64,000 nucleotides of DNA from Methanomicrobiales archaeon HGW-Methanomicrobiales-1. GTDB lineage: Archaea; Halobacteriota; Methanomicrobia; Methanomicrobiales; Methanospirillaceae. The stretch covers positions 124,736 to 188,735 of the forward strand of contig PGYM01000001.1 in the NCBI GenBank assembly GCA_002839675.1. The letters are read 5' to 3'. Below, one piece after another: positions 1 to 64,000 of the stretch. The notes under the pieces are model-generated. The model was not told the DNA's origin. It was given only the letters and a program-made list of their open reading frames with translations, and did no database searches. A program made the position numbers and the translations under genes. Position 1 is the first letter of the stretch, and each line of letters opens with the position of its first letter.

Positions 1-5
1 CGGCT

Positions 6-1916
6 ATGGTAAAACGTTACCTTGAGCTCCGATCCCTTGACGAAGCGCTCGAACTGCTCACCACTTCTTTTGCCGCCCCCCGGCGAACCGAGAAGGTTCC
101 GGTTATGCAATCGGTCGGCCGGGTCGTGGCCGAACCGGTCTTTGCAAAATATTCCGTACCTGAGGTAAACCTCTCTGCAATGGACGGCATTGCGGTCAGG
201 AGCCGGGACACCATAGGTGCCGGCGACCGGAACCCGGTAACCCTGGACCATTTCGCCCGGGTCAACACCGGCAACATCATCCCTCCGGAGTTCGATGCGG
301 TCATCATGATCGAGGATGTCTGGGAGTCCGGTGACCGTTTCCAGGTCCGCCGGACTGCCGCACCCTGGCAGCATGTCCGCCCGGCCGGAGAAGATATCAA
401 GGAGAACCGGCTCGTAATGCCCCGTGGTCACCTGATCCGGCCATTCGATATCGGGGCGCTCGCTACCTATGGGATTACCACGGTTGAAGTCCTTGCCGTC
501 AGGGTCGGGATCATCCCCACCGGCAGCGAGCTGGTACCGCTCGGTGTCCGGCCAGGACCGGGGCAGGTGGTGGAGAGCAACACCATCATGACACAGGTAT
601 TTCTCGACCAGATGGGAGCGCACTGCACCCGCCTGCCGATTGTGGCAGACGATCCCGATCTCATCAGGGAGGCGCTCTTTAAGGCCGTGAAAGAAAACGA
701 TCTGGTCATCATCTCCGCGGGCTCTTCAGCCGGCACCCGGGACTTTACCGAGAGTGTCATACGTTCGCTCGGTGAGCTGATCTTCCATGGCGTGGCAGTC
801 AGGCCGGGTAAACCGGTGATGCTGGGGAAGGTGGAGGGAAAACCGGTCCTCGGGCTGCCGGGCTACCCGCTCGCTGCCCAGACTGCTCTCCGGGAATTTG
901 CCGCACCCCTGCTGGAATCCTGGGGATTTCCCCCGGCCCCCCGGTTCGCAGTCACGGCCCGGCTCGCACAGCCGCTGGTATCAGATCCCGGGTTTGATGA
1001 TTTCGTGCCGGTCTTTGTCGGCCGTATCGGCTCTTGTCTCTTCGCAACCCCGCATCTGAAAAAAGCCGGCGTACAGATGGCAACGGTCAAGGCCAACGGT
1101 TACGCACGCATCCCGGCTCAGGTTGAAGGCTGCGAGGCCGGCACCGAGCTCGAAGTCCTTCTCACCACGGACCCGGGAAGTATCGAACGAACGCTTATCC
1201 TGACCGGATCGCTGGATCCCACCTTAGAGGAACTCGCGAGCCTTGCCCATGATGAGGGATTGTATATCCATGCCACCAACCCCGGCAATACGGCAGCACT
1301 TCTTGCCCTCCGCAACAATACCTGCCATGCCGCTCCCCTCAGCCTGCCGGCGCGGTCCCTGCTGACATCCTACCAGCCTTTCATAAAATTCCTGGAGGCC
1401 GGTGATCTGGCTTTTATTCATATTGCCACCGTTGAGCTGGGTATCGTTTCCTGCGATGGGCTGGGACTTAAGGATCTCACCCATTGCCGGTTCATCAATA
1501 CCCGGAGAGAATCGCCTCCCCGGATGGTTCTCGATGCCCTGCTGGCCGCAGAGGGTATTGATCCATTGCAGGTGAACGGGTACCTGCAGGAAGTACATGG
1601 TCCCCCGGCAGTGGCAGCAGCTGTCCGGAACGGTTTTGCTGATGCCGGGATGTGCACATCCAGTATTGCCAGCGCCGCCGGGCTCCGGTTCGTACCGGTT
1701 GCCCATGAGGATTATGAACTTGCAGTGCGGCGGGAGATGCTGGAAGATTCCCGTATCCGCACGCTGGTATCGCTCATCCAGTCTCCCGGGTATCGCGCGA
1801 TCCTTGCAAAGACCGGGGGGTATGATACCAGCCTCACCGGCACTATCCGGGGACTGAACGGCGAGAATATCTTAACCCCGTTATCCCCGGGAAGCCTGCC
1901 GGCCGGGTATATCTGA
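6..1916 (+). CDS. moeA: Molybdopterin molybdenumtransferase MoeA fused to a periplasmic-binding-protein-like domain
   Basis: MoeA inserts molybdate or tungstate into adenylylated molybdopterin, the last step of Mo/W cofactor synthesis in the cytoplasm. Residues about 5-170 match the MoeA N-terminal domain (including NLSAMDGIAVRS), about 175-320 the molybdopterin-binding domain (PTGSELV, SAGSSAGTRD, GKPVLGLPGYP) and about 330-395 the C-terminal domain IV. Residues about 415-625 form the extra PBP-like domain (PF12727 type) found on many archaeal MoeA proteins, perhaps an oxyanion sensor or carrier. At 636 residues it is much longer than plain MoeA (about 400), as expected for the fusion. The start lies 5 bases inside the window edge, so its ribosome site cannot be judged. 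It heads a Mo/W-related region and faces fdhBA, a likely user of the cofactor. Confidence 0.93.
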   Translation: MVKRYLELRSLDEALELLTTSFAAPRRTEKVPVMQSVGRVVAEPVFAKYSVPEVNLSAMDGIAVRSRDTIGAGDRNPVTLDHFARVNTGNIIPPEFDAVIMIEDVWESGDRFQVRRTAAPWQHVRPAGEDIKENRLVMPRGHLIRPFDIGALATYGITTVEVLAVRVGIIPTGSELVPLGVRPGPGQVVESNTIMTQVFLDQMGAHCTRLPIVADDPDLIREALFKAVKENDLVIISAGSSAGTRDFTESVIRSLGELIFHGVAVRPGKPVMLGKVEGKPVLGLPGYPLAAQTALREFAAPLLESWGFPPAPRFAVTARLAQPLVSDPGFDDFVPVFVGRIGSCLFATPHLKKAGVQMATVKANGYARIPAQVEGCEAGTELEVLLTTDPGSIERTLILTGSLDPTLEELASLAHDEGLYIHATNPGNTAALLALRNNTCHAAPLSLPARSLLTSYQPFIKFLEAGDLAFIHIATVELGIVSCDGLGLKDLTHCRFINTRRESPPRMVLDALLAAEGIDPLQVNGYLQEVHGPPAVAAAVRNGFADAGMCTSSIASAAGLRFVPVAHEDYELAVRREMLEDSRIRTLVSLIQSPGYRAILAKTGGYDTSLTGTIRGLNGENILTPLSPGSLPAGYI

Positions 1917-2067
1917 ATACATCTCCCTCTCTTCTCTATCGGAGTTTTCCATCAGCCTCTGTTGTCGTAATATCGGGTGATGCCCAAACGGTGGGGCAAA
2001 AAGCACGATGTGTTCAGGTTACCACGAGCAACAGCCCGTCTCTTCTTAGGATTTCAACAGAGCAAAT

Positions 2068-2077
2068 AAAAAAAAAA
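2068..2077 (-). terminator. Poly-T terminator after fdhB
   Basis: On the minus strand a run of ten T residues follows the fdhB stop codon by about 25 bases. T-rich tracts like this are the usual intrinsic termination signal in archaea. No strong stem precedes it. Confidence 0.45.
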
Positions 2078-2101
2078 GAGATTCGTTCAGGAAGGAATGC
2101 T

Positions 2102-3355
2102 TCACTTCTTGACAAACGGGTTGAAGACGTTCTCGTAGATCATGTCGCTGCCGGTATTGTGGAGCCGGCCACGCTCGGTCTTCTCCTCAGCAAAGGCAAG
2201 GAGCGGGAGTTCCATGCTGACACCCGGGACATGGCCGAACATCTTTTCGAGTTCAACCTGCTGGGCGTGCATGAAGAGCGCATTGGGGATTTCTGCGGGG
2301 CAGACTTCCTCGCACTGTCCACAGTTCACGCAGGAGTCTGCGATGTGGGCGTACCGGATGAGGTGGAACATGAAGCTGACGGGCAACTCGCCGGGTGCAA
2401 CATAGGCCGGGTTCTTGGTGGTGCAGTCAACGCAGTAGCAGATCGGACACTGGTCAATACACCCGTAGCACTTGATGCACCGGGAGGTCTCGGCCATGAT
2501 CTTCTGTAAGCGATCCTTGCCCTCGCCAAGTGCTTCGAAGTCGTGCTTGCGCCACTTGTCGCCGAGCTTGAGCATTGCGCCTTCTATCTTGGCACGGATC
2601 TCAAGACCCTTGGGGTTAGCTGGCGCTGTTTCCAGGATGCCCTTCTTGATGGCACCGGCCATCAGGTTTGCACCCTTTTCGGAGCAGACTTCAACGAAGG
2701 TTGCCTTACCGGCCTTTTCGCCGATGACTCCCCAGTTTCCGCAGGCAAGGTCAGCCTGTCGCGGGATCTTTAACTTGCAGCGGCGGCAGTTGGAACGCCG
2801 GCCAAAGCCTGCCTCTTCGAGTTCGTCAACAGAGATACCCTTGTGGCCTCCCTCGAACTCGATGATGAACTGGCCCTTGTCGATCTCTTCCTTGTGCACT
2901 TTCTCGGGATCGACACCGTACTTTTCGGCGATCATTTTCCGGGCGATGACCGGGCTGACCGATCCCCCACAGTTGACCCCGATCATAATGATATTGTCAA
3001 GGTTGATCTGCTTGCGCTTTGCGAGTTCGTAGAACCCCATCATGTCACAACCCTTGACCGTCACACCGATCTTCTTGTCCTCTGCCCCGTCAAGGTACTT
3101 CTTGACAAGCTTGGGCAGCAGAAGCGTTCCGCAGTGGAGCGATCCGGCGGTCTTGGCAAGATCCTTGGGGTCCGTGACGATGACCGGCTTTGCGTCGTAG
3201 AGGTCAACACCCTTGGTTACCACAAGGACTGCATCGACCATCTTGGATTCAAGGGCATACTTCCACAATGCGGTGACTGCGCCACCGAGCTCGGCTTTCT
3301 TCTGGATCTCTGCGTCATTGGTCCATGCGTACAGCATTTCGCCTTTTTTGGTCAT
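2102..3355 (-). CDS. fdhB: F420-dependent formate dehydrogenase, beta subunit
   Basis: FdhB passes electrons from the formate-oxidising alpha subunit to coenzyme F420 and carries FAD and iron-sulfur clusters. The protein (417 aa) has the FrhB/FdhB N-terminal region, with GSLHCGTLLLPKL near 71-83 and a CRRC pair at 190-193. Two ferredoxin-like cysteine sets follow, at about 293-308 (CIKCYGCIDQCPICYC) and 342-352 (CVNCGQCEEVC). The length is typical of methanogen FdhB. It starts 2 bases after the fdhA stop, so the two genes form an fdhAB operon read leftward and are probably translationally coupled. Confidence 0.96.
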   Translation of the reverse strand: MTKKGEMLYAWTNDAEIQKKAELGGAVTALWKYALESKMVDAVLVVTKGVDLYDAKPVIVTDPKDLAKTAGSLHCGTLLLPKLVKKYLDGAEDKKIGVTVKGCDMMGFYELAKRKQINLDNIIMIGVNCGGSVSPVIARKMIAEKYGVDPEKVHKEEIDKGQFIIEFEGGHKGISVDELEEAGFGRRSNCRRCKLKIPRQADLACGNWGVIGEKAGKATFVEVCSEKGANLMAGAIKKGILETAPANPKGLEIRAKIEGAMLKLGDKWRKHDFEALGEGKDRLQKIMAETSRCIKCYGCIDQCPICYCVDCTTKNPAYVAPGELPVSFMFHLIRYAHIADSCVNCGQCEEVCPAEIPNALFMHAQQVELEKMFGHVPGVSMELPLLAFAEEKTERGRLHNTGSDMIYENVFNPFVKK

Positions 3356-3357
3356 GA

Positions 3358-5427
3358 TCAGGCCTCCACGATCTTCTCAACCTTGACAGCACAGTGCTTG
3401 AGTTCCGGCATCTTGGAGAGCGGGTCGAGCGCAGTGTTGGTGAGATCGTTTGCTCCATGGACAAAGTGCATGGGCATGTAAAGCACTTTCGGGGCTACAT
3501 CTTCAGATACCCGTGCAACAGCGATGGATTCACCACGACGGCTGGTCACTTTGATCTTCTCGTACGGCCTGATGCCGAGTTCCTTTGCGTCCTGCGTGTT
3601 GAGCTGGACATAGTTTTCGGGAACATCGTTGTGCAGGGTCGGGCTCCGGTCGGTCTGGGTCCGGGTGTGGTAGTGGAAGATACAACGCCCGGTCATCAGC
3701 GTGTACGGGTACTCTGCATCGGCGACTTCTGCGGGTGGGCGGTATTCAAGTCCGAACATGGTGCCCTTGCCATCCGCTGCGGAGAACTTTCCTACGTGGA
3801 GGATTGGTGTTCCCGGGTGTTCGATGGTCGGGCAGGGCCAGTGGACAGATTCGGGCTTTTCCATCTTCTCGTAGGTTACGCCGAACTGGCCGGGGGTGAC
3901 TGCACGCATGTCGTCCCAGACATCCTTTGCGGTCTTCCAGTCAAAGCCCTTGAGGCCCATCTTCTTTGCCAGCATGCCGATGATCTCCCAGTCGTACTTC
4001 GATTCGCCGGGACCGTTGACGGCCTTCCGGACCCGGTTGACACGGCGCTCGCCGCTGGTGAATGTGCCGTCTTTCTCGGCAAAGCAGGTACCGGGCAGGA
4101 CTACGTCTGCATACTCACAGCTCTCGGTCCAGTAAATATCCTGGATAACGAGGAAGTCGAGTTTGTCCAAGGATCTCCTGACGTGGTTCGAGTCAGGATA
4201 GGAAACGACCGGGTTCAGGCCGAGGATGTACATCGCCTTGATCGGGTCGCCGCACTGGGTGATCTGCTCGGTTAAGGTAACACCGTACCAGTCGGGAAGG
4301 GTTCCTTCTTTCATGAACCATGCCTTCTCCATCTTGGCACGGTTCTCGGGGACGGCAACTGCCTGGTAGCCGGAGAAGACGTTCGGGTATGCACCCATGT
4401 CGCAGGCACCCTGCACATTGTTCTGGCCACGGAGCGGGTTGACACCGACACCGGGGCGTCCGACATTGCCGGTGAGCAGCGCGAGGTTCCCCATGGACCG
4501 GACATTGTCGGTACCAGTGCTTAACTCGGTGATGCCGAGGCAGTAGATGATGACTGCATTCTTTGCATTTGCATACTGGCGGGCAAACTCCTTGACCTTC
4601 TCTTGCGGGACACCATGGATTTTTGTGGCGTCAGCATAATTCTCGACGGTCTTTTTCATGTCTTCGAAGCCTTTCGTGCGCTCCTTTATGTACTCCTTGT
4701 CCTCGAGGCCTTCCTTGATGATGTAGTACATCATATTGTTGGCAAGGGCAATGTGGGTTGACGGGGTGAACGGGATCCATTCATCGGCAATCTTTGCTGT
4801 TGCACTTTTCCGCGGGTCAACGACAATGACCTTGATCCCCTTCTTCCTGGCCTGCATTACACGCCTGGCGGCAAGCGGGTGGGCCTCGACTGCGTTCGAA
4901 CCCCACATGACGATGAGGTCTGAGTTCAGCACATCTTCGAATGTGTTGGTGGCTGCACCGGAACCGAATGAGAGCGAGAGACCTGCAACGGACGGGCCGT
5001 GGCAGATACGTGCACAGTTGTCAACGTTGTTGGTCTGGAAGGCAACACGGGCCCACTTCTGCAGGGCATAGCAGTCCTCGTTGACGGTACGGCACGAGGT
5101 GTGGAAACCCAGCGCCTTGGGGCCGCCCTGTTTGTGAGCCTCGCTGAACTTCTTTGTGATCAGGTCAATGGCTTCGTCCCACGAGGCTTCCTCGAACTTG
5201 TCGCCCTTCTTGATCAGGGGTTTGGTCAGCCGGCCTTCCTTCTGGACGGTTTCCCAGCAGGTCGTGCCTTTCGGGCAGAGCTTGCCTTCGTTGATCGGGG
5301 ACCGCTTGAACGGTTCGACACCAACGAGCTCATTTCCCCTGGATACGAGGTTAAGGCCGCAGCCAACCCCGCAGTAGGGACAAGTCGTTGTTGTATATTT
5401 AAGAGAATCAGGATTGAGTTCGCTCAT
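3358..5427 (-). CDS. fdhA: Formate dehydrogenase, alpha (catalytic) subunit, cysteine form
   Basis: FdhA oxidises formate to CO2 at a bis-pyranopterin Mo or W centre. The N-terminal [4Fe-4S] motif is C16, C19, C23 and C51. The molybdopterin oxidoreductase core follows, and a molydopterin-dinucleotide-binding domain lies at about 575-685. The active-site segment reads NCARICHGPSVAGL, so the metal ligand is cysteine (Cys142) where E. coli FdhF and some Methanococcus enzymes carry selenocysteine. At 689 aa it is full length. A GGTGAT ribosome site lies about 5 bases before the ATG. The gene is first in the fdhAB operon and diverges from an FmdE-family gene across a 291-bp regulatory gap. Confidence 0.97.
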   Translation of the reverse strand: MSELNPDSLKYTTTTCPYCGVGCGLNLVSRGNELVGVEPFKRSPINEGKLCPKGTTCWETVQKEGRLTKPLIKKGDKFEEASWDEAIDLITKKFSEAHKQGGPKALGFHTSCRTVNEDCYALQKWARVAFQTNNVDNCARICHGPSVAGLSLSFGSGAATNTFEDVLNSDLIVMWGSNAVEAHPLAARRVMQARKKGIKVIVVDPRKSATAKIADEWIPFTPSTHIALANNMMYYIIKEGLEDKEYIKERTKGFEDMKKTVENYADATKIHGVPQEKVKEFARQYANAKNAVIIYCLGITELSTGTDNVRSMGNLALLTGNVGRPGVGVNPLRGQNNVQGACDMGAYPNVFSGYQAVAVPENRAKMEKAWFMKEGTLPDWYGVTLTEQITQCGDPIKAMYILGLNPVVSYPDSNHVRRSLDKLDFLVIQDIYWTESCEYADVVLPGTCFAEKDGTFTSGERRVNRVRKAVNGPGESKYDWEIIGMLAKKMGLKGFDWKTAKDVWDDMRAVTPGQFGVTYEKMEKPESVHWPCPTIEHPGTPILHVGKFSAADGKGTMFGLEYRPPAEVADAEYPYTLMTGRCIFHYHTRTQTDRSPTLHNDVPENYVQLNTQDAKELGIRPYEKIKVTSRRGESIAVARVSEDVAPKVLYMPMHFVHGANDLTNTALDPLSKMPELKHCAVKVEKIVEA

Positions 5428-5718
5428 CTTCTATCACCATAATTTCACGGGAACTTCACGCCAGAAAATGGCCGGGGCGCCCGTGTATACACAACACGTT
5501 ATGATGCGTGTCGGCAACCCGCAAAATCTGTTAATTAATTTTGCTTGATTATTGATCTGAGTAAATGTGATATTTATAGATTATGAAAAACATCCTGAAA
5601 GTGGAGATTAACTGGGGGTTTGCTTGTGGTCGTGCCCGGTTTACTCCAATTATTTGTGTTTATTACAATCAATTGTTTTTCATAAAATGTTTATTACATT
5701 ATAGACAACCGTTAATCC
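5428..5718. promoter_or_regulatory. Divergent promoter region between fdhA and the FmdE-like gene
   Basis: This AT-rich gap must hold promoters for both directions. For the rightward gene, TGTTTATTACA occurs twice, at 5657-5667 and 5688-5698. The copies are 31 bases apart, three helical turns, and the second lies about 20-30 bases before the start codon, where a TATA box or operator would be. For fdhA, a TATA-like CTATAAATATC lies on the minus strand near 5571-5580, and a perfect palindrome GTGTATACAC sits at 5483-5492. A regulator of the fdh operon could bind any of these; none matches a site I know. Confidence 0.4.
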
Positions 5719-6357
5719 ATGCAAGCAGTTCACCCTGAAGAGATGCCCGAAGCGCTGAAAGCCAGCATGGACAAAGGCGGGGTACAGCCAGAGCTCCAGA
5801 AAGATGTGCTTCGGTTGTCAGAATTCCATACCTACCCGGCACCCGGTGTCCTCATCGGGGCTTTCATGGTGGATTATGCGATGGAGCTGCTCAGGGTGAC
5901 TGCCGACAGGAAACTCTACGGTGTCTGCGAGACTCCCAAGTGCCTCCCGGATGCCCTGCAGGTAATCGCCCACTGTACAACCGGAAACAACCGGCTCAAA
6001 GTTGTGCCTATCGGGAAATTTGCCATTACCCTGAACGCCTCTTCCGATGGCGAAACTGCTGAGGCGGTGAGGGTGTTTGTGGACCTGGAGAAACTCAGGA
6101 ACTATTCCACGATCAATGTCTGGTATGCCAACAGCCCGGCATATGACAAAGATACTATGAAAGGGCGACTGCAAGACGAGATCTTCCGTGCCGGGCGAAA
6201 CATTCTCTCCTTTGAACGGGTTCGAGTCATGGTGAAGAAGAAGAAAAAATGGTCCTCGGTCACCTGTCCCTGTTGCGGCGAGACAGTTCCCGATTACCTG
6301 ATTGAAGGGGATCGCTGTGGTGCCTGCGGATCCATGAAATATTATGAGAAGATATAA
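5719..6357 (+). CDS. FmdE-family protein with C-terminal zinc ribbon
   Basis: FmdE-type proteins are encoded near molybdenum formylmethanofuran dehydrogenase and other Mo/W enzymes; their biochemical role is unsettled. Here residues about 35-140 resemble the FmdE domain, including FHTYPAPGVLIGAFM, CLPDALQVIAHCTTGNNRL and a GKFAITL strand. The family's usual His-x-x-Cys-Pro-Gly reads with Ala-Pro-Gly, so one expected cysteine is missing. A treble-clef-like zinc ribbon closes the protein (CPCCG and CGACG, about 187-207). The gene diverges from fdhA, which suggests a role in maturation or regulation of that enzyme. The family assignment is fairly sure; function is not. Confidence 0.8.
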   Translation: MQAVHPEEMPEALKASMDKGGVQPELQKDVLRLSEFHTYPAPGVLIGAFMVDYAMELLRVTADRKLYGVCETPKCLPDALQVIAHCTTGNNRLKVVPIGKFAITLNASSDGETAEAVRVFVDLEKLRNYSTINVWYANSPAYDKDTMKGRLQDEIFRAGRNILSFERVRVMVKKKKKWSSVTCPCCGETVPDYLIEGDRCGACGSMKYYEKI

Positions 6358-6467
6358 TCTGGGAAATCCGGCTCACGAACAAATCATACCTTTTTTCATC
6401 GGTTAACGACAGGACCTGTATAACGTTCAGAAACCGCTATGCGGGTAAGGGATAAAAAAAGGGATAT

Positions 6468-6881
6468 TTACGGCGTGACGCCGGGTGTTTCTGTTTTCCG
6501 GACAGGTTTTTTTATCCAGGCCAGTTCCTTACCCTCGAAGGCAAAGGATTTCATAACAAAAATTTTCAGATCTTTTGGTAACTTCGATGTATCTGCATGG
6601 GCCGGCACGATGATTGCATAATCATAGCGCGGTATGGTTCCGTCAAATACCGGCTCCGGGTGGATCAGCTCGTCAATCATATCCAGTGTCACCTCTTTTT
6701 TGAACGTGACCAGGATCCTGACAATCTCATGGTATCCGTTGTTCATCCGTTTTACAAGAACAATCGTATCATACCCAGTCCCCTTCTTTTTCAGGGTTAT
6801 TTTCCAGCCATCAAAGGTCGAGTAGATGTGCTTTATCTCCTGCAATACAAAATCGTGCATAATGTCGGTGCAGATACCCAT
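6468..6881 (-). CDS. Conserved hypothetical protein, 137 aa
   Basis: I do not recognise this family. The product is a soluble alpha/beta-looking protein without signal peptide or membrane segment; strands such as DYAIIVPAHAD alternate with charged helices. A recurring pattern of long-chain hydrophobics (TIVLVKRMNNGYHEIVRILV) suggests a small globular fold. An internal ATG at residue 8 (MHDFVLQEI) is an alternative start. A TATA-like element 24-40 bases upstream of the first ATG favours the longer form as a nearly leaderless message. It is transcribed toward the FmdE-like gene and ends about 110 bases from it. Confidence 0.65.
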   Translation of the reverse strand: MGICTDIMHDFVLQEIKHIYSTFDGWKITLKKKGTGYDTIVLVKRMNNGYHEIVRILVTFKKEVTLDMIDELIHPEPVFDGTIPRYDYAIIVPAHADTSKLPKDLKIFVMKSFAFEGKELAWIKKPVRKTETPGVTP

Positions 6882-6903
6882 ATGTGATCAGTTAACTTAC
6901 TTT

Positions 6904-6921
6904 GTTTAAAAATAAAAATAT
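6904..6921 (-). promoter_or_regulatory. TATA-like promoter of the 6468-6881 gene
   Basis: On the minus strand this reads as an uninterrupted A/T block (ATATTTTTATTTTTAAAC). It lies about 24-40 bases before the ATG at 6881, which suits an archaeal TATA box for a leaderless or very short-leader transcript. Confidence 0.4.
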
Positions 6922-7264
6922 TATGTTAAATACATTTAACTAACAATGATTCATTTTTACACTTCTTTTAAGGGATATCGTTATCTGATATTTCAAATTG
7001 TTACGTGAAAATTCCGGGTCTCAAGAAAAACCGTGAAACAACTTTATTAAACTAAAATAATTAACAAAACCCTTTTATTAACAAGAAAATAATACTCTTT
7101 TGCCCAGGAGAACGGGCAGGTCAGGTTAAAAAAAACCGTTTCACGGTATCCGGCATCATGCCACGATGTCTGAACTTGATCTATTCCTCATTTCCCGGAT
7201 GCGGCCGCTTGTCGTCATAGTATCACACCTATTGCGGCCGCCCCGGCAGTAAAAAAGATGCAGG
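6922..7264. other. Non-coding, mostly AT-rich gap
   Basis: I find no convincing gene here. The left 170 bases are very A/T rich, with several TTAAC/TTAAT words. The right end contains two identical 8-base palindromes GCGGCCGC, at 7201-7208 and 7234-7241, 25 bases apart, which together can form a hairpin after the stop codon of the amino acid kinase gene. Confidence 0.4.
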
Positions 7265-8077
7265 TTATTCTGCCCGGATGATTGTTCCGGTATTTTTCCC
7301 GTTGATTGCTTTTTCGATATTTCCGCGTTTGTGGCAGTTGATGATCCGCACTTCCCGGATATTGACTGCATTTTTAAGTAACTCGACTACCATGGGTTCG
7401 AGGACCATGTCTTCTAGATCCATGTCGATCAGTTCCTTTGCCGTGATATCCCGAATGAGCTCGGCATCAGGATTTTTCCGGGGATCCTCGGTATACAGGC
7501 CGTCGACATTCTTGCCGATGATACAGTTCTTTGCTCCGAGCACTTCTGCGATCAGGAACGCGCCGGTGTCGGTGCGGTGCGGGGGGATCACTTCGTTCCG
7601 CGCCGGATGCTCGTACAGTCCGTACGGCGGTGTTCCGTGAATGACCGGCAGTATGCCGAGTTTCAAGAGCATGGGAAGTTCGAGAAGATCGGTGGTGTGG
7701 ATCCGCGTCCCGCTGTATTTTGAGAGGAGGATTGAGACCATTATTGCGTTCTGCTCAGAGATCTTTGCCGAGAGCTCGGCAAGGACTCCGGTGGGCATGC
7801 CGAGATCCATTCCTATGTCCATGATGTGGCGGACCCGTCCGCCCCCGCCAGTGACGACAAGAAGTTTGTGCTTTTTGGATACCTCCCCGATCTCTTCGCA
7901 GAGGGGGTACATCACTTCGCGCCCGTAATCGATTGCACCATGCCCTCCTATCTTGACAATGTTAATGTCAGGGGCAATGCGGATCTGTTCGGATGCTTTC
8001 CTCTTTGTCTTCATCATGCCTTTCCGGACAAGGGTCTCACCCTGGAGACCGCTCTCGAGTTCAAACCGCTTTTTCAT
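7265..8077 (-). CDS. Molybdenum-storage-protein-type amino acid kinase (MosA/MosB-like)
   Basis: The protein belongs to the amino acid kinase superfamily, closest in pattern to the molybdenum storage proteins, which use ATP to pack molybdate or tungstate as polyoxometalates, and to the related UMP kinases. Seen motifs are KIGGHGAIDYG near the N terminus, VTGGGGRVRH, a TDLLELP segment, PPHRTDTGAFLIAEVLGA and IIGKNVDGLYTEDPRKN for nucleotide binding. I chose the ATG at 8077 (MKKRFELE, 270 aa); a further in-frame ATG 33 bases upstream is possible. Its position among Mo/W genes supports the storage role over pyrimidine metabolism, but substrate specificity cannot be read from sequence alone. Confidence 0.8.
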   Translation of the reverse strand: MKKRFELESGLQGETLVRKGMMKTKRKASEQIRIAPDINIVKIGGHGAIDYGREVMYPLCEEIGEVSKKHKLLVVTGGGGRVRHIMDIGMDLGMPTGVLAELSAKISEQNAIMVSILLSKYSGTRIHTTDLLELPMLLKLGILPVIHGTPPYGLYEHPARNEVIPPHRTDTGAFLIAEVLGAKNCIIGKNVDGLYTEDPRKNPDAELIRDITAKELIDMDLEDMVLEPMVVELLKNAVNIREVRIINCHKRGNIEKAINGKNTGTIIRAE

Positions 8078-8214
8078 GATTAGTCTGCCATCTAGCCTAT
8101 CACCATGCATAGTTATAAGCCCACGTAAACCAGTTGATATATCAGGGCCAGTACTTATCCCGCGAGAAAAAATTCATATGCTCCGGGCTGAAGAATGGCA
8201 GGGAGGAAAAGACC

Positions 8215-8418
8215 ATGAAGATCTATGTGCGTGAGCGCCAAAAAGTTGGAGAAGGTGTCGAGTCACCCAAGTATCGCATTGTTGCCGTAACCGGTGGACA
8301 GCTCCAGATTGAGGCAACCCATTTCCGGAAATTCGAAGTCGAGCAGATCGCAAAAGATGTTGGCGCAGAAGTCGTGTTCATGAAGCCGGTAGATGATGAA
8401 CACAAGAAGAAACATTAA
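8215..8418 (+). CDS. Small conserved hypothetical protein, 67 aa
   Basis: An ATG at 8215 preceded by GGAGGAAAAGACC gives a 67-residue product beginning MKIYVRERQKVGEG. It is basic, without membrane segment or cysteine, and looks like a compact beta-alpha-beta domain (YRIVAVTGGQLQIEA then FRKFEVEQIAKDVGAEVVFM) ending in a charged HKKKH tail. The strong ribosome site and coherent composition argue that it is real. It diverges from the storage-protein gene. I know no function; a small metal- or RNA-binding role is only a guess. Confidence 0.75.
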   Translation: MKIYVRERQKVGEGVESPKYRIVAVTGGQLQIEATHFRKFEVEQIAKDVGAEVVFMKPVDDEHKKKH

Positions 8419-8531
8419 CTTTTTTCGTCACACCGGTCCATGGCAGGGCCGGTATCAGAGGATTATGCTGTCACGATCGATTGCTAATGCTCTTTATGGG
8501 AGTATGTTCAATTATTTCATGAAGTTCATTC

Positions 8532-8870
8532 ATGGCAGCCCTTTCCGTTGATATCCTCTTTGATGCCGCAGTCCGTATCCAGCTGCTGGAGCGGTCGATC
8601 ACCGTTTCCTTTGCTGATAATACTATAAGGATGAAGTTCCCGACAACACGGCGACTTGCCGAGTTTTTAGATGTCCAGCACTATTACGTACTGCCCTATT
8701 TTGCCATGATGGAGCAGGAGGAGCTGGTCACCCGGGCAGAACGGGTGGGAATTTTAACAACCGCAAAAGGCAGCCGGAAAATGATAGCACTTATGCAGGA
8801 AAAGTACCGCAAGGAAAGCAGCGAGATCCTGGGCGCGGCAATTTTCGAAGAATTGCTCAAAAAATGCTGA
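8532..8870 (+). CDS. Conserved hypothetical protein with winged-helix look, 112 aa
   Basis: The sequence contains a helix-turn-helix-like stretch (TTRRLAEFLDVQHYYVLPYFAMMEQEELVTRAERVGILTT, about residues 38-77). The order helix, helix, recognition helix and then a beta wing fits a winged-helix DNA-binding fold, and a helical tail follows. It may be a small regulator, and it sits just upstream of the tupA-like transporter gene. It is not obviously ModE or another known Mo regulator. The assignment rests on pattern only; length and spacing are compatible with a stand-alone gene. Confidence 0.65.
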   Translation: MAALSVDILFDAAVRIQLLERSITVSFADNTIRMKFPTTRRLAEFLDVQHYYVLPYFAMMEQEELVTRAERVGILTTAKGSRKMIALMQEKYRKESSEILGAAIFEELLKKC

Positions 8871-8908
8871 GCTTGCAGCATAATTCACTTTTAATTATTG
8901 TTAACAAC

Positions 8909-8938
8909 GTTTCAATGTCAAGAACAAATCATTGAAAC
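8909..8938. promoter_or_regulatory. Perfect inverted repeat upstream of the tupA-like gene
   Basis: GTTTCAATG (8909-8917) and CATTGAAAC (8930-8938) are exact inverted copies separated by 12 bases, about 95 bases before the transporter ATG. A TATA-like TGTTTTTAACC lies between them and the gene near 8964. The site is a candidate operator or an RNA hairpin ending the upstream transcript. Confidence 0.4.
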
Positions 8939-9031
8939 CATTTGATAACCAGTTGGTAACCAGATGTTTTTAACCTGTATGAAAAAGAAACATTGAATAG
9001 TGTTCTGGCCTACCGGTAATCCGGTTTAACT

Positions 9032-10069
9032 ATGACAAAAAATGTGCATGTTGGATTTATTGCAGCAGTATTTGTTCTGCTGTTCCTTGTGACCTGCTTT
9101 GCAGGATGTACGAGCCAGACTACGCCCGCCCCCGCGGCCACCCCTACGGTAGTCGCGACAACAGCCGCACCGCAGACGCTCCTTATCGCAACGACTACGA
9201 GCCTGTACGATACCGGCCTCCTCGACTATCTCCAGCCAATATTCGAGAAGAAGTATAATGTCCAGCTCAAGATAACCTCACAGGGAACCGGCAAGGCAAT
9301 TGAGCTGGCAAAAAATGGTGACGCCGATGTCCTGCTCGTCCACTCACCAAGCCAGGAACTGGCATTCATGAAAGGCGGTTATGGCCTGAACCGGCGCTCG
9401 TTTGCCTCAAACTCATTTGTAATTGTAGGCCCGGCAGCGGATCCGGCGGGCATCAAGGATATGACCCCCGAGCTGGCGATGACGACACTCCGGTTGAAAG
9501 GCACCAACAAGACCGCAGGTGTTTTCTTCGTATCCCGTGGTGACGGCTCCGGTACTCACTCCGCCGAGAAAAATGTCTGGGCCAAGGCTGGATACAATTA
9601 CACGACCCAGATCCAGAAGTCCGGGGATTGGTATTTAGAAGCGGGCAAGGGTATGGGAGAGACGCTCCAGATGGCAAACGAGAAAGGTGCATACGTCCTG
9701 ACCGATGAGGGGACCTTCCTTGCATACAAGAACAATCTCAACCTGGTACCGGTTGTCAGCAAAGGTGCAAGCCTGCTGAACATCTACAGCGTGATGACGG
9801 TTTACAACGACAAGCAGCCGGCCGACAAGATCCAGATGGCCAACAATTTCGTCAACTTCCTCATTGATCCGCAGACCCAGACGGAGATCGGCGCCTTTGG
9901 TGTCGACAAGTACGGAAAATCCCTCTTCATCCCGATGAGTGTCGAGGTTCCGACCGCAACTGCGGGCTGGGTAGGGGATTACAGCACACCGGCAACAGCG
10001 ATCGCACCGGCACCTGCTGCAACCACCGTACCGGTAACTACTGCTGCCCCGGCAGCCAGTACAAAATAA
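9032..10069 (+). CDS. TupA-type tungstate/molybdate-binding lipoprotein
   Basis: This is the substrate-binding protein of an oxyanion ABC transporter, anchored outside the cell. It begins with a signal peptide and lipobox ending at Cys26 (CFAGC), followed by a Thr/Pro/Ala linker. The mature domain starts with IATTTSLYDTGLLDYL, the TTTS signature of tungstate-specific TupA proteins, and continues with SQGTGKAIELAKNGDADVLLVHSP and RGDGSGTHSAEK, characteristic of the family. A second Thr/Pro/Ala-rich tail (about 310-345) is unusual and may be a wall spacer. No permease (tupB) or ATPase (tupC) gene is adjacent, so partners must be elsewhere. Tungstate is the likelier ligand by motif, molybdate possible. 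Confidence 0.9.
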   Translation: MTKNVHVGFIAAVFVLLFLVTCFAGCTSQTTPAPAATPTVVATTAAPQTLLIATTTSLYDTGLLDYLQPIFEKKYNVQLKITSQGTGKAIELAKNGDADVLLVHSPSQELAFMKGGYGLNRRSFASNSFVIVGPAADPAGIKDMTPELAMTTLRLKGTNKTAGVFFVSRGDGSGTHSAEKNVWAKAGYNYTTQIQKSGDWYLEAGKGMGETLQMANEKGAYVLTDEGTFLAYKNNLNLVPVVSKGASLLNIYSVMTVYNDKQPADKIQMANNFVNFLIDPQTQTEIGAFGVDKYGKSLFIPMSVEVPTATAGWVGDYSTPATAIAPAPAATTVPVTTAAPAASTK

Positions 10070-10138
10070 TTTCACCTTTTTTAAAACGGGAAAAGATTTT
10101 CCCCGTCACATCAGGGTTTAATCCAGGACCGAAGGTAA

Positions 10139-11260
10139 TCAGCAGATATCCGGTCCGGACTTCTTCTTAATCCCGTAGGTGATATAGGCAAGAACCATCC
10201 CGACAATAAATGCGACGGTCATCGAACTGACCAGGGCGAGTATACCAATGACGCCCGTGATAAGCAGGGAATCGGTCTTAAAACTGTGCCGGCTCATCTC
10301 GATCCCGACAAAGACGAGAAGGGCCCCCAGCACGCCGACAGCGATGATGGAGAGGACCTGGGGGGATGAGAAGAAGAGGGCAAGGATGATGAAAATCAGG
10401 CCTGCGTAGATATTTGCACCGCCGGTCCGGGCCCCGTACCGGTACTGCCCGGCCATCCCGCCGGCACCATGACACATGGGAAATCCCCCGAACGGGACCG
10501 AGAAGATGTTCATAAGACCGATGCTTGTCGAGAATTTCTTTGGCGGGACATCCTTTCCAAAGAGATCTTTTGTCAGGAGGGAAGTGGCAAGGATGGCATT
10601 GGAGATGGTAAGAACTACCTGGGGAAGCACCAGTGTCGAGAAAGCGGATGAGAAATCCGCAGGGATGGGTAAAATGAGCTGCGGTGCAGGGATCAGGCTG
10701 ATAGGGGGAACTCCGTACAGTGCGATTCCCGCAATAAGGCCAACCCCTATTACCACGATCGCTGACAGGTCCGGAATTGAACGATACCGTGCAAGGAGAT
10801 AAAAGCCCGCGATGATGGCGATGCCAATGATAAAGAACGTGGGATCCTTGACTACGAACCCCAGCGATGAGCGGAACAGGAGCAGGGCAAGTCCGAGTTG
10901 TATTCCCCGCACAATGCTCTGCGGCACCCATTTTTCGATGACCGCGAAGAACCGGCCATAGCCGAGCACAAGAAAGATGACCCCGAGTATCAGACCCGCA
11001 GCGGCGATCTCCCCGCTGCCGATGGATCCCGCGATCACGATCACTGCCACCGCCTTCATTGGTTCGAGCGGGATAGGCAGCCGGTAATACAGGCCGGTGA
11101 GGATGAACCAGATCCCAAAGAAGAGGAGGATATACCGGGCGTTTACATCCGAGACCAGTGCCACGGCAAGAATGAGCGGGATGATTGTCCCGAAATCCCC
11201 GAGCGATCCCGCCAGCTCGGAGAGGTTGAATCTCAGTGGAGGTAGGGCTGTGTCGGACAC
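10139..11260 (-). CDS. MOT1-type molybdate/sulfate permease
   Basis: A 373-residue membrane protein with about ten hydrophobic segments. It carries the two MOT1 signatures: FNLSELAGSLGDFGTIIPL near residues 10-28 and PIPLEPMKAVAVI near 65-78, with a related FGGFPMCHGAGGMAGQY region in the second half. MOT1 proteins, distant SLC26/SulP relatives, import molybdate. It converges on the tupA-like gene, so the cell would have two unrelated Mo/W uptake routes side by side. Arms CAGGTGC (11319-11325) and GCACCTG (11353-11359) in its upstream region could be an operator. Sulfate remains a possible substrate. Confidence 0.88.
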   Translation of the reverse strand: MSDTALPPLRFNLSELAGSLGDFGTIIPLILAVALVSDVNARYILLFFGIWFILTGLYYRLPIPLEPMKAVAVIVIAGSIGSGEIAAAGLILGVIFLVLGYGRFFAVIEKWVPQSIVRGIQLGLALLLFRSSLGFVVKDPTFFIIGIAIIAGFYLLARYRSIPDLSAIVVIGVGLIAGIALYGVPPISLIPAPQLILPIPADFSSAFSTLVLPQVVLTISNAILATSLLTKDLFGKDVPPKKFSTSIGLMNIFSVPFGGFPMCHGAGGMAGQYRYGARTGGANIYAGLIFIILALFFSSPQVLSIIAVGVLGALLVFVGIEMSRHSFKTDSLLITGVIGILALVSSMTVAFIVGMVLAYITYGIKKKSGPDIC

Positions 11261-11520
11261 GGATATCAGGGGCTTTACTCATGGGAACAGGATTTTGTCA
11301 GTCATTACCGATCTGGCGCAGGTGCTTTGTTAACCAATTTTAAAGAAATTATGCACCTGATATTTTTTATCTAATAGTTGAATGATTCTTTTGTATCTTT
11401 ATCATTTCCAAACCCGAACGATCCTTGTCCTGCAATTCCCTTTCCCATTGCAAGCTCTTTCACCGGAAGATTATTTTTTATACCTATTTCGCCTTTATCC
11501 TGTATAAACGAGGTATTGTG

Positions 11521-12222
11521 ATGAAGACGAATCGTATTTATCTAGCGTTAATTGTCGTTATGCTTATGTTTGCAGGCTTTTCGGCAGTATCTGCTGCTGA
11601 GCCGATTGGCGGGAACCAGGGCTGGATTGCCGTGCACTGTAATGTCGATGGAGCAACGGTCTACTTCGATGGTACGTATGAAGGTGTGATATCCTCAGGA
11701 GTTCTCACCGTTCCGGTTTACAGCACCGGTACCCCGATAAAATCATTCACCGTGAGCAGCCCCGGGTACACAACCTACAACGGTCCTATCCCCGCCATGC
11801 CCGGGAAGGGAGAGACGTTCGATGTGTATGCTACCCTGAATGCAGCTGCACCCACGACTCCTGCAGTTATTGGTGGCGGCCAGGGATGGTACGTTGTCAA
11901 CTGTAACGTAAATGGTGCAACCGTCTCGTTCGACAACCAGGTTGTTGGCGTGATCACCCAGGGAACATTAACGGTCCCGGTCTATACTACCGGCACACCC
12001 TACCAGACCTATACTGTATCGATGAATGGGTACCTGCCCTATACCGCTGCCCTGACAAGTGTCCCCAGCCCGGGACAGTCTGTGACTCTCTATGCAACCC
12101 TCAATCCGGCACCAACGGCATCGCCTATCCCGGCACCCACAAAATCACCCCTCCCGTTCTCCCTCATTGTTATCGGACTGGGTATTGCAGGTGTCCTTGC
12201 AATCAGGAAGGAACGCTCCTGA
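11521..12222 (+). CDS. Secreted PEGA-like repeat protein with C-terminal membrane anchor
   Basis: The product (233 aa from the ATG at 11521) has a signal peptide (about 1-26), two tandem beta-rich repeats of about 78 residues, a Pro/Thr-rich spacer and a C-terminal hydrophobic helix followed by RKERS. The repeats share GGxQGW, CNVxGATVxFD, GxLTVPVYxTGTP and a closing LYATLN/VYATLN. They resemble PEGA domains of archaeal surface proteins, so the protein probably sits outside the membrane in the cell envelope. A TATA-like stretch (TTTTTTATACC) lies about 40-50 bases before this start. An upstream in-frame extension exists but would hide the signal peptide, so I rejected it. Confidence 0.8.
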   Translation: MKTNRIYLALIVVMLMFAGFSAVSAAEPIGGNQGWIAVHCNVDGATVYFDGTYEGVISSGVLTVPVYSTGTPIKSFTVSSPGYTTYNGPIPAMPGKGETFDVYATLNAAAPTTPAVIGGGQGWYVVNCNVNGATVSFDNQVVGVITQGTLTVPVYTTGTPYQTYTVSMNGYLPYTAALTSVPSPGQSVTLYATLNPAPTASPIPAPTKSPLPFSLIVIGLGIAGVLAIRKERS

Positions 12223-12360
12223 TTCCTGCGAATTCTTTTTTTTAACGTTCTTTAAAAATGTCTCCTGTTTCCTGACAGCTCCGCGAGCAGCGGGAGATTT
12301 TCATGAAACTGCGGAACAATGAACTACGGGCTTTTTTCTTTCCGGCCCGCCGGTAATCGT

Positions 12361-12379
12361 AAAAAAATCAAAAAAAAAA
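12361..12379 (-). terminator. T-rich terminator after the Dsr-like gene
   Basis: On the minus strand two T-runs separated by a short break (T9 then T7) begin about 9 bases after the stop codon at 12388. Confidence 0.45.
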
Positions 12380-12387
12380 GAAATCCC

Positions 12388-13287
12388 TTAGGAGACTGGT
12401 TTTTTTGCTGATTTGTCGTTTGCCGCTGGTTTTCCCTGGGCAATAATCTCCTGACGGAATTTTTCGAAATGGAGCTCATCGAGCTGCTCGGACAGGAGCC
12501 TTCCGCTCCAGGCACGGCGGTACACCCAGTTGACAATCTTATCAATGGTGGCAAGTACCTCTTCTTCGGTCTCAACCGTCATCAGTTCCCTGCCGATACG
12601 GGGATGCCTCCCTCTCCTCCCGCCGACCGTGATAAGAAAATGCCGGTGCTCTGCCTCAATCAGGTCAAAATGGCAGGACTGGATACACACTCCGCAGTCC
12701 ACGCATTTCGTTTCATCGAGTACCGAGATGCCGTTTTTAATCCGTATCGCCTTTTCCTTGCAGTACTCGACACAGCTTCCGCATCCCGTACAGAGGCGGC
12801 CGGATGTCCTGAGGGGCCGGACTCTCCCGATAATCCCGATCTCGTTGAGCATGGGACTGGTGCAGGCATTCGGGCAACCCGACAATGCGATGCGCATCTT
12901 GACCGGCATCTCTTTTCCAAACAATTTCTCATCGATCTTTTTTGCAAGGCCGATGGTATCGATATTGGCAAATTTGCAGCGTTCAATGCCCGGGCATGCG
13001 ATGATGTTTACAATCTCGTCCCGTTCCGAACCGACCGGGGTTCCGTTCTTTGCAAGTGCTTTTTCAACTTTTTTTAACAGGGCCGGATTGACATGCGGGA
13101 TCTCCAAAGTCTGGCGGGTGGTGCAGTGAACCGTACCCGTCCCGTATTTTTTCGCGATGGTTGCGATCCCCCGTAATTGTTCGACCGAATAAACACCCGC
13201 CGGGGCCCTGATGCGAATGGTGCAGAAGTCTGCATTCCGTTCGGTGATGACGCCCCCTTTCATATGAATGCCAAAATTCGTGCGCAT
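12388..13287 (-). CDS. Small siroheme sulfite reductase-like protein (Dsr-LP) with two [4Fe-4S] sites
   Basis: This 299-residue protein has the compact nitrite/sulfite reductase plan of methanogen Dsr-like proteins. The N-terminal ferrodoxin-like half-domain contains TTRQTLEIPHV. The siroheme/[4Fe-4S] ligands are the C-x5-C set CPGIERC and the C-x3-C set CPNAC (about 98-104 and 139-143). An inserted ferredoxin domain carries CTGCGSCVEYCKEK and CVDCGVCIQSCHFD (about 168-210). Proteins of this class may reduce sulfite or nitrite or take part in cofactor chemistry; which is not settled for this small group. It diverges from hisD. A second ATG at residue 9 is an alternative start. Confidence 0.87.
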   Translation of the reverse strand: MRTNFGIHMKGGVITERNADFCTIRIRAPAGVYSVEQLRGIATIAKKYGTGTVHCTTRQTLEIPHVNPALLKKVEKALAKNGTPVGSERDEIVNIIACPGIERCKFANIDTIGLAKKIDEKLFGKEMPVKMRIALSGCPNACTSPMLNEIGIIGRVRPLRTSGRLCTGCGSCVEYCKEKAIRIKNGISVLDETKCVDCGVCIQSCHFDLIEAEHRHFLITVGGRRGRHPRIGRELMTVETEEEVLATIDKIVNWVYRRAWSGRLLSEQLDELHFEKFRQEIIAQGKPAANDKSAKKPVS

Positions 13288-13425
13288 TGATCAGTAATGG
13301 TAAAATCGGGTAATTAATGCTGATGTGTTGACATGAACCCTGCGCAGAGCAGATGCAGGGCAGTTCCTGTTTTTATAAAAACTGACGAAACCTTAACAAC
13401 CTTTCCTGCCGAAAATATTGGCACT

Positions 13426-14685
13426 ATGTGGAAGGCAGTGGAGATCGATGCGTGGATCGCGGGAAGGCAGTCAAGCCTCGAGGATGTCCGGGCCACCGTA
13501 ACAGAGATCATCGGCCGCGTGCAGAACGAAGGGGATGCTGCACTTATTGATCTGGCAAAGAAGCACTGTGCGTTGACCGATGTAACCGTGTCGGATGATG
13601 AGCGCGAGGATGCCTATGAGCAGGTTGATGCGAAGATCATCGAGAGCCTGATCGAGGCCCATGCCCGCATCGAACGCTTCCACGAACTCCAGAAGCCCCG
13701 CGACCTCTGGCTGCAGGAGATGGAACCGGGTATCGTGCTCGGTGTCAAGACCACGCCCTTAAACCGTGTCGGGCTCTACATTCCCGGAGGCCGGGCCGCA
13801 TACCCGTCATCCGCTCTTATGTGTGCGGTACCCGCCCGGGTTGCCGGGGTAAAGGAGATCTGCGCCTGCTCCCCGCCCCCGATCAAGCCATTAACGCTTG
13901 TTGCACTGGACATTGCCGGTGTCACCGAGATCTATAATGCCGGTGGCGCACAGGCAGTTGCCGCGATGGCGCTCGGAACCCAATCCATCCGGCCCGTGCA
14001 GAAGATTGTCGGGCCCGGCAACGTGTATGTCACGCTGGCAAAGATGATGCTCCGCGAAAAGGTGGAGATCGATTTCCCGGCCGGCCCCAGCGAGATTGGG
14101 ATCATTGCCGATGCAACCGCCGATCCCCGTATCGTTGCTGCCGACATCCTTGCCCAGTCCGAGCATGACCCCAATGCTGCCTGTATCCTGATCACGACCG
14201 ATAAGGCCCTCCCGGCAAAAGTCGGCCGCGAGATAGAAGCGATGACAAAGGTTGCCCCCCGGAAAGAGATCATCGAACAGTCGCTTAACAACTCCGGGTA
14301 TTTCATTGCCGACACGATGGAAGAAGCGATCTTTGCATCGGATGCTGTTGCTCCTGAACACCTCTCGATACAGGTTGCCGACCCCTTATCCGTTGTCACG
14401 AGAGTGAAGAACGCCGGGGCAATCTTTGTCGGGCGCTACTCGGCAGTTGCCTGCGGGGATTATGCCGTGGGGACCAACCACTGCCTCCCCACCGCAGGGT
14501 ATGCAAAGACCTATTCCGGTCTTGACGTGAACCATTTCTGCAAGACCGCATCGGTCGAGATCCTTGACCGGGACGGGCTTGAGACGATTGGCGATATCGT
14601 TGAGACGATTGCCGATGCAGAAGGCCTTCACGCCCATGCAGAATCCGTGCGGGTGCGCAGGGATTTCGGCCGGAAAGGCTGCTAA
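13426..14685 (+). CDS. hisD: Histidinol dehydrogenase
   Basis: HisD oxidises L-histidinol to L-histidine in two NAD-dependent steps, the end of histidine synthesis. The 419-residue reading from the ATG at 13426 (MWKAVEIDAWIAGRQ) has the family length and motifs: GLYIPGGRAAYPSSALM, GPGNVYVTLAK, DFPAGPSEI, QSEHDPNAACIL, and the metal/catalytic region APEHLSIQVAD followed by GTNHCLPTAGYAK. An open frame extends 93 bases upstream but has no family similarity. No clear ribosome site precedes 13426, so a leaderless message is plausible. It is not next to other his genes except, some 10 kb away, hisC. Confidence 0.96.
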   Translation: MWKAVEIDAWIAGRQSSLEDVRATVTEIIGRVQNEGDAALIDLAKKHCALTDVTVSDDEREDAYEQVDAKIIESLIEAHARIERFHELQKPRDLWLQEMEPGIVLGVKTTPLNRVGLYIPGGRAAYPSSALMCAVPARVAGVKEICACSPPPIKPLTLVALDIAGVTEIYNAGGAQAVAAMALGTQSIRPVQKIVGPGNVYVTLAKMMLREKVEIDFPAGPSEIGIIADATADPRIVAADILAQSEHDPNAACILITTDKALPAKVGREIEAMTKVAPRKEIIEQSLNNSGYFIADTMEEAIFASDAVAPEHLSIQVADPLSVVTRVKNAGAIFVGRYSAVACGDYAVGTNHCLPTAGYAKTYSGLDVNHFCKTASVEILDRDGLETIGDIVETIADAEGLHAHAESVRVRRDFGRKGC

Positions 14686-14702
14686 AAAACGATACGTCAA
14701 TA

Positions 14703-14711
14703 TTTTTTTTG
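14703..14711 (+). terminator. Poly-T terminator after hisD
   Basis: A run of T residues (TTTTTTTTG then TTTTC) lies about 20 bases downstream of the hisD stop. Confidence 0.4.
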
Positions 14712-14840
14712 TTTTCATCATTTCAAGAGAACCCTGTTATTGCGATGGTTCCCGCATCAGTGCATCTCTGAAGTACGGCAGGGCAATACGGTTTTTCCAG
14801 CAACGTTGACATCGCTCCGGACAAATGATCGGCGCAGATT

Positions 14841-14864
14841 ACATTTGTCCCTCACTGACCCACC
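14841..14864 (+). repeat. Short repeat, copy 1 (diverged)
   Basis: ATTTGTCCCTCACTGACCC occurs here and in two better copies at 14941-14968 (inverted) and 15045-15071. The three copies lie in the 543-bp gap between hisD and a surface-protein gene. Apart from them and a terminator I see nothing in that gap. Confidence 0.6.
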
Positions 14865-14940
14865 TTCGCTCACCACAACGATCTTGAGTCTCATACACTC
14901 CGTAAAATGCAGTAAATCCGGCCCGAAAATCAATGGGGGT

Positions 14941-14968
14941 GATGGGGGGTCAGTGAGGGACATTTGTT
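14941..14968 (-). repeat. Short repeat, copy 2 (inverted)
   Basis: Read on the minus strand this matches the copy at 15045-15071 over 27 bases except for one extra C. Together they form an inverted pair with a 76-base spacer. Confidence 0.65.
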
Positions 14969-15044
14969 GTAAATGATTCGTACACTGCAGAAAAATTTGA
15001 AAAATTACGAAGACACTCTTTCATATCTCACCGTTCCGTGCAGG

Positions 15045-15071
15045 AACAAATGTCCCTCACTGACCCCCATC
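15045..15071 (+). repeat. Short repeat, copy 3
   Basis: Contains AAATGTCCCTCACTGACCC. It is the right arm of the inverted pair with 14941-14968, and in the same orientation as the weaker copy at 14841-14864. Confidence 0.65.
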
Positions 15072-15206
15072 TATTCCGTTTGGGATCAACCGGATGAGTA
15101 GCTCCCGGGTCGCCGCGGGGGCGCCCGGTCAAAGGTGGCGGGAGCATCGCTATTGGGGTATGGAGGTATCAGTCTCTATGAATGAACAAAGAAAAAAGCG
15201 GTCAAT

Positions 15207-15225
15207 AAAAAATATTAAAAAAAAA
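15207..15225 (-). terminator. T-rich terminator after the 15229-15762 gene
   Basis: On the minus strand T9 and T6 runs separated by AATA start directly after the stop codon of the surface protein gene. Confidence 0.4.
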
Positions 15226-15228
15226 TCT

Positions 15229-15762
15229 CTATTCCCGCCGCATACCCCGATATCCCAGCAAAATAACCCCGGCAATCACCAGTGCCACAACCGGCATACC
15301 GGGTCCGAGCGGTGCTTCACCGGGTGGTGCATCTGATGGATGAAAAACGATCTCGGTTGTGGCATACTCATTCCTGTCATAGCGGAGCCGGTCAACCGGG
15401 GAACTGACAACATATACGATATAGGAACCGGGCTTGAGGTTGCCGAGAATGACCGCTGTGTCCCAGGTATAGGACCAGGTGCCGTTCTCAAGATGCACCG
15501 GGGCCGTTGTGAACAATCCGCGACCGGCAGGGATATTGAGATTATCGAGTGTCACCCCCCGGGGATCGAGATCCGGGCCGGTTACAAAGAGATACGCGGC
15601 AATCGTTTTCATACCGGTTACTGATCCGCTGAGCGTGATCACATCCCCGATATGCGCCTCGTTCTCGGAGGCATTGAGGGTGAGTGTCACGGCTCCTGTG
15701 GCAGGGACCAGTGCGCACAGCAGGATTGCGGCAAGGATGAACAGGAGATGTGCCCGGCGCAT
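15229..15762 (-). CDS. Secreted or membrane-anchored beta-sandwich protein
   Basis: From the ATG at 15762 (MRRAHLLFILAAILLC) the 177-residue product has a signal peptide, an immunoglobulin-like beta-rich domain and a C-terminal hydrophobic helix (PVVALVIAGVILLGY) followed by RGMRRE. The central part (GDVITLSGSVTGMKTIAAYL, LENGTWSYTWDTA, LKPGSYIVYVVSS) resembles archaeal cell-envelope proteins of the MEMO/DUF3821 kind. The single-pass topology suggests it faces the outside. An ATG 33 bases further upstream would place extra residues before the signal peptide. Precise function unknown. Confidence 0.72.
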   Translation of the reverse strand: MRRAHLLFILAAILLCALVPATGAVTLTLNASENEAHIGDVITLSGSVTGMKTIAAYLFVTGPDLDPRGVTLDNLNIPAGRGLFTTAPVHLENGTWSYTWDTAVILGNLKPGSYIVYVVSSPVDRLRYDRNEYATTEIVFHPSDAPPGEAPLGPGMPVVALVIAGVILLGYRGMRRE

Positions 15763-15815
15763 GCCGGAATGGTGTGCTGTTAAAGCGTAAAACATTGTCT
15801 TTTCCGGTAATGGAA

Positions 15816-17117
15816 TCAGAACCTGACCACCATCACCGCCTCTTCTTCTTTTTTTAAGTCGCCCTTGAGATGTTCGGCATCGAAGTCATAAGCATCTCCG
15901 GGCTTATAGTCCTCGTAGAGCTCGCATTTGTCCAGCACATCGACAAATTCTTTTAAGAATATCCGGGGGATTACGTCAATCCGTCCCCCGAAACGCGTAG
16001 TGATCTTTTTGATCATGGCCCGGATAAAGCGGTGCGAGACCCGTTCGCGATCCGGTTCCGTGTATGCCTGGGCATAAACATCCACAACCTTGAGCGCCAC
16101 CAGTTCGAGTTTTGAGGTATCGAACTTCTCCAGCAGGATCTGCGGCTGGCGGGGGTTGCGATAGGCATCGTTCTGCACCACGCTGATCCGGTCATAGAGC
16201 GGAGGGACGGAACGGATCCCGCGGGAACCGTCATACATGGCGGGCGTGCCGGTAAAGAGGAAGAAGCAGCGCGGCATATCGCCCCGGTCGAGGGCATCGA
16301 TGATCTGCACGAGCGTGTGGTAACCCTTCTCCCGCTGGCTGCGCTGGAGCCCCTGCGTGGTCTCCATTTCGTCGACCGCAATCGCAATCCCGTTGTATCC
16401 CGCCCCGTGAATGATTGAGACCAGGCCCCGCAGGAAGAGAAACGCGATGGTGTCATCGATCTCGCCCTTGATCCCCGCTTTCTGCTTGAAGTCCCGCCCG
16501 ATATTCGGTTCGCCGGCAATCCAGCCGAGTGCTGCCTGTGCCAGCTGGAAGTCGCCGGCATTGTTCGCCCGGTAATAGGTGCGCAGTGCCGCTGCAAGTG
16601 CGGTGTTGACCTCGCTGATACCGCTGAGTGCCGTTTCGATCTCCCGCTCGGTGGCCTCTTCAAGGGCAGCATCTTCAAGACCGCTTCCGCTCACGGAAAG
16701 CAGACGCTCTTCGATGGCAAAGAGCCAGTTGTCGAGAATTGTCTTGATCGCATGCTCTTCATTGCCGGTGCGGAGGTTGGCACAGACCTGCTGGTAGATT
16801 CCCTTGATCTTGTAGAGCGGGGTGGAGGACGATATGATCACATGCGAGGTGACAAACCCCTTGGTGCGGGCGATCTCAAGTGCCCGGGCAACCAGAAATG
16901 TCTTACCGCTCCCGTACTCGCCCCGGATAAACTTGAGATCCCCGCCGCTCTGGGCCACGTAATCCAGTTGTTTGCTGATCACACCCTCTTCAACATCGAG
17001 GCCGACAGCGATCCGTTCAAGCCCGCTCGCAGGAACCGTGCCCCTGCGTAACGCATTGATGATGTTGATGCTCTCGAGCCGGCGCTGGTCCATCCGTTCA
17101 GGTTCCGGTAAATTCAT
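15816..17117 (-). CDS. BrxD/BrxC-like ATP-binding protein (BREX_ATP, DUF2791 type)
   Basis: A P-loop NTPase of the family annotated as BREX-system ATP-binding protein. Walker A is GEYGSGKT (66-73) and Walker B is IAIAVDE (244-250), followed by an arginine-rich METTQGLQRSQREKGYHTL segment and a sensor-like CFFLFTGTPAMYD. Start choice: ATG 17117 follows GGAGAGGGCT, giving 433 aa; an earlier in-frame ATG has no better site. It overlaps the end of the TPR gene by 20 bases, so the two are probably co-translated. No BREX methylase, PglZ or other BREX gene is in the window. It may therefore be a stand-alone regulator or ATPase rather than a phage-defence component. Confidence 0.85.
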   Translation of the reverse strand: MNLPEPERMDQRRLESINIINALRRGTVPASGLERIAVGLDVEEGVISKQLDYVAQSGGDLKFIRGEYGSGKTFLVARALEIARTKGFVTSHVIISSSTPLYKIKGIYQQVCANLRTGNEEHAIKTILDNWLFAIEERLLSVSGSGLEDAALEEATEREIETALSGISEVNTALAAALRTYYRANNAGDFQLAQAALGWIAGEPNIGRDFKQKAGIKGEIDDTIAFLFLRGLVSIIHGAGYNGIAIAVDEMETTQGLQRSQREKGYHTLVQIIDALDRGDMPRCFFLFTGTPAMYDGSRGIRSVPPLYDRISVVQNDAYRNPRQPQILLEKFDTSKLELVALKVVDVYAQAYTEPDRERVSHRFIRAMIKKITTRFGGRIDVIPRIFLKEFVDVLDKCELYEDYKPGDAYDFDAEHLKGDLKKEEEAVMVVRF

Positions 17118-18924
17118 AGCCCTCTCCATCCTCCCCAACTCCTTTCTTTGCGATCAGTAACAATCCCTGTGCTTCTGCTTTCTGGATCAGGCGGTTGACG
17201 ATCCCAACCACCCTGCGGGTTCCCAGCACTTTTCTCAAGTCCATCTCGCTTGCCATCCGGTGCAGCCGGATGAACTCAAGGATCTTTGCCTCCTGTTCCG
17301 TAAGGCCGAGCTGGTCCGTGATCACCTGCGCGGGAGGACCCGCTGCTGCCCGTTTTTTTACCCGCGGCACATTCATAATCGGGCGATCGGCTGCTGATTT
17401 CTCCTTGCAGGCCCGGATCAGGCTGAGGAAATCCTCAAGGTGAATGGCCCGGGTATGGGCTGGCATCACGTCCATCCCGCTCAGGCAGCAATATTTGCAC
17501 CCCGCATAATCCTGCTCTTCGTGAGCATTGGTCCCGGCAATGAAATACGTCATTGCAAGGAGTTCAAGGCCTTCGGAATTCAGCGTAGCCCGCCGGGCTT
17601 CGAGTTTTGCAAGCAGCTGCTCCATCAGCCGCTTTAAGCGGTGCATAGTGCCGGTCTTATCCACGATCACAGTGGCAACCCGGCTCAGGTCAGCGCTTTT
17701 TTTCACGTTCGATAGAATGTAGAGCATCACTTTCTCGCATTCGCGTCCTTCACCGTGTGCATCGAGGAACTGCGCATAGGAAAGCCCACCCGTAAGGAAG
17801 TCTGCCCGGTACGCCCGGTAATACCAGGACCGGGCTTCTGCGGCATCACCGGCATCTTCGAATAACAGGGCGGTTTCGAGCAGGCTGGCAACGTTCACAT
17901 CCTGCGAAACGTGATTCAGGAATCTCAGCTTTGCTTCTTCTGCAGGTACCCACGCGGTGAGGTGCCGGCGGTACCTGCTCACGATCGTCCGGAGCAGGTC
18001 CAGGTCATTCTTTGTTGCCAGTTCATCGCGGATCAACTGCTCATATGCAGCAAGGGCATCTTTTTTCCTCTCTTCTGTATCAGCCCGGATGGCCAGCAGA
18101 TCGCAGACAAGAAGGCGGTATACCGGCCGGGGCGAGCGCTCTGCCAGCGCCCGTGCGGCACCGAGCGCATCCTCAGTTTTCCCATGTGTCTGCAGGAGCA
18201 GCACATAGTCAAAGTGGATCTCGCAATCCGTATCGGAACCGATGTGATCGGTATAGGCCTCAAATGAAGCCTGCACATCGTAACAGGAGAGAGCTGACAG
18301 GTATTTCCTCAGGACTGCGGGATCCCGGGTCTCTTTGTAGATCCGGTTCGCAGACTCCGCTGCTGCAGGGAAATTTCCGGTCCTGACCAGTGCATCCACA
18401 TATTCATGGCCCGGCGCAGTCCCGCCCCCCAGTATGTCATGTGTGGTGAGTGCCTCTTCTGCCTCGCCAATTCCCAGGAGTGCCTGCATCAAGTGCCGGA
18501 CATCTTCCTGTTTTCTTCCTGTCTGCACGAGCCGTTTGAAGACGGGCAGTGCTGCACGGTAATCCTTGTGGCCGAGAAGATATTCCGCATAACTCCGCAG
18601 GGCGTCCTGGTTGGAGGGATCGAGGTGGACGGCTGTTGCGTACTCCGCAATCGCGCCTTCGTCACTACGGGCTTCGAGCACTTTTGCCAGGTAACTGTGC
18701 ACATAGGAAGAGTCCGGCATCTTCTGTGCCAGGTCCCGGAAAAATACCTCTGCATCGTCAAGTCTCCCCATGTAATAGAGGTTGGTTGCGGCAAGGACGT
18801 CGATCGCAGAATCCTTCCCGGACTCAAGGAGAAGGGAGCAAACCTGACCGGATTCGATATACCGGCCGTCTTCAAAAAGCCGGAACGCCTCTTTCTTCTG
18901 CTCTTCCCGGGATAATGGAATCAT
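17098..18924 (-). CDS. TPR protein with C-terminal winged helix
   Basis: A 608-residue protein made almost entirely of helical tetratricopeptide-like repeats (from about 5 to 470, with repeats such as DAEVFFRDLAQKMPDSSYVHSYLAKVLEA). After a spacer containing VPRVKKRAAAGPPAQ comes a winged-helix domain (about 535-605: LGLTEQEAKILEFIRLHRMA then LRKVLGTRRVVGIVNRLIQKA). This couples protein-protein scaffolding with probable DNA binding. It is the middle gene of a tightly overlapping unit: its start overlaps the glycosyltransferase stop by 4 bases (ATGA) and its end overlaps the BrxD-like ATPase. It is probably the partner or adaptor of that ATPase. Confidence 0.82.
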   Translation of the reverse strand: MIPLSREEQKKEAFRLFEDGRYIESGQVCSLLLESGKDSAIDVLAATNLYYMGRLDDAEVFFRDLAQKMPDSSYVHSYLAKVLEARSDEGAIAEYATAVHLDPSNQDALRSYAEYLLGHKDYRAALPVFKRLVQTGRKQEDVRHLMQALLGIGEAEEALTTHDILGGGTAPGHEYVDALVRTGNFPAAAESANRIYKETRDPAVLRKYLSALSCYDVQASFEAYTDHIGSDTDCEIHFDYVLLLQTHGKTEDALGAARALAERSPRPVYRLLVCDLLAIRADTEERKKDALAAYEQLIRDELATKNDLDLLRTIVSRYRRHLTAWVPAEEAKLRFLNHVSQDVNVASLLETALLFEDAGDAAEARSWYYRAYRADFLTGGLSYAQFLDAHGEGRECEKVMLYILSNVKKSADLSRVATVIVDKTGTMHRLKRLMEQLLAKLEARRATLNSEGLELLAMTYFIAGTNAHEEQDYAGCKYCCLSGMDVMPAHTRAIHLEDFLSLIRACKEKSAADRPIMNVPRVKKRAAAGPPAQVITDQLGLTEQEAKILEFIRLHRMASEMDLRKVLGTRRVVGIVNRLIQKAEAQGLLLIAKKGVGEDGEGYEFTGT

Positions 18925-19625
18925 ACGTTTCCTGAACCGAACCGGATCGCAAAAAGCCCCTTAAGCATCCGGAACATGTCCCGCTTCTGTACCCGCGAGT
19001 CCCCCTGGTTCTGCCAGATGATGGGAACTTCAGTTATGCTGTATCCTGCACGCTGCAGCCGCCAGAGCAGTTCGACATCGAACTCGAATCCCCGCGACGT
19101 CATCTGTGGCAAAACCGTATCGATTGCGGTTTTCCTGAATACCTTTGCCCCGCATTGCGTGTCATTGAAGGTGAGCCCGAAGAGCATCCGTATCAGGAGA
19201 TTAAATGCCCGGCTCTCCATCCTGCGCATAAATCCCTGTCTCACGCGAAGTGTTGAACCCGGCACCCAGCGTGAACCGATCGCACAGTCGGAATCAGCAA
19301 GCCGGGAGAAAAGCCGGATCATCTCACCGATACTTGTAGATCCATCCGCATCGAAGTACCCCACCAGCGGCGCCCGTGCGGCATTGAGTCCTTCGATCAC
19401 GCCGCCTCCCTTTCCCAGCCGGTGATCGAAAACGAGACAGCGGATCGTGAGATCCTTCCGGTTATCTGCGATCCTGCTGACACAATCAGCAGTCCTGTCG
19501 GTCCCGTCACAGACTACGATAAGTTCGCCGTCAAACACTGATATCTCATCAAAGAGGGACTGGATCCGGTTCTCCTCATTGTATGCGGGAATGACGAGAC
19601 TGAACGATACGCCGGGATTGGTCAT
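18921..19625 (-). CDS. Family 2 glycosyltransferase (dolichyl-phosphate sugar synthase type)
   Basis: The protein (234 aa) has a GT-A fold opening FSLVIPAYNEENRI, the nucleotide-sugar motif DADGS (about 93-97), and a QCGAKVFRK motif typical of dolichyl-phosphate glucose or mannose synthases. It would transfer a sugar from a nucleotide donor to a polyprenyl phosphate at the cytoplasmic membrane face for N-glycosylation. It has no membrane segments of its own. It is first in the unit with the TPR protein and BrxD-like ATPase, joined by an ATGA overlap, an unexpected functional mix. Sugar specificity cannot be told. Confidence 0.87.
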   Translation of the reverse strand: MTNPGVSFSLVIPAYNEENRIQSLFDEISVFDGELIVVCDGTDRTADCVSRIADNRKDLTIRCLVFDHRLGKGGGVIEGLNAARAPLVGYFDADGSTSIGEMIRLFSRLADSDCAIGSRWVPGSTLRVRQGFMRRMESRAFNLLIRMLFGLTFNDTQCGAKVFRKTAIDTVLPQMTSRGFEFDVELLWRLQRAGYSITEVPIIWQNQGDSRVQKRDMFRMLKGLFAIRFGSGNV

Positions 19626-19756
19626 GACGGGCTTGCTCCAGGTAATAAAGATGTACAGGTGAAGAGTGTTACGCTATTGTATCGTATGCTTAAGCGGACT
19701 CTTCCGTAGCAACCGGTTTATTGTACTATATTCGTGGGCAGAGTGTCCCAATAACG

Positions 19757-19987
19757 TTACTGGTGTTTGAGCAGGTGCTGGCCAAGCACCGTTGTGGGGC
19801 GATATTTTTCTGCCATATGGAGCGCGGTTTTCCGGAGTTCGTGGTGTTCGGCAAGGCAACTTTCGGGTGGCGGACTTTTTCGGAGGATGGCTGATGTGTT
19901 CTCGGTGATCTGGATAAGTTCTGTTGCGATGACCGCATTGAGCCAGATGAGGTCGGCAAGCATCTCTTTTGTTTCAGGGTCCTGCAT
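19757..19987 (-). CDS. Small conserved hypothetical protein, 76 aa
   Basis: From ATG 19987 (MQDPETKEMLADLIWLNAVI) the product is an all-helical protein with two His-rich helices (LAEHHELRKTALHMAEKY and LGQHLLKHQ). I do not recognise the family. I chose this start because a TATA-like CTTAATAA lies about 25-30 bases before it, suiting a leaderless message. An in-frame ATG at 20044 would add 19 residues with little family-like character. Neighbours diverge (hot-dog thioesterase) and converge. Confidence 0.55.
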   Translation of the reverse strand: MQDPETKEMLADLIWLNAVIATELIQITENTSAILRKSPPPESCLAEHHELRKTALHMAEKYRPTTVLGQHLLKHQ

Positions 19988-20084
19988 GGTGAATAGGTAA
20001 GTCCAACCATCATTATTAAGCAACCGGCTTTTCGACAAAGGCATATTCTTAATCTGTGTCCGGATAAATTCTCATACGAGAATC

Positions 20085-20501
20085 ATGTCCTATCTTGAAA
20101 ATATCCGGCAGCAGGGCCGGAATGCCAACCCGTTCTTTTGCCAGATGGGGATCGATATCGTCAGCTATGATGCAGGAACGGCAGTACTGAAAATGCAGGT
20201 CCGGCCCGACATGCTCAACGGGGTCGGCTGGCTCCAGGGTGGCATGCTCGTGGCGCTTGCCGATGAAGCGATTGCACTGGCTCTCTATACCCTGCTTAAA
20301 GAGAACGAAGGGATTGCCACCATCTCCGAGTCCACCAGTTTTGTCAAAGGGGTACGGGAGGGTGTGATCGTTGCCGAGGCAAAGGTGATCAAGAAGGGCA
20401 GGCGTGTTGCTTTTGCCGAGGCCGAAGTATTCCTGGAAAATGGCGAAAAGACGATGCTTTCCCGGACTTCGGCTGCCTTTGCCGTGACGGCAAAAGAATA
20501 A
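20085..20501 (+). CDS. PaaI-family hot-dog thioesterase
   Basis: A 138-residue single hot-dog domain. The sequence NPFFCQMGIDIVSYDAGTAV, then LNGVGWLQGGMLVALADEAIALAL and a later VAEAKVIKKGRRVAFAEAEV, follows the PaaI/YbgC acyl-CoA thioesterase plan. The helix after the GG pair carries the conserved acidic residue (DEA) used in catalysis by relatives. It probably hydrolyses an aromatic or short acyl-CoA in the cytoplasm; the substrate is unknown. It is a single gene, ending 7 bases from the convergent TPR gene. Confidence 0.88.
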   Translation: MSYLENIRQQGRNANPFFCQMGIDIVSYDAGTAVLKMQVRPDMLNGVGWLQGGMLVALADEAIALALYTLLKENEGIATISESTSFVKGVREGVIVAEAKVIKKGRRVAFAEAEVFLENGEKTMLSRTSAAFAVTAKE

Positions 20502-20508
20502 AAAAAGA

Positions 20509-21231
20509 TTATTCCTTCTTATTTTGGGTCTTCTTCTCTTCTGGTTTTACTTCCGGTTTTCTGAATTTGATATACCAGACAGCGCCAATCGCGACAATGA
20601 TTACCAGGGCAACGACCACCATCATGGTTGTCTGCGAGGCAGAGGCTGCTCCTTTCTGTGCAGCGGCAAGGCCGGCTGTTGCATCGCGGTTGCCGGGATC
20701 CGTTTCAAGGGCTTTGGTATAGGAATCCACTGCTGCGGTGTAATCTCCCATCTTTGAGAGCGTGTCGCCTTTGTTGATCAGGGCAGTTGTATAACCCGTC
20801 TCAAACTTGATGGCGTTGTTGTAGGCTGCGAGTGCGTCCTGATACTTTCCAAGATTATAGTTTGCATAGCCCTTGTTGTTCCAGAGCATCTTGTCCTCGG
20901 GATAGAGCGCGAGGCCCTGGTCAAAGGTCTGGATGGCATCATCATATTTTTTGAGCTGGATCTGTGCATAGCCCTTGTCGCGATAGGTGTACAGCAGGGC
21001 ATCGGACATCTTGATCATGGAGGTGTTGGCTGCGAGCGCCTGGTCAAATGTTTCAATCGCCCTGGTATAGTCATTCGTGTTGAGGAGCACTTCCGCCCGG
21101 TTATAGAGGGTGGTTGCCTCGTCCTTCGGTGCATCGGCGTTTGGAGTTTCGTCCGCTGCGAGCACCGGCGGGATGAAGCAGGCAATCAATGCAAAGATTG
21201 CCAGGATATGAATAATCTGCCTGAAGTTCAT
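20509..21231 (-). CDS. Exported TPR protein with C-terminal membrane helix
   Basis: Residues 1-25 are a signal peptide (IHILAIFALIACFIPPVLA). About four canonical TPR motifs follow (for example YNRAEVLLNTNDYTRAIETF, AYAQIQL-type helices, WNNKGYANYNLGKYQDALAA and LINKGDTLSKMGDYTAAVDS). Residues about 200-222 form a transmembrane helix, and the tail is Lys/Glu rich (KPEVKPEEKKTQNKKE). The TPR domain should lie outside and the charged tail inside. Such proteins are common in Methanomicrobiales; partners are unknown. Confidence 0.85.
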   Translation of the reverse strand: MNFRQIIHILAIFALIACFIPPVLAADETPNADAPKDEATTLYNRAEVLLNTNDYTRAIETFDQALAANTSMIKMSDALLYTYRDKGYAQIQLKKYDDAIQTFDQGLALYPEDKMLWNNKGYANYNLGKYQDALAAYNNAIKFETGYTTALINKGDTLSKMGDYTAAVDSYTKALETDPGNRDATAGLAAAQKGAASASQTTMMVVVALVIIVAIGAVWYIKFRKPEVKPEEKKTQNKKE

Positions 21232-21395
21232 AGCTACTCAGTGAGATGTTTTCGCAAATTAATCTTACTTAAACCATTGCCCGGTACCGGTGCAGATTAC
21301 GCCAGCGGGAAAAGCCTGGTTTTATCCCGTTGCATTCAAGGAAGATAACACTATTAGGATTGTGAGTCAAATATAATGCAATCGGGGAGATTTTC

Positions 21396-22976
21396 GTGAA
21401 GTACATCATTATTACCGGCGGTGTGATGAGCGGTCTGGGCAAGGGCATTACCGCAGCATCAGTGGGACGGATTTTGCAGAACCGTGGCTACCGGGTCACA
21501 GCAGTCAAGATAGATCCCTACTTAAATATCGATGCGGGGACGATGAACCCGGCCCAGCACGGCGAAGTGTTCGTGCTCAAGGATGGCAGCGAAGTTGACC
21601 TTGACCTCGGCAACTACGAGCGGTTTTTAGACATTGAGTTGACCGCTGCTCACAATATTACTACCGGCAAGGTGTACCGGACGGTCATCGACAAGGAACG
21701 CCGCGGCGATTTCCTCGGCGAGACCGTGCAGATCATCCCCCACATCACCGACCAGATCAAGACCTGCATCCGGCAGGCCGCAGAAGAGGAGTTCCCGGAT
21801 GGCACAAAAGCGGATATCTGCCTTGTGGAAGTTGGCGGCACGGTTGGTGATATCGAGAGCATGCCATTCTTAGAAGCAGTCCGCCAGATGCACGGCGAAC
21901 TTCCCGAACACGATATCGTGCTCATCCACGTCACCCTGATTCCCGAAGATACGATGGGCGACATGAAGACCAAGCCCACCCAGCACTCGGTAAAAGCCCT
22001 GCGTGAACTCGGTCTTCATGCAGACATTATTGTCGGCAGGAGCGAGAACCCGATAAGTGCCGGTACAAAACGCAAGATATCCGCTTTCTGCGATCTCCCC
22101 CAGAAAGCTGTTATCTCTGCGGCAACCGCCCCGGATACGTACGCTGTCCCGATGGAGATGGAAAAGGAAGGCATTGCCGATGTGCTCTCCGCTCATCTCG
22201 GGCTCGATAAGAAAGAGGTCGACACCAGCTGGTACCGGGTGGTAAACAAGGAATATACCAACCGCGTGACAGTTGCAATCGTCAGCAAGTACGGCATCGA
22301 GGATGTCTATATCAGCATCAAGGAATCGCTCAAGCACGCAGGTCGTTCACTCTCCACTGAAGTGAAGATTGCCTGGCTGGATGCAGAACGCTATGAGCGG
22401 TGCCATCTCAAGGACTATGACGGCATCCTGATTCCCGGTGGGTTCGGGAAACGGGGCATTGAGGGCAAGATCGAAGCGATCCAGTTTGCCCGCGAGAACA
22501 AGGTGCCATTCCTCGGGCTCTGTCTCGGGTTCCAGCTGGCAACCGTGGAGTACGCCCGTCACGTGGCAGGTTTTGCCGATGCCACGAGCGAGGAGTTCGG
22601 CGAAGGCACCCACGTGATCGGGCTTCTGCCGGAACAGGAAGGTGTCAACGAACTCGGCGGGACCATGCGGCTGGGGAATTACACTGCAGATATCCGTGAC
22701 GGCACGCTGGCAATGAAACTCTATAAGGAAAAGCAGGTTACCGAACGCCACCGGCACCGGTATGAAGTGAACCCGAAGTATATCGGGGACCTGGAGAAGG
22801 CAGGGCTCGTCTTTTCGGCAACCAATAAGAACCGGATGGAGTGCCTCGAACTTCCCGATCACCCGTTCTTCTTTGCCACGCAGTTCCACCCGGAGTTCCG
22901 GTCCCGGCCAACCCACCCGTCTCCCCCGTATCTCGGGTTTGTTGAGGCGTGCAGGGCAAACAAGAGGACAACTTAA
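21396..22976 (+). CDS. pyrG: CTP synthase
   Basis: PyrG aminates UTP to CTP with glutamine and ATP. The 526-residue protein starts at GTG 21396 after GGGGAGA. The synthetase domain (about 1-265) opens [20 protein letters not shown] and includes [21 protein letters not shown]. The class I glutaminase domain (about 290-526) has the nucleophile in LGLCLGFQ (Cys376) and the His/Glu pair in FHPEF near 498-500. The length is standard. It is followed after 12 bases by guaAB, forming a nucleotide-synthesis operon of two glutamine- or ammonia-dependent amidations. Confidence 0.98.
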
Positions 22977-22988
22977 AGGAGCAAAAGA

Positions 22989-23906
22989 ATGGTCAATACA
23001 GAGAAATTCATTGCCAAATCCATTGCAGAGATCAAGACCGCAGCCGGTAATGATAAGGTGGTCATGGCCCTGTCGGGCGGCGTGGACAGCTCGGTCTGTG
23101 CGGTACTTGCGGCCCGTGCGATTGGCGACAATCTCATCCCTATCTATATCGATACCGGCCTGATGCGCAAAGGTGAGACCGAACGAATCCGGACGCTCTT
23201 TAGCGATATCCATCTCCAGATAGTCGATGCCAGTGATGAATTCCTTACATCGCTCAAGGGAATCACCGATCCCGAAGCCAAGCGGATGGCAATCGGCGAG
23301 CGGTTCATCCGGGTCTTCGAGCGCGAGGCAAAGAAGGTAGGGGCAAAATGCCTGTTGCAGGGCACCATCTACCCGGACCGCATCGAGAGCGAGGGCGGGA
23401 TCAAGAGCCACCACAACGTGGGCGGTATGCCGCTGCACATGGAGTTCACGAAAGTGATCGAACCGATCCGCGACCTCTATAAGGATGAAGTGCGGGAAGT
23501 TGCCGGAGCCCTTGGTATGCCAAAGGAGATCCAGCACCGGATGCCATTCCCCGGCCCCGGGCTTGCGGTTCGTATCATCGGGGATATCACGAAAGAAAAA
23601 GTGGAGATCATCCGCGAGGCAAACTGGATCGTAGAAGACGAACTGGTCGAGAAGTACCGGCCCTGGCAGTGCTTTGCTGCACTCATTGGCCTTGGCACCG
23701 GGGTCAAAGGCGACAACCGGATCCACGGGTGGATCGTTGCGGTACGGGCCGTGAACTCCCGGGACGGAATGACGGCAGACCCGCTCGATATCCCCTTTGA
23801 GCACCTGGTGAGAATCGGCTCGAGAATTACAGCCGACATTCCCCGGGTTGCAAGAGTTGTCTATGATATCACGGCAAAACCGCCGGCAACCATTGAATAT
23901 GAATAA
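22989..23906 (+). CDS. guaAB: GMP synthase, ATP-pyrophosphatase subunit (subunit B)
   Basis: Archaeal GMP synthase is split; this 305-residue subunit activates XMP with ATP and adds ammonia delivered by a separate glutaminase subunit not in this window. The PP-loop SGGVDSS is at residues 29-35, and the dimerisation region includes [17 protein letters not shown] and the closing [11 protein letters not shown]. An AGGAG ribosome site lies about 7 bases before the ATG. The gene follows pyrG by 12 bases, so both are probably one transcript. Confidence 0.96.
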
Positions 23907-23965
23907 CGTGGAACAAAAACAAAGAAAGATCAAACAAAATCAACCAACAAAGAATTGTGATAAAA

Positions 23966-25096
23966 ATGGAAACTACAAGCCAGTTCAAAGCCCTCGATGA
24001 ACGCTACTTTATGCCTGCGTTCTCGCGGGACATGGCAATCGTCAAGGGCGAGGGATCAACCGTCTGGGATGCAGAAGGAAAACAGTATCTCGACTGTGTC
24101 GCAGGCATTGCAGTCTGCAGCACCGGGCACTGCCACCCGGCCGTGGTAAAAGCGATCTGTGACCAGGCACACCAGCTGATCCACTGCTCGAACCTCTATT
24201 ACGTGCCGCACCAGGGGGATCTCGCAAAGAAACTCGTAGAAATTACGGGAATGCACAAAGCGTTTTTCTCCAACTCGGGAGCAGAAGCAACCGACGGGGC
24301 ACTCAAGCTGGCCCGGGTCCGGACCGGAAGGAAGAAATTTGTTGCCTTTACCCATGGGTTCCACGGACGTACCGTAGGTTCACTCAGCGTTACACACAAG
24401 CCTGCCATCCGCGAGCCGTTCGAACCGCTCGGTATGGTCAAGACCTTTGTCGAATGGGGTGATCTTGACGCGCTGAAAAAGGTCGTGGACAAGGATACCG
24501 CCGGGGTCATCTTCGAACCGATCCAGGGTGAAGCAGGGGTTATCATCCCGCCCGACAGTTTCATTGAAGGCATCCGTGAAATCTGCGATGATGCCGGCGC
24601 TCTCATGATCGCCGATGAAGTCCAGACCGGCATGGGACGTACCGGTAAATGGCTTGCCATGCAGCACACCAAGGTGCAGGCCGATATTGTCACGCTCGCA
24701 AAAGGGATTGCGAGCGGGTTTCCCATGGGCGCACTTGTTGCCCGCGAAGACCTTGAGTTCAAAAAGAGCGAGCACGGGAGCACGTTTGCCGGTGGACCGC
24801 TTGCCTGTGCAGCAGCGCTTGCCACCATCGGTGTGATCGAGAAGATCCTTCCGGATGTTTCCCGGAAAGGCGAGCGGTTCGGCAAGGGTCTGGTTCAGTT
24901 GAACCCCCGTGTCCGCGGGCTGATGATCGGTATGACCATTGGCGACAAATGCCCGGATGTCCAGAAGAAATGTGCTGAAAATGGTGTGCTGGTCAACTGT
25001 GCAGCAGACGGGAACCTGCGTCTTGTCCCGCCGCTGGTGATTACCGATACCGAGATCGACCGCGTGGTCGGAGTGATCAATGGAGCACTTGGTTAG
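23966..25096 (+). CDS. argD: Acetylornithine aminotransferase family (ArgD-like)
   Basis: A PLP-dependent class III aminotransferase of 376 aa, which in the arginine pathway converts N-acetylglutamate semialdehyde to N-acetylornithine. Motifs seen are AFFSNSGAEATDGALKLAR, FHGRTVGSLSVT, the PLP aspartate region IADEVQTGMGRTG and the Schiff-base lysine in LAKGIASGFPMGA. I used ATG 23966, which has GTGAT 4 bases upstream; a GTG 9 bases earlier is in frame but would use that site itself. The next gene, hisC, starts 17 bases inside its end, so they are coupled. Related lysine-pathway or GABA aminotransferase activity cannot be excluded. Confidence 0.92.
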   Translation: METTSQFKALDERYFMPAFSRDMAIVKGEGSTVWDAEGKQYLDCVAGIAVCSTGHCHPAVVKAICDQAHQLIHCSNLYYVPHQGDLAKKLVEITGMHKAFFSNSGAEATDGALKLARVRTGRKKFVAFTHGFHGRTVGSLSVTHKPAIREPFEPLGMVKTFVEWGDLDALKKVVDKDTAGVIFEPIQGEAGVIIPPDSFIEGIREICDDAGALMIADEVQTGMGRTGKWLAMQHTKVQADIVTLAKGIASGFPMGALVAREDLEFKKSEHGSTFAGGPLACAAALATIGVIEKILPDVSRKGERFGKGLVQLNPRVRGLMIGMTIGDKCPDVQKKCAENGVLVNCAADGNLRLVPPLVITDTEIDRVVGVINGALG

Positions 25097-26138
25097 ATCC
25101 TGCTATAAAAAAAAGAGCGGCTATGTCTTTGCCAAAAAAGCGGAGGATATCGCCCGCGAGTACGGGATAAGTAAGATTGCCCGGCTTGCCAGCAATGAGA
25201 ATCCCGAACCTCTCTCTCCCGCTGCATTAGCCGCAGCTGAAGAGGCGCTGCGGACCGTCAACCGGTATCCCGATGAGCGGGTCAACATCCTGATGAATGC
25301 CCTGCGGGCATATTACGGCGACTATCACTTTGTTACCGGTGTCGGGATGGATGGCGTGATCGAGACGATCATCCGCACACTTGTCGAACCCGGAGAGACG
25401 GTGGCCATCTCCACCCCGACTTTTTCCTTCTATGCACTTGCGGCAATGGGCCAGGGTGCGGAAGTAATTACGATACCTCGGGAAGCGGATTTCTCGGTTG
25501 ATTGCGGGAAACTGATTGAGGCTGCCAAAGAGGCAAAGATTACCGTTCTCTGTTCTCCCAATAATCCCACGGGAAATGCAACCTCTGTTGAAGCGGTTGC
25601 CGAGATCCTCGAGGGAATCGAAGGTCTTCTCTTCTTAGACAATGCCTATATCGAGTTCTCCGGTATCGACTATCTCCCCCTCATGAAAAAACACGAGAAC
25701 CTTGTCTTAGGAAGGACATTTTCCAAGGTTTACTCTCTCGCCGGGCTCCGGATAGGGTATGCCTTCACCCCGCGCTGGCTTCCTCCCTGGTACCAGCGGG
25801 CCGGTACACCGTTTACCGTCAATTCGGTATCGGCAGCAGCGGCAGCAGCGGCATTGCCGGACAAGGAACGTGCAGAACGGTATATCGCGCAGGTGAAGCG
25901 GTGGCGCACCCGGTTTGCCGATGAGGTGAAGTACCCGGTGCTCCCTTCGGACGCGAACTTTGTCATGATCGATGTCGCACCTCACAAGAGCGATGCCATG
26001 GTCGAAAGCCTTGCAAGGAAAGGCGTTGTCGTCCGCTCGTGCAGGAGCTTTGCCGGTCTGCCCGACCACTACATCCGCGTGAGTGTCGGTGAGGACTGGG
26101 AGAACGAGTTATTCGTACAGGAGATCAACAAACTATGA
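25080..26138 (+). CDS. hisC: Histidinol-phosphate aminotransferase
   Basis: A class I/II PLP aminotransferase of 352 aa that forms histidinol phosphate from imidazole acetol phosphate with glutamate. Family signatures are LASNENPEPLSPAA near 37-50, the RYPDE segment, CSPNNPTGN for the PLP ring, and the lysine motif RTFSKVYSLAGLRIGY near 218-233. It overlaps argD by 17 bases and the adenylate kinase-like gene by 4, so the four genes 23966-27242 form one operon. hisD lies in a separate unit at 13.4 kb. Confidence 0.95.
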   Translation: MEHLVRSCYKKKSGYVFAKKAEDIAREYGISKIARLASNENPEPLSPAALAAAEEALRTVNRYPDERVNILMNALRAYYGDYHFVTGVGMDGVIETIIRTLVEPGETVAISTPTFSFYALAAMGQGAEVITIPREADFSVDCGKLIEAAKEAKITVLCSPNNPTGNATSVEAVAEILEGIEGLLFLDNAYIEFSGIDYLPLMKKHENLVLGRTFSKVYSLAGLRIGYAFTPRWLPPWYQRAGTPFTVNSVSAAAAAAALPDKERAERYIAQVKRWRTRFADEVKYPVLPSDANFVMIDVAPHKSDAMVESLARKGVVVRSCRSFAGLPDHYIRVSVGEDWENELFVQEINKL

Positions 26139-26641
26139 TGTGTGGCATCACCGGCACCCCGGGCACCGGCAAATCGCTTATCGGCGATGAGCTTGCCCGG
26201 CGGGGGCACACGGTTGTCCACCTGACCGCAACCGTAGGCCCCTATGTGATCGGCGATGATGAGGAGCGCGATGCACAAGTTATTGATGTGGATCGCTGGG
26301 CAGATGAGTTTGTCCCCGTCAACGGTTTTGTCGAGGGACATATCGCCCACCTGCTCCCTTGCGACAAGATTGTTGTTCTCCGCTGCCGACCCGATGAGCT
26401 GAAAAAACGGCTCGCCCAGCGGAAGTACCGGGAGATGAAGATCCGGGAGAACGCTGAAGCCGAGGCACTCGATGTCTGCCTCATCGAGACCGCAGATGAG
26501 TTTGAACCCTCGCAGATCTTTGAACTGGACACCACCGGCCAGGATGCCGCGTATTGTGCCGACCGGATCGAGGGATTTTACCGGGGAGAGATTCCCGCAG
26601 ACTTCGGCCACCTCGACTGGTCGGAATTCCTGGAGATCTAA
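26135..26641 (+). CDS. AK6/Fap7-type adenylate kinase
   Basis: A small P-loop kinase (168 aa) of the archaeal Fap7/AK6 family, which combines adenylate kinase/ATPase activity with a role in small ribosomal subunit maturation in relatives. The P-loop GTPGTGKS lies at residues 7-14. The lid-like LRCRPDELKKRLAQRKYREMK is followed by the family's REN-A-AE segment. The start overlaps the hisC stop by ATGA; a second ATG is adjacent (26138). The CDP-alcohol phosphatidyltransferase follows after 4 bases. Confidence 0.9.
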   Translation: MMCGITGTPGTGKSLIGDELARRGHTVVHLTATVGPYVIGDDEERDAQVIDVDRWADEFVPVNGFVEGHIAHLLPCDKIVVLRCRPDELKKRLAQRKYREMKIRENAEAEALDVCLIETADEFEPSQIFELDTTGQDAAYCADRIEGFYRGEIPADFGHLDWSEFLEI

Positions 26642-26645
26642 AACC

Positions 26646-27242
26646 ATGACGCTCGACCAGTACCGTTCCCATGTAAAAGTATACTTTGATCCGCTCGTTG
26701 CCATTGCAATCCGGTGCCGGCTCACCCCGAACTTCTTTACGATCGCCGCCCTGATTGCTTCGGCCGCAGCTGGTATCCTGTTTTACCTGCGGCTCGAACT
26801 CTGGGGCGTTTTAGCCGTTGCCCTCAATGCATTCTGCGACTCGATGGACGGTGCGGTCGCCCGTGAGATGAAGTGCCAGAGCAAACGCGGGGACTTCCTC
26901 GATCATGCGGTGGACCGGTACGCGGATATCTTCATCATCACCGGTATCTTTGCCAGCGGCATGGTCCCGTGGCCAATCGGCGTGCTGGCACTCACCGGGG
27001 TCCTGATGTCATCCTATCTTGGCACGCAGGCACAGGCCGTGGGTGTCGGGCGCTATTACGGCGGGCTGCTGGGCAGGGCGGACCGGCTCGTCCTGATCAT
27101 GGCAGTCGGCATTATTAATCTCGTTGCACCGATGATCTTCTTCGGGCTCGGCTGGTTCGGCTGGTTGTTGCTGTTCTTTGGTATATTCGGGCATATCACC
27201 GCGTTCCAGCGGTTTGCGTATGTGTGGGCGAAGGTGGAGTGA
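26646..27242 (+). CDS. CDP-alcohol phosphatidyltransferase (archaetidylinositol-phosphate synthase-like)
   Basis: A 198-residue integral membrane enzyme joining CDP-archaeol to an alcohol head group. The family signature DGxxAR(x)8Gx3Dx3D is complete: D65, D68-G69, A72-R73, G82, D86 and D90. About six hydrophobic helices cover the rest. In related archaea this gene type makes archaetidylinositol phosphate, but glycerol phosphate or serine as acceptor cannot be ruled out. It is the last gene in the argD-hisC-kinase operon. A T-rich stretch follows at 27246-27256. Confidence 0.9.
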   Translation: MTLDQYRSHVKVYFDPLVAIAIRCRLTPNFFTIAALIASAAAGILFYLRLELWGVLAVALNAFCDSMDGAVAREMKCQSKRGDFLDHAVDRYADIFIITGIFASGMVPWPIGVLALTGVLMSSYLGTQAQAVGVGRYYGGLLGRADRLVLIMAVGIINLVAPMIFFGLGWFGWLLLFFGIFGHITAFQRFAYVWAKVE

Positions 27243-27245
27243 TCT

Positions 27246-27256
27246 CTCCTTTTTTT
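27246..27256 (+). terminator. T-rich terminator after the phospholipid synthase operon
   Basis: CTCCTTTTTTTG lies 4 bases after the stop codon, a plausible archaeal terminator for the four-gene operon. Confidence 0.4.
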
Positions 27257-27357
27257 GTTTACCCTCATAGCAATTTTCTCCTTTTTTCTCCTGACCCGTG
27301 AAGTTCTTCACCCTCTCCATCTGGTTTAATACGTGCCACAACGGATCATTTTTCTGT

Positions 27358-28086
27358 ATGAATACATACGCACCAGCACTCATTTTCATCTGCATTGCTG
27401 CAGTCCTGCTTGCGGGCTGCACATCCCCCTCATCAACTCCGGTGGTGGAAGTCACCCCCACGATTCCCCCGACAACACCCTTACCGGCCGTCCCCGTTGA
27501 TGACCAGACCTGCACAATTGATTCCGACTGTGTCCCGGCCCAGTGCTGCCACCCGACCGGTTGCGTCAGACAGGCAGCAAAACCTGACTGTACTGCTGCG
27601 CTCTGCACCATGAGCTGCGAAGGACCCCTTGACTGCGGCGCCGGCAGTTGCGGGTGCACGAATGGGAGATGCTCCGTAATACAGGCACAGCCCACAACGC
27701 CATCGCTCATTACTAAGACCTCGGTCACGCTCACCGCAAGTCCGCAGCGTTACTCCCCCATCATGTCATCCACCCCGGGGATAGGTATCACGGTCGATGC
27801 CAATGGTTTTGATGCAGCCCGATCCCGGTTCGCATGGAATGCCACGTACGGTAAGTTTTACTCGTGGGGCCCGGTAAATTACACCGTAGATGAGATAGGA
27901 AATACGGCCATCAATCATGGCGAGAAACTCTACTGGTCGTTTACCGAACAGCCTGCATCAACCATTGAGCCGGTGATCATTACGGTCACGGCCACCGATA
28001 CAACAACGGGCAGACTGCTGGGAAGCTCGAATATCGTCCTGCAATGGGATGGCAATAACGCGGTCATGTTACGGGATACCCGGTAA
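27358..28086 (+). CDS. Lipoprotein with cysteine-rich and beta-sandwich regions
   Basis: From ATG 27358 the product (242 aa) begins with a lipoprotein signal ending at the lipobox LLAGC (Cys21), then a Thr/Pro spacer. A compact region with many cysteines (about residues 49-105: TCTIDSDCVPAQCCHPTGCV, CTMSCEGPLDCGAGSCGCTN) suggests a disulfide-tied domain. The C-terminal 130 residues look beta-rich (FAWNATYGKFYSWG, VIITVTATDTTTG). It should be anchored outside the membrane. I know no function. The upstream GTG at 27298 in the same frame would bury the signal peptide and was rejected. Confidence 0.75.
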   Translation: MNTYAPALIFICIAAVLLAGCTSPSSTPVVEVTPTIPPTTPLPAVPVDDQTCTIDSDCVPAQCCHPTGCVRQAAKPDCTAALCTMSCEGPLDCGAGSCGCTNGRCSVIQAQPTTPSLITKTSVTLTASPQRYSPIMSSTPGIGITVDANGFDAARSRFAWNATYGKFYSWGPVNYTVDEIGNTAINHGEKLYWSFTEQPASTIEPVIITVTATDTTTGRLLGSSNIVLQWDGNNAVMLRDTR

Positions 28087-28291
28087 GAACATATTTTTCC
28101 GTTTTCTCCCCGTTATCGCATACATCGGACGATCAGATCATAAAAAAGGATCCCGGCAGTTCCCACGCATCCGATGGATACACATAAAATGGATGCAGGT
28201 TAATCTGTTTTATCATCTGGTGATGAAGTCCACCATCAATCGCCCGAACAGGGCCGATGACTTCTGTTTTACCGGCACCGGTATCCGCATT

Positions 28292-28312
28292 GTTTTTGAT
28301 CCCATCAAAAAC
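28292..28312. promoter_or_regulatory. Palindrome over the thermosome promoter
   Basis: GTTTTTGAT and ATCAAAAAC, perfect 9-base arms with a 3-base centre, lie about 57-77 bases before the thermosome start and overlap an A/T-rich element (AAAAACATATC) that could be its TATA box. This is a good operator candidate, possibly for a heat-shock repressor; the regulator is unknown. Confidence 0.45.
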
Positions 28313-28368
28313 ATATCATTGCCGTCGTAAAATCACAATGGATGGAACAATTAAGAGCGAGGTTAACA

Positions 28369-30015
28369 ATGTCACAACAACTCGGGGGACAACCCATTAT
28401 AATTCTCAGGGAAGGATCAACGACGACCCACGGACAGGACGCCCAGAACAGTAATTTTGCCGCTGCACGAGCCGTTGCTACTGCAGTCCAGTCAACCCTT
28501 GGCCCCCGGGGCATGGACAAGATGCTCGTCGATGGTATTGGGGATATTACCATCACCAACGACGGGGTCACTATCTTAAAGGAGCTCGATATAGATCACC
28601 CGGCCGCAAAGATGATGGTCGAGATCGCAAAGACGCAGGATGCTGAAGTCGGCGATGGAACGACAACATCCGTAGTCATTGCCGGCGAACTCTTAAAGAA
28701 CGCCGAAGCACTGCTCAAACAGGGTGTCCACCCGACCAGTATCGCCGAGGGTTACCGGATGGCCGCATCGAAGTCGCTCGAGCTGCTCGATAAATACGCC
28801 ATCACCGTCAAGCCAACCGATACCGCGATACTCAAGAAGATCGCAGAGACTGCACTCACCGGCAAGAACTCCGAAGTGGCAAAAGGCCACCTCTGCGATA
28901 TCATTGTCAGGGCAATCTCCTTCGTCACCGATGCTGACGGTAAAGCCGATCTTGCCCACATCAACGTGGAAAAGAAGGTTGGCGGCTCGGTGGATGACTC
29001 GGCCCTTGTCGAGGGCATGGTCATCAGTAAGGAACGTGCAAACCCGGGCATGCCCAAGCTCGTCAAGGATGCAAAGATCCTGCTCCTCAATGCAGCCCTT
29101 GAATACAAAAAGACCGAAGTGAACGCAAAGATCAACATCTCCTCACCCGGGCAGGCACAGGCATTCCTCGATGGAGAGGAACAGATGGTCCACGACATGG
29201 TGGACAAGGTCATCAAGAGCAAGGCAAACGTTGTCATCTGCCAGAAAGGCATTGACGATGTTGCCCAGCACTACCTGACAAAGGCCGGTATCCTTGCCGT
29301 CCGCAGGGTAAAAAAGAGCGATGTTGAGAACCTTGCCCGTGCAACGGGTGCAAGTATCGTCAACAGCGTGGATACAATCACGGCAAAGGATCTCGGCATG
29401 GCCGGCCTTGTCGAAGAGAAAACTATCTCGAACGACGATATGATCTATATCTCGAAATGCAAAAACCCCAAAGCGGTCTCCATCATTGTCCGTGGGGGAA
29501 CCGAGCATGTGGTTGATGAACTCGAGCGGGCAATCCACGATGCCCTCATGGTCGTCAGTGTCGTAGTTTCCGGCAAAAAGATTGTGCCCGGCGGCGGTGC
29601 TCCTGAAACCGAACTCTCGTTAAGACTCCGCCAGTATGCCTCAACCATTGGTGGCCGCAACCAGCTTGCCATCGAATCCTTTGCAAGCGCAATGGAGATC
29701 ATCCCCCTCGTTCTTGCCGAGAATGCAGGGCTTAATCCGATCGATATGTTAGTCGACCTCCGTGCAGCCCATGAATCGGGCAAGAAGACCTACGGGATTG
29801 ATATCAGTGCCGGCAAACCTGCTGACATGCTCAAGGCAGGAGTCGTAGAACCCCTGCGGGTAAAGACCCAGGCAATCTCCAGCGCTGCGGAGGCAGCAGT
29901 CATGATCCTCCGCATTGACGACGTCATTGCATCGTCCCAGTCCGGTGCCCCGGGCGGTATGGGCGGTATGCCCCCCGGCATGGGTGGAATGCCACCCGGC
30001 ATGGGCGGCTATTAA
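28369..30015 (+). CDS. thsA: Thermosome (group II chaperonin) subunit
   Basis: A 548-residue chaperonin subunit that folds proteins in a double-ring ATPase. Conserved pieces are [24 protein letters not shown] near the N terminus, [16 protein letters not shown] for ATP binding, and [19 protein letters not shown] in the second equatorial part. The C-terminal tail is Gly/Met/Pro rich ([12 protein letters not shown]). I chose ATG 28369 with a GAGGT site 6-11 bases upstream; an ATG 27 bases earlier is in frame but has no such site. It is a single gene with a palindrome over its promoter. Confidence 0.97.
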
Positions 30016-30021
30016 AACAAT

Positions 30022-30040
30022 AATTTTCTTTCTTTTTTTA
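30022..30040 (+). terminator. T-rich terminator after the thermosome gene
   Basis: TTTTCTTTCTTTTTTTAATT begins about 7 bases after the stop codon. Confidence 0.45.
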
Positions 30041-30146
30041 ATTGGGTGATATCCCGAATTGTAGTTCGTTTGAATTCTGTTTGAAAAGTACATAAACCGT
30101 GAGTTCGGTGATTGAAAAATAAAAATTCATTACTATTATGAGGGTC

Positions 30147-30180
30147 CCCCGCCTCAGGGCCTCTCCGAGGCACGGCGGGG
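30147..30180. repeat. G/C-rich hairpin, left part of a composite repeat
   Basis: CCCCGCC (30147-30153) can pair with GGCGGGG (30174-30180), or alternatively GCCTC with GAGGC. A similar G/C-rich stretch lies at the matching distance (about 158 bases) before the second copy of the 64-bp repeat at 56982. The two parts may therefore be one element of about 225 bp; this is inferred from spacing and patchy similarity. Confidence 0.4.
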
Positions 30181-30306
30181 CAAGGAGGTTTTAACATATT
30201 TCAGCAGTCATCGTTCCGCCGCGAAGTGCGCTGATTTTACCCTGCTCGATTACCGCTCAATATTGCGAAAGCCGTCAGAATGGTTAATGAAAAAAACTCA
30301 GTACCG

Positions 30307-30370
30307 GGGGTCAAGGGGACGCTCCCCTTGGGCTGCCTCCCCCTCTGGGGGAGAGAGGGGGTCACTCTCC
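30307..30370 (+). repeat. Dispersed 64-bp double-hairpin repeat, copy A
   Basis: This segment matches 56982-57045 at 60 of 64 positions by eye. It holds two hairpins: AAGGGGA/TCCCCTT, and CCCCCTCT/AGAGGGGG around a G-rich loop. It lies between the convergent thermosome and tfuA genes, in a 420-bp gap with no gene. The arms of the second hairpin recur in the array at 45.4-46.0 kb. Confidence 0.75.
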
Positions 30371-30435
30371 TTTCTGTTGCTGAGATTTTTTTATAAATTG
30401 TGTTTGTGCAGGTCACAAAAAAAGGGGAACGGAAT

Positions 30436-31095
30436 TTACTCCCCGCTCTCCTCTCCCGCAATCCCCCGGATATACTCCAGCGCCGCAACCGCATCGACCC
30501 GCTTCTGGTCGCAGGCATGCAGTTTTACCCAGGTTAAGAACCGCTCCTGCGTCTCTAAGGCAAGTGTCGCACCTGCTGCTGATACAATCCTCCCGTATGT
30601 CCTTTGCGGGTAGAAGACGGATTGTGCAGCCGCAAGCAGGGCTGCATGTTCCGGTGCCGTAATAATTCCCTGCTGTTCCGCCTCTTTGAGGGTGAACCGT
30701 ATATTGATGAGTGGCTCAGATAGCGAGAGCCCAGTCTCGGGATCGAAGACAAGGGCGACCTCATCATCGGCGATCAACTCCCCGCTCTTATACATCTGGT
30801 AGATCTCCCCGATGCCCACCATGCCGAGCGTATCCATCTCGGCTGCCCGGAGAGCGCCCATGCTCGATGAGCCGACCACCCGGATGCCGCCTTTCACTGC
30901 TGCAAGGATCTCGCGGTGGGCAACGGCCGATTCCTGGTGGAAGACGCCATCGATCAGGCCGATGATGGTTGCACCCTCCCGTGCCGCTGTGATAAGATCG
31001 CCCCGTTTAGCAGGAGGCCGGTAGTCGGCAGGGAGGATCTTTTCTGCCGATTTTCTATCAAGACTTGGGCCGAGAAATACGATGATCTTTGGCAT
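30436..31095 (-). CDS. tfuA: TfuA-like protein
   Basis: TfuA proteins assist YcaO in making peptide thioamides; in methanogens the pair is linked to thioglycine formation in the active-site subunit McrA. The 219-residue protein shows the family core: FLGPSLDRKSAEKIL at the start, then IGLIDGVFHQESAVAHREIL and the strongly conserved GSSSMGALRAAE (about 74-86). The start lies 38 bases inside the ycaO end, so translation is coupled. No mcr genes are in the window; the McrA target is inferred from work on Methanosarcina. Confidence 0.93.
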   Translation of the reverse strand: MPKIIVFLGPSLDRKSAEKILPADYRPPAKRGDLITAAREGATIIGLIDGVFHQESAVAHREILAAVKGGIRVVGSSSMGALRAAEMDTLGMVGIGEIYQMYKSGELIADDEVALVFDPETGLSLSEPLINIRFTLKEAEQQGIITAPEHAALLAAAQSVFYPQRTYGRIVSAAGATLALETQERFLTWVKLHACDQKRVDAVAALEYIRGIAGEESGE

Positions 31096-32269
31096 GCTTC
31101 ACCCGTTCGCCCCGGCGTTCGGGGTCCATTGCAAAGACTTCCAGGCCCGGCACAATCACCCGCACGACCGGAATCCCGATCTCTTCTCTTGTCAGGTCAA
31201 CGACGATGACCCGGTCGAGTCCCTTCGTTCCCAGGGCTTCGATGACATTATGGATGTCTTTTAAGAAATCATCGGTATCCGACGAAGGAATCTTTGCGTA
31301 ATCCACGGTCCCGTTATCCCGGTACCAGTACCCGTTGATCCGTTTCGCCCGCTCGTAGCCCATCTTCTTGCGGAGATCGGCGAGAGTGGTGTCTTCCCGT
31401 GCCCCGTGGATCTGGGTGAGCCGGCTCTGGGCCACTTCGGTAAGCGCCCGCATAACGGCGATCCGTGCGCTGGTATGCGTCCCGATGCCGATGGTGAGGA
31501 GACTCGGGTCTTTTAAGAGCACGTCATCTGCTACTGCGGCGATCGTCGGGATACCGATGTCACTGGTAATGTCCCGAATCGTGACCTCGACCTGGGCATC
31601 GGCAAACTTCTTCTGCATGTCCATGATCACCGGGTCATCGATACCCACAACCGCGGGGCCGGTGTTCCGGGTGGTCTCAACCAGCGACCACGCGTCCCGT
31701 TCGATGACCTCGGACAGGGCATGGAAGATCGCCTCTTCCATCGTGTTTCCCGAGGCTAGGCCGTTTGAGTTCGTGCGGAAAGGCCCGCGGTGCCGGGGTG
31801 GGACCGGGTGGAAGACCGCAAAGGCCGGGACCCAGACCGTCTGGTTATTGACGATATCGTATCCCTGGCACCAGGACATGAACCGGTCTGTTGTGGCACC
31901 TTCCGGCATGATCAGGTCATTGGGATTGATGACGGGCTCGATTCCTTCAAGTTCCTGGAACAGTGCTACCCGGATATCCCGGTCATGCACCTCGGCCGAA
32001 TACCGCTCGATCCCCTCCATGATCGCCGATATCCGCGACTCTTCAATGGTTGCGCCTTTCCCGTTGTACACGGTGATCGCACCGTCTTCTGCCGTCGGGC
32101 GGATGCAGGAGAAGACCGGTATCCCGATCCGGTCAAGGCTCGTGATATCCGCAACCCGGGTGATGCCGGCAGTGGGAACTTTGGGTTCGATGCGGGCAAG
32201 TGTCTCATCTAACGGACTCGCCCGCTGTGTCTCGATGTTGTAGGTCTTTTTGCAGGAGTGGAGCTGCAT
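31058..32269 (-). CDS. ycaO: YcaO-family ATP-dependent cyclodehydratase/thioamidase
   Basis: YcaO enzymes phosphorylate a peptide backbone amide and allow nucleophile insertion. With TfuA the nucleophile is sulfide, giving a thioamide, in methanogens on McrA. The 403-residue protein has the ATP/Mg motifs SRISAIMEGIERYSAE (about 88-103) and EEAIFHALSEVIERDAW (about 188-204), with the conserved RTNSNGLASGNT before the second. It does not end in the proline-rich tail of azole-forming YcaOs, in keeping with a TfuA-partnered enzyme. It is first in a two-gene operon with tfuA. Confidence 0.94.
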   Translation of the reverse strand: MQLHSCKKTYNIETQRASPLDETLARIEPKVPTAGITRVADITSLDRIGIPVFSCIRPTAEDGAITVYNGKGATIEESRISAIMEGIERYSAEVHDRDIRVALFQELEGIEPVINPNDLIMPEGATTDRFMSWCQGYDIVNNQTVWVPAFAVFHPVPPRHRGPFRTNSNGLASGNTMEEAIFHALSEVIERDAWSLVETTRNTGPAVVGIDDPVIMDMQKKFADAQVEVTIRDITSDIGIPTIAAVADDVLLKDPSLLTIGIGTHTSARIAVMRALTEVAQSRLTQIHGAREDTTLADLRKKMGYERAKRINGYWYRDNGTVDYAKIPSSDTDDFLKDIHNVIEALGTKGLDRVIVVDLTREEIGIPVVRVIVPGLEVFAMDPERRGERVKHAKDHRISRPKS

Positions 32270-32365
32270 GGAAAAGTCTCTTAAGTAGTAGGTGGGTACT
32301 TTTCGGGTTTATACATGCCCATACGTGGTTAGAGGAAAAATAAATGGGCAAATCCGGGCGTGACT

Positions 32366-33055
32366 TTACCCGTCTGTGGGAAGCGATGCAGCAAACTCCC
32401 GCACCTTTGCTGATGCCCCGTCTTGGAGCGGTACGCCGTGACCGGGGAGCAGGAGATCGAAATCGAGAGCAGCAATCTTCCGGATCGACTGGCGCGAACC
32501 GTTAAGGTCCAGGGTAAACGGAGCCGGGCCTTCGGCAAGGGCAGTCCCGTTGTACCTTAGAATATCCCCGGCAAAGAGCGTTTTTGTCCGCTCATCGTAC
32601 AGCCCGATGCTCCCGGGAGTATGTCCGGGAATATGGATGCACTGGAGCCCGTCAACCCGGTCCCCGTCGTTTAACCGTATATCTATGGAAAAGAGGCCGG
32701 GATGCATGATCGCACCAGCGAACCGCAGCAGAAGACCCCGGATTCCCGGATATACCGGTTGGGGAATCTGTCCGGATACATACCCTGCATCTTCTTTTCC
32801 TATCGCAACCTTTGCACCCGGTGCAGCATTTTTCAGGGTTGCCACTCCCCCGATATGGTCCATATGGAAATGGGTGATGACAATGGTTTTGATCTCCGAT
32901 GGCTCCCGGTACAGCGTATTTTGTATATAGGAAATGATTTTCTTCCCGCTGCCGGCCGGCAGGCCGGTATCGATCACCGTGAGGCCATCGCGGACAAGGA
33001 TATAACAATTGGCGTTGACCCCGTCCACCTGGTGAATACCCGTTACGATCTCCAT
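32366..33055 (-). CDS. Metallo-beta-lactamase-fold hydrolase
   Basis: A 229-residue MBL-fold protein with the metal motif HFHMDHIGG (about 61-69), the second-shell strand IHIPGHTPGSIGLYD and a final LLPGHGVPL histidine. The pattern is closest to the glyoxalase II/RNase-Z-like general hydrolases. A binuclear zinc or iron site is expected. No partner gene indicates its substrate. It diverges from the large sensor kinase. Confidence 0.87.
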   Translation of the reverse strand: MEIVTGIHQVDGVNANCYILVRDGLTVIDTGLPAGSGKKIISYIQNTLYREPSEIKTIVITHFHMDHIGGVATLKNAAPGAKVAIGKEDAGYVSGQIPQPVYPGIRGLLLRFAGAIMHPGLFSIDIRLNDGDRVDGLQCIHIPGHTPGSIGLYDERTKTLFAGDILRYNGTALAEGPAPFTLDLNGSRQSIRKIAALDFDLLLPGHGVPLQDGASAKVREFAASLPTDG

Positions 33056-33386
33056 ACGATTCCTGAAACAGGTATAGGTTATTTATCTGGTATGAGTGTT
33101 GCCTTTCCCGTAATCCCAACGGATCTATGATACGATTCCTATAACCCGGTCAAGTCCCCGGTTCTTGTATATCCCCCTGTGCGGACAAAAACCTGCGAAA
33201 CATTATTGAGGATCGAACCTGACAGTCAGTATACCTGTACTGCAGGGAGATCCAGCAAGAAGGGATTTTGAGTGATGGATACCGGTAAAGCCAGTTCACG
33301 GGGAACCGTGAAATACGCAGGGGAGCGCGATATCAGCTCCTTTGCACAGGTTGGTGTTACATGAAACGGAGCTGCGTGATCGGTAC
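33056..33386. other. Divergent promoter gap upstream of the large kinase
   Basis: No gene is supported here. A/T-rich TTGTATATCC near 33163 could serve the kinase promoter, and GGTTATTTATCTGG near 33077 the MBL gene on the other strand. An in-frame TTG at 33342 would lengthen the kinase by 15 residues without a ribosome site. Confidence 0.3.
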
Positions 33387-36300
33387 ATGAATCATCCGGC
33401 TTCCTCGTCATTACTGTTGACAGAAACGTGGTGGAAGGGCATTATCCTTGCGCTTTCAGCAGCAGTCATCCTCTTTACTATCTGGTGCCTGGCTAACGGG
33501 ATCACCACCATCTTCATGCACCTCTATTATTTCCCCATTGTTCTCCTTGCTTATCGTTACCGCTGGAAAGGATGCGGTCTTGCCACGCTCCTTGGCCTTG
33601 CCTATCTTGGCCTTGTCATCATTTTCGAACCCGGGCAGCCGGATGTTATCCTGGGTGCATTATACCGGTTCTTTGTTTTTGTGGGTATCGCTGCGGTTGT
33701 GGCGTACCTCTCAGAGCGCCTTATCGAGGCCCGGAATGCCCGGCATCAGTCCACCGAACTCCGGGAGCGATATCTTTCCCTTGCACCGGCGATCATCCTC
33801 GCTCTTGACCGGAACGGGGTGATAACCTACCTCAATGAGAACGGCGGAAAAATCCTTGAGTATCTCCCCGAAGAGGTTGTCGGGAAATCCTGGGCTGACC
33901 AGTTCCTGCCGGAAAAAGACCGGGAACGGGTGAACCGTGTATTTTCACAGATGATTGCCGGTGTGGTTGAACCCAACCGGGTTATCGAGAATACGGTACT
34001 GGCCCGTGGCGGTACCGGGAAGATCATCCGGTGGCATAACACCGTTATGCACGATGAGAGTGGGGCCATTACGGGAGTGCTTGGGTTTGGTGAGGATATC
34101 ACCGAGGAGAAATGGGCGCAGGATGCTCTTCAAGAGATGCAGCAGTTCCAGGAGAACGTAATTGCCAACGCGAATGTCTGGATCTCGGTGCTCGATCCGG
34201 ACGGCATCCTCCTTGTCTGGAACGATGCTGCCGAGGCGATCAGCGGGTACAAGAAAAGGGATGTGCTGGGAAAGAAGACCGTTTGGAGGCAACTCTACCC
34301 GGATGCAACATACCGCCGGAAAGTGACCGGGGATATTCAGCGGGTTATCGGGCGGGACGTGTTTTTAGAGAACTTTGAGACCGAGATCCAGTGTGCAGAC
34401 CAGACAAAAAAGACCATTGTCTGGAATACCCGGGCACTGCATGATAATCACGGGGTCATCACCAGCTATATCGCGATAGGCCGTGATGTTACGGCGCAGA
34501 GATCAGCCGAGCTCCGTGCCGGGGAAAGCTCGCGCTTCCTTGCCGCCATGATCGACACGCTTCCCATCCCGATCTTCTTCAAGGACACCACCGGGAAATA
34601 CCTGGGCTGCAATCCCCCGTTTGCAGAGTATATCGGGAGCAGCTGTGACAGTCTCATCGGGAAGACCGCCTATGATATCTCGCCAAAGGACCTTGCAGAC
34701 AAATACACCGCGGCCGATCGGGAGGTATTTGACAATCCTGTTTCCCAGCGCTACGAGACCCAGGTGCAGTATGCGGATGGTTCCCGCCGTGACGTCATCT
34801 TTTACAAAGCCCCGTTTTTCAACAAAGACGGCTCCCTGGGTGGGTTGATCGGTGCCTTCCTTGATATTACGGATCGCAAGCGTATGGAGATCGCGCTGAA
34901 GGAGAGCGAGTCATTCAACCGTGGTCTCGTGGAGAACCTGCCGGATTATATTGCTGTGTACGGCTTGGACGGCAATCTCCTTTACGTGAACCCTGCGTCG
35001 GCGAAGGGGTTGGGGTATGATGCAGGTACGCTGGTTGGCACCCACGTGCTTTCGTATGTGGCAAAAGAGTATCACGAAACGGTCATTGCCAAAATGACTG
35101 CCCGCCAGAAAGGAGGGGACACCTCGCCTTATGAGATCGAGATGATCACCAAAAACGGCCCACGGAGATCGGTGATTGTAAAAGCTACCGATATACAATA
35201 CCAGAATAATCCCGCCATTCTCCTCCTCCTCATCGATATCACGGATCGCAAACAGGCAGAACAGTCATTGCGCGAGAGCGAAGTGAAATACCGTGCGTTC
35301 TTTACCACGTCGCGGGACTGCGTTTTTATCACTACCCTGGATGGCAGGTGGGTGGATTTCAATGATACGGCAGTTGAATTACTTGGTTATGAAAGCAGGG
35401 AAGATCTGTTCAAGACAAAAATTTCCCAGATATATGCAAATTCTGACGAAAGGGACGCACATATCCGGTATATTCGCGAAAAAGGATTTTCGGTTGAATA
35501 TCCTGTGGATTTAAAGAAAAAAGACGGAACCATACTCAATACACTCATCACCACGGTTGAACGGAAAGACGCAGCCGGTAATACTATTGGTTTCCAGGGC
35601 TCAATACGGGATATTACCGGGACGAAAGCAATCCAGGATCGCATCAAAGAGCTGCTTCACTTACAAGAAGAGCAGCTGAGGATTATCAATACCAGCCCGG
35701 CGGTTGCGTTCCTCTGGAAAGCAGAAGAGAACTGGCCTGTCGAAATGGTGAGCAGCAATATTTCCCAGTTCGGGTATTCTGTTGATGATTTTGTATCGGG
35801 CAGGGTGCCATTCAGCTCTATCATTCATCCTGAGGATCTTGAGCGGGTAGCTGCAGAAGTAGAAAATAACAGTAAAAATATTATCGACGAATTCAGTCAA
35901 ATCTACCGGATTTTAGGAAAAGACGGCGTGGAGCATTGGATACATGACTATACTCATATCCGCCGTGATAATGAGGGAATTATCACCCATTACGAAGGTA
36001 TCATTCTTGATATCACCGATCGCAAGCTCGCTCAGGAGGCGCTGCGCTCCAGCGAAGAAAGGTTCCGCGGTATCACCGAGAGAATCTTCGATTTGATCAT
36101 CATCGTAGATCCGGAAGGATACCCAACGTTTGTTTCGCCTTCCGTTACCTCTATTCTCGGACGTCCACCGGAAGAGTTTATCGGGAAAAGGGCGGGCCCG
36201 GACATTATTCCGGCAGAAGATCTCATGAAGATAGCGCAGGCAATGGAGAGGCTGAAAAACGGAAGCGCAAAAGAGCAGGTCGAGTTCCGGATGCTGAAAG

Positions 36301-39119
36301 GCGATGGATCCCTCGCTGTTTTTGAAGGTTCCGGTATTCCTGTTTTCACCCACGGGGTATATGCCGGAGTCCAGGTAGTTGCACACGATATCTCCGAGCG
36401 AAAACGTGCAGAAGATGCCCTGCGGGAGAATGAAGCCTATATCAAGGCGGTCATGGACAGCCTCCCGATCGGGGTTGCCGTAAACTCAGTCGATCCCGCG
36501 GTAACGTTTACCTACATGAACGACAATTTCGCAAAATTTTACCGGACAACACGCGAGGCACTTGCCCGGCCGGATGCTTTCTGGGACGTGGTTTATGAGG
36601 ATCCGGTCCTCCGGGAAACGATGAAAAAGAAAGTGCTCGACGACTGCGCCAGTGGCGATCTTGAACGTATGAACTGGCCCGATATCCCGATCACCCGTAA
36701 GGGAGAAGAGACTACGTTTGTTATTGCGAGAAATGTTCCGGTTCCTGATAAAAAAATTATGATATCAACCGTGTGGGATGTCACCTACCGGAAAAAAGTG
36801 GAAGAACTGCTCCGCCAGAACCAGATGCTGCTGGCAAATGCCATGGATCTCGCCTTAATCGTGAACTGGGTGTTCGATGTGGGGACCGGGGAGTTTACCT
36901 TCGATGACCGGTTCTACGCCCTGTATGGTACCACTGCAGAACGGGAAGGAGGCTACCGGATGTCTGCGGAGACCTATGCCCGTGAATTTGTCCATCCCGA
37001 CGACGTTAGTACGGTTGGTGCGGAGATCCAAAAATTACTGGCAACAAAAGATCCCCTCTACCGTGGCCAGATGGAACACCGGATCATCCGGCGTGACGGG
37101 GAGATCCGGATGATTATTGCGCGGTATGCCCCAATCCTGAATGCACAGGGAAACGTGTTCAGGACTTTTGGTGCGAACCAGGATATCACCGAGCGCAAGC
37201 GGGTGGAAGAGGCATTGCGGGATAGTGAAGAGAAATTCCGGATGATCTTTGAAAATTCCAATGATGCGATTCTCTTAATGGGAGTCCTGGAGAACGGGAT
37301 GATTGGCCGGATTATCGATGTGAACGATATGGTCGTCAAACAGACCGGCTATACCAAAGAAGAACTCCTGTCCGGAACTTCTGCCTTAATCGACTCTCCT
37401 GATATCATCCGGAAGCTGCCATCGATCTTAGCAGAACTGCCCATAAAAAAATATGCCACCTTTGAAAGTGAAGTGGTCAGGAAAGATGGCACGCTCCTGC
37501 CCATAGAGACGAGTATCCGGCTCATTAAAATCAAAGGTCAGCCCTGCGTCATTTCCATGGCCCGGGACATTACCGATCGTAAACGGGCTGAAGAAGCGCT
37601 TCACGAGTCCCGGCAGTTATTCTCGGATATTATCCGTTTCCTTCCGGATCCAACATTTGTCATCGACAATGACGGGAAGGTGCTTGCCTGGAACCGGGCC
37701 CTTGAAGAACTCAGCGGCGTGCCTGCCGGAGAGATCATCGGTAAAGGCGACCACGAGTACAGTCTCTGGCAGTATGGGAAACGTCGTTCGATCCTTATCG
37801 ATCTGGTTCTCCACCCGGACCAGGACGCCGCCAGGATGAATTATACCCATATTCATTCGGAGGACAACACCGTCACTGCCCAGGCTGAGATTACTGTACC
37901 CGAAAACGGGCACAGGATACCCGTCTCGCTTGTTGCATCCCCGCTTGTCGATGCACAGGGAAAGATCACCGGCGCGATCGAATCCCTGCGGGATATCTCC
38001 CGTATCCGGGAAACAGAGGCTGATCTGGCCCGGATGAACCGGGATCTTGAACAGATCGTTAAGGACCGGACCCGGTTGCTGGAAGATGAAGTTGCCCAGC
38101 GCATACGTGCCGAACAGGATGTACAGAAAGCGCTCAGTTACACCCGGTCGGTTATCGAATCAAACCCTGACCTCGTGACAGTCCTCGACGAGAATGGTAT
38201 TATCCTGGATGTCAATGCCACCGGTGAAATCATGACCGGTATGCCCAAAGAAACGCTGATCGGAATGTCGTATATCAGCCTTCTCGTTGACGATGGGAAT
38301 ATCTTAAATGCATTTTCAAAACTCCTTTCGGAAGGCAAGATCGAGTATGTTATCCAGGTCCGGAGAACCGATGGCCATGTCACTCCCCTGTCCGTGCACG
38401 CCTCGGTCATTAAGGGGATGGACGGGGGAAAAGACCGGATTATCGTTGCCGCCCATGATATTACCCGCCAGAAACAGGATGAGGAATCGATTCGGGCGTC
38501 ACTGGAAGAAAAAGTCCTGCTGCTGCGGGAGATCCATCACCGGGTAAAAAACAATCTCCAGATCATCATCAGCTTAACCAACCTCCAGATGCGCCAGACC
38601 GATGATCCCGCGGCAAAACAGATCATGGCCGAAACGCAGAACCGCGTGAGGGCAATGTCTTTGGTCCACGAGAAACTCTACCGCTCTGACAGTCTCTCCC
38701 GGATCGACTTTGCCGATTATACCCGGTTCCTTGCAACCCAGCTCTTTTCCTATTACGGCATGGATACGCAGAGAGTGCAGCTGGACATGTCCATGGGAAA
38801 GATCATGGTGGACATCAATGCGGCTGTTCCCCTCGGCCTGCTCATGAATGAGCTCGTCTCCAATGCCCTCAAGCATGCCTTCCCGGACGAGAGGAAAGGA
38901 ACGATCCGTATCAGTGGCGGTGACACCGGGGATCTTATCACCCTGGCTGTACAGGATGATGGCATCGGGATGCCGGCAGATCTTGACTGGAAAAACACCA
39001 CCTCGCTGGGTATGCGCCTGGTGACCAGTCTTGTCGACCAGGTAGACGGAACCATCACACTGGACAGCAACGAGGGAACAACCTTTACCGTTACGCTGAA
39101 AAGAAAACCCGAATCTTAA
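33387..39119 (+). CDS. Giant multi-PAS membrane sensor histidine kinase
   Basis: A 1910-residue kinase. After three or four membrane helices (about 12-115) it carries twelve PAS units, counted from twelve closing PAC-like tags (DITDRKRxEEAL and variants, near 250, 375, 495, 620 and so on). These are followed by a HisKA_2 phosphoacceptor domain with REIHHRVKNN (His1717/1718) and a HATPase domain (about 1800-1905: MNELVSNALKHAF, DDGIGMP, TSLGMRLV). PAS units sense redox, gas or small molecules; which is unknown. ATG 33387 follows a GTGAT element. No receiver domain is attached; a separate response regulator lies 2.5 kb downstream. Confidence 0.93.
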   Translation: MNHPASSSLLLTETWWKGIILALSAAVILFTIWCLANGITTIFMHLYYFPIVLLAYRYRWKGCGLATLLGLAYLGLVIIFEPGQPDVILGALYRFFVFVGIAAVVAYLSERLIEARNARHQSTELRERYLSLAPAIILALDRNGVITYLNENGGKILEYLPEEVVGKSWADQFLPEKDRERVNRVFSQMIAGVVEPNRVIENTVLARGGTGKIIRWHNTVMHDESGAITGVLGFGEDITEEKWAQDALQEMQQFQENVIANANVWISVLDPDGILLVWNDAAEAISGYKKRDVLGKKTVWRQLYPDATYRRKVTGDIQRVIGRDVFLENFETEIQCADQTKKTIVWNTRALHDNHGVITSYIAIGRDVTAQRSAELRAGESSRFLAAMIDTLPIPIFFKDTTGKYLGCNPPFAEYIGSSCDSLIGKTAYDISPKDLADKYTAADREVFDNPVSQRYETQVQYADGSRRDVIFYKAPFFNKDGSLGGLIGAFLDITDRKRMEIALKESESFNRGLVENLPDYIAVYGLDGNLLYVNPASAKGLGYDAGTLVGTHVLSYVAKEYHETVIAKMTARQKGGDTSPYEIEMITKNGPRRSVIVKATDIQYQNNPAILLLLIDITDRKQAEQSLRESEVKYRAFFTTSRDCVFITTLDGRWVDFNDTAVELLGYESREDLFKTKISQIYANSDERDAHIRYIREKGFSVEYPVDLKKKDGTILNTLITTVERKDAAGNTIGFQGSIRDITGTKAIQDRIKELLHLQEEQLRIINTSPAVAFLWKAEENWPVEMVSSNISQFGYSVDDFVSGRVPFSSIIHPEDLERVAAEVENNSKNIIDEFSQIYRILGKDGVEHWIHDYTHIRRDNEGIITHYEGIILDITDRKLAQEALRSSEERFRGITERIFDLIIIVDPEGYPTFVSPSVTSILGRPPEEFIGKRAGPDIIPAEDLMKIAQAMERLKNGSAKEQVEFRMLKGDGSLAVFEGSGIPVFTHGVYAGVQVVAHDISERKRAEDALRENEAYIKAVMDSLPIGVAVNSVDPAVTFTYMNDNFAKFYRTTREALARPDAFWDVVYEDPVLRETMKKKVLDDCASGDLERMNWPDIPITRKGEETTFVIARNVPVPDKKIMISTVWDVTYRKKVEELLRQNQMLLANAMDLALIVNWVFDVGTGEFTFDDRFYALYGTTAEREGGYRMSAETYAREFVHPDDVSTVGAEIQKLLATKDPLYRGQMEHRIIRRDGEIRMIIARYAPILNAQGNVFRTFGANQDITERKRVEEALRDSEEKFRMIFENSNDAILLMGVLENGMIGRIIDVNDMVVKQTGYTKEELLSGTSALIDSPDIIRKLPSILAELPIKKYATFESEVVRKDGTLLPIETSIRLIKIKGQPCVISMARDITDRKRAEEALHESRQLFSDIIRFLPDPTFVIDNDGKVLAWNRALEELSGVPAGEIIGKGDHEYSLWQYGKRRSILIDLVLHPDQDAARMNYTHIHSEDNTVTAQAEITVPENGHRIPVSLVASPLVDAQGKITGAIESLRDISRIRETEADLARMNRDLEQIVKDRTRLLEDEVAQRIRAEQDVQKALSYTRSVIESNPDLVTVLDENGIILDVNATGEIMTGMPKETLIGMSYISLLVDDGNILNAFSKLLSEGKIEYVIQVRRTDGHVTPLSVHASVIKGMDGGKDRIIVAAHDITRQKQDEESIRASLEEKVLLLREIHHRVKNNLQIIISLTNLQMRQTDDPAAKQIMAETQNRVRAMSLVHEKLYRSDSLSRIDFADYTRFLATQLFSYYGMDTQRVQLDMSMGKIMVDINAAVPLGLLMNELVSNALKHAFPDERKGTIRISGGDTGDLITLAVQDDGIGMPADLDWKNTTSLGMRLVTSLVDQVDGTITLDSNEGTTFTVTLKRKPES

Positions 39120-39284
39120 CGGGTTTCCCGGGGAACAGACCTCTTTTCCCCCTGCCTCATCTGGAGAACGTGTACGGCGAAGTATTCTGCTCTTTTTGTG
39201 GTTAAGGAAGGCAAAAAGGAATATCTAAATCCTTATAAAAAAAGGCAATAATAGCCATTTATATTCGTATTTCCGTGTGTTCCC

Positions 39285-41474
39285 ATGAACCTGCGAATGA
39301 AATTACTCCTGGGTATCGGCATTGCGCTCATGGTCTCGTTTACCCTTGTGGCCGTCTTTTCGTATATTTCCCTGGAGCAGAGTTACCGAACGCTCGAAAA
39401 GCAGGAAGTCCAGAATACCCTGGAAAATGCGGTCAGCTCTCTTGAGAGCGATATGAAACACACGTACTCGGTCAACCGCGATTATGCCGCCTGGACGGAT
39501 ACCTACCTTTTTGTTGAAGGCCAGAATCCCGGCTGGGTTGACCATAATGCCGGGAGCGATTTCTTTACCCGGTTCGATCTTGATTACGTGCTGCTCTTCA
39601 ACGGCTCAAATACGTTCGTGTTCGGAAGAGGGTATAATGCGAGTTCGCAGATGATCGAGATGGTGCCGGCACCGCTCAAAAGCGATCTCCAGGACCTCAA
39701 CAGGGCGGAGAATAATGTTACTTCAACGGAAGGCACGTACGGGATTCTTGACAGCCCGGCCGGCCTTTTCATCTTTTCGTCTCACCCGGTGCTCAATGAT
39801 GGTTTCAAAGGGCCTGCTGCCGGGAGGCTGTACATCCTGCGCAGTATCGACAGCCGTTACCTTGCGGCTCTCGCCACCCGTGAGGGATACCAGGTAACCC
39901 TGATTACGCCGCAGGAGATCGCAACGGATCCTTCCCTTGCCCGTGCGGTAGCCCAGATTACCCCTGAATCTCCCGTAGTGGTCGTCCCGGAGGATGCCGA
40001 TACTGTGACGGGGTACGTCCATGTCGAAGATATGCGGAACCCGGGCGGTTTTTATGTCAGGATCACCGGGCCCCGGACAACCTATCATATCGGGCAGGAC
40101 ACCCTCTTCGTTTTCCTCGCAAGCCTGCTGGGTGCGGGTATATTCATCATCCTGTTTGTCCTGCTGTTCATTGACCGGATCGTTCTCTCCCGCCTCAACG
40201 CGGTCATCAGTACCGTGCGAAAGAACGGCGAGAACGGGCATGATGCCGTTTTACCCGGTGACACGGGTGAGGATGAACTATCCCGGCTTGTGCAGGAGAT
40301 CGATCCGGTATTTTCCCAGCTTGCCGAGTCCCGGAACGAACTGAAGCAGAGTGAGGAACGCTACCGTACCCTCATCGACCAGTTGCCGGATTACGTGGTT
40401 GTCCATCGCGACGGGATCTTACTCTATGTCAACCCGGTAGCGGCTTCGTATTTTGGTTACGAACCCGCAGAACTCATCGGCAAACCGGTTCTCCCGTTCA
40501 TAGCACCGGAGTATCATGATACAATACGGCAGGCGATTCCGAAGCGGATGACGGGAGAGAAATTTCCCTCCTACGAGATAGAGATTGCAGCACGGGATGG
40601 GACGTACCACACGGTCCTGGTCAATGGCGCTGTCATCAAATACGAGGGCAGACCAGCAAGCCTGAATGTCCTGACGGATATTACCACATTAAAGCAGGCT
40701 GAGGAGACTATACGGTTAGCAAACGAGACCCTGGAAAAAAGGGTAACAGAACGGACCCGGGCCCTGAGCATGGCCAACCTGCAGCTGACTGCCGAGATTT
40801 CGGCACGGAACTTTGCCGAGCAGCAGATCACCCGATCGCTGGCAGAAAAAGACCTCCTGCTCCGCGAGATCCACCACCGGGTGAAGAACAATCTCCAGAT
40901 CATTGCAAGTCTTTTGAATCTCCAGTCCCGGTATATCACCGATCCCAAGGTCTTAGAAACGTTACGGGACAGCCAGAGCCGGGTACGGGCCATGGCCCTT
41001 GTGCACGAGCGGATTTACCGGTCTGAAAATATTGGAGAGATCAATGTCATGGAGTACCTGGACTACCTGGCAAAGCAGATCTTCAGGTTATACTCCCTCC
41101 ATCCGAACAGGATTACCATTACGGTGACCCCGGCAGACCCCATGGCCAATATCGATACGGTGATTCCCATCGGGCTTATCATGAACGAACTGCTGTCCAA
41201 TTCGCTCAAACATGCCTTCCTTGATGGACGGGAAGGCAAAGTCTCCATCGAATGTACCCCGCATGGTGCAGACAGGCTCCGGTTCGTGTATCACGACAAC
41301 GGGATCGGTATACCTGAAGGGTTTGACTGGACGAACACCGAATCCCTTGGTCTCCGGCTGGTAAATGACCTCGTCAGCCAGTTAAACGGCACCATTGTGC
41401 TTGGCGCGGGAGACGGAACGACCTTTATTATCGAGATCCAGAAAACCCCTGCCGGTAAAAGCAGTTCCTCTTAA
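39285..41474 (+). CDS. CHASE4-PAS sensor histidine kinase
   Basis: The 729-residue protein starts with a membrane helix (about 5-27). An extracellular CHASE4 domain follows (about 30-260; RDYAAWTDTYLFVEGQN is typical), then a second helix (about 268-292), a HAMP-like linker, one PAS unit (about 362-470), a coiled coil, HisKA_2 with REIHHRVKNN (His530/531) and HATPase (about 605-720; MNELLSNSLKHAF, HDNGIGIPEG). It should bind an external ligand and signal inward. An A/T block (CCATTTATATTCG, about 39252-39264) lies 20-30 bases before the ATG. Its kinase core is closely similar in pattern to that of the preceding giant kinase. Confidence 0.94.
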   Translation: MNLRMKLLLGIGIALMVSFTLVAVFSYISLEQSYRTLEKQEVQNTLENAVSSLESDMKHTYSVNRDYAAWTDTYLFVEGQNPGWVDHNAGSDFFTRFDLDYVLLFNGSNTFVFGRGYNASSQMIEMVPAPLKSDLQDLNRAENNVTSTEGTYGILDSPAGLFIFSSHPVLNDGFKGPAAGRLYILRSIDSRYLAALATREGYQVTLITPQEIATDPSLARAVAQITPESPVVVVPEDADTVTGYVHVEDMRNPGGFYVRITGPRTTYHIGQDTLFVFLASLLGAGIFIILFVLLFIDRIVLSRLNAVISTVRKNGENGHDAVLPGDTGEDELSRLVQEIDPVFSQLAESRNELKQSEERYRTLIDQLPDYVVVHRDGILLYVNPVAASYFGYEPAELIGKPVLPFIAPEYHDTIRQAIPKRMTGEKFPSYEIEIAARDGTYHTVLVNGAVIKYEGRPASLNVLTDITTLKQAEETIRLANETLEKRVTERTRALSMANLQLTAEISARNFAEQQITRSLAEKDLLLREIHHRVKNNLQIIASLLNLQSRYITDPKVLETLRDSQSRVRAMALVHERIYRSENIGEINVMEYLDYLAKQIFRLYSLHPNRITITVTPADPMANIDTVIPIGLIMNELLSNSLKHAFLDGREGKVSIECTPHGADRLRFVYHDNGIGIPEGFDWTNTESLGLRLVNDLVSQLNGTIVLGAGDGTTFIIEIQKTPAGKSSSS

Positions 41475-41635
41475 CCTCAGGGGGAACAACCGCACCGGTT
41501 GTAAAAAAATTATCGTGTTTCCGGCACCTCTCCCATCAAGAGAGAACGACAATTACCGTTCCGGCCAGATAAATCGAGTATTTTATATCGGAACTGTTAT
41601 CTATTCTACCAGATGAACGATTACGTATAAGGAGC

Positions 41636-42568
41636 ATGATGGATAAATTGGCAATATTTATCGTAGAAGATGAAGCGATTGTAGCCAATGATATCAAGGA
41701 GACCCTAAAAAGCCTGGAATACGATGTTGCGGGTATTGCAAAATCCGGAGAGATCGCCATGGAAAAGATCAAAGAACTCCATCCCGCACTCGTGCTCATG
41801 GATATCCACCTTGCCACCTCCATGGACGGGGTCGAGGCCGCCGGAAAGATCCATGTGCTCTATGATATCCCGGTCATCTATCTCACCGCCTATGCCGACA
41901 AGGCCCTGCTCGAACGGGCCAAGGTGACCGAACCGTACGGGTATGTTATCAAACCCTATGATGAGCGGGAACTCCACTCGGTGATCGAGATGGCGCTCTA
42001 CAAGCACCGGATCGAGCACGAGATCAAGAAACGCGATGCAATCCTCTTTGCGGTGAGCTCAGCGGTTGAATGGCTGCTCCGTATCTCCCGCGATGAATGC
42101 TCGATTCCCCGTATTTTTGAATCCTCGGATATCCGGGATATCCTCGAGCCTATCGGCCTTGCACTGGATGCCGGCGCAATCGGGATCTTCAAGGCAGATA
42201 CCGATACATCGGGTCAGGAAACACTCAGCCTCATCTATGAATGGATATGCCCGGTGTACAAATCCAACCTCTTTAATTCGGAACTGAAAAATTTTAAATT
42301 TGCTGACCTGAACCTTTCCCGATGGCGTGACCTGCTGGTGAAAGGCGATGTGATATCAGACACGCTCTCTACCCTTCCTGAAGATGAGAAACGGTTTTTT
42401 GAGCTTCTCCGGGTAAAGTCCGGAGTTGTCCTTCCGATTTTCATCCGGGACAACTTCTGGGGTTTTATCGGGTTTTTCGATAAGGCCGAAATAACCCGGT
42501 CACCGGATGAGGTAGAAGCGCTGCGCATCACGACAAACCTGCTCGGGGCGGCGATGGGGTACCGGTAA
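41636..42568 (+). CDS. Response regulator: receiver plus GAF-like output
   Basis: Residues 5-125 are a receiver domain, with acidic pair ED (11-12), phosphoacceptor Asp56 in LVLMDIHLA, Thr84 and Lys106 in YVIKPYDE. The sequence IHLATSMDGVEAA is typical of receivers paired with HisKA_2 kinases. The remaining 180 residues look like a GAF domain (AIGIFKADTDTSGQETLSLI, VLPIFIRDNFWGFIGFFDK) with no DNA-binding motif. The regulator therefore probably works through protein or ligand interaction. GGAG lies just before the ATG pair at 41636/41639. It is the natural partner of the two kinases upstream. Confidence 0.92.
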   Translation: MMDKLAIFIVEDEAIVANDIKETLKSLEYDVAGIAKSGEIAMEKIKELHPALVLMDIHLATSMDGVEAAGKIHVLYDIPVIYLTAYADKALLERAKVTEPYGYVIKPYDERELHSVIEMALYKHRIEHEIKKRDAILFAVSSAVEWLLRISRDECSIPRIFESSDIRDILEPIGLALDAGAIGIFKADTDTSGQETLSLIYEWICPVYKSNLFNSELKNFKFADLNLSRWRDLLVKGDVISDTLSTLPEDEKRFFELLRVKSGVVLPIFIRDNFWGFIGFFDKAEITRSPDEVEALRITTNLLGAAMGYR

Positions 42569-42763
42569 GATCCCTGCAGGGTATGCCGGCAATTTTTTTT
42601 GAGATGCATCAATCGTGCAAATGATTTTAAAGTTACCCTGATATGTCTTGGTATACGGTGGAAAAGACCACTTTTGTCCCATTTGAATACCTGAAAATGT
42701 GGCATTTACCAACTCTTTCTGAATTGAACCAGAGAACGGAGTAAGCAGGACAACGAGGAACCT

Positions 42764-43777
42764 ATGACCGAGAAAAAACCAGGACATATCGGATGTATTG
42801 AAGCGGGAATACTGGAAAATGCCCTTGTCATTGTTGCAGTTCTTGACCCGAAAGGAACGGTCCTTGCATGGAATCATGCTGCCGAGACGATCACCGGCTA
42901 TTCCAAAAAGGATGTTATCGGTACTACCTCCATCTGGAGGCACCTGTACCCGGACAAAGCCTACCGTGAAAGTGTTAACAGCAGGCTGGCAGAAATTCTT
43001 GCAAAAAAGAATTATTTCGAAAATTTTGAGACAATGATCCGCACCCATTCCGGGGCACACCGGGTTATCCTCTGGAACACCAAGGAAGTTGAACTGGATG
43101 GGATGAAGCATGTAATAGCCATTGGACAGGACTTCACCCATATCCGGGAACTCGATTCCTTCCGGGAGAGTGTCATCGACAGTGCCAATGTCCTGATCAC
43201 GGTGCTTGACGATAAGGGCAAGGTAGTGACGTGGAACAAGGCCGCAGAGGAGATCACCGGCTATTCCCCTTCTGAAGCGATCGGCGGGTACGGGATCTGG
43301 AAATTGCTCTACCCGGATGAGGATTACCGGGAGACCGTAACCCGGCAGATAAAAGAGGTCATTTCGGCACAGCAGCATTTTTCAAACCTTGAGACCCGGG
43401 TCACGACCAAAACCAGCGGGAAGAAGGTCATCTCGTGGAACACCCGCCAGATCAACATCGGCGGTGTGAAGCACGTGATCTCTATCGGTGTCGATATCAC
43501 CGAACAGCGCATTGCCGAAGAGGCGCTCGTGGCCTACATGACCGAGATGGCGATGCGGATAAAACAGCCGGTGGAGATCATCCGGGATAATCTCCATGAG
43601 GTGGCAGAGCTTTTGCGGGCAGGAAAGATTACGACCGAAGAGACGGCGATGCTGCTTGACGGCCAGGTCAGGAACGCCCGGCAGGTTGCCGCCAATGTGC
43701 AGGAATTCCAGCAGGCGATTTTAGAGAAGAACCGGGCGATTCCCGAGGCCTACCGGAAATTCCTTGAGGGTGATTAA
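42764..43777 (+). CDS. Soluble double-PAS protein with helical tail
   Basis: A cytoplasmic protein (337 aa) with two PAS/PAC units (about 15-125 and 135-250; VLDPKGTVLAWNHAAETITGY and VLDDKGKVVTWNKAAEEITGY are parallel). A helical C-terminal region follows (about 255-335) resembling a dimerisation helix but lacking a phosphoacceptor histidine and any ATPase domain. It can therefore sense but not phosphorylate by itself. The PAS units closely resemble the second PAS of the giant kinase (shared ENFETxI and LYPDxxYR). Its stop is followed immediately by the next gene's GTG, so both form an operon. Confidence 0.88.
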   Translation: MTEKKPGHIGCIEAGILENALVIVAVLDPKGTVLAWNHAAETITGYSKKDVIGTTSIWRHLYPDKAYRESVNSRLAEILAKKNYFENFETMIRTHSGAHRVILWNTKEVELDGMKHVIAIGQDFTHIRELDSFRESVIDSANVLITVLDDKGKVVTWNKAAEEITGYSPSEAIGGYGIWKLLYPDEDYRETVTRQIKEVISAQQHFSNLETRVTTKTSGKKVISWNTRQINIGGVKHVISIGVDITEQRIAEEALVAYMTEMAMRIKQPVEIIRDNLHEVAELLRAGKITTEETAMLLDGQVRNARQVAANVQEFQQAILEKNRAIPEAYRKFLEGD

Positions 43778-44329
43778 GTGGGTGCCATTGTCAGCCGTGA
43801 AGACCTGGAGAAAAAACAGATCTTTTTGATCCTTGCAGCGTCTGCAAATATCCGGCAGCGGAATATCGAACTGATCAAGGAGATCTCGGCAAACGGGTAT
43901 CACACGATCATCGTGACGATAAATTTCCCGTATAACATCCTCTCAAAACTCTATGTGGAGAACGGGGTTGACATATCAACGGTCTCGTTTATCGATGCCG
44001 TGACACGGAACTCCATTGGCAGCGCAGAGAATATTCCCGGGGTTGTCCGTTTTGTGAATAACCCGGCTAACCTTACTGACCTTGGTATTGCGGTCACGGA
44101 AGTGTTAAAGGATCATTCCGGTAAGAAAGTCTGCATCCTGTACGATTCGGTCAGCACCATGCTCATCTACCTCTCGTCCCAGAACATCTCGAAGTTCATC
44201 CATTTCGTTACCAACAAACTCCGGCTCATGGACCTTTCCGGGATATTCCTTGCCGTGGAAAAAGGGCTCGACCCGATGCTCATCAGCCAGCTGACCACGT
44301 TTGTGGATACGGTCATCGATACGGAATAA
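43778..44329 (+). CDS. RecA/KaiC-superfamily-like protein without P-loop (DUF835-like)
   Basis: This 183-residue protein starts with GTG directly after the PAS gene's stop; GGTGAT overlapping that stop is its ribosome site. Strand-helix alternation (KQIFLILAASANIRQRNIEL, HTIIVTINFPYNIL, KVCILYDSVSTMLIYL) resembles the core of RecA/KaiC-like ATPases, with CILYDSVS where Walker B would be. I see no Walker A glycine-lysine motif, so nucleotide binding is doubtful. Proteins of this kind accompany PAS sensors in methanogens and may transmit the signal. Function is inferred from the operon. Confidence 0.7.
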   Translation: MGAIVSREDLEKKQIFLILAASANIRQRNIELIKEISANGYHTIIVTINFPYNILSKLYVENGVDISTVSFIDAVTRNSIGSAENIPGVVRFVNNPANLTDLGIAVTEVLKDHSGKKVCILYDSVSTMLIYLSSQNISKFIHFVTNKLRLMDLSGIFLAVEKGLDPMLISQLTTFVDTVIDTE

Positions 44330-44425
44330 TCCAATCCTTCCCCGGGTTGCTGTCCTGGTGAGGGGGAAGGTAACTTTTTTTGCCGGTTTGTCCGGGTTTC
44401 ACTTATGCGGTGCCGGTATCCTGTG

Positions 44426-44611
44426 CTATTCAGACCCGGCCGGTTCCCGCCAGAGGAGTGGGACGATATGCAATGCAATAGGGACGAACATGAGTGCCCC
44501 TCCCAGTATCTGGATCACCAGATCCCCGGTGCCTAACCCATATACCCAGACAAAAAACCCCGCGATCTGGGGTATTACGCCCGGGAAAAACAGAGTGTCC
44601 TGCCAGCTCAT
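44426..44611 (-). CDS. Small membrane protein, 61 aa
   Basis: From ATG 44611, preceded by GGAGGGAACT, the product MSWQDTLFFPGVIPQIAGFF... has two hydrophobic helices, about 10-27 and 32-52, and ends WREPAGSE. The ribosome site lies inside the codons following a possible earlier ATG at 44629, which makes the downstream start the better choice. I know no relatives. It ends about 100 bases from the convergent 43778-44329 gene. Confidence 0.6.
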   Translation of the reverse strand: MSWQDTLFFPGVIPQIAGFFVWVYGLGTGDLVIQILGGALMFVPIALHIVPLLWREPAGSE

Positions 44612-44735
44612 TGTTTTAGTTCCCTCCATTTGTGGATCGGGATGATTGTTTATTTTCTCTTTACTATTCCGGTGCTCAATAGGTTTGTGCCGGGGCCGGG
44701 TTTGGCGGGATGGAGAATTCTAAAAAATAGTATAA

Positions 44736-45287
44736 TTAAATCTGTTTTAACATTTGTTCAAGGAATACAACTCCTCTCTCTACATTTTCCATGGTTTTTC
44801 CCCCGGTAAGGATTATTTTTCCTGATGAAAAGATAAGAACAACAATTTTTGGATCTGCTATACGGTATACTAACCCGGGAAACTGTTCCGGTTCATATTC
44901 GATATTTTCCACATTGAGCGTGATAACGACCTTATTGAGGTTAATGTACTTTTTGAGGTCATAGGAACAGACCATATTGGTAATGGCCACACTCGGTTTA
45001 TCATGGCAGATTACTCCGGCCTCTTTCATTTTCTGGATGAGAACCTTCTGGCCACGGACCAAATCCTCCGGGCTTTTGGCGCCGGTTAATACTACCTTTC
45101 CCGAAGAAAATACGAGTACCGCGATTTTGGGGTCCTGAAGGCGTAATACTGCACCGGGAAATCGTTTTTTATTGAGGTCGCAGCTGTCTATTTTGGCAGA
45201 GAGCATCTCAAGATCGATCGAATCAGCGACAGATCCCGAAGCAACAATATTTTCGATCTTTGGAGACTGACCTTTTTCTTTATTCAT
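44736..45287 (-). CDS. tbp: TATA-box-binding protein
   Basis: TBP binds the archaeal TATA box and with TFB recruits RNA polymerase. The 183-residue protein shows the two-fold repeat: KRFPGAVLRLQDPKIAVLVFSSGKVVLTG-like in the first half and EQFPGLVYRIADPKIVVLIFSSGKIILTG-like in the second. Both saddle halves are complete, with EDLVRGQKVLIQKMKE helices. The protein has a short acidic-poor N terminus. Upstream, after about 95 bases, begins the large G/C-rich hairpin array. No clear ribosome site precedes the ATG. Methanogens often have more than one TBP; whether this is the main one is not visible. Confidence 0.96.
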   Translation of the reverse strand: MNKEKGQSPKIENIVASGSVADSIDLEMLSAKIDSCDLNKKRFPGAVLRLQDPKIAVLVFSSGKVVLTGAKSPEDLVRGQKVLIQKMKEAGVICHDKPSVAITNMVCSYDLKKYINLNKVVITLNVENIEYEPEQFPGLVYRIADPKIVVLIFSSGKIILTGGKTMENVERGVVFLEQMLKQI

Positions 45288-45384
45288 GATGGTTAGATGG
45301 GTAGGATGATGGCAAGGTGTTATCGGTCAATTGTTTCCCGGTCTTACCGGCACCGGTAGTTTTGGTCGTTGCGCGATCTGAGAA

Positions 45385-46020
45385 TGGGGGGTCTCTCCCT
45401 TTTTTTGAGGGGGGGAGGGGGGGCTGTATACCCCCTCTCATTTTTTGGAGAGGGGGAGGGGGTGGTACCCTGTCTTGGACAAGAGGGGGGGTAGGGTAGG
45501 CTGTATACCCCCGCTCATTTTTTGGAGAGGGGGAGGGGGTCCCCCCCACTCGTACGGATGAGAGGGGGTATCCCCCCCTCATAACCCCCCCTCCACAAAA
45601 ACCCCTCTCCGGCGTGACTCCACAAGATGCCGTGGCCCGGTGCCTGCACCCGGAGGGGGGGAGGTACCCTGTCTTTGTGCAGACAAGGGGGGAGGGGGTC
45701 CCCCCCTCACTTTTTGGAGAGGGGGTGGGTATACCCCCCCTCGTTTTTTTGACAGGGGGGTAGGGTACCCCCTCTCGTACTTTTGAGTGGGGGGTACCCC
45801 CCTCCGGGATCGGGCTGAGGGGAAGGCCCCTGCGTCGTGACTCCAGCGGAAACCGTGGCGGGGCACGTGCAGGGAAGGGGGGGTGGTACCCTGTCTTTGG
45901 CAAGAGGGGGTGTGTGGTGGGGTGGATACCCCCCCTCGGGTTTTGGAGAGGGGGGTGGGGGACCCCCCCGCTTGGGGTTTGGAGTGTGGGGACCTCCCCT
46001 CCCGGAATTTTGGGTGAGGG
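45385..46020. repeat. Tandem array of G/C-rich hairpins upstream of tbp
   Basis: About 640 bases built of ten or so degenerate units. Each is a pyrimidine run (CCCCCTCTC-like), a T-rich loop (ATTTTTTG) and the complementary purine run (GAGAGGGGG); the pair at 45431-45439 and 45448-45456 is perfect. A larger unit is superimposed. GGTACCCTGTCTT recurs at 45464, 45663 and 45885 (199 and 222 apart), and CGTGACTCCA at 45613 and 45836 (223 apart). G-runs of five or more recur throughout, so G-quadruplexes are possible as well as stems. The rest of 45288-46161 has no gene; the long reading frame across the array is an effect of its composition. Confidence 0.8.
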
Positions 46021-46161
46021 AATGGATCTATATGCGAAGCGGGAGTTGAATCGATGCAACCTGAAGGGGTGGAATGATGTATTTTGTCAAACCAAGGGGT
46101 CAACACTTTCACTTCACATGCCCTCATGTTTATTATGGTGAGATTTAAATGAAAATCAGAA

Positions 46162-46521
46162 ATGAATTCCCGCGAGCATATTTTCATCGGAATTATCGCA
46201 TTTTTCATGTATGCTTATTTTATCGGTAACATTGTCAGTTCAATAAACAATGCGTTGATTTGGGGAGCAGCAGCAGTTGTAATTGGTTCGATTATTCCCG
46301 ATTTTATTGAACCTGCTACCAGTTACCGGCACCGGGGATTCTTCCATAGTTTCGGGACATTAGTTGTCATTTTTTGCCTGTTCGGTTTAACAGCACTGAT
46401 TGCTCTCGGTATCGCATTCTTTTCAGAATTTTCAGCTTTCTATCTGGCATCGTGCTTTTTCCTTGGGTATCTGTTCCACTTGTTAGCAGATTCAATAACT
46501 CCGATGGGATTGCCGCGGTAG
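46162..46521 (+). CDS. YdjM/DUF457-like membrane metal-dependent hydrolase
   Basis: A 119-residue membrane protein with about three or four helices. Conserved polar residues of the YdjM/DUF457 family are present: REHIFIG near the start, IIPDFIEP, SYRHRGFFHS and GYLFHLLADSITPMG. The His and Asp residues of these motifs cluster near the membrane surface and are thought to bind metal; no reaction is established. It is shorter than many relatives (about 150-200 aa), so the C terminus may be reduced. It is the first gene right of the hairpin array. Confidence 0.8.
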   Translation: MNSREHIFIGIIAFFMYAYFIGNIVSSINNALIWGAAAVVIGSIIPDFIEPATSYRHRGFFHSFGTLVVIFCLFGLTALIALGIAFFSEFSAFYLASCFFLGYLFHLLADSITPMGLPR

Positions 46522-46606
46522 GGGATGACTGATATGAATAGAAGAGAATGTTCTCGAATTTTTATACCTACTGCTTTTATCGTCATAAAATATAAAGCAA
46601 AATTAC

Positions 46607-47788
46607 ATGGATAAAAACAATTTAATTGAATACGAACTTCATGAACAAGATCAATTTGAAAAATATGAATCCATTGTTGATAGAATCCCCAAGTTGGATA
46701 GTCCTGTGTTTAATATCTCATGTCCAACACCATCAATTTGGAGTCAGATAGCATTCGCAGGAACTGTCGTTTTTCCCTTAAGTCCAATGAATCAAGCAAC
46801 TTTTGAAAATGCGTATAATATTTCAATAAATGATATTGCTGAGTTTGTAAAATTTGTTAAAGATACAAATAAAGTCCAATTTGTATTATCAGAGCCCCCC
46901 ATATCATATGCCGGGCTTGATTACTTAGATCCAATTTTAGAAGAACTCGCACCGCCGGTTTATGCAATGAATAAAAATTATCAAAATACTGCAATGCAGC
47001 AAAGTTTTGACCAATCTGAAAAGGATCTTGATTCTATACTCAAAATAGTATTAAGGAAAATCCCAGATCCCTCGATAAAAAGTCATTTCCGTAAGGATTA
47101 CATTCGGCAATATGCCTTTTTAAAGCATTTCGGTTTTACTGAACTAAGTGAGCAATTTTTTGACACAATACTAATTGATCCAGAATTTGCAACCAAGAAC
47201 CTCGAATTTGCATATTCTATGTTGGTTCATCCTCTTATTGACCCGTTTAAAGCAAATCCTGTTGTTCCATTAGAGATGATCCAAAACACCAGAACGTTGA
47301 ATGTATCAACAAAAATCGACCCAAAAAATGTATTTATCCCGGAAGTTGGCAATTTCCTGTTAAAAAAGACAACACAATATCCGGATAGTCTGCATGCGTG
47401 CAAATGTGTCATTGCTGATTATAAAAAGAATGATTTATACTCTGTATATTCTGCCTTAAATGAAGCAGTTATTGATAAGAATTCAACAAAAATTATTGAA
47501 AATAAAAATGAGTTAGAAGAAATAATGGATAATGTTTGGCATGATACCGCAATACAAGGAAATAAGGCCAAATGTAAATTGGGTGTCGATGTCATTTGTG
47601 GAATTGTAGGTTTCAGTATCGGTAGTTTAGGTGGACTTATTGGATCTATTGGGGGTGCAACGGCTGGTTTTGCAGCGTCAAGGGCAACACAATCCCCAGT
47701 ACTAGATAAGTATGTTGAATCAATTGCAAAAAAAATTGCCAAACCCTATATGGTAAAAATATATGATTTTCAAAAAATTATTCGATAA
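46607..47788 (+). CDS. AT-rich orphan protein, 393 aa
   Basis: I do not recognise this protein. It is Lys/Asn/Ile rich and its codons are much more A/T rich than flanking genes, suggesting transfer. The N-terminal two thirds look like a soluble alpha/beta fold. Near the C terminus a Gly-rich hydrophobic stretch (about 333-360: CGIVGFSIGSLGGLIGSIGG) resembles a glycine zipper or membrane hairpin, followed by a short Lys-rich tail. Such an arrangement occurs in some toxins and membrane-active effectors, but nothing else here supports that. It stands alone, between a DUF457 gene and a NucS-like gene on the other strand. Confidence 0.7.
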   Translation: MDKNNLIEYELHEQDQFEKYESIVDRIPKLDSPVFNISCPTPSIWSQIAFAGTVVFPLSPMNQATFENAYNISINDIAEFVKFVKDTNKVQFVLSEPPISYAGLDYLDPILEELAPPVYAMNKNYQNTAMQQSFDQSEKDLDSILKIVLRKIPDPSIKSHFRKDYIRQYAFLKHFGFTELSEQFFDTILIDPEFATKNLEFAYSMLVHPLIDPFKANPVVPLEMIQNTRTLNVSTKIDPKNVFIPEVGNFLLKKTTQYPDSLHACKCVIADYKKNDLYSVYSALNEAVIDKNSTKIIENKNELEEIMDNVWHDTAIQGNKAKCKLGVDVICGIVGFSIGSLGGLIGSIGGATAGFAASRATQSPVLDKYVESIAKKIAKPYMVKIYDFQKIIR

Positions 47789-47840
47789 TACAATAACTGT
47801 GTTGAGTGATTTAACAACAATTATTAATTGAGATTCTCAC

Positions 47841-48755
47841 TTACATTTTGTCGTAACTCTGGGCTATCAGCGGTTTTGCTTTTTCAAGGTCATTATCTGT
47901 TTTTATGACAAGTTCCAGATTGCCCGTTCCCCAATGTCCAATGTCGCTAACATCGCGGGAAAATCCTTTTTCAAGAGTAATCGTGTTGGGATCAATTTTC
48001 AGATACACTTTAAGTTCCTTTTTCTGGGGGAAAATTTCAACACATGCAAAATTGTTGATCCGTTTGAAGGCAATGTAATATTTCAGAATTTTTACCTGGA
48101 CATCATCTCCAAGAGCTTCGGCATATGATTTCAATGACTCATATATATCGCAGAGTTCTGTGTCACAAGAGTCCATTTGCTCTGAAACTGTTTTGTAAAT
48201 TGTCTCTTTCTTTTCCCCATCTTTTAAAATTGTCAAACCGTTAGAATCTGCATTTTTCACATTGACAAGTTCCAGAAGAAAAAGATCAGGATAATAGTTG
48301 CGATATCTGATGAGCTCGATATTGCGATTGATTTGTTGGATTGCATGAATGTCATACTTGGTAAAATCACCAGCAATACATAGTAACCGGGGACTACTCC
48401 ATTCGATTATATTAGCAATGTCTTTACCGAATTTTTTCTGGACTGCAAGCTCGAACTCTGCTTTATGATCGAGAAGCCAGTCGAGATAGTAAAGACCCTG
48501 GTTGATAACATTCTCGTTCATCGCACGCTTGAACTCAATAATCACCGGGCACCCGTTTTCATCTATACCCAATGTATCGATTCGGCCTCCGTGTGTTTTT
48601 CCGGTGGAGTATTCCGTTGCCAGAAACCGTACACCCAGAAGATCATTGAGTTGAGATTCCATGAATGACTGGAGAGATCTTTCAATCGAGGATGATGATC
48701 CCTGAAGCTCTGAAACGGCCTTGCCGTTTATTTTAAAAAGTCTGATGTCTCCCAT
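47841..48755 (-). CDS. PD-(D/E)XK nuclease-like protein with DUF5655 domain
   Basis: The N-terminal part (about 20-130) fits a NucS/DUF91-type PD-(D/E)XK nuclease: Asp60 in GGRIDTLGID, Glu74-x-Lys76 in VIIEFKR, and Gln86 in NQGLYYLDWL, all in the order expected for an active site. The C-terminal 110 residues match the DUF5655 pattern (YIAFKRINNFACVEIFPQKKELKVYLK). Proteins of this class are often found in accessory islands near restriction genes, and a role in DNA processing or defence is likely but not proven. It is A/T rich for this genome. It lies 2 bases after the R-M remnant on the same strand. Confidence 0.82.
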   Translation of the reverse strand: MGDIRLFKINGKAVSELQGSSSSIERSLQSFMESQLNDLLGVRFLATEYSTGKTHGGRIDTLGIDENGCPVIIEFKRAMNENVINQGLYYLDWLLDHKAEFELAVQKKFGKDIANIIEWSSPRLLCIAGDFTKYDIHAIQQINRNIELIRYRNYYPDLFLLELVNVKNADSNGLTILKDGEKKETIYKTVSEQMDSCDTELCDIYESLKSYAEALGDDVQVKILKYYIAFKRINNFACVEIFPQKKELKVYLKIDPNTITLEKGFSRDVSDIGHWGTGNLELVIKTDNDLEKAKPLIAQSYDKM

Positions 48756-48757
48756 AT

Positions 48758-49048
48758 TTACTCCTGAACTGGATTGTGTGGAACTGTAGTTCCTTCAACA
48801 ATCGCAATCTCTTCTACCGTCAGCCCGTACAACTCGTACACCAGCGCATCGATCGCCGCATCCGCCGCCTCAACCTGCCGGGACAGCAGCGTCTTCTCAT
48901 GATTGAGGGACTGGTCCATCTCTGGTGATACCATTACTAGTGTGTCACGCTTATGACCGTTAAATATGTTGAAATATATTTCAGTTGGGAATTGATAACC
49001 CGACAAAGGAAAAATAACCCTCTTAGTATAGTGCAAAACCACCCGCAC
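48758..49048 (-). pseudogene. Remnant of a type IIG/Eco57I-like restriction-methylase C terminus
   Basis: Only the last 45 residues of this 96-codon frame look protein-like: SRQVEAADAAIDALVYELYGLTVEEIAIVEG. This is the tail motif of many N6-adenine methylase/type IIG restriction enzymes. The upstream half does not resemble such an enzyme, and no methylase motif (NPPY) or nuclease domain is found nearby. I read this as the stub of a deleted enzyme. It may still be translated as a short protein. Confidence 0.65.
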
Positions 49049-49102
49049 CCGGTCCCTATACTATACACATAGATCGCGAATCCAGAAATCCAAAATCATG
49101 AT

Positions 49103-50443
49103 CTAATCTCCACCATTTTTCTGCACCTTCCCCTTCCCCCGGTACATAAACACCTGCCGCTTGCCATCCTGGTATTTCTTCAGCTTCCCCTTCTCCTCAA
49201 GCAGCAGGAGATCGGTTCTCGCAGTGGGTAAGGACACCTTGTATTTCCCGGCAATCTCGCTGATGGTGTAGTACCGGGTCGGGTACCGGATGAAGTCCCG
49301 GAGAATCTCTGCCTGGCGGAATGACAGGTCGGGAATCTGTTCAACGAGATGGAGTGATGCCGATTCTTCCTGCTTCCTGTGGATGATATACTGTTTCAGG
49401 TCCTCCAGTGCCCGGCCGATGATCTGGATATTGAAATCAATGAAATAAGTCATGTCGTTGCTGTCGGTCTCGGTCAGCAGGTAGGCCCGGGCGTACTGGG
49501 CCGGTGCATGCACGAAGATCCGCGAGATCGAGATGTATTCCAGCAGGTCATAGTGATGCTTGAGGGCAAACCAGTAGAAGAGCGCCCGGGCGGTCCTGCC
49601 GTTACCGTCATTGAACGGGTGGATGTACCCGATCAGGAAATGGATGATAATCGCTTTGACAATCGGGTGAATGAATTCATCGTCACTATTGGCAAATGCA
49701 ATGAGATCATCCATCATTGCCGGGATTTTCCTGCACTCGGGCGGGTAATGGTAGATCTTTGTCGGGTCTGCTTTGCTGCCTACAACAATATCATCACAGG
49801 TCCGGAATTCCGTTTCATCGGCTTCGCTCTCTAAGGTCCCCTGGGTGATCTCATGGTGGATCTCTAAGATGAGTTCCCGGGACAATGGCTTGTCCCGCAG
49901 CTCCTTGAGGCGGCGGATCGTCTGGTAGTTGTTGACGATCATCCGTTCGGAAGTGTTTTTCGGCTTCCTTCCTTCCCGCAGGATCTTCTTGGCTTCCGGC
50001 CGGGTTGTCGCGGCCCCTTCAAGCTGGCTTGAAGCGATGGCTTCCTCCATCAGGGAATTTGCGAGATATTGTTTCTTATTCGCCTCACTGGGAAATTCTC
50101 CAAACAGCCAGTCGAAAGATGCAGGGGATGCCTTATCGATGCGGTGGAGTTGTTTCTGGAATGTTTCCGGGGAGTAGAAGAGGAATTTTTCATCTCCGAT
50201 CTTTATCCTTCGGTACTTGGTCCTGCGTTGGTCTTTTATCGCGTACCAGAACAGGGTAGGGTCATAGGGGATTTTTTTTCGACGGAGATCGTCCCAGTGT
50301 ATATACTCTGATTCATTGTATTTGCGGATCAAATGGCGGATCTCTTTGGATTCCTCCCCCTCTGAGAAAAAAATTGAAGCAAAGGACTCATACTCCTCCG
50401 AGAAACTTCCCTTTATATCCGGTGGCTTTTGAGGTATCTTCAT
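49103..50443 (-). CDS. Fic-domain AMPylase with self-inhibitory helix and winged helix
   Basis: Fic proteins transfer AMP or other groups to target hydroxyls. The active-site motif HPFNDGNGRTAR is complete at 275-286. An N-terminal inhibitory motif (S/T)xxxE(G/N) is present at 138-143 (SSQLEG), so it is a self-inhibited class II Fic. Residues 80-115 resemble the Fic_N segment. The C-terminal 60 residues form a winged helix (LSFRQAEILRDFIRYPTRYY then GKYKVSLPTARTDLLLLEEK), suggesting control of its own transcription. No separate antitoxin gene is adjacent, in keeping with the built-in inhibitor. It sits in an accessory region with RhuM. Confidence 0.93.
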   Translation of the reverse strand: MKIPQKPPDIKGSFSEEYESFASIFFSEGEESKEIRHLIRKYNESEYIHWDDLRRKKIPYDPTLFWYAIKDQRRTKYRRIKIGDEKFLFYSPETFQKQLHRIDKASPASFDWLFGEFPSEANKKQYLANSLMEEAIASSQLEGAATTRPEAKKILREGRKPKNTSERMIVNNYQTIRRLKELRDKPLSRELILEIHHEITQGTLESEADETEFRTCDDIVVGSKADPTKIYHYPPECRKIPAMMDDLIAFANSDDEFIHPIVKAIIIHFLIGYIHPFNDGNGRTARALFYWFALKHHYDLLEYISISRIFVHAPAQYARAYLLTETDSNDMTYFIDFNIQIIGRALEDLKQYIIHRKQEESASLHLVEQIPDLSFRQAEILRDFIRYPTRYYTISEIAGKYKVSLPTARTDLLLLEEKGKLKKYQDGKRQVFMYRGKGKVQKNGGD

Positions 50444-50932
50444 CCCGCACCTGACCTACTATCATCTACTAAACTCTGTAAATTCTTACAAGATTTACAG
50501 GTATTTACAGATTGATTGGTGGAGGAAGAACAAAAAGGTTCTGTAAATTACTGAAAAATTTTCAGGTTCTTTCAAAGCCAAATAAACACTGACTTGTTAT
50601 TCTCTCTAATTTAGATCGCACAATCCGCAGTCACGATTTGCTCCCATCATTTTTGCCGCACCCCCCCGCCCCTCTCCCGAATCCGGCCCCATAAAACGCT
50701 CCGTTACAAATCACGCAGCCGCGCCCGGATCCACAATCCCCCCGCCACCAAATCCGACCGTAATCCAAGCCCCGATTCCCGCATACTTGCCAGAATAACT
50801 GCGAAAAAACCTGGTTTCAGACCCTGTTGTTGACGCCAACAAAACGATCCCACATTTATTTTCACCCCACGGTAATACACTATAAAAGGCCAAACATCCG
50901 GTTAAGACTAAGGAAGCGATGGTGATAAACGA
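50444..50932. other. Non-coding gap upstream of rhuM with left repeat copy
   Basis: This 489-base gap holds the left 158-bp direct repeat and no gene I can support. To the left of it are short A/T-rich stretches that may be the Fic promoter on the minus strand, with the repeated words GTAAATT and TTTACAG near 50477-50548. To the right, GGTGAT at 50921 is the ribosome site of rhuM. Confidence 0.4.
50652..50809 (+). repeat. 158-bp direct repeat, left copy
   Basis: Compared with 52008-52165 this stretch is the same length and nearly identical at both ends (TTTGCCGCACCCCCC at the left; CCGATTCCCGCATACTTGCC then AGAATAACTGCGAAAAAA at the right), with scattered differences in the middle. Together the copies bracket rhuM. 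Confidence 0.85.
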
Positions 50933-51970
50933 TTGAGCGATAACCCAGTTCCGGAACCGGTGACCCGTTCCCAGATTCTCTTTTACCAGTCCGAAAACGG
51001 GACAAGCCGTATTGAGGTTCGGCTCGAAGAAGGAACGGTATGGCTCACCCAAGCACTCCTCGCTGAACTCTACCAGATAACCAAACAGAATGTCAGCCTC
51101 CATATCAGGAATATTCTGGCAGAGGGAGAACACTCGCGGACAGCAACTGTCAAGGAATACTTGACAGTTCAAAATGAAGGGACCCGAACCGTTCAGCGCT
51201 CTATTGAATACTACAATCTTGACATGATCCTCGCCATTGGCTACCGCGTCCGTTCCCCCCGGGGCACGCAGTTCCGCAGGTGGGCGACCGAACGGTTGAG
51301 CGAATACCTCATCAAAGGATTCGTACTCGATGACGAGCGGCTCAGGGAAGGAAAGAGCATCGGTGCGGACTACTTCGATGAACTGCTCGAACGCATCCGG
51401 GATATCCGGGCATCCGAGAAGCGGTTCTACCAGAAGATTAAGGATATTTATACGCTCGCGATCGATTACGATCCGCATGCGGAAACAACGCTCGGGTTTT
51501 TCAGGATCGTGCAGAACAAGCTGCATTGGGCAATCACCGGCCATACCGCTGCGGAGATTATTGCAGAACGGGCCGATGCATCCCTGCCGAATATGGGGCT
51601 TACTGCCTGGAAAGGGGCAAAGGTGAGAAAGAGCGATGTCACCGTTGCGAAAAATTACCTTGACGAGACGGAGATCCGGCAGCTCAATCGCATCATCACC
51701 ATGTATCTCGATTATGCCGAGACCCAGGCCGAACGAAAACAGCCCGTGTACATGATCGAGTGGAGAGAGAAACTGGATAATTTCCTCAAATTCAATGAGC
51801 GGGAAATTCTTGAGGATGCCGGGAAAATATCCATGGAAATTGCACAGCACCTCGCATTAGAAGAATTTGAAAAATTTTCCCTGCGCCGGCTCGCTGAAGA
51901 AAATGCGTCTTCCGATACAGAGTTCGAGGCTGCTGCAAAAATGATTGAGCACAAGAAACGCGGGAACTAA
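50933..51970 (+). CDS. rhuM: RhuM-family protein
   Basis: RhuM-family proteins (named after a Salmonella pathogenicity-island gene) are widespread in accessory DNA, but their function is unknown. The 345-residue protein has the typical N-terminal KilA-N/BRO-like stretch (VWLTQALLAELYQITKQNVSLHIRNIL), then DMILAIGYRVRSPRGTQFRRWA and a conserved helical region (YTLAIDYDPHAETTLGFFRIVQNKLHWAITG). It begins with TTG 50933, 6 bases after GGTGAT. It is flanked by 158-bp direct repeats and no other gene lies between them, so it looks like a single-gene cassette. DNA binding is likely from the N-terminal domain. Confidence 0.93.
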   Translation: MSDNPVPEPVTRSQILFYQSENGTSRIEVRLEEGTVWLTQALLAELYQITKQNVSLHIRNILAEGEHSRTATVKEYLTVQNEGTRTVQRSIEYYNLDMILAIGYRVRSPRGTQFRRWATERLSEYLIKGFVLDDERLREGKSIGADYFDELLERIRDIRASEKRFYQKIKDIYTLAIDYDPHAETTLGFFRIVQNKLHWAITGHTAAEIIAERADASLPNMGLTAWKGAKVRKSDVTVAKNYLDETEIRQLNRIITMYLDYAETQAERKQPVYMIEWREKLDNFLKFNEREILEDAGKISMEIAQHLALEEFEKFSLRRLAEENASSDTEFEAAAKMIEHKKRGN

Positions 51971-52007
51971 AAAATCCTGATGGATCCGGTATTTCCGCCC
52001 CTCTCAA

Positions 52008-52165
52008 TTTGCCGCACCCCCCAACCCCTCTCCCGAATCCGGCCCCGGAAAACGCTCCGTTACAAATCCCATAGCCGCGCCCGGATCCCTAATCCCCCCG
52101 CCCCTAAATTCCGCCCCAATCCAAGCCCCGATTCCCGCATACTTGCCAGAATAACTGCGAAAAAA
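52008..52165 (+). repeat. 158-bp direct repeat, right copy
   Basis: Same orientation and length as 50652-50809; the shared right end reads CGCATACTTGCCAGAATAAC and continues GCGAAAAAA. Sequence beyond the repeat is unrelated to that beyond the left copy. Confidence 0.85.
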
Positions 52166-52221
52166 TTCGAAGCTACCAATTACCTTTTTAACCCGAATTT
52201 GCTAACATCTGGATCAATACA

Positions 52222-52461
52222 ATGATCAGCAAATACGTCGGACAACTGGGAACATTGGCGAAAAAGATCTTTGCAACGCTGAAACAAAAGTGCGTTGTCG
52301 TGATCGACTGGATTATGTCCGCCCCCTCAGCTGCATCCGATGCCTGGCCGGTCCTTGTAGCAGCCAAGGGAAATGTACTGGACATGGGGAAGCGGTACAG
52401 GAAAACGAGCGGCCACGCCCCCCTCTTCTCGCTCTTCACCTTCTTTAAAGATAGTCAGTAA
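52222..52461 (+). CDS. Small hypothetical protein, 79 aa
   Basis: An ATG at 52222 opens a 79-codon frame (MISKYVGQLGTLAKKIFATL...) ending FFKDSQ. The product is amphipathic and basic in its first half. TTTTTAACCC about 30 bases upstream may be a TATA box, giving a nearly leaderless message. No ribosome site and no recognised relatives, so this is a tentative gene; the region could also be a non-coding tail of the repeat. Confidence 0.4.
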   Translation: MISKYVGQLGTLAKKIFATLKQKCVVVIDWIMSAPSAASDAWPVLVAAKGNVLDMGKRYRKTSGHAPLFSLFTFFKDSQ

Positions 52462-52653
52462 ACGCCCGGTCCGGCGTTCTGGAATTCTACCGGAGCTTTA
52501 ATCCCTGAGGTGACCTGCCGCTTTTCACACGGCTGTTTCTGACAGGAGAAAGAGCCCCGGCTCTCCCCGGACCGGCGTTTTTAAAATTTGCATGAACGAG
52601 CCCCGGCGCCCGAAGAAATCGTTGTCGAACAAACCCCTCAGAAGTGAAAAAAA

Positions 52654-53433
52654 ATGAACGGATTCGCAGAAGAAAATGGATTTACAGAAACAAACCAGGA
52701 ATCGCAGGAGAACACCCCGATTGCGGAGAAGATGGATGCGGCAGTAACCGCAGCTCCCGCACGGGCGATCGAACTCGATGGCATGCCGGTCGGAACTGAC
52801 GATGCCGGTCGGGACAGAACCGGGCCGGGCGAGACCGGGCCAAAGGAATCCCCGCGTCGCAGCTCGGTCAAGGGCAAGAAGCGCCGGAAAGGACAATGGC
52901 ACAAGAAGAACGCCGGCGGGGTTGCGGCCAAGGGCAAAAAGAACGGCCAGCACGTGCCCCGGGGGAGCTGCGAGATCGCGGCCCTGCTCGAAGAGGAGGG
53001 GTATATCGTCGGGGTCATTCCCGATCCAAAATCCCCGTTCGATCTCATCGGCTGGAGCAATGCGGGATCGATCCTGATCCGGGTGACGCGACCCATAGAG
53101 CTCGTTGCAAACGCCCGCAATGTCCGGGAGCAGTATGAGGAGATTGTCCGGGAGATGGAGCCGTATTACCGGACCGAAGCCGACAACATCCAGTTCATGG
53201 TCATCTCGCGGGCTCACGGGCTGCTGCGGTACCGGGTCTGGGACTGGGGCATTGGCAACGTCGTAACCATGCAGAAAATTATGAAAACCCCGCACGCATC
53301 CCCGTCCGATCAGCAAATAACAACCTCCGGGCCGGCGAATCGACGAGCGCGAAACTCTCCCTGCCCGGTTGAGCCAGCCGGGCTTGTAATCGCCCCGGAT
53401 GCACCCCCCGTTCACACGGCTATACCCTTGTAA
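52654..53433 (+). CDS. Orphan protein with a degenerate PD-(D/E)XK-like core
   Basis: The 259-residue protein has a disordered N terminus (about 1-90, rich in Glu, Gly, Lys; basic patch KGKKRRKGQWHKKN). A core follows at about 95-195: RGSCEIAALLEEEGYIVG, FDLIGWSNAGSILIRVTRP and MVISRAHGLLRYRVWDW. Archaeal Hjc-like and related small nucleases show a comparable order, with Asp, Glu-x-Lys and a tail. Here Asp is present (FDLIGW) but the Glu-x-Lys pair reads Leu-Ile-Arg, so catalysis is doubtful. The C-terminal 60 residues are Pro-rich and unstructured. A TATA-like GTTTTTAAAATTT lies about 70 bases upstream. Function unknown. Confidence 0.6.
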   Translation: MNGFAEENGFTETNQESQENTPIAEKMDAAVTAAPARAIELDGMPVGTDDAGRDRTGPGETGPKESPRRSSVKGKKRRKGQWHKKNAGGVAAKGKKNGQHVPRGSCEIAALLEEEGYIVGVIPDPKSPFDLIGWSNAGSILIRVTRPIELVANARNVREQYEEIVREMEPYYRTEADNIQFMVISRAHGLLRYRVWDWGIGNVVTMQKIMKTPHASPSDQQITTSGPANRRARNSPCPVEPAGLVIAPDAPPVHTAIPL

Positions 53434-53694
53434 AACCCATAGTGGTATGTCAAACGGGCGCCCCGCAAGACACCAGAGTACAGAAGTCCGAACACACACG
53501 GGACACGATAAGACTTAATCGTGGGTCCCGCCAAATCCAGGCAGAAACCAGTATGGCACGGACCGCTCAGAGCCCTCGTCTGCTTGCACCACGGGATCCG
53601 GAGGATCCTGGCGCAAAACGCGGAGGTCGGCTCGCCACACCGGCCCGGCCAGGGAGGAACCAGGACAAGGAAAAAAAACAAGGAGTGATAGATT

Positions 53695-54198
53695 ATGGGA
53701 GATTTCGCACAGAAAACAAACATCAAGAGCGCAACCCGGAGGCTTGCGGACCCGATTGCCGACATAACGGCGTTCAATACGATCGTCCAGGCGGTGATCA
53801 CCACCAACCCGTTCGGGTGCATCTCGTACATGCTGAGCGGTGAGAACCACCAGCCCGTAGAGAAGAGCCGGGAAGCGTACACGGCAAAATTCGTGTACCA
53901 GGACGGACAGGCAAACCGGATCGGCAGCGGCTCGGAGAGCTACAACACGATCGCCGGCTTCACTGCCGGGGCAACAGCAGTACTTGCCAACACCGCAAAC
54001 ACTGCGGCACACGGGGGCACGGTGTACCACGACACGGACAAGGACACCTTCTCGGTGACCTTAAAGTGCCACGACCCCAGCGGAGAGACGTACTTCGTTA
54101 CCCTCTCCCGCCAGCAGGTGACCCTCTCATCCTACGAAGATGATGGGATCCGCACAGTTGTGGAAACCTGGGCAGACGGCGTAACAGCGCTGAACTAA
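53695..54198 (+). CDS. Hypothetical protein, 167 aa, first of a small operon
   Basis: An excellent ribosome site (AAGGAGTGAT) precedes ATG 53695. The product is soluble-looking, Thr/Ala/Gly rich, with an N-terminal helical part (TAFNTIVQAVITTNPFG), a central Ala/Thr-rich stretch (TAGATAVLANTANTAA) and beta-rich C terminus (TYFVTLSRQQVTLSSYEDDG). I do not recognise a family. The 44-codon gene follows after 14 bases, suggesting co-expression. Between the gene at 53433 and this one, about 260 bases hold no supported gene. Confidence 0.65.
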   Translation: MGDFAQKTNIKSATRRLADPIADITAFNTIVQAVITTNPFGCISYMLSGENHQPVEKSREAYTAKFVYQDGQANRIGSGSESYNTIAGFTAGATAVLANTANTAAHGGTVYHDTDKDTFSVTLKCHDPSGETYFVTLSRQQVTLSSYEDDGIRTVVETWADGVTALN

Positions 54199-54212
54199 AA
54201 GAGGTGAGGAAC

Positions 54213-54347
54213 ATGGACACCGAACTCATCCTCACGGGAGCGTTCCTCGGGACGGGACTGCTCGCCTACGTGGTAATCCCCGGCCTGCTGGTAATGTGGG
54301 ACCGGGTCCTCGACCACATGGAAGAATCAGGACAGAAAAAGCAGTAA
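54213..54347 (+). CDS. 44-residue single-pass membrane peptide
   Basis: ATG 54213 follows GAGGTGAGGA by 2-3 bases and opens a 44-codon frame ended by TAA 54345-54347. The protein begins MDTELILTGAFLGTGLLAYV, continues VIPGLLVMW as one hydrophobic helix (about 5-29), and ends with a charged tail DHMEESGQKKQ. Good ribosome site, near-adjacent position after the 167-aa gene and membrane-protein-like pattern support it. It could be an accessory or holin-like peptide, but no function can be assigned. Confidence 0.7.
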   Translation: MDTELILTGAFLGTGLLAYVVIPGLLVMWDRVLDHMEESGQKKQ

Positions 54348-54403
54348 ACGGCGGGGGAGCAAATCCCCCGCTAACGGTATTTTTTTAATACGCGATGAAT
54401 ACT

Positions 54404-55405
54404 TTAAAACCAGCTCTCCAGCGTCTTCTGCCCTGCCTTGACCGAGAAATTCTCAAGCGCCTTGTTTATCCGGTCTTCCGAGAATTCATAGCCGTCGCAG
54501 AGCATCTTTTTTATCCCTGCTGTATCAGGGTGCCCCCAGACGAGGTTGTAATCGTCCGTTACCGGGGGGTGCAGGAAAAGATCCATCACCGGGGCCGGAT
54601 CGAAGTCCGGCTGCTTCTCTTTGAGCTTTGCAGCAAACTCCCCTTTCTGCACGATCTTGAGGCCGGTCTTTGCGCCCACACCCGCAACGCCCGGGTTGAA
54701 ATCGGTGCCGATCAGGATGCTGATCTCGATCAGCTGCTCGCGGGTAAGGTGCAGGCCGTTGAGCACTTCCGAGAGAACCAGCCGCTCCGGGCTCACCGTG
54801 ATCTGCCGGCCCCGGATCTTGCGCTTGCCGCTCACCGTGAGATTGCGGACAAGGGTAGGGGCCCCGAACAGGAGCGTATCATAGTCCTGCGACACCACAT
54901 ACCGGGCTTCCCCTTTTGCCACCATGTAGGAGGCCTGTGCCTCCCCCTCCCCGGGTGCCTGCACGAACGGGATGCCCAGCAGACCTAGGAGTTCCTTGGA
55001 AGACGCGATAATCTCCGCATCCACCCGGGTTGCCGATCGCGCCTGCTTGTAGGCCTCGGCCTCATCCCCGCGTTCGACTGCTTCTTTCCAGCGTTCCCCC
55101 GCAGTATCGCGGAGCTGCCTGCGCTGGTCAACCGTTGCCTGCTTGAGCTCGCCGGGTTTCCCGTCAAACACAAAGACCGGCTTGATCCCCTTGTCCATGA
55201 AATTTGCAATCCGGAACAGGATGCCGGAGAGGTGGGAGGTGACCCGCCCGCGCCCGTCCATCAGCGGGGTGCCGTCCGGCTGCCGGATGATGGTTAGGAA
55301 CTGGTAGAGGGTATTGTTCGCATCGATAGCTGCGATACCGGGAATGGTTTCCAGTGTAACCGGTGTCTTATAGTCTGCCAGAATGTCCCGTAGTGCAACG
55401 CCCAT
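54404..55405 (-). CDS. fen: Flap endonuclease 1
   Basis: FEN-1 removes 5' flaps in DNA replication and base excision repair. The 333-residue protein has the N-terminal and internal XPG nuclease regions ([47 protein letters not shown] with the metal-binding acidic residues, [29 protein letters not shown] helix-hairpin-helix). The last residues QKTLESWF form a PCNA-interacting motif. The length is standard. It is followed downstream by a small operon end and preceded by the frameshifted gene, all on separate units. Confidence 0.96.
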
Positions 55406-55430
55406 GCCTGTTCACGCTCTGGTTTATAGG

Positions 55431-55747
55431 TTATTTGTATGACCGTTTAGCATATTCGGCATTGAGTTCGTCGAGATGGGAGAAAAGCCTGGTCATATTT
55501 GGTCACCATGCGGTCCGAGATCTCTTCGAGATTGGTGCGGAGCATATGTTCGTAGGCGATCACGCTGTTTTTTAAGATTGCGCACCTTGACCTGCATCGA
55601 CATAAACAGCCCGCCCAGCGAGAGCATCATCAGGCATGCGGCAACCGCGATCGTGAGGTCCTGCCAGAACCGGAGAATGAGAACAAGGGTGGAAATTACC
55701 AGAATAACAGTGAGCAGGATATCGACCGGGTAATCACGTATATCCAT
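55431..55747 (-). pseudogene. Small membrane protein gene with two +1 frameshifts
   Basis: Frame one starts at ATG 55747 (MDIRDYPVDILLTVILVIST) with two membrane helices (about 8-25 and 31-50) and a KVRNLKKQ coil. The coherent continuation is in the next frame (SVIAYEHMLRTNLEEISDRM and VTKYDQAF) and then a third (SHLDELNAEYAKRSYK, stop 55431-55433). Removing one base from the six-base homopolymer at 55568-55573 and one from the four-base one at 55483-55486 gives a single frame of exactly 105 codons. Either the gene is broken, or these are sequencing errors, or the shifts are real. It diverges from the presenilin-like gene. Confidence 0.65.
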
Positions 55748-55802
55748 GCTTTTAGGTGATGAGAGCACAGTAATTAATCTAACGAATATACGGAGATCCC
55801 GC

Positions 55803-56696
55803 ATGGACACGAAAAATCTCATCCCCCTTCTCGCAATGCCCCTCCTGCTCCTCATCGTAGAGATAGGCGCAGTCCTGCTCTCCCTGCCCGTGCAGGCATC
55901 AGGAATTGTAGCATTCGAAGATCCCACCTCGCTTGAAAACCCGCTCATCTTTATTGCGATCCTGCTGGTCTTTACCGGGTTCCTGCTGCTCTTGATCAAA
56001 TACGATATGAAAAAGGTGATTGCGGCAGTCATCGGGCTCTCGCTCTTTTTCACGTTCGTGTATATCTTCATGGCCCTCGTCTATGCAGCATTCGGGGTTA
56101 CTGATATTGCCACCATCGCGGTGCTGGTGCTCGCGATAATCGCAACGGCACTCCTGTACAAATACCCGGAATGGTACGTGATCGATGCGCTCGGGATCCT
56201 GATAGGCGCCGGTGTTGCCTCGATCTTTGGTGTCTCTTTGGATGTCTGGCCGGTGGTCATCCTGCTCATCCTGCTCGCAGTCTACGATGCGATCTCGGTG
56301 TACAAGACCAAGCACATGATCACCCTTGCCGAAGGCGTGATCGATCTCAAGACCCCGATCCTCTTCGTCATCCCCAAGAAGCGGGACTATTCGTTCATCA
56401 AGGAAGGTATCGGGAAGCTCGGCGATGGCGGGGAGCGGTCTGCGTTCATCATCGGTATGGGCGACCTGATCATGCCCTCCATACTGGTAGTATCGGCCAA
56501 TGTATTCATACAGGGGTCGAAAATCGGGGGCATCCTCAATCTTCCTGCCCTTGGTGCGATCATCGGTTCGCTGGCCGGTCTCCTGGTCCTGCTCCACTTT
56601 GTCATGTCGGGAAAACCCCAGGCCGGGCTTCCGCCATTGAACGGGGGGACGATTATCGGGTTCCTTATCGGGCTGGCAGCGATGACGTGGATGTAA
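55803..56696 (+). CDS. Presenilin-like intramembrane aspartyl protease
   Basis: A 297-residue protein with about nine membrane helices, a relative of the Methanoculleus presenilin homologue whose structure is known. The two catalytic aspartates are in VYDAISVYK (Asp162) and GMGDLIMP (Asp221, the GxGD motif). A QAGLPPLN segment near 273-280 stands where the PAL motif helps substrate access. ATG 55803 follows GGAGAT by a few bases; a longer open frame upstream would place non-membrane residues before the first helix. Substrates unknown; it cleaves transmembrane segments in relatives. Diverges from the frameshifted gene. Confidence 0.93.
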   Translation: MDTKNLIPLLAMPLLLLIVEIGAVLLSLPVQASGIVAFEDPTSLENPLIFIAILLVFTGFLLLLIKYDMKKVIAAVIGLSLFFTFVYIFMALVYAAFGVTDIATIAVLVLAIIATALLYKYPEWYVIDALGILIGAGVASIFGVSLDVWPVVILLILLAVYDAISVYKTKHMITLAEGVIDLKTPILFVIPKKRDYSFIKEGIGKLGDGGERSAFIIGMGDLIMPSILVVSANVFIQGSKIGGILNLPALGAIIGSLAGLLVLLHFVMSGKPQAGLPPLNGGTIIGFLIGLAAMTWM

Positions 56697-57131
56697 TGGG
56701 TGGAAAAATTCCCGGAAGAATACTTTTTTTATCGGGCTGCTCCTGATTAACTGCATATTTTCATAAAACGTGTCTTGGAAAACCAGAATCCTTTTTGATA
56801 ATTACGAGCAAGCCCCCCCATCGGGGTCGCCCGGCCGCATCGTCGGGGCCTCGCTGGGCAGGGCGGTTGATCCAACCCGGAAGGAAATTTTCCTGCACTG
56901 CTCCTTCTGTTTTCTCATTAATTCGTTCAATTCCCGATGTTGCAATTGTCCTCAGAATGTTGATGATAGCCTTCGAAAAATGGGGTCAAGGGGATGCTCC
57001 CCTTGGGTTGCTTCCCCCTCTGGGGGAGAGAGGGGGTCACCCTCCCTTATGTCAAAGAGAATAAGGGATCACTCGAAAGAAGGCTCACACCAGAGCAGGT
57101 ATTTCTTAAAAACAGATAAAAAAAAGATGAA
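56697..57131. other. Non-coding gap with a composite repeat
   Basis: No supported gene. It contains the right copy of the 64-bp hairpin repeat (56982-57045), preceded by a G/C-rich stretch (56811-56870) that resembles the one before the left copy at 30.1 kb. The frame that runs across it has no convincing ribosome site or family pattern. Confidence 0.45.
56982..57045 (+). repeat. Dispersed 64-bp double-hairpin repeat, copy B
   Basis: By eye 60 of 64 positions match 30307-30370. Both hairpins are intact, AAGGGGA/TCCCCTT and CCCCCTCT/AGAGGGGG. Like copy A it lies between two convergent genes, here the presenilin-like protease and the GTPase. Confidence 0.75.
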
Positions 57132-58226
57132 TCAGGTTGTTATCGAGAGATCCTTTCCCGCACGGGCGGTGCGGGGCTTACGGACCTTCCGTTTCCGGAC
57201 AACTACTATCTCTTCACCGGTGTCAACATCTATCTCCGTCTCTTCGGTTTCATGCTTTATGGGAGACCTGATATCCTTGACTATCTTCTTCTTTGCCTCT
57301 GCTTCCGGCTTGTGGGTCAGGATCTCTGCGAGTACCGCCTCGACACCGTCTCCGGTCTTGGTAGACATCGTCAGGTAACCTTCCCCTCCAACAAGGTCGG
57401 ACTTGTTGGCAACGACAATCAATGGCACATCCACCATACCTGCAACTTCATCGCGCAGGTGGAGCTGGGCTTTCATGGAGTAGCCGCAGTGCTCTGAGGG
57501 ATCGAGGATGAAGAGCACGATATCGGCAACATTCATCATGGCAGAGAGTGCCTGCCGCTCGATCTGGTTGCGTTCCTCTGCCGGGCGATCGAGAATGCCC
57601 GGTGTGTCCACGAACTGGATCCGCTCGCGGGGAAGGTCCCGGTGACCGACAATAACTCCCTTGGTGGTGAACGGGTATGCCGCCACTTCGGGGGCTGCTG
57701 ATGAGACGCGTTTGATAAACGAGGATTTCCCTACATTGGGGTAGCCTGCAATCACAATGGTATACGCGTCTTCGACATGGGGGAGATGGCGCAGGACATT
57801 TCTCACTTCGTTTAAGAAATGCAGGTCCTTATCGATCTGGTGCACCATCGAAGCGAGCCGGGCTACCGCCCGCTTGCGCACAATGAGGGTGTCGGCAGCC
57901 TTGCGGGACTGCACGGCCAGCTGGTTTCCGATCATCTTGGTGTGCTTGGCAGCCCAGCCCACGGCCCCAAGGGACATTTTTATCCGCTCGATCCCGTAGA
58001 GGATATCAGCCAGTTCCCGGTAAAACGGGGGGAGGTCATCGAATTCGGGAAATCCCCGTATGATATAGACAAGGCGATCATGAACCGCTGCACCAACGGC
58101 CCGGACAAACTCTTCGTTTGCGCGTTCCTTGTTGGTCTTTTCCTTCATCTTCTTTGCTGCACGGCGGAAACTCCGGTCGAGGATCTCGTCCGCAGTTGGC
58201 ACCGTCGGCATTTTTTCAAATTCCAT
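57132..58226 (-). CDS. NOG1/Obg-family GTPase
   Basis: A 364-residue GTPase of the NOG1 type, linked to large ribosomal subunit assembly. The N-terminal 150 residues are a helical NOG1-like domain. The GTPase motifs are GYPNVGKSSF (G1), DTPGIL (G3) and NKSD (G4), with YPFTTKGV as switch I. The C-terminal 50 residues are Lys/Arg rich (VVVRKRKVRKPRTARAGK), likely rRNA binding. ATG 58226 is chosen because upstream in-frame codons precede it without a better ribosome site; an earlier ATG at 58319 would overlap the divergent regulator's promoter and start. Confidence 0.93.
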   Translation of the reverse strand: MEFEKMPTVPTADEILDRSFRRAAKKMKEKTNKERANEEFVRAVGAAVHDRLVYIIRGFPEFDDLPPFYRELADILYGIERIKMSLGAVGWAAKHTKMIGNQLAVQSRKAADTLIVRKRAVARLASMVHQIDKDLHFLNEVRNVLRHLPHVEDAYTIVIAGYPNVGKSSFIKRVSSAAPEVAAYPFTTKGVIVGHRDLPRERIQFVDTPGILDRPAEERNQIERQALSAMMNVADIVLFILDPSEHCGYSMKAQLHLRDEVAGMVDVPLIVVANKSDLVGGEGYLTMSTKTGDGVEAVLAEILTHKPEAEAKKKIVKDIRSPIKHETEETEIDVDTGEEIVVVRKRKVRKPRTARAGKDLSITT

Positions 58227-58272
58227 AAATCGCCTACCTATATATTTATGGACCGTCATACGGTATATCGTT

Positions 58273-59154
58273 ATGGACCTGTCCCTGATCCAAAAAGATA
58301 TCCTCATCACCTTAATCACCCTCTACCACCGGCAGTCCCACTCCATCAAAGGCGAAGAGATTGCTGACCTGATCCAGCGCAACGCGGGGACCGTGCGCAA
58401 CCAGATGCAGTCGCTCAAAGCTGTTGGCCTTGTGGATGGGGTGCCCGGCCCGAAAGGCGGGTACATTCCCACCGGTCTTGCCTATAAGGAACTCAACCTG
58501 AAAATATCCGAAGAAGGCGATTACGATGTCGCGATCAGTAAAAACGGGGTTCCGGTCAATGGGGCAAATGTCCAGGAGATCGCGTTCAACACCCTTTGCC
58601 ACCCTGATGTCTGCCACGCGGTGATTAAACTGGTCGGGAGTGCCAAGCTCTTTGAAATAGGCGACCAGGTCACTGTTGGCCCTACTCCGGTCAACAAGCT
58701 CCTGATCCGGGGCGAGGTGTTCGGGAAAGACGAGTCAAAACAATCTCTTCTCATCGCCACATCAGAGATCATCTCGCTTCCCAAAAAACCGATCAGCACC
58801 TACATGAGCAGTCCGTTAAAAACCCTGACTCTTGAGAACACGCTGTTCGATGCCCTTGTCCTCTTCAATCGTGAGCATATTCACGGGGCCCCGATCCTTA
58901 CGGATGGCAAACTTGCCGGTATTATCACGATAAGCGATATTGCAAAAGCCATTGAAAGGAATATTCCCCTTACAACAAAGGTTGCTGACGTCATGACAAC
59001 CGATGTCGTGGAAGCCACTTCAGACACCCGGCTTTTCAGTGTGATCAACCGGTTCAAGGAGCGGGAGATCGGGCGGCTGATTGTGGTAGAAAATGGAAAA
59101 CCCGTAGGCATTATCACCCAGTCTGATATCATCAGGGTGTTTCCTGCGCTTTAA
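58273..59154 (+). CDS. HTH-CBS transcriptional regulator
   Basis: The N-terminal 65 residues are a winged helix (IKGEEIADLIQRNAGTVRNQ then LKAVGLVDGVPGPKGGYIPT). A middle domain (about 75-165) is of unknown type, and two CBS units form the C terminus (about 170-290: ISTYMSSPLKTLTLENTLFD, GKLAGIITISDIAKAIE, VADVMTTDVVEATSDTRLFS, KPVGIITQSDIIRVF). CBS pairs bind AMP, ATP or similar, so it may couple energy state to transcription. ATG 58273 lies close to the divergent GTPase start, so the 46-base gap must contain both promoters. Target genes are unknown. Confidence 0.88.
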   Translation: MDLSLIQKDILITLITLYHRQSHSIKGEEIADLIQRNAGTVRNQMQSLKAVGLVDGVPGPKGGYIPTGLAYKELNLKISEEGDYDVAISKNGVPVNGANVQEIAFNTLCHPDVCHAVIKLVGSAKLFEIGDQVTVGPTPVNKLLIRGEVFGKDESKQSLLIATSEIISLPKKPISTYMSSPLKTLTLENTLFDALVLFNREHIHGAPILTDGKLAGIITISDIAKAIERNIPLTTKVADVMTTDVVEATSDTRLFSVINRFKEREIGRLIVVENGKPVGIITQSDIIRVFPAL

Positions 59155-59204
59155 AACAACATCTTTAGATATTTTGAATAGAATTGTATGGTGGAGAAGT
59201 ATCT

Positions 59205-59414
59205 ATGACTGAATTATCCCAGGCTGCAGTTGAACGAATTATCAAAAAGACCGGTGCCGAGCGTGTCAGTGCTGACGCCTGCGAGACTCTTGCAGAGCTG
59301 ATGGAAGAGTATGGTATGTTCCTTGCAAAGGAAGCCAAGAAGATGTCAGATCATGCAGGCAGGAAAACCATGCGTGGATCCGATATCAGAATGGCTGCTG
59401 ATATGTTTAAATGA
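59205..59414 (+). CDS. Archaeal histone
   Basis: A 69-residue histone-fold protein (MTELSQAAVERIIKKTGAER...). The three helices are visible and the family residues AERVSADACETLAELMEEYG and RKTMRGSDIRMAADMFK match archaeal histones that wrap DNA as dimers and larger stacks. ATG 59205 follows GGTGGAG by 8-9 bases; A/T-rich TTAGATATTTTG about 30-40 bases upstream is a possible TATA box. A short upstream extension of the frame is not needed. Confidence 0.95.
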   Translation: MTELSQAAVERIIKKTGAERVSADACETLAELMEEYGMFLAKEAKKMSDHAGRKTMRGSDIRMAADMFK

Positions 59415-59470
59415 CCAAAATCAGGCATTTAATCTCAAAAACAACTCTTTTTGTCCTTTTCTTTTAGAAC

Positions 59471-59486
59471 AGTTTAAATATTTATA
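59471..59486 (+). promoter_or_regulatory. TATA-like promoter of the PRC-barrel gene
   Basis: GTTTAAATATTTATAC lies 17-33 bases before ATG 59503, a spacing that fits a leaderless archaeal transcript. Confidence 0.5.
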
Positions 59487-59502
59487 CGTCGTCAATTTTT
59501 TT

Positions 59503-59757
59503 ATGACTCGTGTATTTGCCCGCACCCTTTCGCGCAAGAAGATTATGAGCAATGATGGTAAGCTTATCGGCACCCTGAAAAACATCAGGGTTGACTTTGA
59601 TTCCGGGCAGGTTCTTGAGATGCTCATCCACCCGGATCAGACGTTCGATACGGCAAATTATGATATGGAAGATGACAAAATCTTAAAAATTTCCTTTGAA
59701 TCGGTCAAGGATATTAAGGATTATATTGTAGTCGACCGCTTTGCGGCGCGAAGGTAG
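59503..59757 (+). CDS. PRC-barrel domain protein
   Basis: An 84-residue PRC-barrel-like protein (MTRVFARTLSRKKIMSNDGK...). Small PRC-barrel proteins occur widely in methanogens, where an archaeal cell-division role has been shown for CdpB-type members. The alternation GKLIGTLKNIRVDFDSGQVL and LEMLIHPDQTFD fits the fold. The start at 59503 lacks a clear ribosome site but has a well-placed TATA element, suggesting a leaderless message. Its last 37 bases overlap the end of the convergent phosphatase gene. Confidence 0.87.
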   Translation: MTRVFARTLSRKKIMSNDGKLIGTLKNIRVDFDSGQVLEMLIHPDQTFDTANYDMEDDKILKISFESVKDIKDYIVVDRFAARR

Positions 59758-60437
59758 GACGCATATTTTTCAATAACTTCTACAAATCCATCCCCATATT
59801 CTTTTTCTGCAACATACTTTGCCGTTGCCTTGATATCCCGGTGGCCATTTGCAACGGTTGCCCCGATGCCGGCAGTTGCCAGCATCTGGATGTCATTGAG
59901 TGAATCGCCGACCGCAAGAAAATCTGAAGGTAAAAGCCCCATCTCCTCAGCCAGTGCGATAAGGGCCGTTCCCTTATCCACCCCACGTGACTGGAGGTGG
60001 ATGGCATACCCGGTATCGAGCACCTTTACCGGGTAGTCTTTTAAGAGCATTTTTACTTCGCCGACCGGTACGGTACGGCCAAATGCCAGGTCGGCATAGC
60101 GATAGGTGGGGCTGTAGAGATCCAGCTCTGTTCCCTGCGAGTGGTAATGCGCCTGCAAGACTTCGAGTGCAGTGCGGCATACCCCCTGGTCCCCTTTGAT
60201 GCGGGGGGTGCCGTTGAATCCGACCCGGAACACCCCGCCGTTCTCTGCAATGAACGTCCCATGGGTTCCGATCATTTTGCAGAGGGCATCCATGAAGCAG
60301 GAGGTATTCCCGCTTGCAAGTACCACTTCTATTCCGTCGTCTACAAGAGACCTGATAGTATTGATAGCACCGGTATTGATCCGGCGGGACGAATCCGTGA
60401 TCGTCCCGTCAATATCCGTCAGGACTGCTTTTAACAC
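59721..60437 (-). CDS. Archaeal phosphoglycolate phosphatase (HAD family)
   Basis: A 238-residue HAD hydrolase of the archaeal phosphoglycolate phosphatase type (sucrose-phosphatase-like cap). The nucleophile motif [11 protein letters not shown] holds Asp8 and Asp10. Later motifs are LASGNTSC (motif II) and the motif IV region [14 protein letters not shown]. It removes phosphate from 2-phosphoglycolate, a by-product of DNA 3'-end repair or oxygen damage. The start overlaps the radA stop by 7 bases, so the two are an operon. Its end overlaps the convergent PRC-barrel gene. Confidence 0.9.
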
Positions 60438-61408
60438 GACTTGAGACCTGCCTCTTCGACAATGAACGGAGCTTCTCCCTCGGGAAGGTTGGGACTGTCC
60501 ACGAGACGTGCAATACGTTTTCCGCCCTTGCTCTTGCGCAGGTAGAGACGGAAGGTGGCCGTGTGGCCGACAATGTTGCCGCCGATTGGCTTGGTCGGGT
60601 CGCCGAAGAAGACTGCCGGGTTGGACATGACCTGGTTGGTAACAAGCCCGACTCCGTTGTGCTCATCGATGAGCTTGAAGAGTTCGTGCATGTGCCGGTT
60701 CAGTTTCTGCTGCCGGGCGGCAAGGGTGCCCCTGCCGGCATATTCTGCCCGGAAGTGGGCAGTGAGCGAGTCGATGATGAAGAGTTTTACCGGTTTGTCG
60801 CTGTCCTTGAGTTCTGCCGCAAGATCGCGGGAGTTCTCAATAAGGAGCATCTGGTGGTCGGAGGTGTGAGCCCGGGCTATGTGGATATTTTGTAAAAATT
60901 CTTCCACATCCGGGATGTTATCCAGGCCGAGACCGTTTACCATCTGCTCGATACGCTCGGGGCGGAAGGTATTCTCCGTATCGATGTAGATGGCACTCCC
61001 GCCCAGTCCGCCCAGTTCTGTGGGAAGCTGCACGTTGACGGCCATCTGGTGGACGATCTGACTCTTACCGGAACCGAACTCACCGTACATCTCGGTGATG
61101 GCCTGGGTCTCCATGCCTCCGCCAAGCAGGGCATCAAGTTCAGGAACCCGGAAGGACAGTTTTTTGATATCCTTCCTCTGTTCAAAGATATCTTTTCCCG
61201 TCTTGAACCCGCCGATATCGGCAGCTTCACGTGCCGCCTTGATGATCTTTTTTGCGGTTGACTCGGATATCTCTGAGACTTCAGAGAGTTCTGCCGGCGC
61301 TGCGGTTGCGATACTTTCCACCGAGAGGTAACCAGCTTCGCGGAGCTTGTCTGCGGTGCTCGGGCCTACGCCCGGTAAATCTTCAATGCTTAATGGTCCT
61401 TCAGCCAT
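60431..61408 (-). CDS. radA: DNA repair and recombination protein RadA
   Basis: RadA is the archaeal RecA/Rad51 recombinase. The 325-residue protein has an N-terminal helix-hairpin-helix domain ([20 protein letters not shown]), Walker A GEFGSGKS, Walker [21 protein letters not shown], and the L2/loop region with [23 protein letters not shown] 61408 follows GGAG by 10 bases; the in-frame extension to 61453 has no family similarity. It overlaps the phosphatase by 7 bases. The rpa gene lies 81 bases upstream, on the same strand. Confidence 0.97.
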
Positions 61409-61488
61409 TTCTTTACAACTCCTATGGCACAACAAGATGTTATAAACTCGCATATAACCCCGCGGAGTGCGTGGTGTGAAAGTGTCAT

Positions 61489-62790
61489 TTATTCTTTGAG
61501 ACTCTCGTTGAATCGCTGGAGATGTGCCAGTACATCCTCCGGTTTGAGAACTACCGGCTCGGCCCGTTCCGGAATAATCCGGCTTCCCTTGAGAAGCCCG
61601 GCTACCGCAAGCCCGGTGCCATGGGGAAAACTACCCTCGATCAGGTAACGGTCCGTGCCATTATCGATAAACGTGCAACCGTTCCCGTGGATGATGATCC
61701 CGGTAAAGACAATGGGCTGTGCCGTTTCATCCGGCACCCTGAATGCACTGCCCCTGCCTACGCCCAGTTCAATGCCGCCGAACCGCCCGGGTTTGGCGCT
61801 TGCATGGTAGGCCTCCACCCGGTCGCCCGTTTTTAAGGGTATCAGGGCAAAATCTCCCCAGAGAACCAGCTTGAGATCCTCGCCTTCGTCACTGACGAGA
61901 ATATTTCTTACCCATGAAGCAGTTCCGCTCTTGGTGGTAAAGGAGCGGGGCTGCTGCATCTGTTTCACCTGCCCCTTTACCGAGTAGATACCCTGGTCGC
62001 TTACGGAACCCAGCGGTGTGAATGGCACGGAAATCTCCGTACCCGTGACGGCGACCGTGCTCGTTTCATCGAGACTGTAATCCCGGCCTTCGCTCTTATT
62101 GTTGGGTTTTGCCCCGGTGATATGCACCGTGGTGCCGGGAGCGATATCGTTCAGCAGTTCCGGAGCCCATGCAACGAGCCGTGCCGAACCCTTGTCATCG
62201 CCGATCACGGCTTCCACCATCTCGCTGGTAGTGCCGTCCCTGCGGGTGAATGAGCGGGGTTCGTTTATGCTGATGATGACTGCATCGAGATCCACCGGTT
62301 CATTGGAAAGGCTGTCTGCACCCGTACCCTGTGCCGGCAGGGCGCAGGTGATCTCGCAGCTTGCCTGGCGAAGGGCAAGGGCATAGATCTCTTTTGTGCT
62401 CTTTCCCGGGTGCCGGCCAATGATCTCCAGCACGTCGCCAATGACCACATCGATTGCTGCTCCGGCTTTCTCATCCCAGAGCACGACCCGGGTAGTTCCT
62501 GTCTCGTCGCCGAGAAGCAGGGTGGCAACCCAGCCCTTCTCGCCATCTGCCCGGTTAAACTCCTTGGGCTCGGTCTTGTCAATGACTTTCCCGAAAAAAG
62601 AAAAAAGGCTGGACTTTCCGCTCAGCCCCTTGATCTTCACATGCTGCCGGCCCAGTTCGCCGATCACCATCATGGCGGCGGTAGGTTCATCGACCAGGTC
62701 GCCGCATTCCTCGATCTTGGTATCTACGCGCCGTTCGAACTCCTCGGTGGTGATCAGGTCATCGACCAGTGCGTAGTGAAAGAGGACCAC
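61489..62790 (-). CDS. rpa: Replication protein A-type single-stranded DNA-binding protein
   Basis: A 433-residue protein with several tandem OB folds, as in archaeal RPA. Three well-formed repeats are visible: one near 62-175 ([35 protein letters not shown]), one near 180-275 ([35 protein letters not shown]) and one near 285-380 ([40 protein letters not shown]). The final stretch (about 385-433) lacks a zinc-finger cysteine set. RPA protects single strands in replication and recombination and fits next to radA. The short helical N terminus is shared with other methanogen RPAs. Confidence 0.9.
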
Positions 62791-62802
62791 GGGATACTCC
62801 GC

Positions 62803-64000
62803 TTACTGCTGCCAGGCAGGGCGTTCCATTGTTGCGGTGATATCGGCAACCGTCTCGCCCCTGCGCATGAGTCCGGCCTGTGTTCCCTTGATCAGTACCT
62901 CGGGGCACCGCGGGCGGCTGTTGTACTGTGATGACATGGCATACCCGTAAGCACCGGCATCGAGCACCGCGATGATATCGCCGGCTGCAAGCTGGGGAAG
63001 TTTCCGGTCGGGTGCAAGAATGTCGCCGGTCTCGCAGATGGGGCCGGTTACCGTGTATTCCGAAGAGAGCGGTGCATCGGCCTTGTTTGCAACAATGACT
63101 TCGTGGTAGGAGTCATACATCGCGGGCCGGATGAGCAGGTTAAACCCTGCATCCACGTTGGCAAACCGCTTGTGGGCCGATTTTGTCGAGTTGACCCGGG
63201 TGAGGAGAATTGTCGAATCAGCAACAAGTGAGCGGCCGGGTTCAATCCAGAGTTCCGGGGTGATCCCGCAGGCCTCAACACCGGCTTTGAAGACCGGGAT
63301 GACCTTTGCGGCATAGTCCTCCGGGGACGGTGACGGGTCGGTATCGTGGTGGTACGGAATTCCCAGTCCGCCACCGAGATCGATGAACTCGAGTTTCACG
63401 CCAAGGTTGGTGAGTTCCTTTGCGATCCGCATCATCACTTCGGCTGCACGGACAAAGGGTTCCACATCGAGGATCTGCGAGCCGATATGGCAGTGAATCC
63501 CGACCGGCTGGATGTTTTTACAGGCAAGGGCCTCTTGGTATGCCGCGGGAATCTCCTTGTGGGGGATGCCGAACTTGCTGGTGGCAAGGCCGGTGGCGAT
63601 CTTCGGGTGGGTGGGGACTTCGAGCGCCGGGTTGACCCGGAACGCGATCTTGACCGTCTTTCCTGCTGCACGAGCCGCTGCATCGAGCTGGTGGAGTTCG
63701 TCGAGCGAATCCACCGAGACTTTCACGCCTTTTTCAACCGCGAGTTTCAGATCGGCCGGGGTCTTGGAACTGCCATTGAAGAGCAGTTTTTCCGGTGCCA
63801 TACCCGCTTCAAGGGCGAGGTGGAGTTCTCCGGATGAGAAGATGTCGGCTCCTGCCCCGAGTTTGGCAAGTGCCCGCATTATCGCGAGATTGCCGTTCGC
63901 TTTTGCGGCGAAGAGCACCTGCACCTTGGGGTAACGGGCACCGAAGGCTTTTTTGTAGCTCTCGAACTGCTCGATGACTCGGTCCTCGCTCGTGACGTAG
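62803..64000 (-). CDS. lysA: Diaminopimelate decarboxylase (partial, N terminus outside the window)
   Basis: LysA decarboxylates meso-diaminopimelate to L-lysine with PLP. The frame runs open to the window edge with a family-like sequence (YVTSEDRVIEQFESYKKAFG), so only a few dozen N-terminal residues are missing. Motifs are the PLP lysine in FAAKANGNLAI, the His in GIHCHIGSQI, the phosphate-binding GGGLGIPYH region, EPGRSLVADS, and CETGDILAPDR near the dimer active site. It ends 12 bases before rpa on the same strand, so transcription may continue into rpa. Confidence 0.95.
   Translation of the reverse strand, partial: YVTSEDRVIEQFESYKKAFGARYPKVQVLFAAKANGNLAIMRALAKLGAGADIFSSGELHLALEAGMAPEKLLFNGSSKTPADLKLAVEKGVKVSVDSLDELHQLDAAARAAGKTVKIAFRVNPALEVPTHPKIATGLATSKFGIPHKEIPAAYQEALACKNIQPVGIHCHIGSQILDVEPFVRAAEVMMRIAKELTNLGVKLEFIDLGGGLGIPYHHDTDPSPSPEDYAAKVIPVFKAGVEACGITPELWIEPGRSLVADSTILLTRVNSTKSAHKRFANVDAGFNLLIRPAMYDSYHEVIVANKADAPLSSEYTVTGPICETGDILAPDRKLPQLAAGDIIAVLDAGAYGYAMSSQYNSRPRCPEVLIKGTQAGLMRRGETVADITATMERPAWQQ

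What the first reader, a model, noticed from the sequence alone, without database searches (positions are those of the whole stretch)
45385..46020. Large array of hairpins and G-runs upstream of the TATA-binding-protein gene
About ten imperfect G/C-rich palindromes with T-rich loops stand in tandem, with a higher-order repeat (GGTACCCTGTCTT at 45464, 45663 and 45885). The array begins about 95 bases upstream of tbp. Its G-runs could form quadruplexes and its arms stable stems. It may be an accumulated repeat element, a replication or recombination hot spot, a nucleoid-protein site or part of tbp control. It also marks the left edge of the accessory region.
Basis: seen in the sequence. Interest (0 to 1): 0.65.

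Follow-up and report, generated by a model that had tools for sequence, protein, structure and literature searches.

The report
Dispersed three-part palindromic repeat of methanogens
The hairpin array beside the tbp gene is one of about fourteen copies, in this methanogen's genome, of a fast-changing non-coding DNA repeat that recurs between genes in related species, and it is not a special control element of tbp.

Summary
In detail: window 45386-46020 is an array of G/C-rich hairpins (DNA fold z = -4.3 against shuffles). It is not peculiar to tbp. Thirteen two-linker copies plus a one-linker relative lie dispersed between unrelated genes in this genome. Each two-linker copy has three hairpin domains joined by two ~50-bp linkers, whose core TCCA-N3-GAA-N16-TG is conserved by sequence rather than by pairing. 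The linker occurs in at least 15 of 39 genomes of the genus, and hairpin arrays with related linkers in a sister genus. Orthologous tbp paralogs in three other species have no array. At shared sites (downstream of a LEA14-like gene; 3' of tRNA-Ser(GGA)) species carry an array, a remnant or nothing. Arrays at different sites of one genome tend to resemble each other more than arrays at the same site in different species. Stem mismatches show no RNA-strand bias; G4 motifs do not exceed shuffles. Best reading: a non-coding, dispersed, compound palindromic repeat family, copied or homogenised within genomes and repeatedly lost; the linker is probably a protein site. It resembles REP/BIME or MITE repeats, but no Y1 transposase was found in the four richest genomes and no parent transposon was identified. 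How it spreads, and whether cells use it, is open.

The parts
45386..45603 (+). Domain A: first array of G/C-rich hairpin units
   Evidence: sequence; repeat families D1/D2; matches other copies
45604..45653 (+). Linker 1, containing CTCCGGCGTGACTCCACAAGATGCCGTGGCCCGGTGCCTGCACCCGGAG; conserved sequence with the TCCA-N3-GA(A) core
   Evidence: R1 hit 45606-45676, 67 bits; R3 hit 45606-45652; alignments A1, A3, A4
45654..45826 (+). Domain B: second hairpin array; begins with a G-run followed by AGGTACCCTGTCTT; units of about 34 nt
   Evidence: (34-bp period at 45696-45796)
45827..45876 (+). Linker 2, containing GTGACTCCAGCGGAAACCGTGGCGGGGCACGTGCA
   Evidence: R1 hit 45829-45898, 63.8 bits; R3 hit 45832-45876
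45877..46020 (+). Domain C: third hairpin array; begins with a G-run followed by TGGTACCCTGTCTT
   Evidence: matches other copies
44736..45287 (-). Neighbour, not part of the element: a TATA-binding-protein paralog (one of 4 TBP matches in this genome)
   Evidence: Pfam TBP E 1.8e-53; 4 matches in G000

Best explanation
The array is one copy of a non-coding, dispersed, compound palindromic repeat family of this archaeal family. A full copy is three hairpin-rich DNA domains separated by two conserved ~50-bp linkers. Shown: multiple dispersed copies, conserved architecture, species-specific similarity among copies, and presence/remnant/absence at shared sites. Inferred: the family spreads or is homogenised by copying in trans, either transposition-like or by gene conversion between copies; the linker (TCCA-N3-GAA-N16-TG) is the site a protein recognises; the palindromic arms act as DNA hairpins or cruciforms that recombine and change quickly. 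The copy next to tbp is probably a lineage-specific insertion without a dedicated role in tbp control.
For: 13 two-linker copies plus one one-linker copy in G000, all placed between ORFs by a greedy ORF scan and beside different genes. Linker model hits in 15 of 39 genus genomes; hairpin arrays with linkers in the sister genus g15, model hits in 5 of 8 genomes at E<=0.01. tbp orthologs without an array. Site polymorphism: LEA14 site; c210 site full in G000, empty in G004, remnant-like in G023; tRNA-Ser site. Different sites of one genome score 39, 34, 29 and 19, against a median of 11.6 for the same site between genomes (close species pairs score higher). Arms differ more than flanks and linkers at shared sites (by inspection). 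Linker-to-linker distances are not all multiples of three and the ORFs through the array match no Pfam family, so it is not coding. Stem mismatches G-T versus A-C are 33:37 and 19:23, no RNA-strand signature.
Against: No mobilising enzyme was identified; Y1 transposases are absent from the four genomes richest in copies. Element ends are not sharply defined and no target-site duplication was recognised by eye. Orientation is the same in nine of ten genomes with linker hits 3' of tRNA-Ser, which fits old residence and perhaps maintenance rather than repeated insertion. The linker stays conserved where arms do not, which could mean a host function. Domain outer stems are only modestly supported (permutation P 0.015 overall; 0.056 own genome, 0.20 other species).
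Confidence: 0.62

Rival explanations
1. The arrays are host-maintained architectural sites: a nucleoid, condensin or cruciform-binding protein recognises the linker and/or the hairpins, so architecture is kept while the arms drift.
For: Sequence-conserved bipartite linker without support for pairing; long residence at tRNA-Ser(GGA) and LEA14 sites in several species; no RNA-strand bias.
Against: Arrays absent or remnant at the same sites in many congeners; no linker hit in 24 of 39 genus genomes, though the model misses divergent copies; no fixed gene context.
Confidence: 0.2
2. The element is a large structured non-coding RNA family.
For: Strong folding; fixed three-domain layout; some domains have 19-20-bp outer stems with compensatory changes such as GGTACC to GGGAGCC/GGCTCCC.
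Against: Equal G-T and A-C mismatches; RNAalifold finds no pairs in the linker and its candidate hairpin scores worse than permuted arms; no Rfam match reaches a gathering score; mixed orientation to neighbours.
Confidence: 0.08
3. REP/BIME-type elements moved by a RAYT (Y1) transposase.
For: Dispersed intergenic palindromes, mosaic blocks; the linker contains CGTC and CCA words resembling the CGTC-REP tag and tail described in PMC3733652.
Against: No Y1_Tnp match in G000, G006, G008 or G022; units of about 34 nt inside 550-640-bp compounds; about 14 loci in this genome.
Confidence: 0.06
4. Regulatory structure of this tbp gene.
For: Lies 98 bp upstream of the start codon. In relatives a conserved stretch lies further upstream of the ~70-bp leader; in G000 it is not recognisable and the array begins near there.
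Against: Orthologs in three species lack the array; the other copies have unrelated neighbours.
Confidence: 0.03

Closest known systems
REP/BIME elements (GTAG and CGTC superfamilies, PMC3733652)
   Same: Intergenic, palindromic, dispersed, mosaic, non-coding
   Different: About 14 compound loci of 550-640 bp, conserved non-palindromic linker, no Y1 transposase in the four richest genomes; no description in this archaeal group found
MITEs (review PMC10969869, only the abstract start seen)
   Same: Short, non-coding, dispersed; some copies end in an inverted pair AGGGGGGTGGTACCCTGTC / GACAGGGTACCACCCCCCT
   Different: No parent transposon or target-site duplication identified; three tandem palindromic domains
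Intrastrand-triplex repeat TM_ECO (PMC4666352)
   Same: G/C-rich repeat with C-rich and G-rich stems, dispersed in many copies
   Different: The TM_ECO pattern is not found in the array with up to 2 substitutions; this is a longer compound element with linkers

Membership tests
REP/BIME (RAYT-associated) | Y1 (RAYT/IS200-like) transposase in the genome | tested here: not met
   PF01797: no match in G000, G006, G008, G022; control genomes ring
REP/BIME (RAYT-associated) | 20-40 bp palindromes with an unpaired GTAG or CGTC tag | tested here: inconclusive
   CGTC occurs in many linkers, but no hairpin next to it is supported
MITE | Terminal inverted repeats | tested here: inconclusive
   Inverted ends seen in some copies (c2_548, c4_18, c531, c27) and not in others
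MITE | Target-site duplication | tested here: inconclusive
   None recognised by eye in the flanks; ends not sharply defined, no formal test
MITE | Parent autonomous transposon with the same ends | not tested
Rfam RNA families | Match at the curated score | tested here: not met
   None of the matches listed at E<=1 reaches its family's gathering score
Protein-coding gene | Reading frame kept across copies | tested here: not met
   Linker-to-linker distances 223, 223, 225, 222, 224, 222, 189, 256, 236, 222, 189, 185, 157 are not all multiples of 3; no Pfam match

The most novel reading that the evidence does not exclude
An undescribed archaeal DNA element type: tandem palindromic domains around a protein-recognised linker (TCCA-N3-GAA-N16-TG), found in two genera of one archaeal family, that keeps its architecture and preferred sites (such as the 3' flank of tRNA-Ser(GGA)) while its arms are homogenised within each genome by an unknown trans-acting recombination or transposition system, or that serves as a chromosome-organising site.
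Probability: 0.3. Interest if true: 0.72.

Novelty: new variant of a known kind. Interest (0 to 1): 0.5.

Why it matters
It would describe a repeat family of methanogens with two unusual properties: a conserved, non-pairing linker inside otherwise fast-changing palindromes, and signs of within-genome homogenisation of dispersed intergenic DNA in an archaeon. The linker gives a bait for finding the unknown protein that moves or binds it. It also warns that G/C-run arrays of this kind yield long spurious reading frames.

Tried and rejected
Coding: rejected (spacing not in threes, no Pfam match). G-quadruplex array: not above composition. TM_ECO triplex: pattern absent; looser triplex patterns 2 versus 0.4 in shuffles, borderline. 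Linker hairpin: matched arms fold no better than permuted ones. Linker covariation: RNAalifold gives no pairs. Exact linker pattern in viral contigs: none. Collection scan of named genomes: two hits, titled Methanomicrobiales. Assembly artefact: unlikely. Literature on repeats of this group: no paper found in the held library. Orientation and spacing of copies: looked at by eye, no bias apparent, no formal test.

Full report
Observation. The array is real. It spans 45386-46020, begins 98 bp upstream of the tbp start codon, and holds GGTACCCTGTCTT at 45464, 45663 and 45885. Its DNA fold is 4.3 sd better than shuffles. G-quadruplex motifs are not above shuffles of the same composition.

Copies in the own genome. 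BLASTN of the array found 39 matches. Fetching and reading them shows thirteen copies with the same layout: hairpin domain, linker, hairpin domain, linker, hairpin domain. The linker model added a one-linker relative beside tRNA-Ser at C2:209846; fragments lie near C1:709-710k. A greedy ORF scan puts the copies in intergenic positions with no common neighbour gene.

Linker. About 50 bp; across 36 diverse sequences the invariant or nearly invariant positions are TCCA-N3-GAA-N16-TG. No pairing in it is supported: RNAalifold finds none, and its candidate hairpin is weaker with true partners than with permuted ones. I infer a protein-binding sequence.

Domains. Many domains have complementary outer arms, some 19-20 bp long, with compensatory differences, for example GGTACC in most copies but GGGAGCC/GGCTCCC in c27. 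Matched arms pair better than permuted ones (P 0.015 overall; weaker in subsets: 0.056 and 0.20). G-T and A-C mismatches in stems are equally frequent (33:37; 19:23), which gives no sign of selection on RNA from one strand.

Distribution. BLAST finds matches in 9 of 60 relatives, all in the genus; the linker model in 15 of 39 genus genomes; across 199 genomes of the order in 14 genomes of the genus and one of a sister genus. A broader model finds matches in 5 of 8 genomes of that genus; reading these places shows G/C-run arrays around the linker, dense in some and short in others. The models miss divergent copies, such as those seen by eye, so these counts are lower bounds. Two public records with the linker are titled Methanomicrobiales archaeon.

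Relation to tbp. The window's tbp is one of four TBP matches in G000. Its nearest relatives in G021, G028 and G061 (76-79% identity) share the proximal leader but have no array.

Turnover. Downstream of a LEA14-like gene, arrays occur in G000, G004, G061, G020, G025 and G013, remnants in G008 and G001, and none in G015, G012, G031 and others. At the c210 site G000 has the element, G004 is empty and G023 has a remnant-like stretch. One further intergenic site is shared by G000 and G008; the left flank of another is shared by G000 and G022. 3' of tRNA-Ser(GGA), 11 of the 30 loci (G000, G018, G019, G020, G021, G025, G030, G031, G060, G061, G062) have dense arrays starting close to the tRNA; in G017 the array begins about 450 bp away. 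Linker hits there are on the tRNA strand in nine genomes and opposite in G061. Arrays at two sites of one genome score 39, 34, 29 and 19; the same site in different genomes has a median of 11.6, although close species pairs reach 81 and 44. This pattern fits species-specific copying or homogenisation; independent insertion at favoured sites would look similar.

Mechanism. A Y1 transposase, which would be expected for REP/RAYT or IS200-type movement, is absent from the four richest genomes. Gene conversion or an unidentified enzyme remains. Whether the host uses the element is open.

Novelty. No Rfam match at gathering score and no paper found on repeats of this group. REP/BIME and MITE are the nearest kinds; membership is not established.

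Noticed in passing
L028, L030, L033, L035 flanks of copies: Other G/C-rich repeated stretches lie just outside some copies: TACTAAGGAGGGYTCCCCGCCTCAGGG-like near c3_288, c705 and c709, and GAGGGAGCCCCCCCTGCGGGGGGTCGC-like near c531 and c27.
   Followed up: no
window 44736-45287; G000 C1:634752, C1:983595, C3:364911: Four TBP matches in this genome; most genomes of the genus have two to five.
   Followed up: partly
window 45283-46059 minus and 45582-46208 minus: Long open frames (259 and 209 aa) run through the array and match no Pfam family; they look spurious and could be mis-annotated as genes.
   Followed up: partly
window 46162-51970: To the right of the array lie genes for a YdjM-like membrane protein, a protein without Pfam match, a DUF5655/NucS-like protein, a Fic-domain protein and a RhuM-family protein.
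   Followed up: partly
L190-L194: Relatives of the gene beside copy c2_31 show in-frame stops in several congeners, perhaps alignments running past the gene end or pseudogenes.
   Followed up: no
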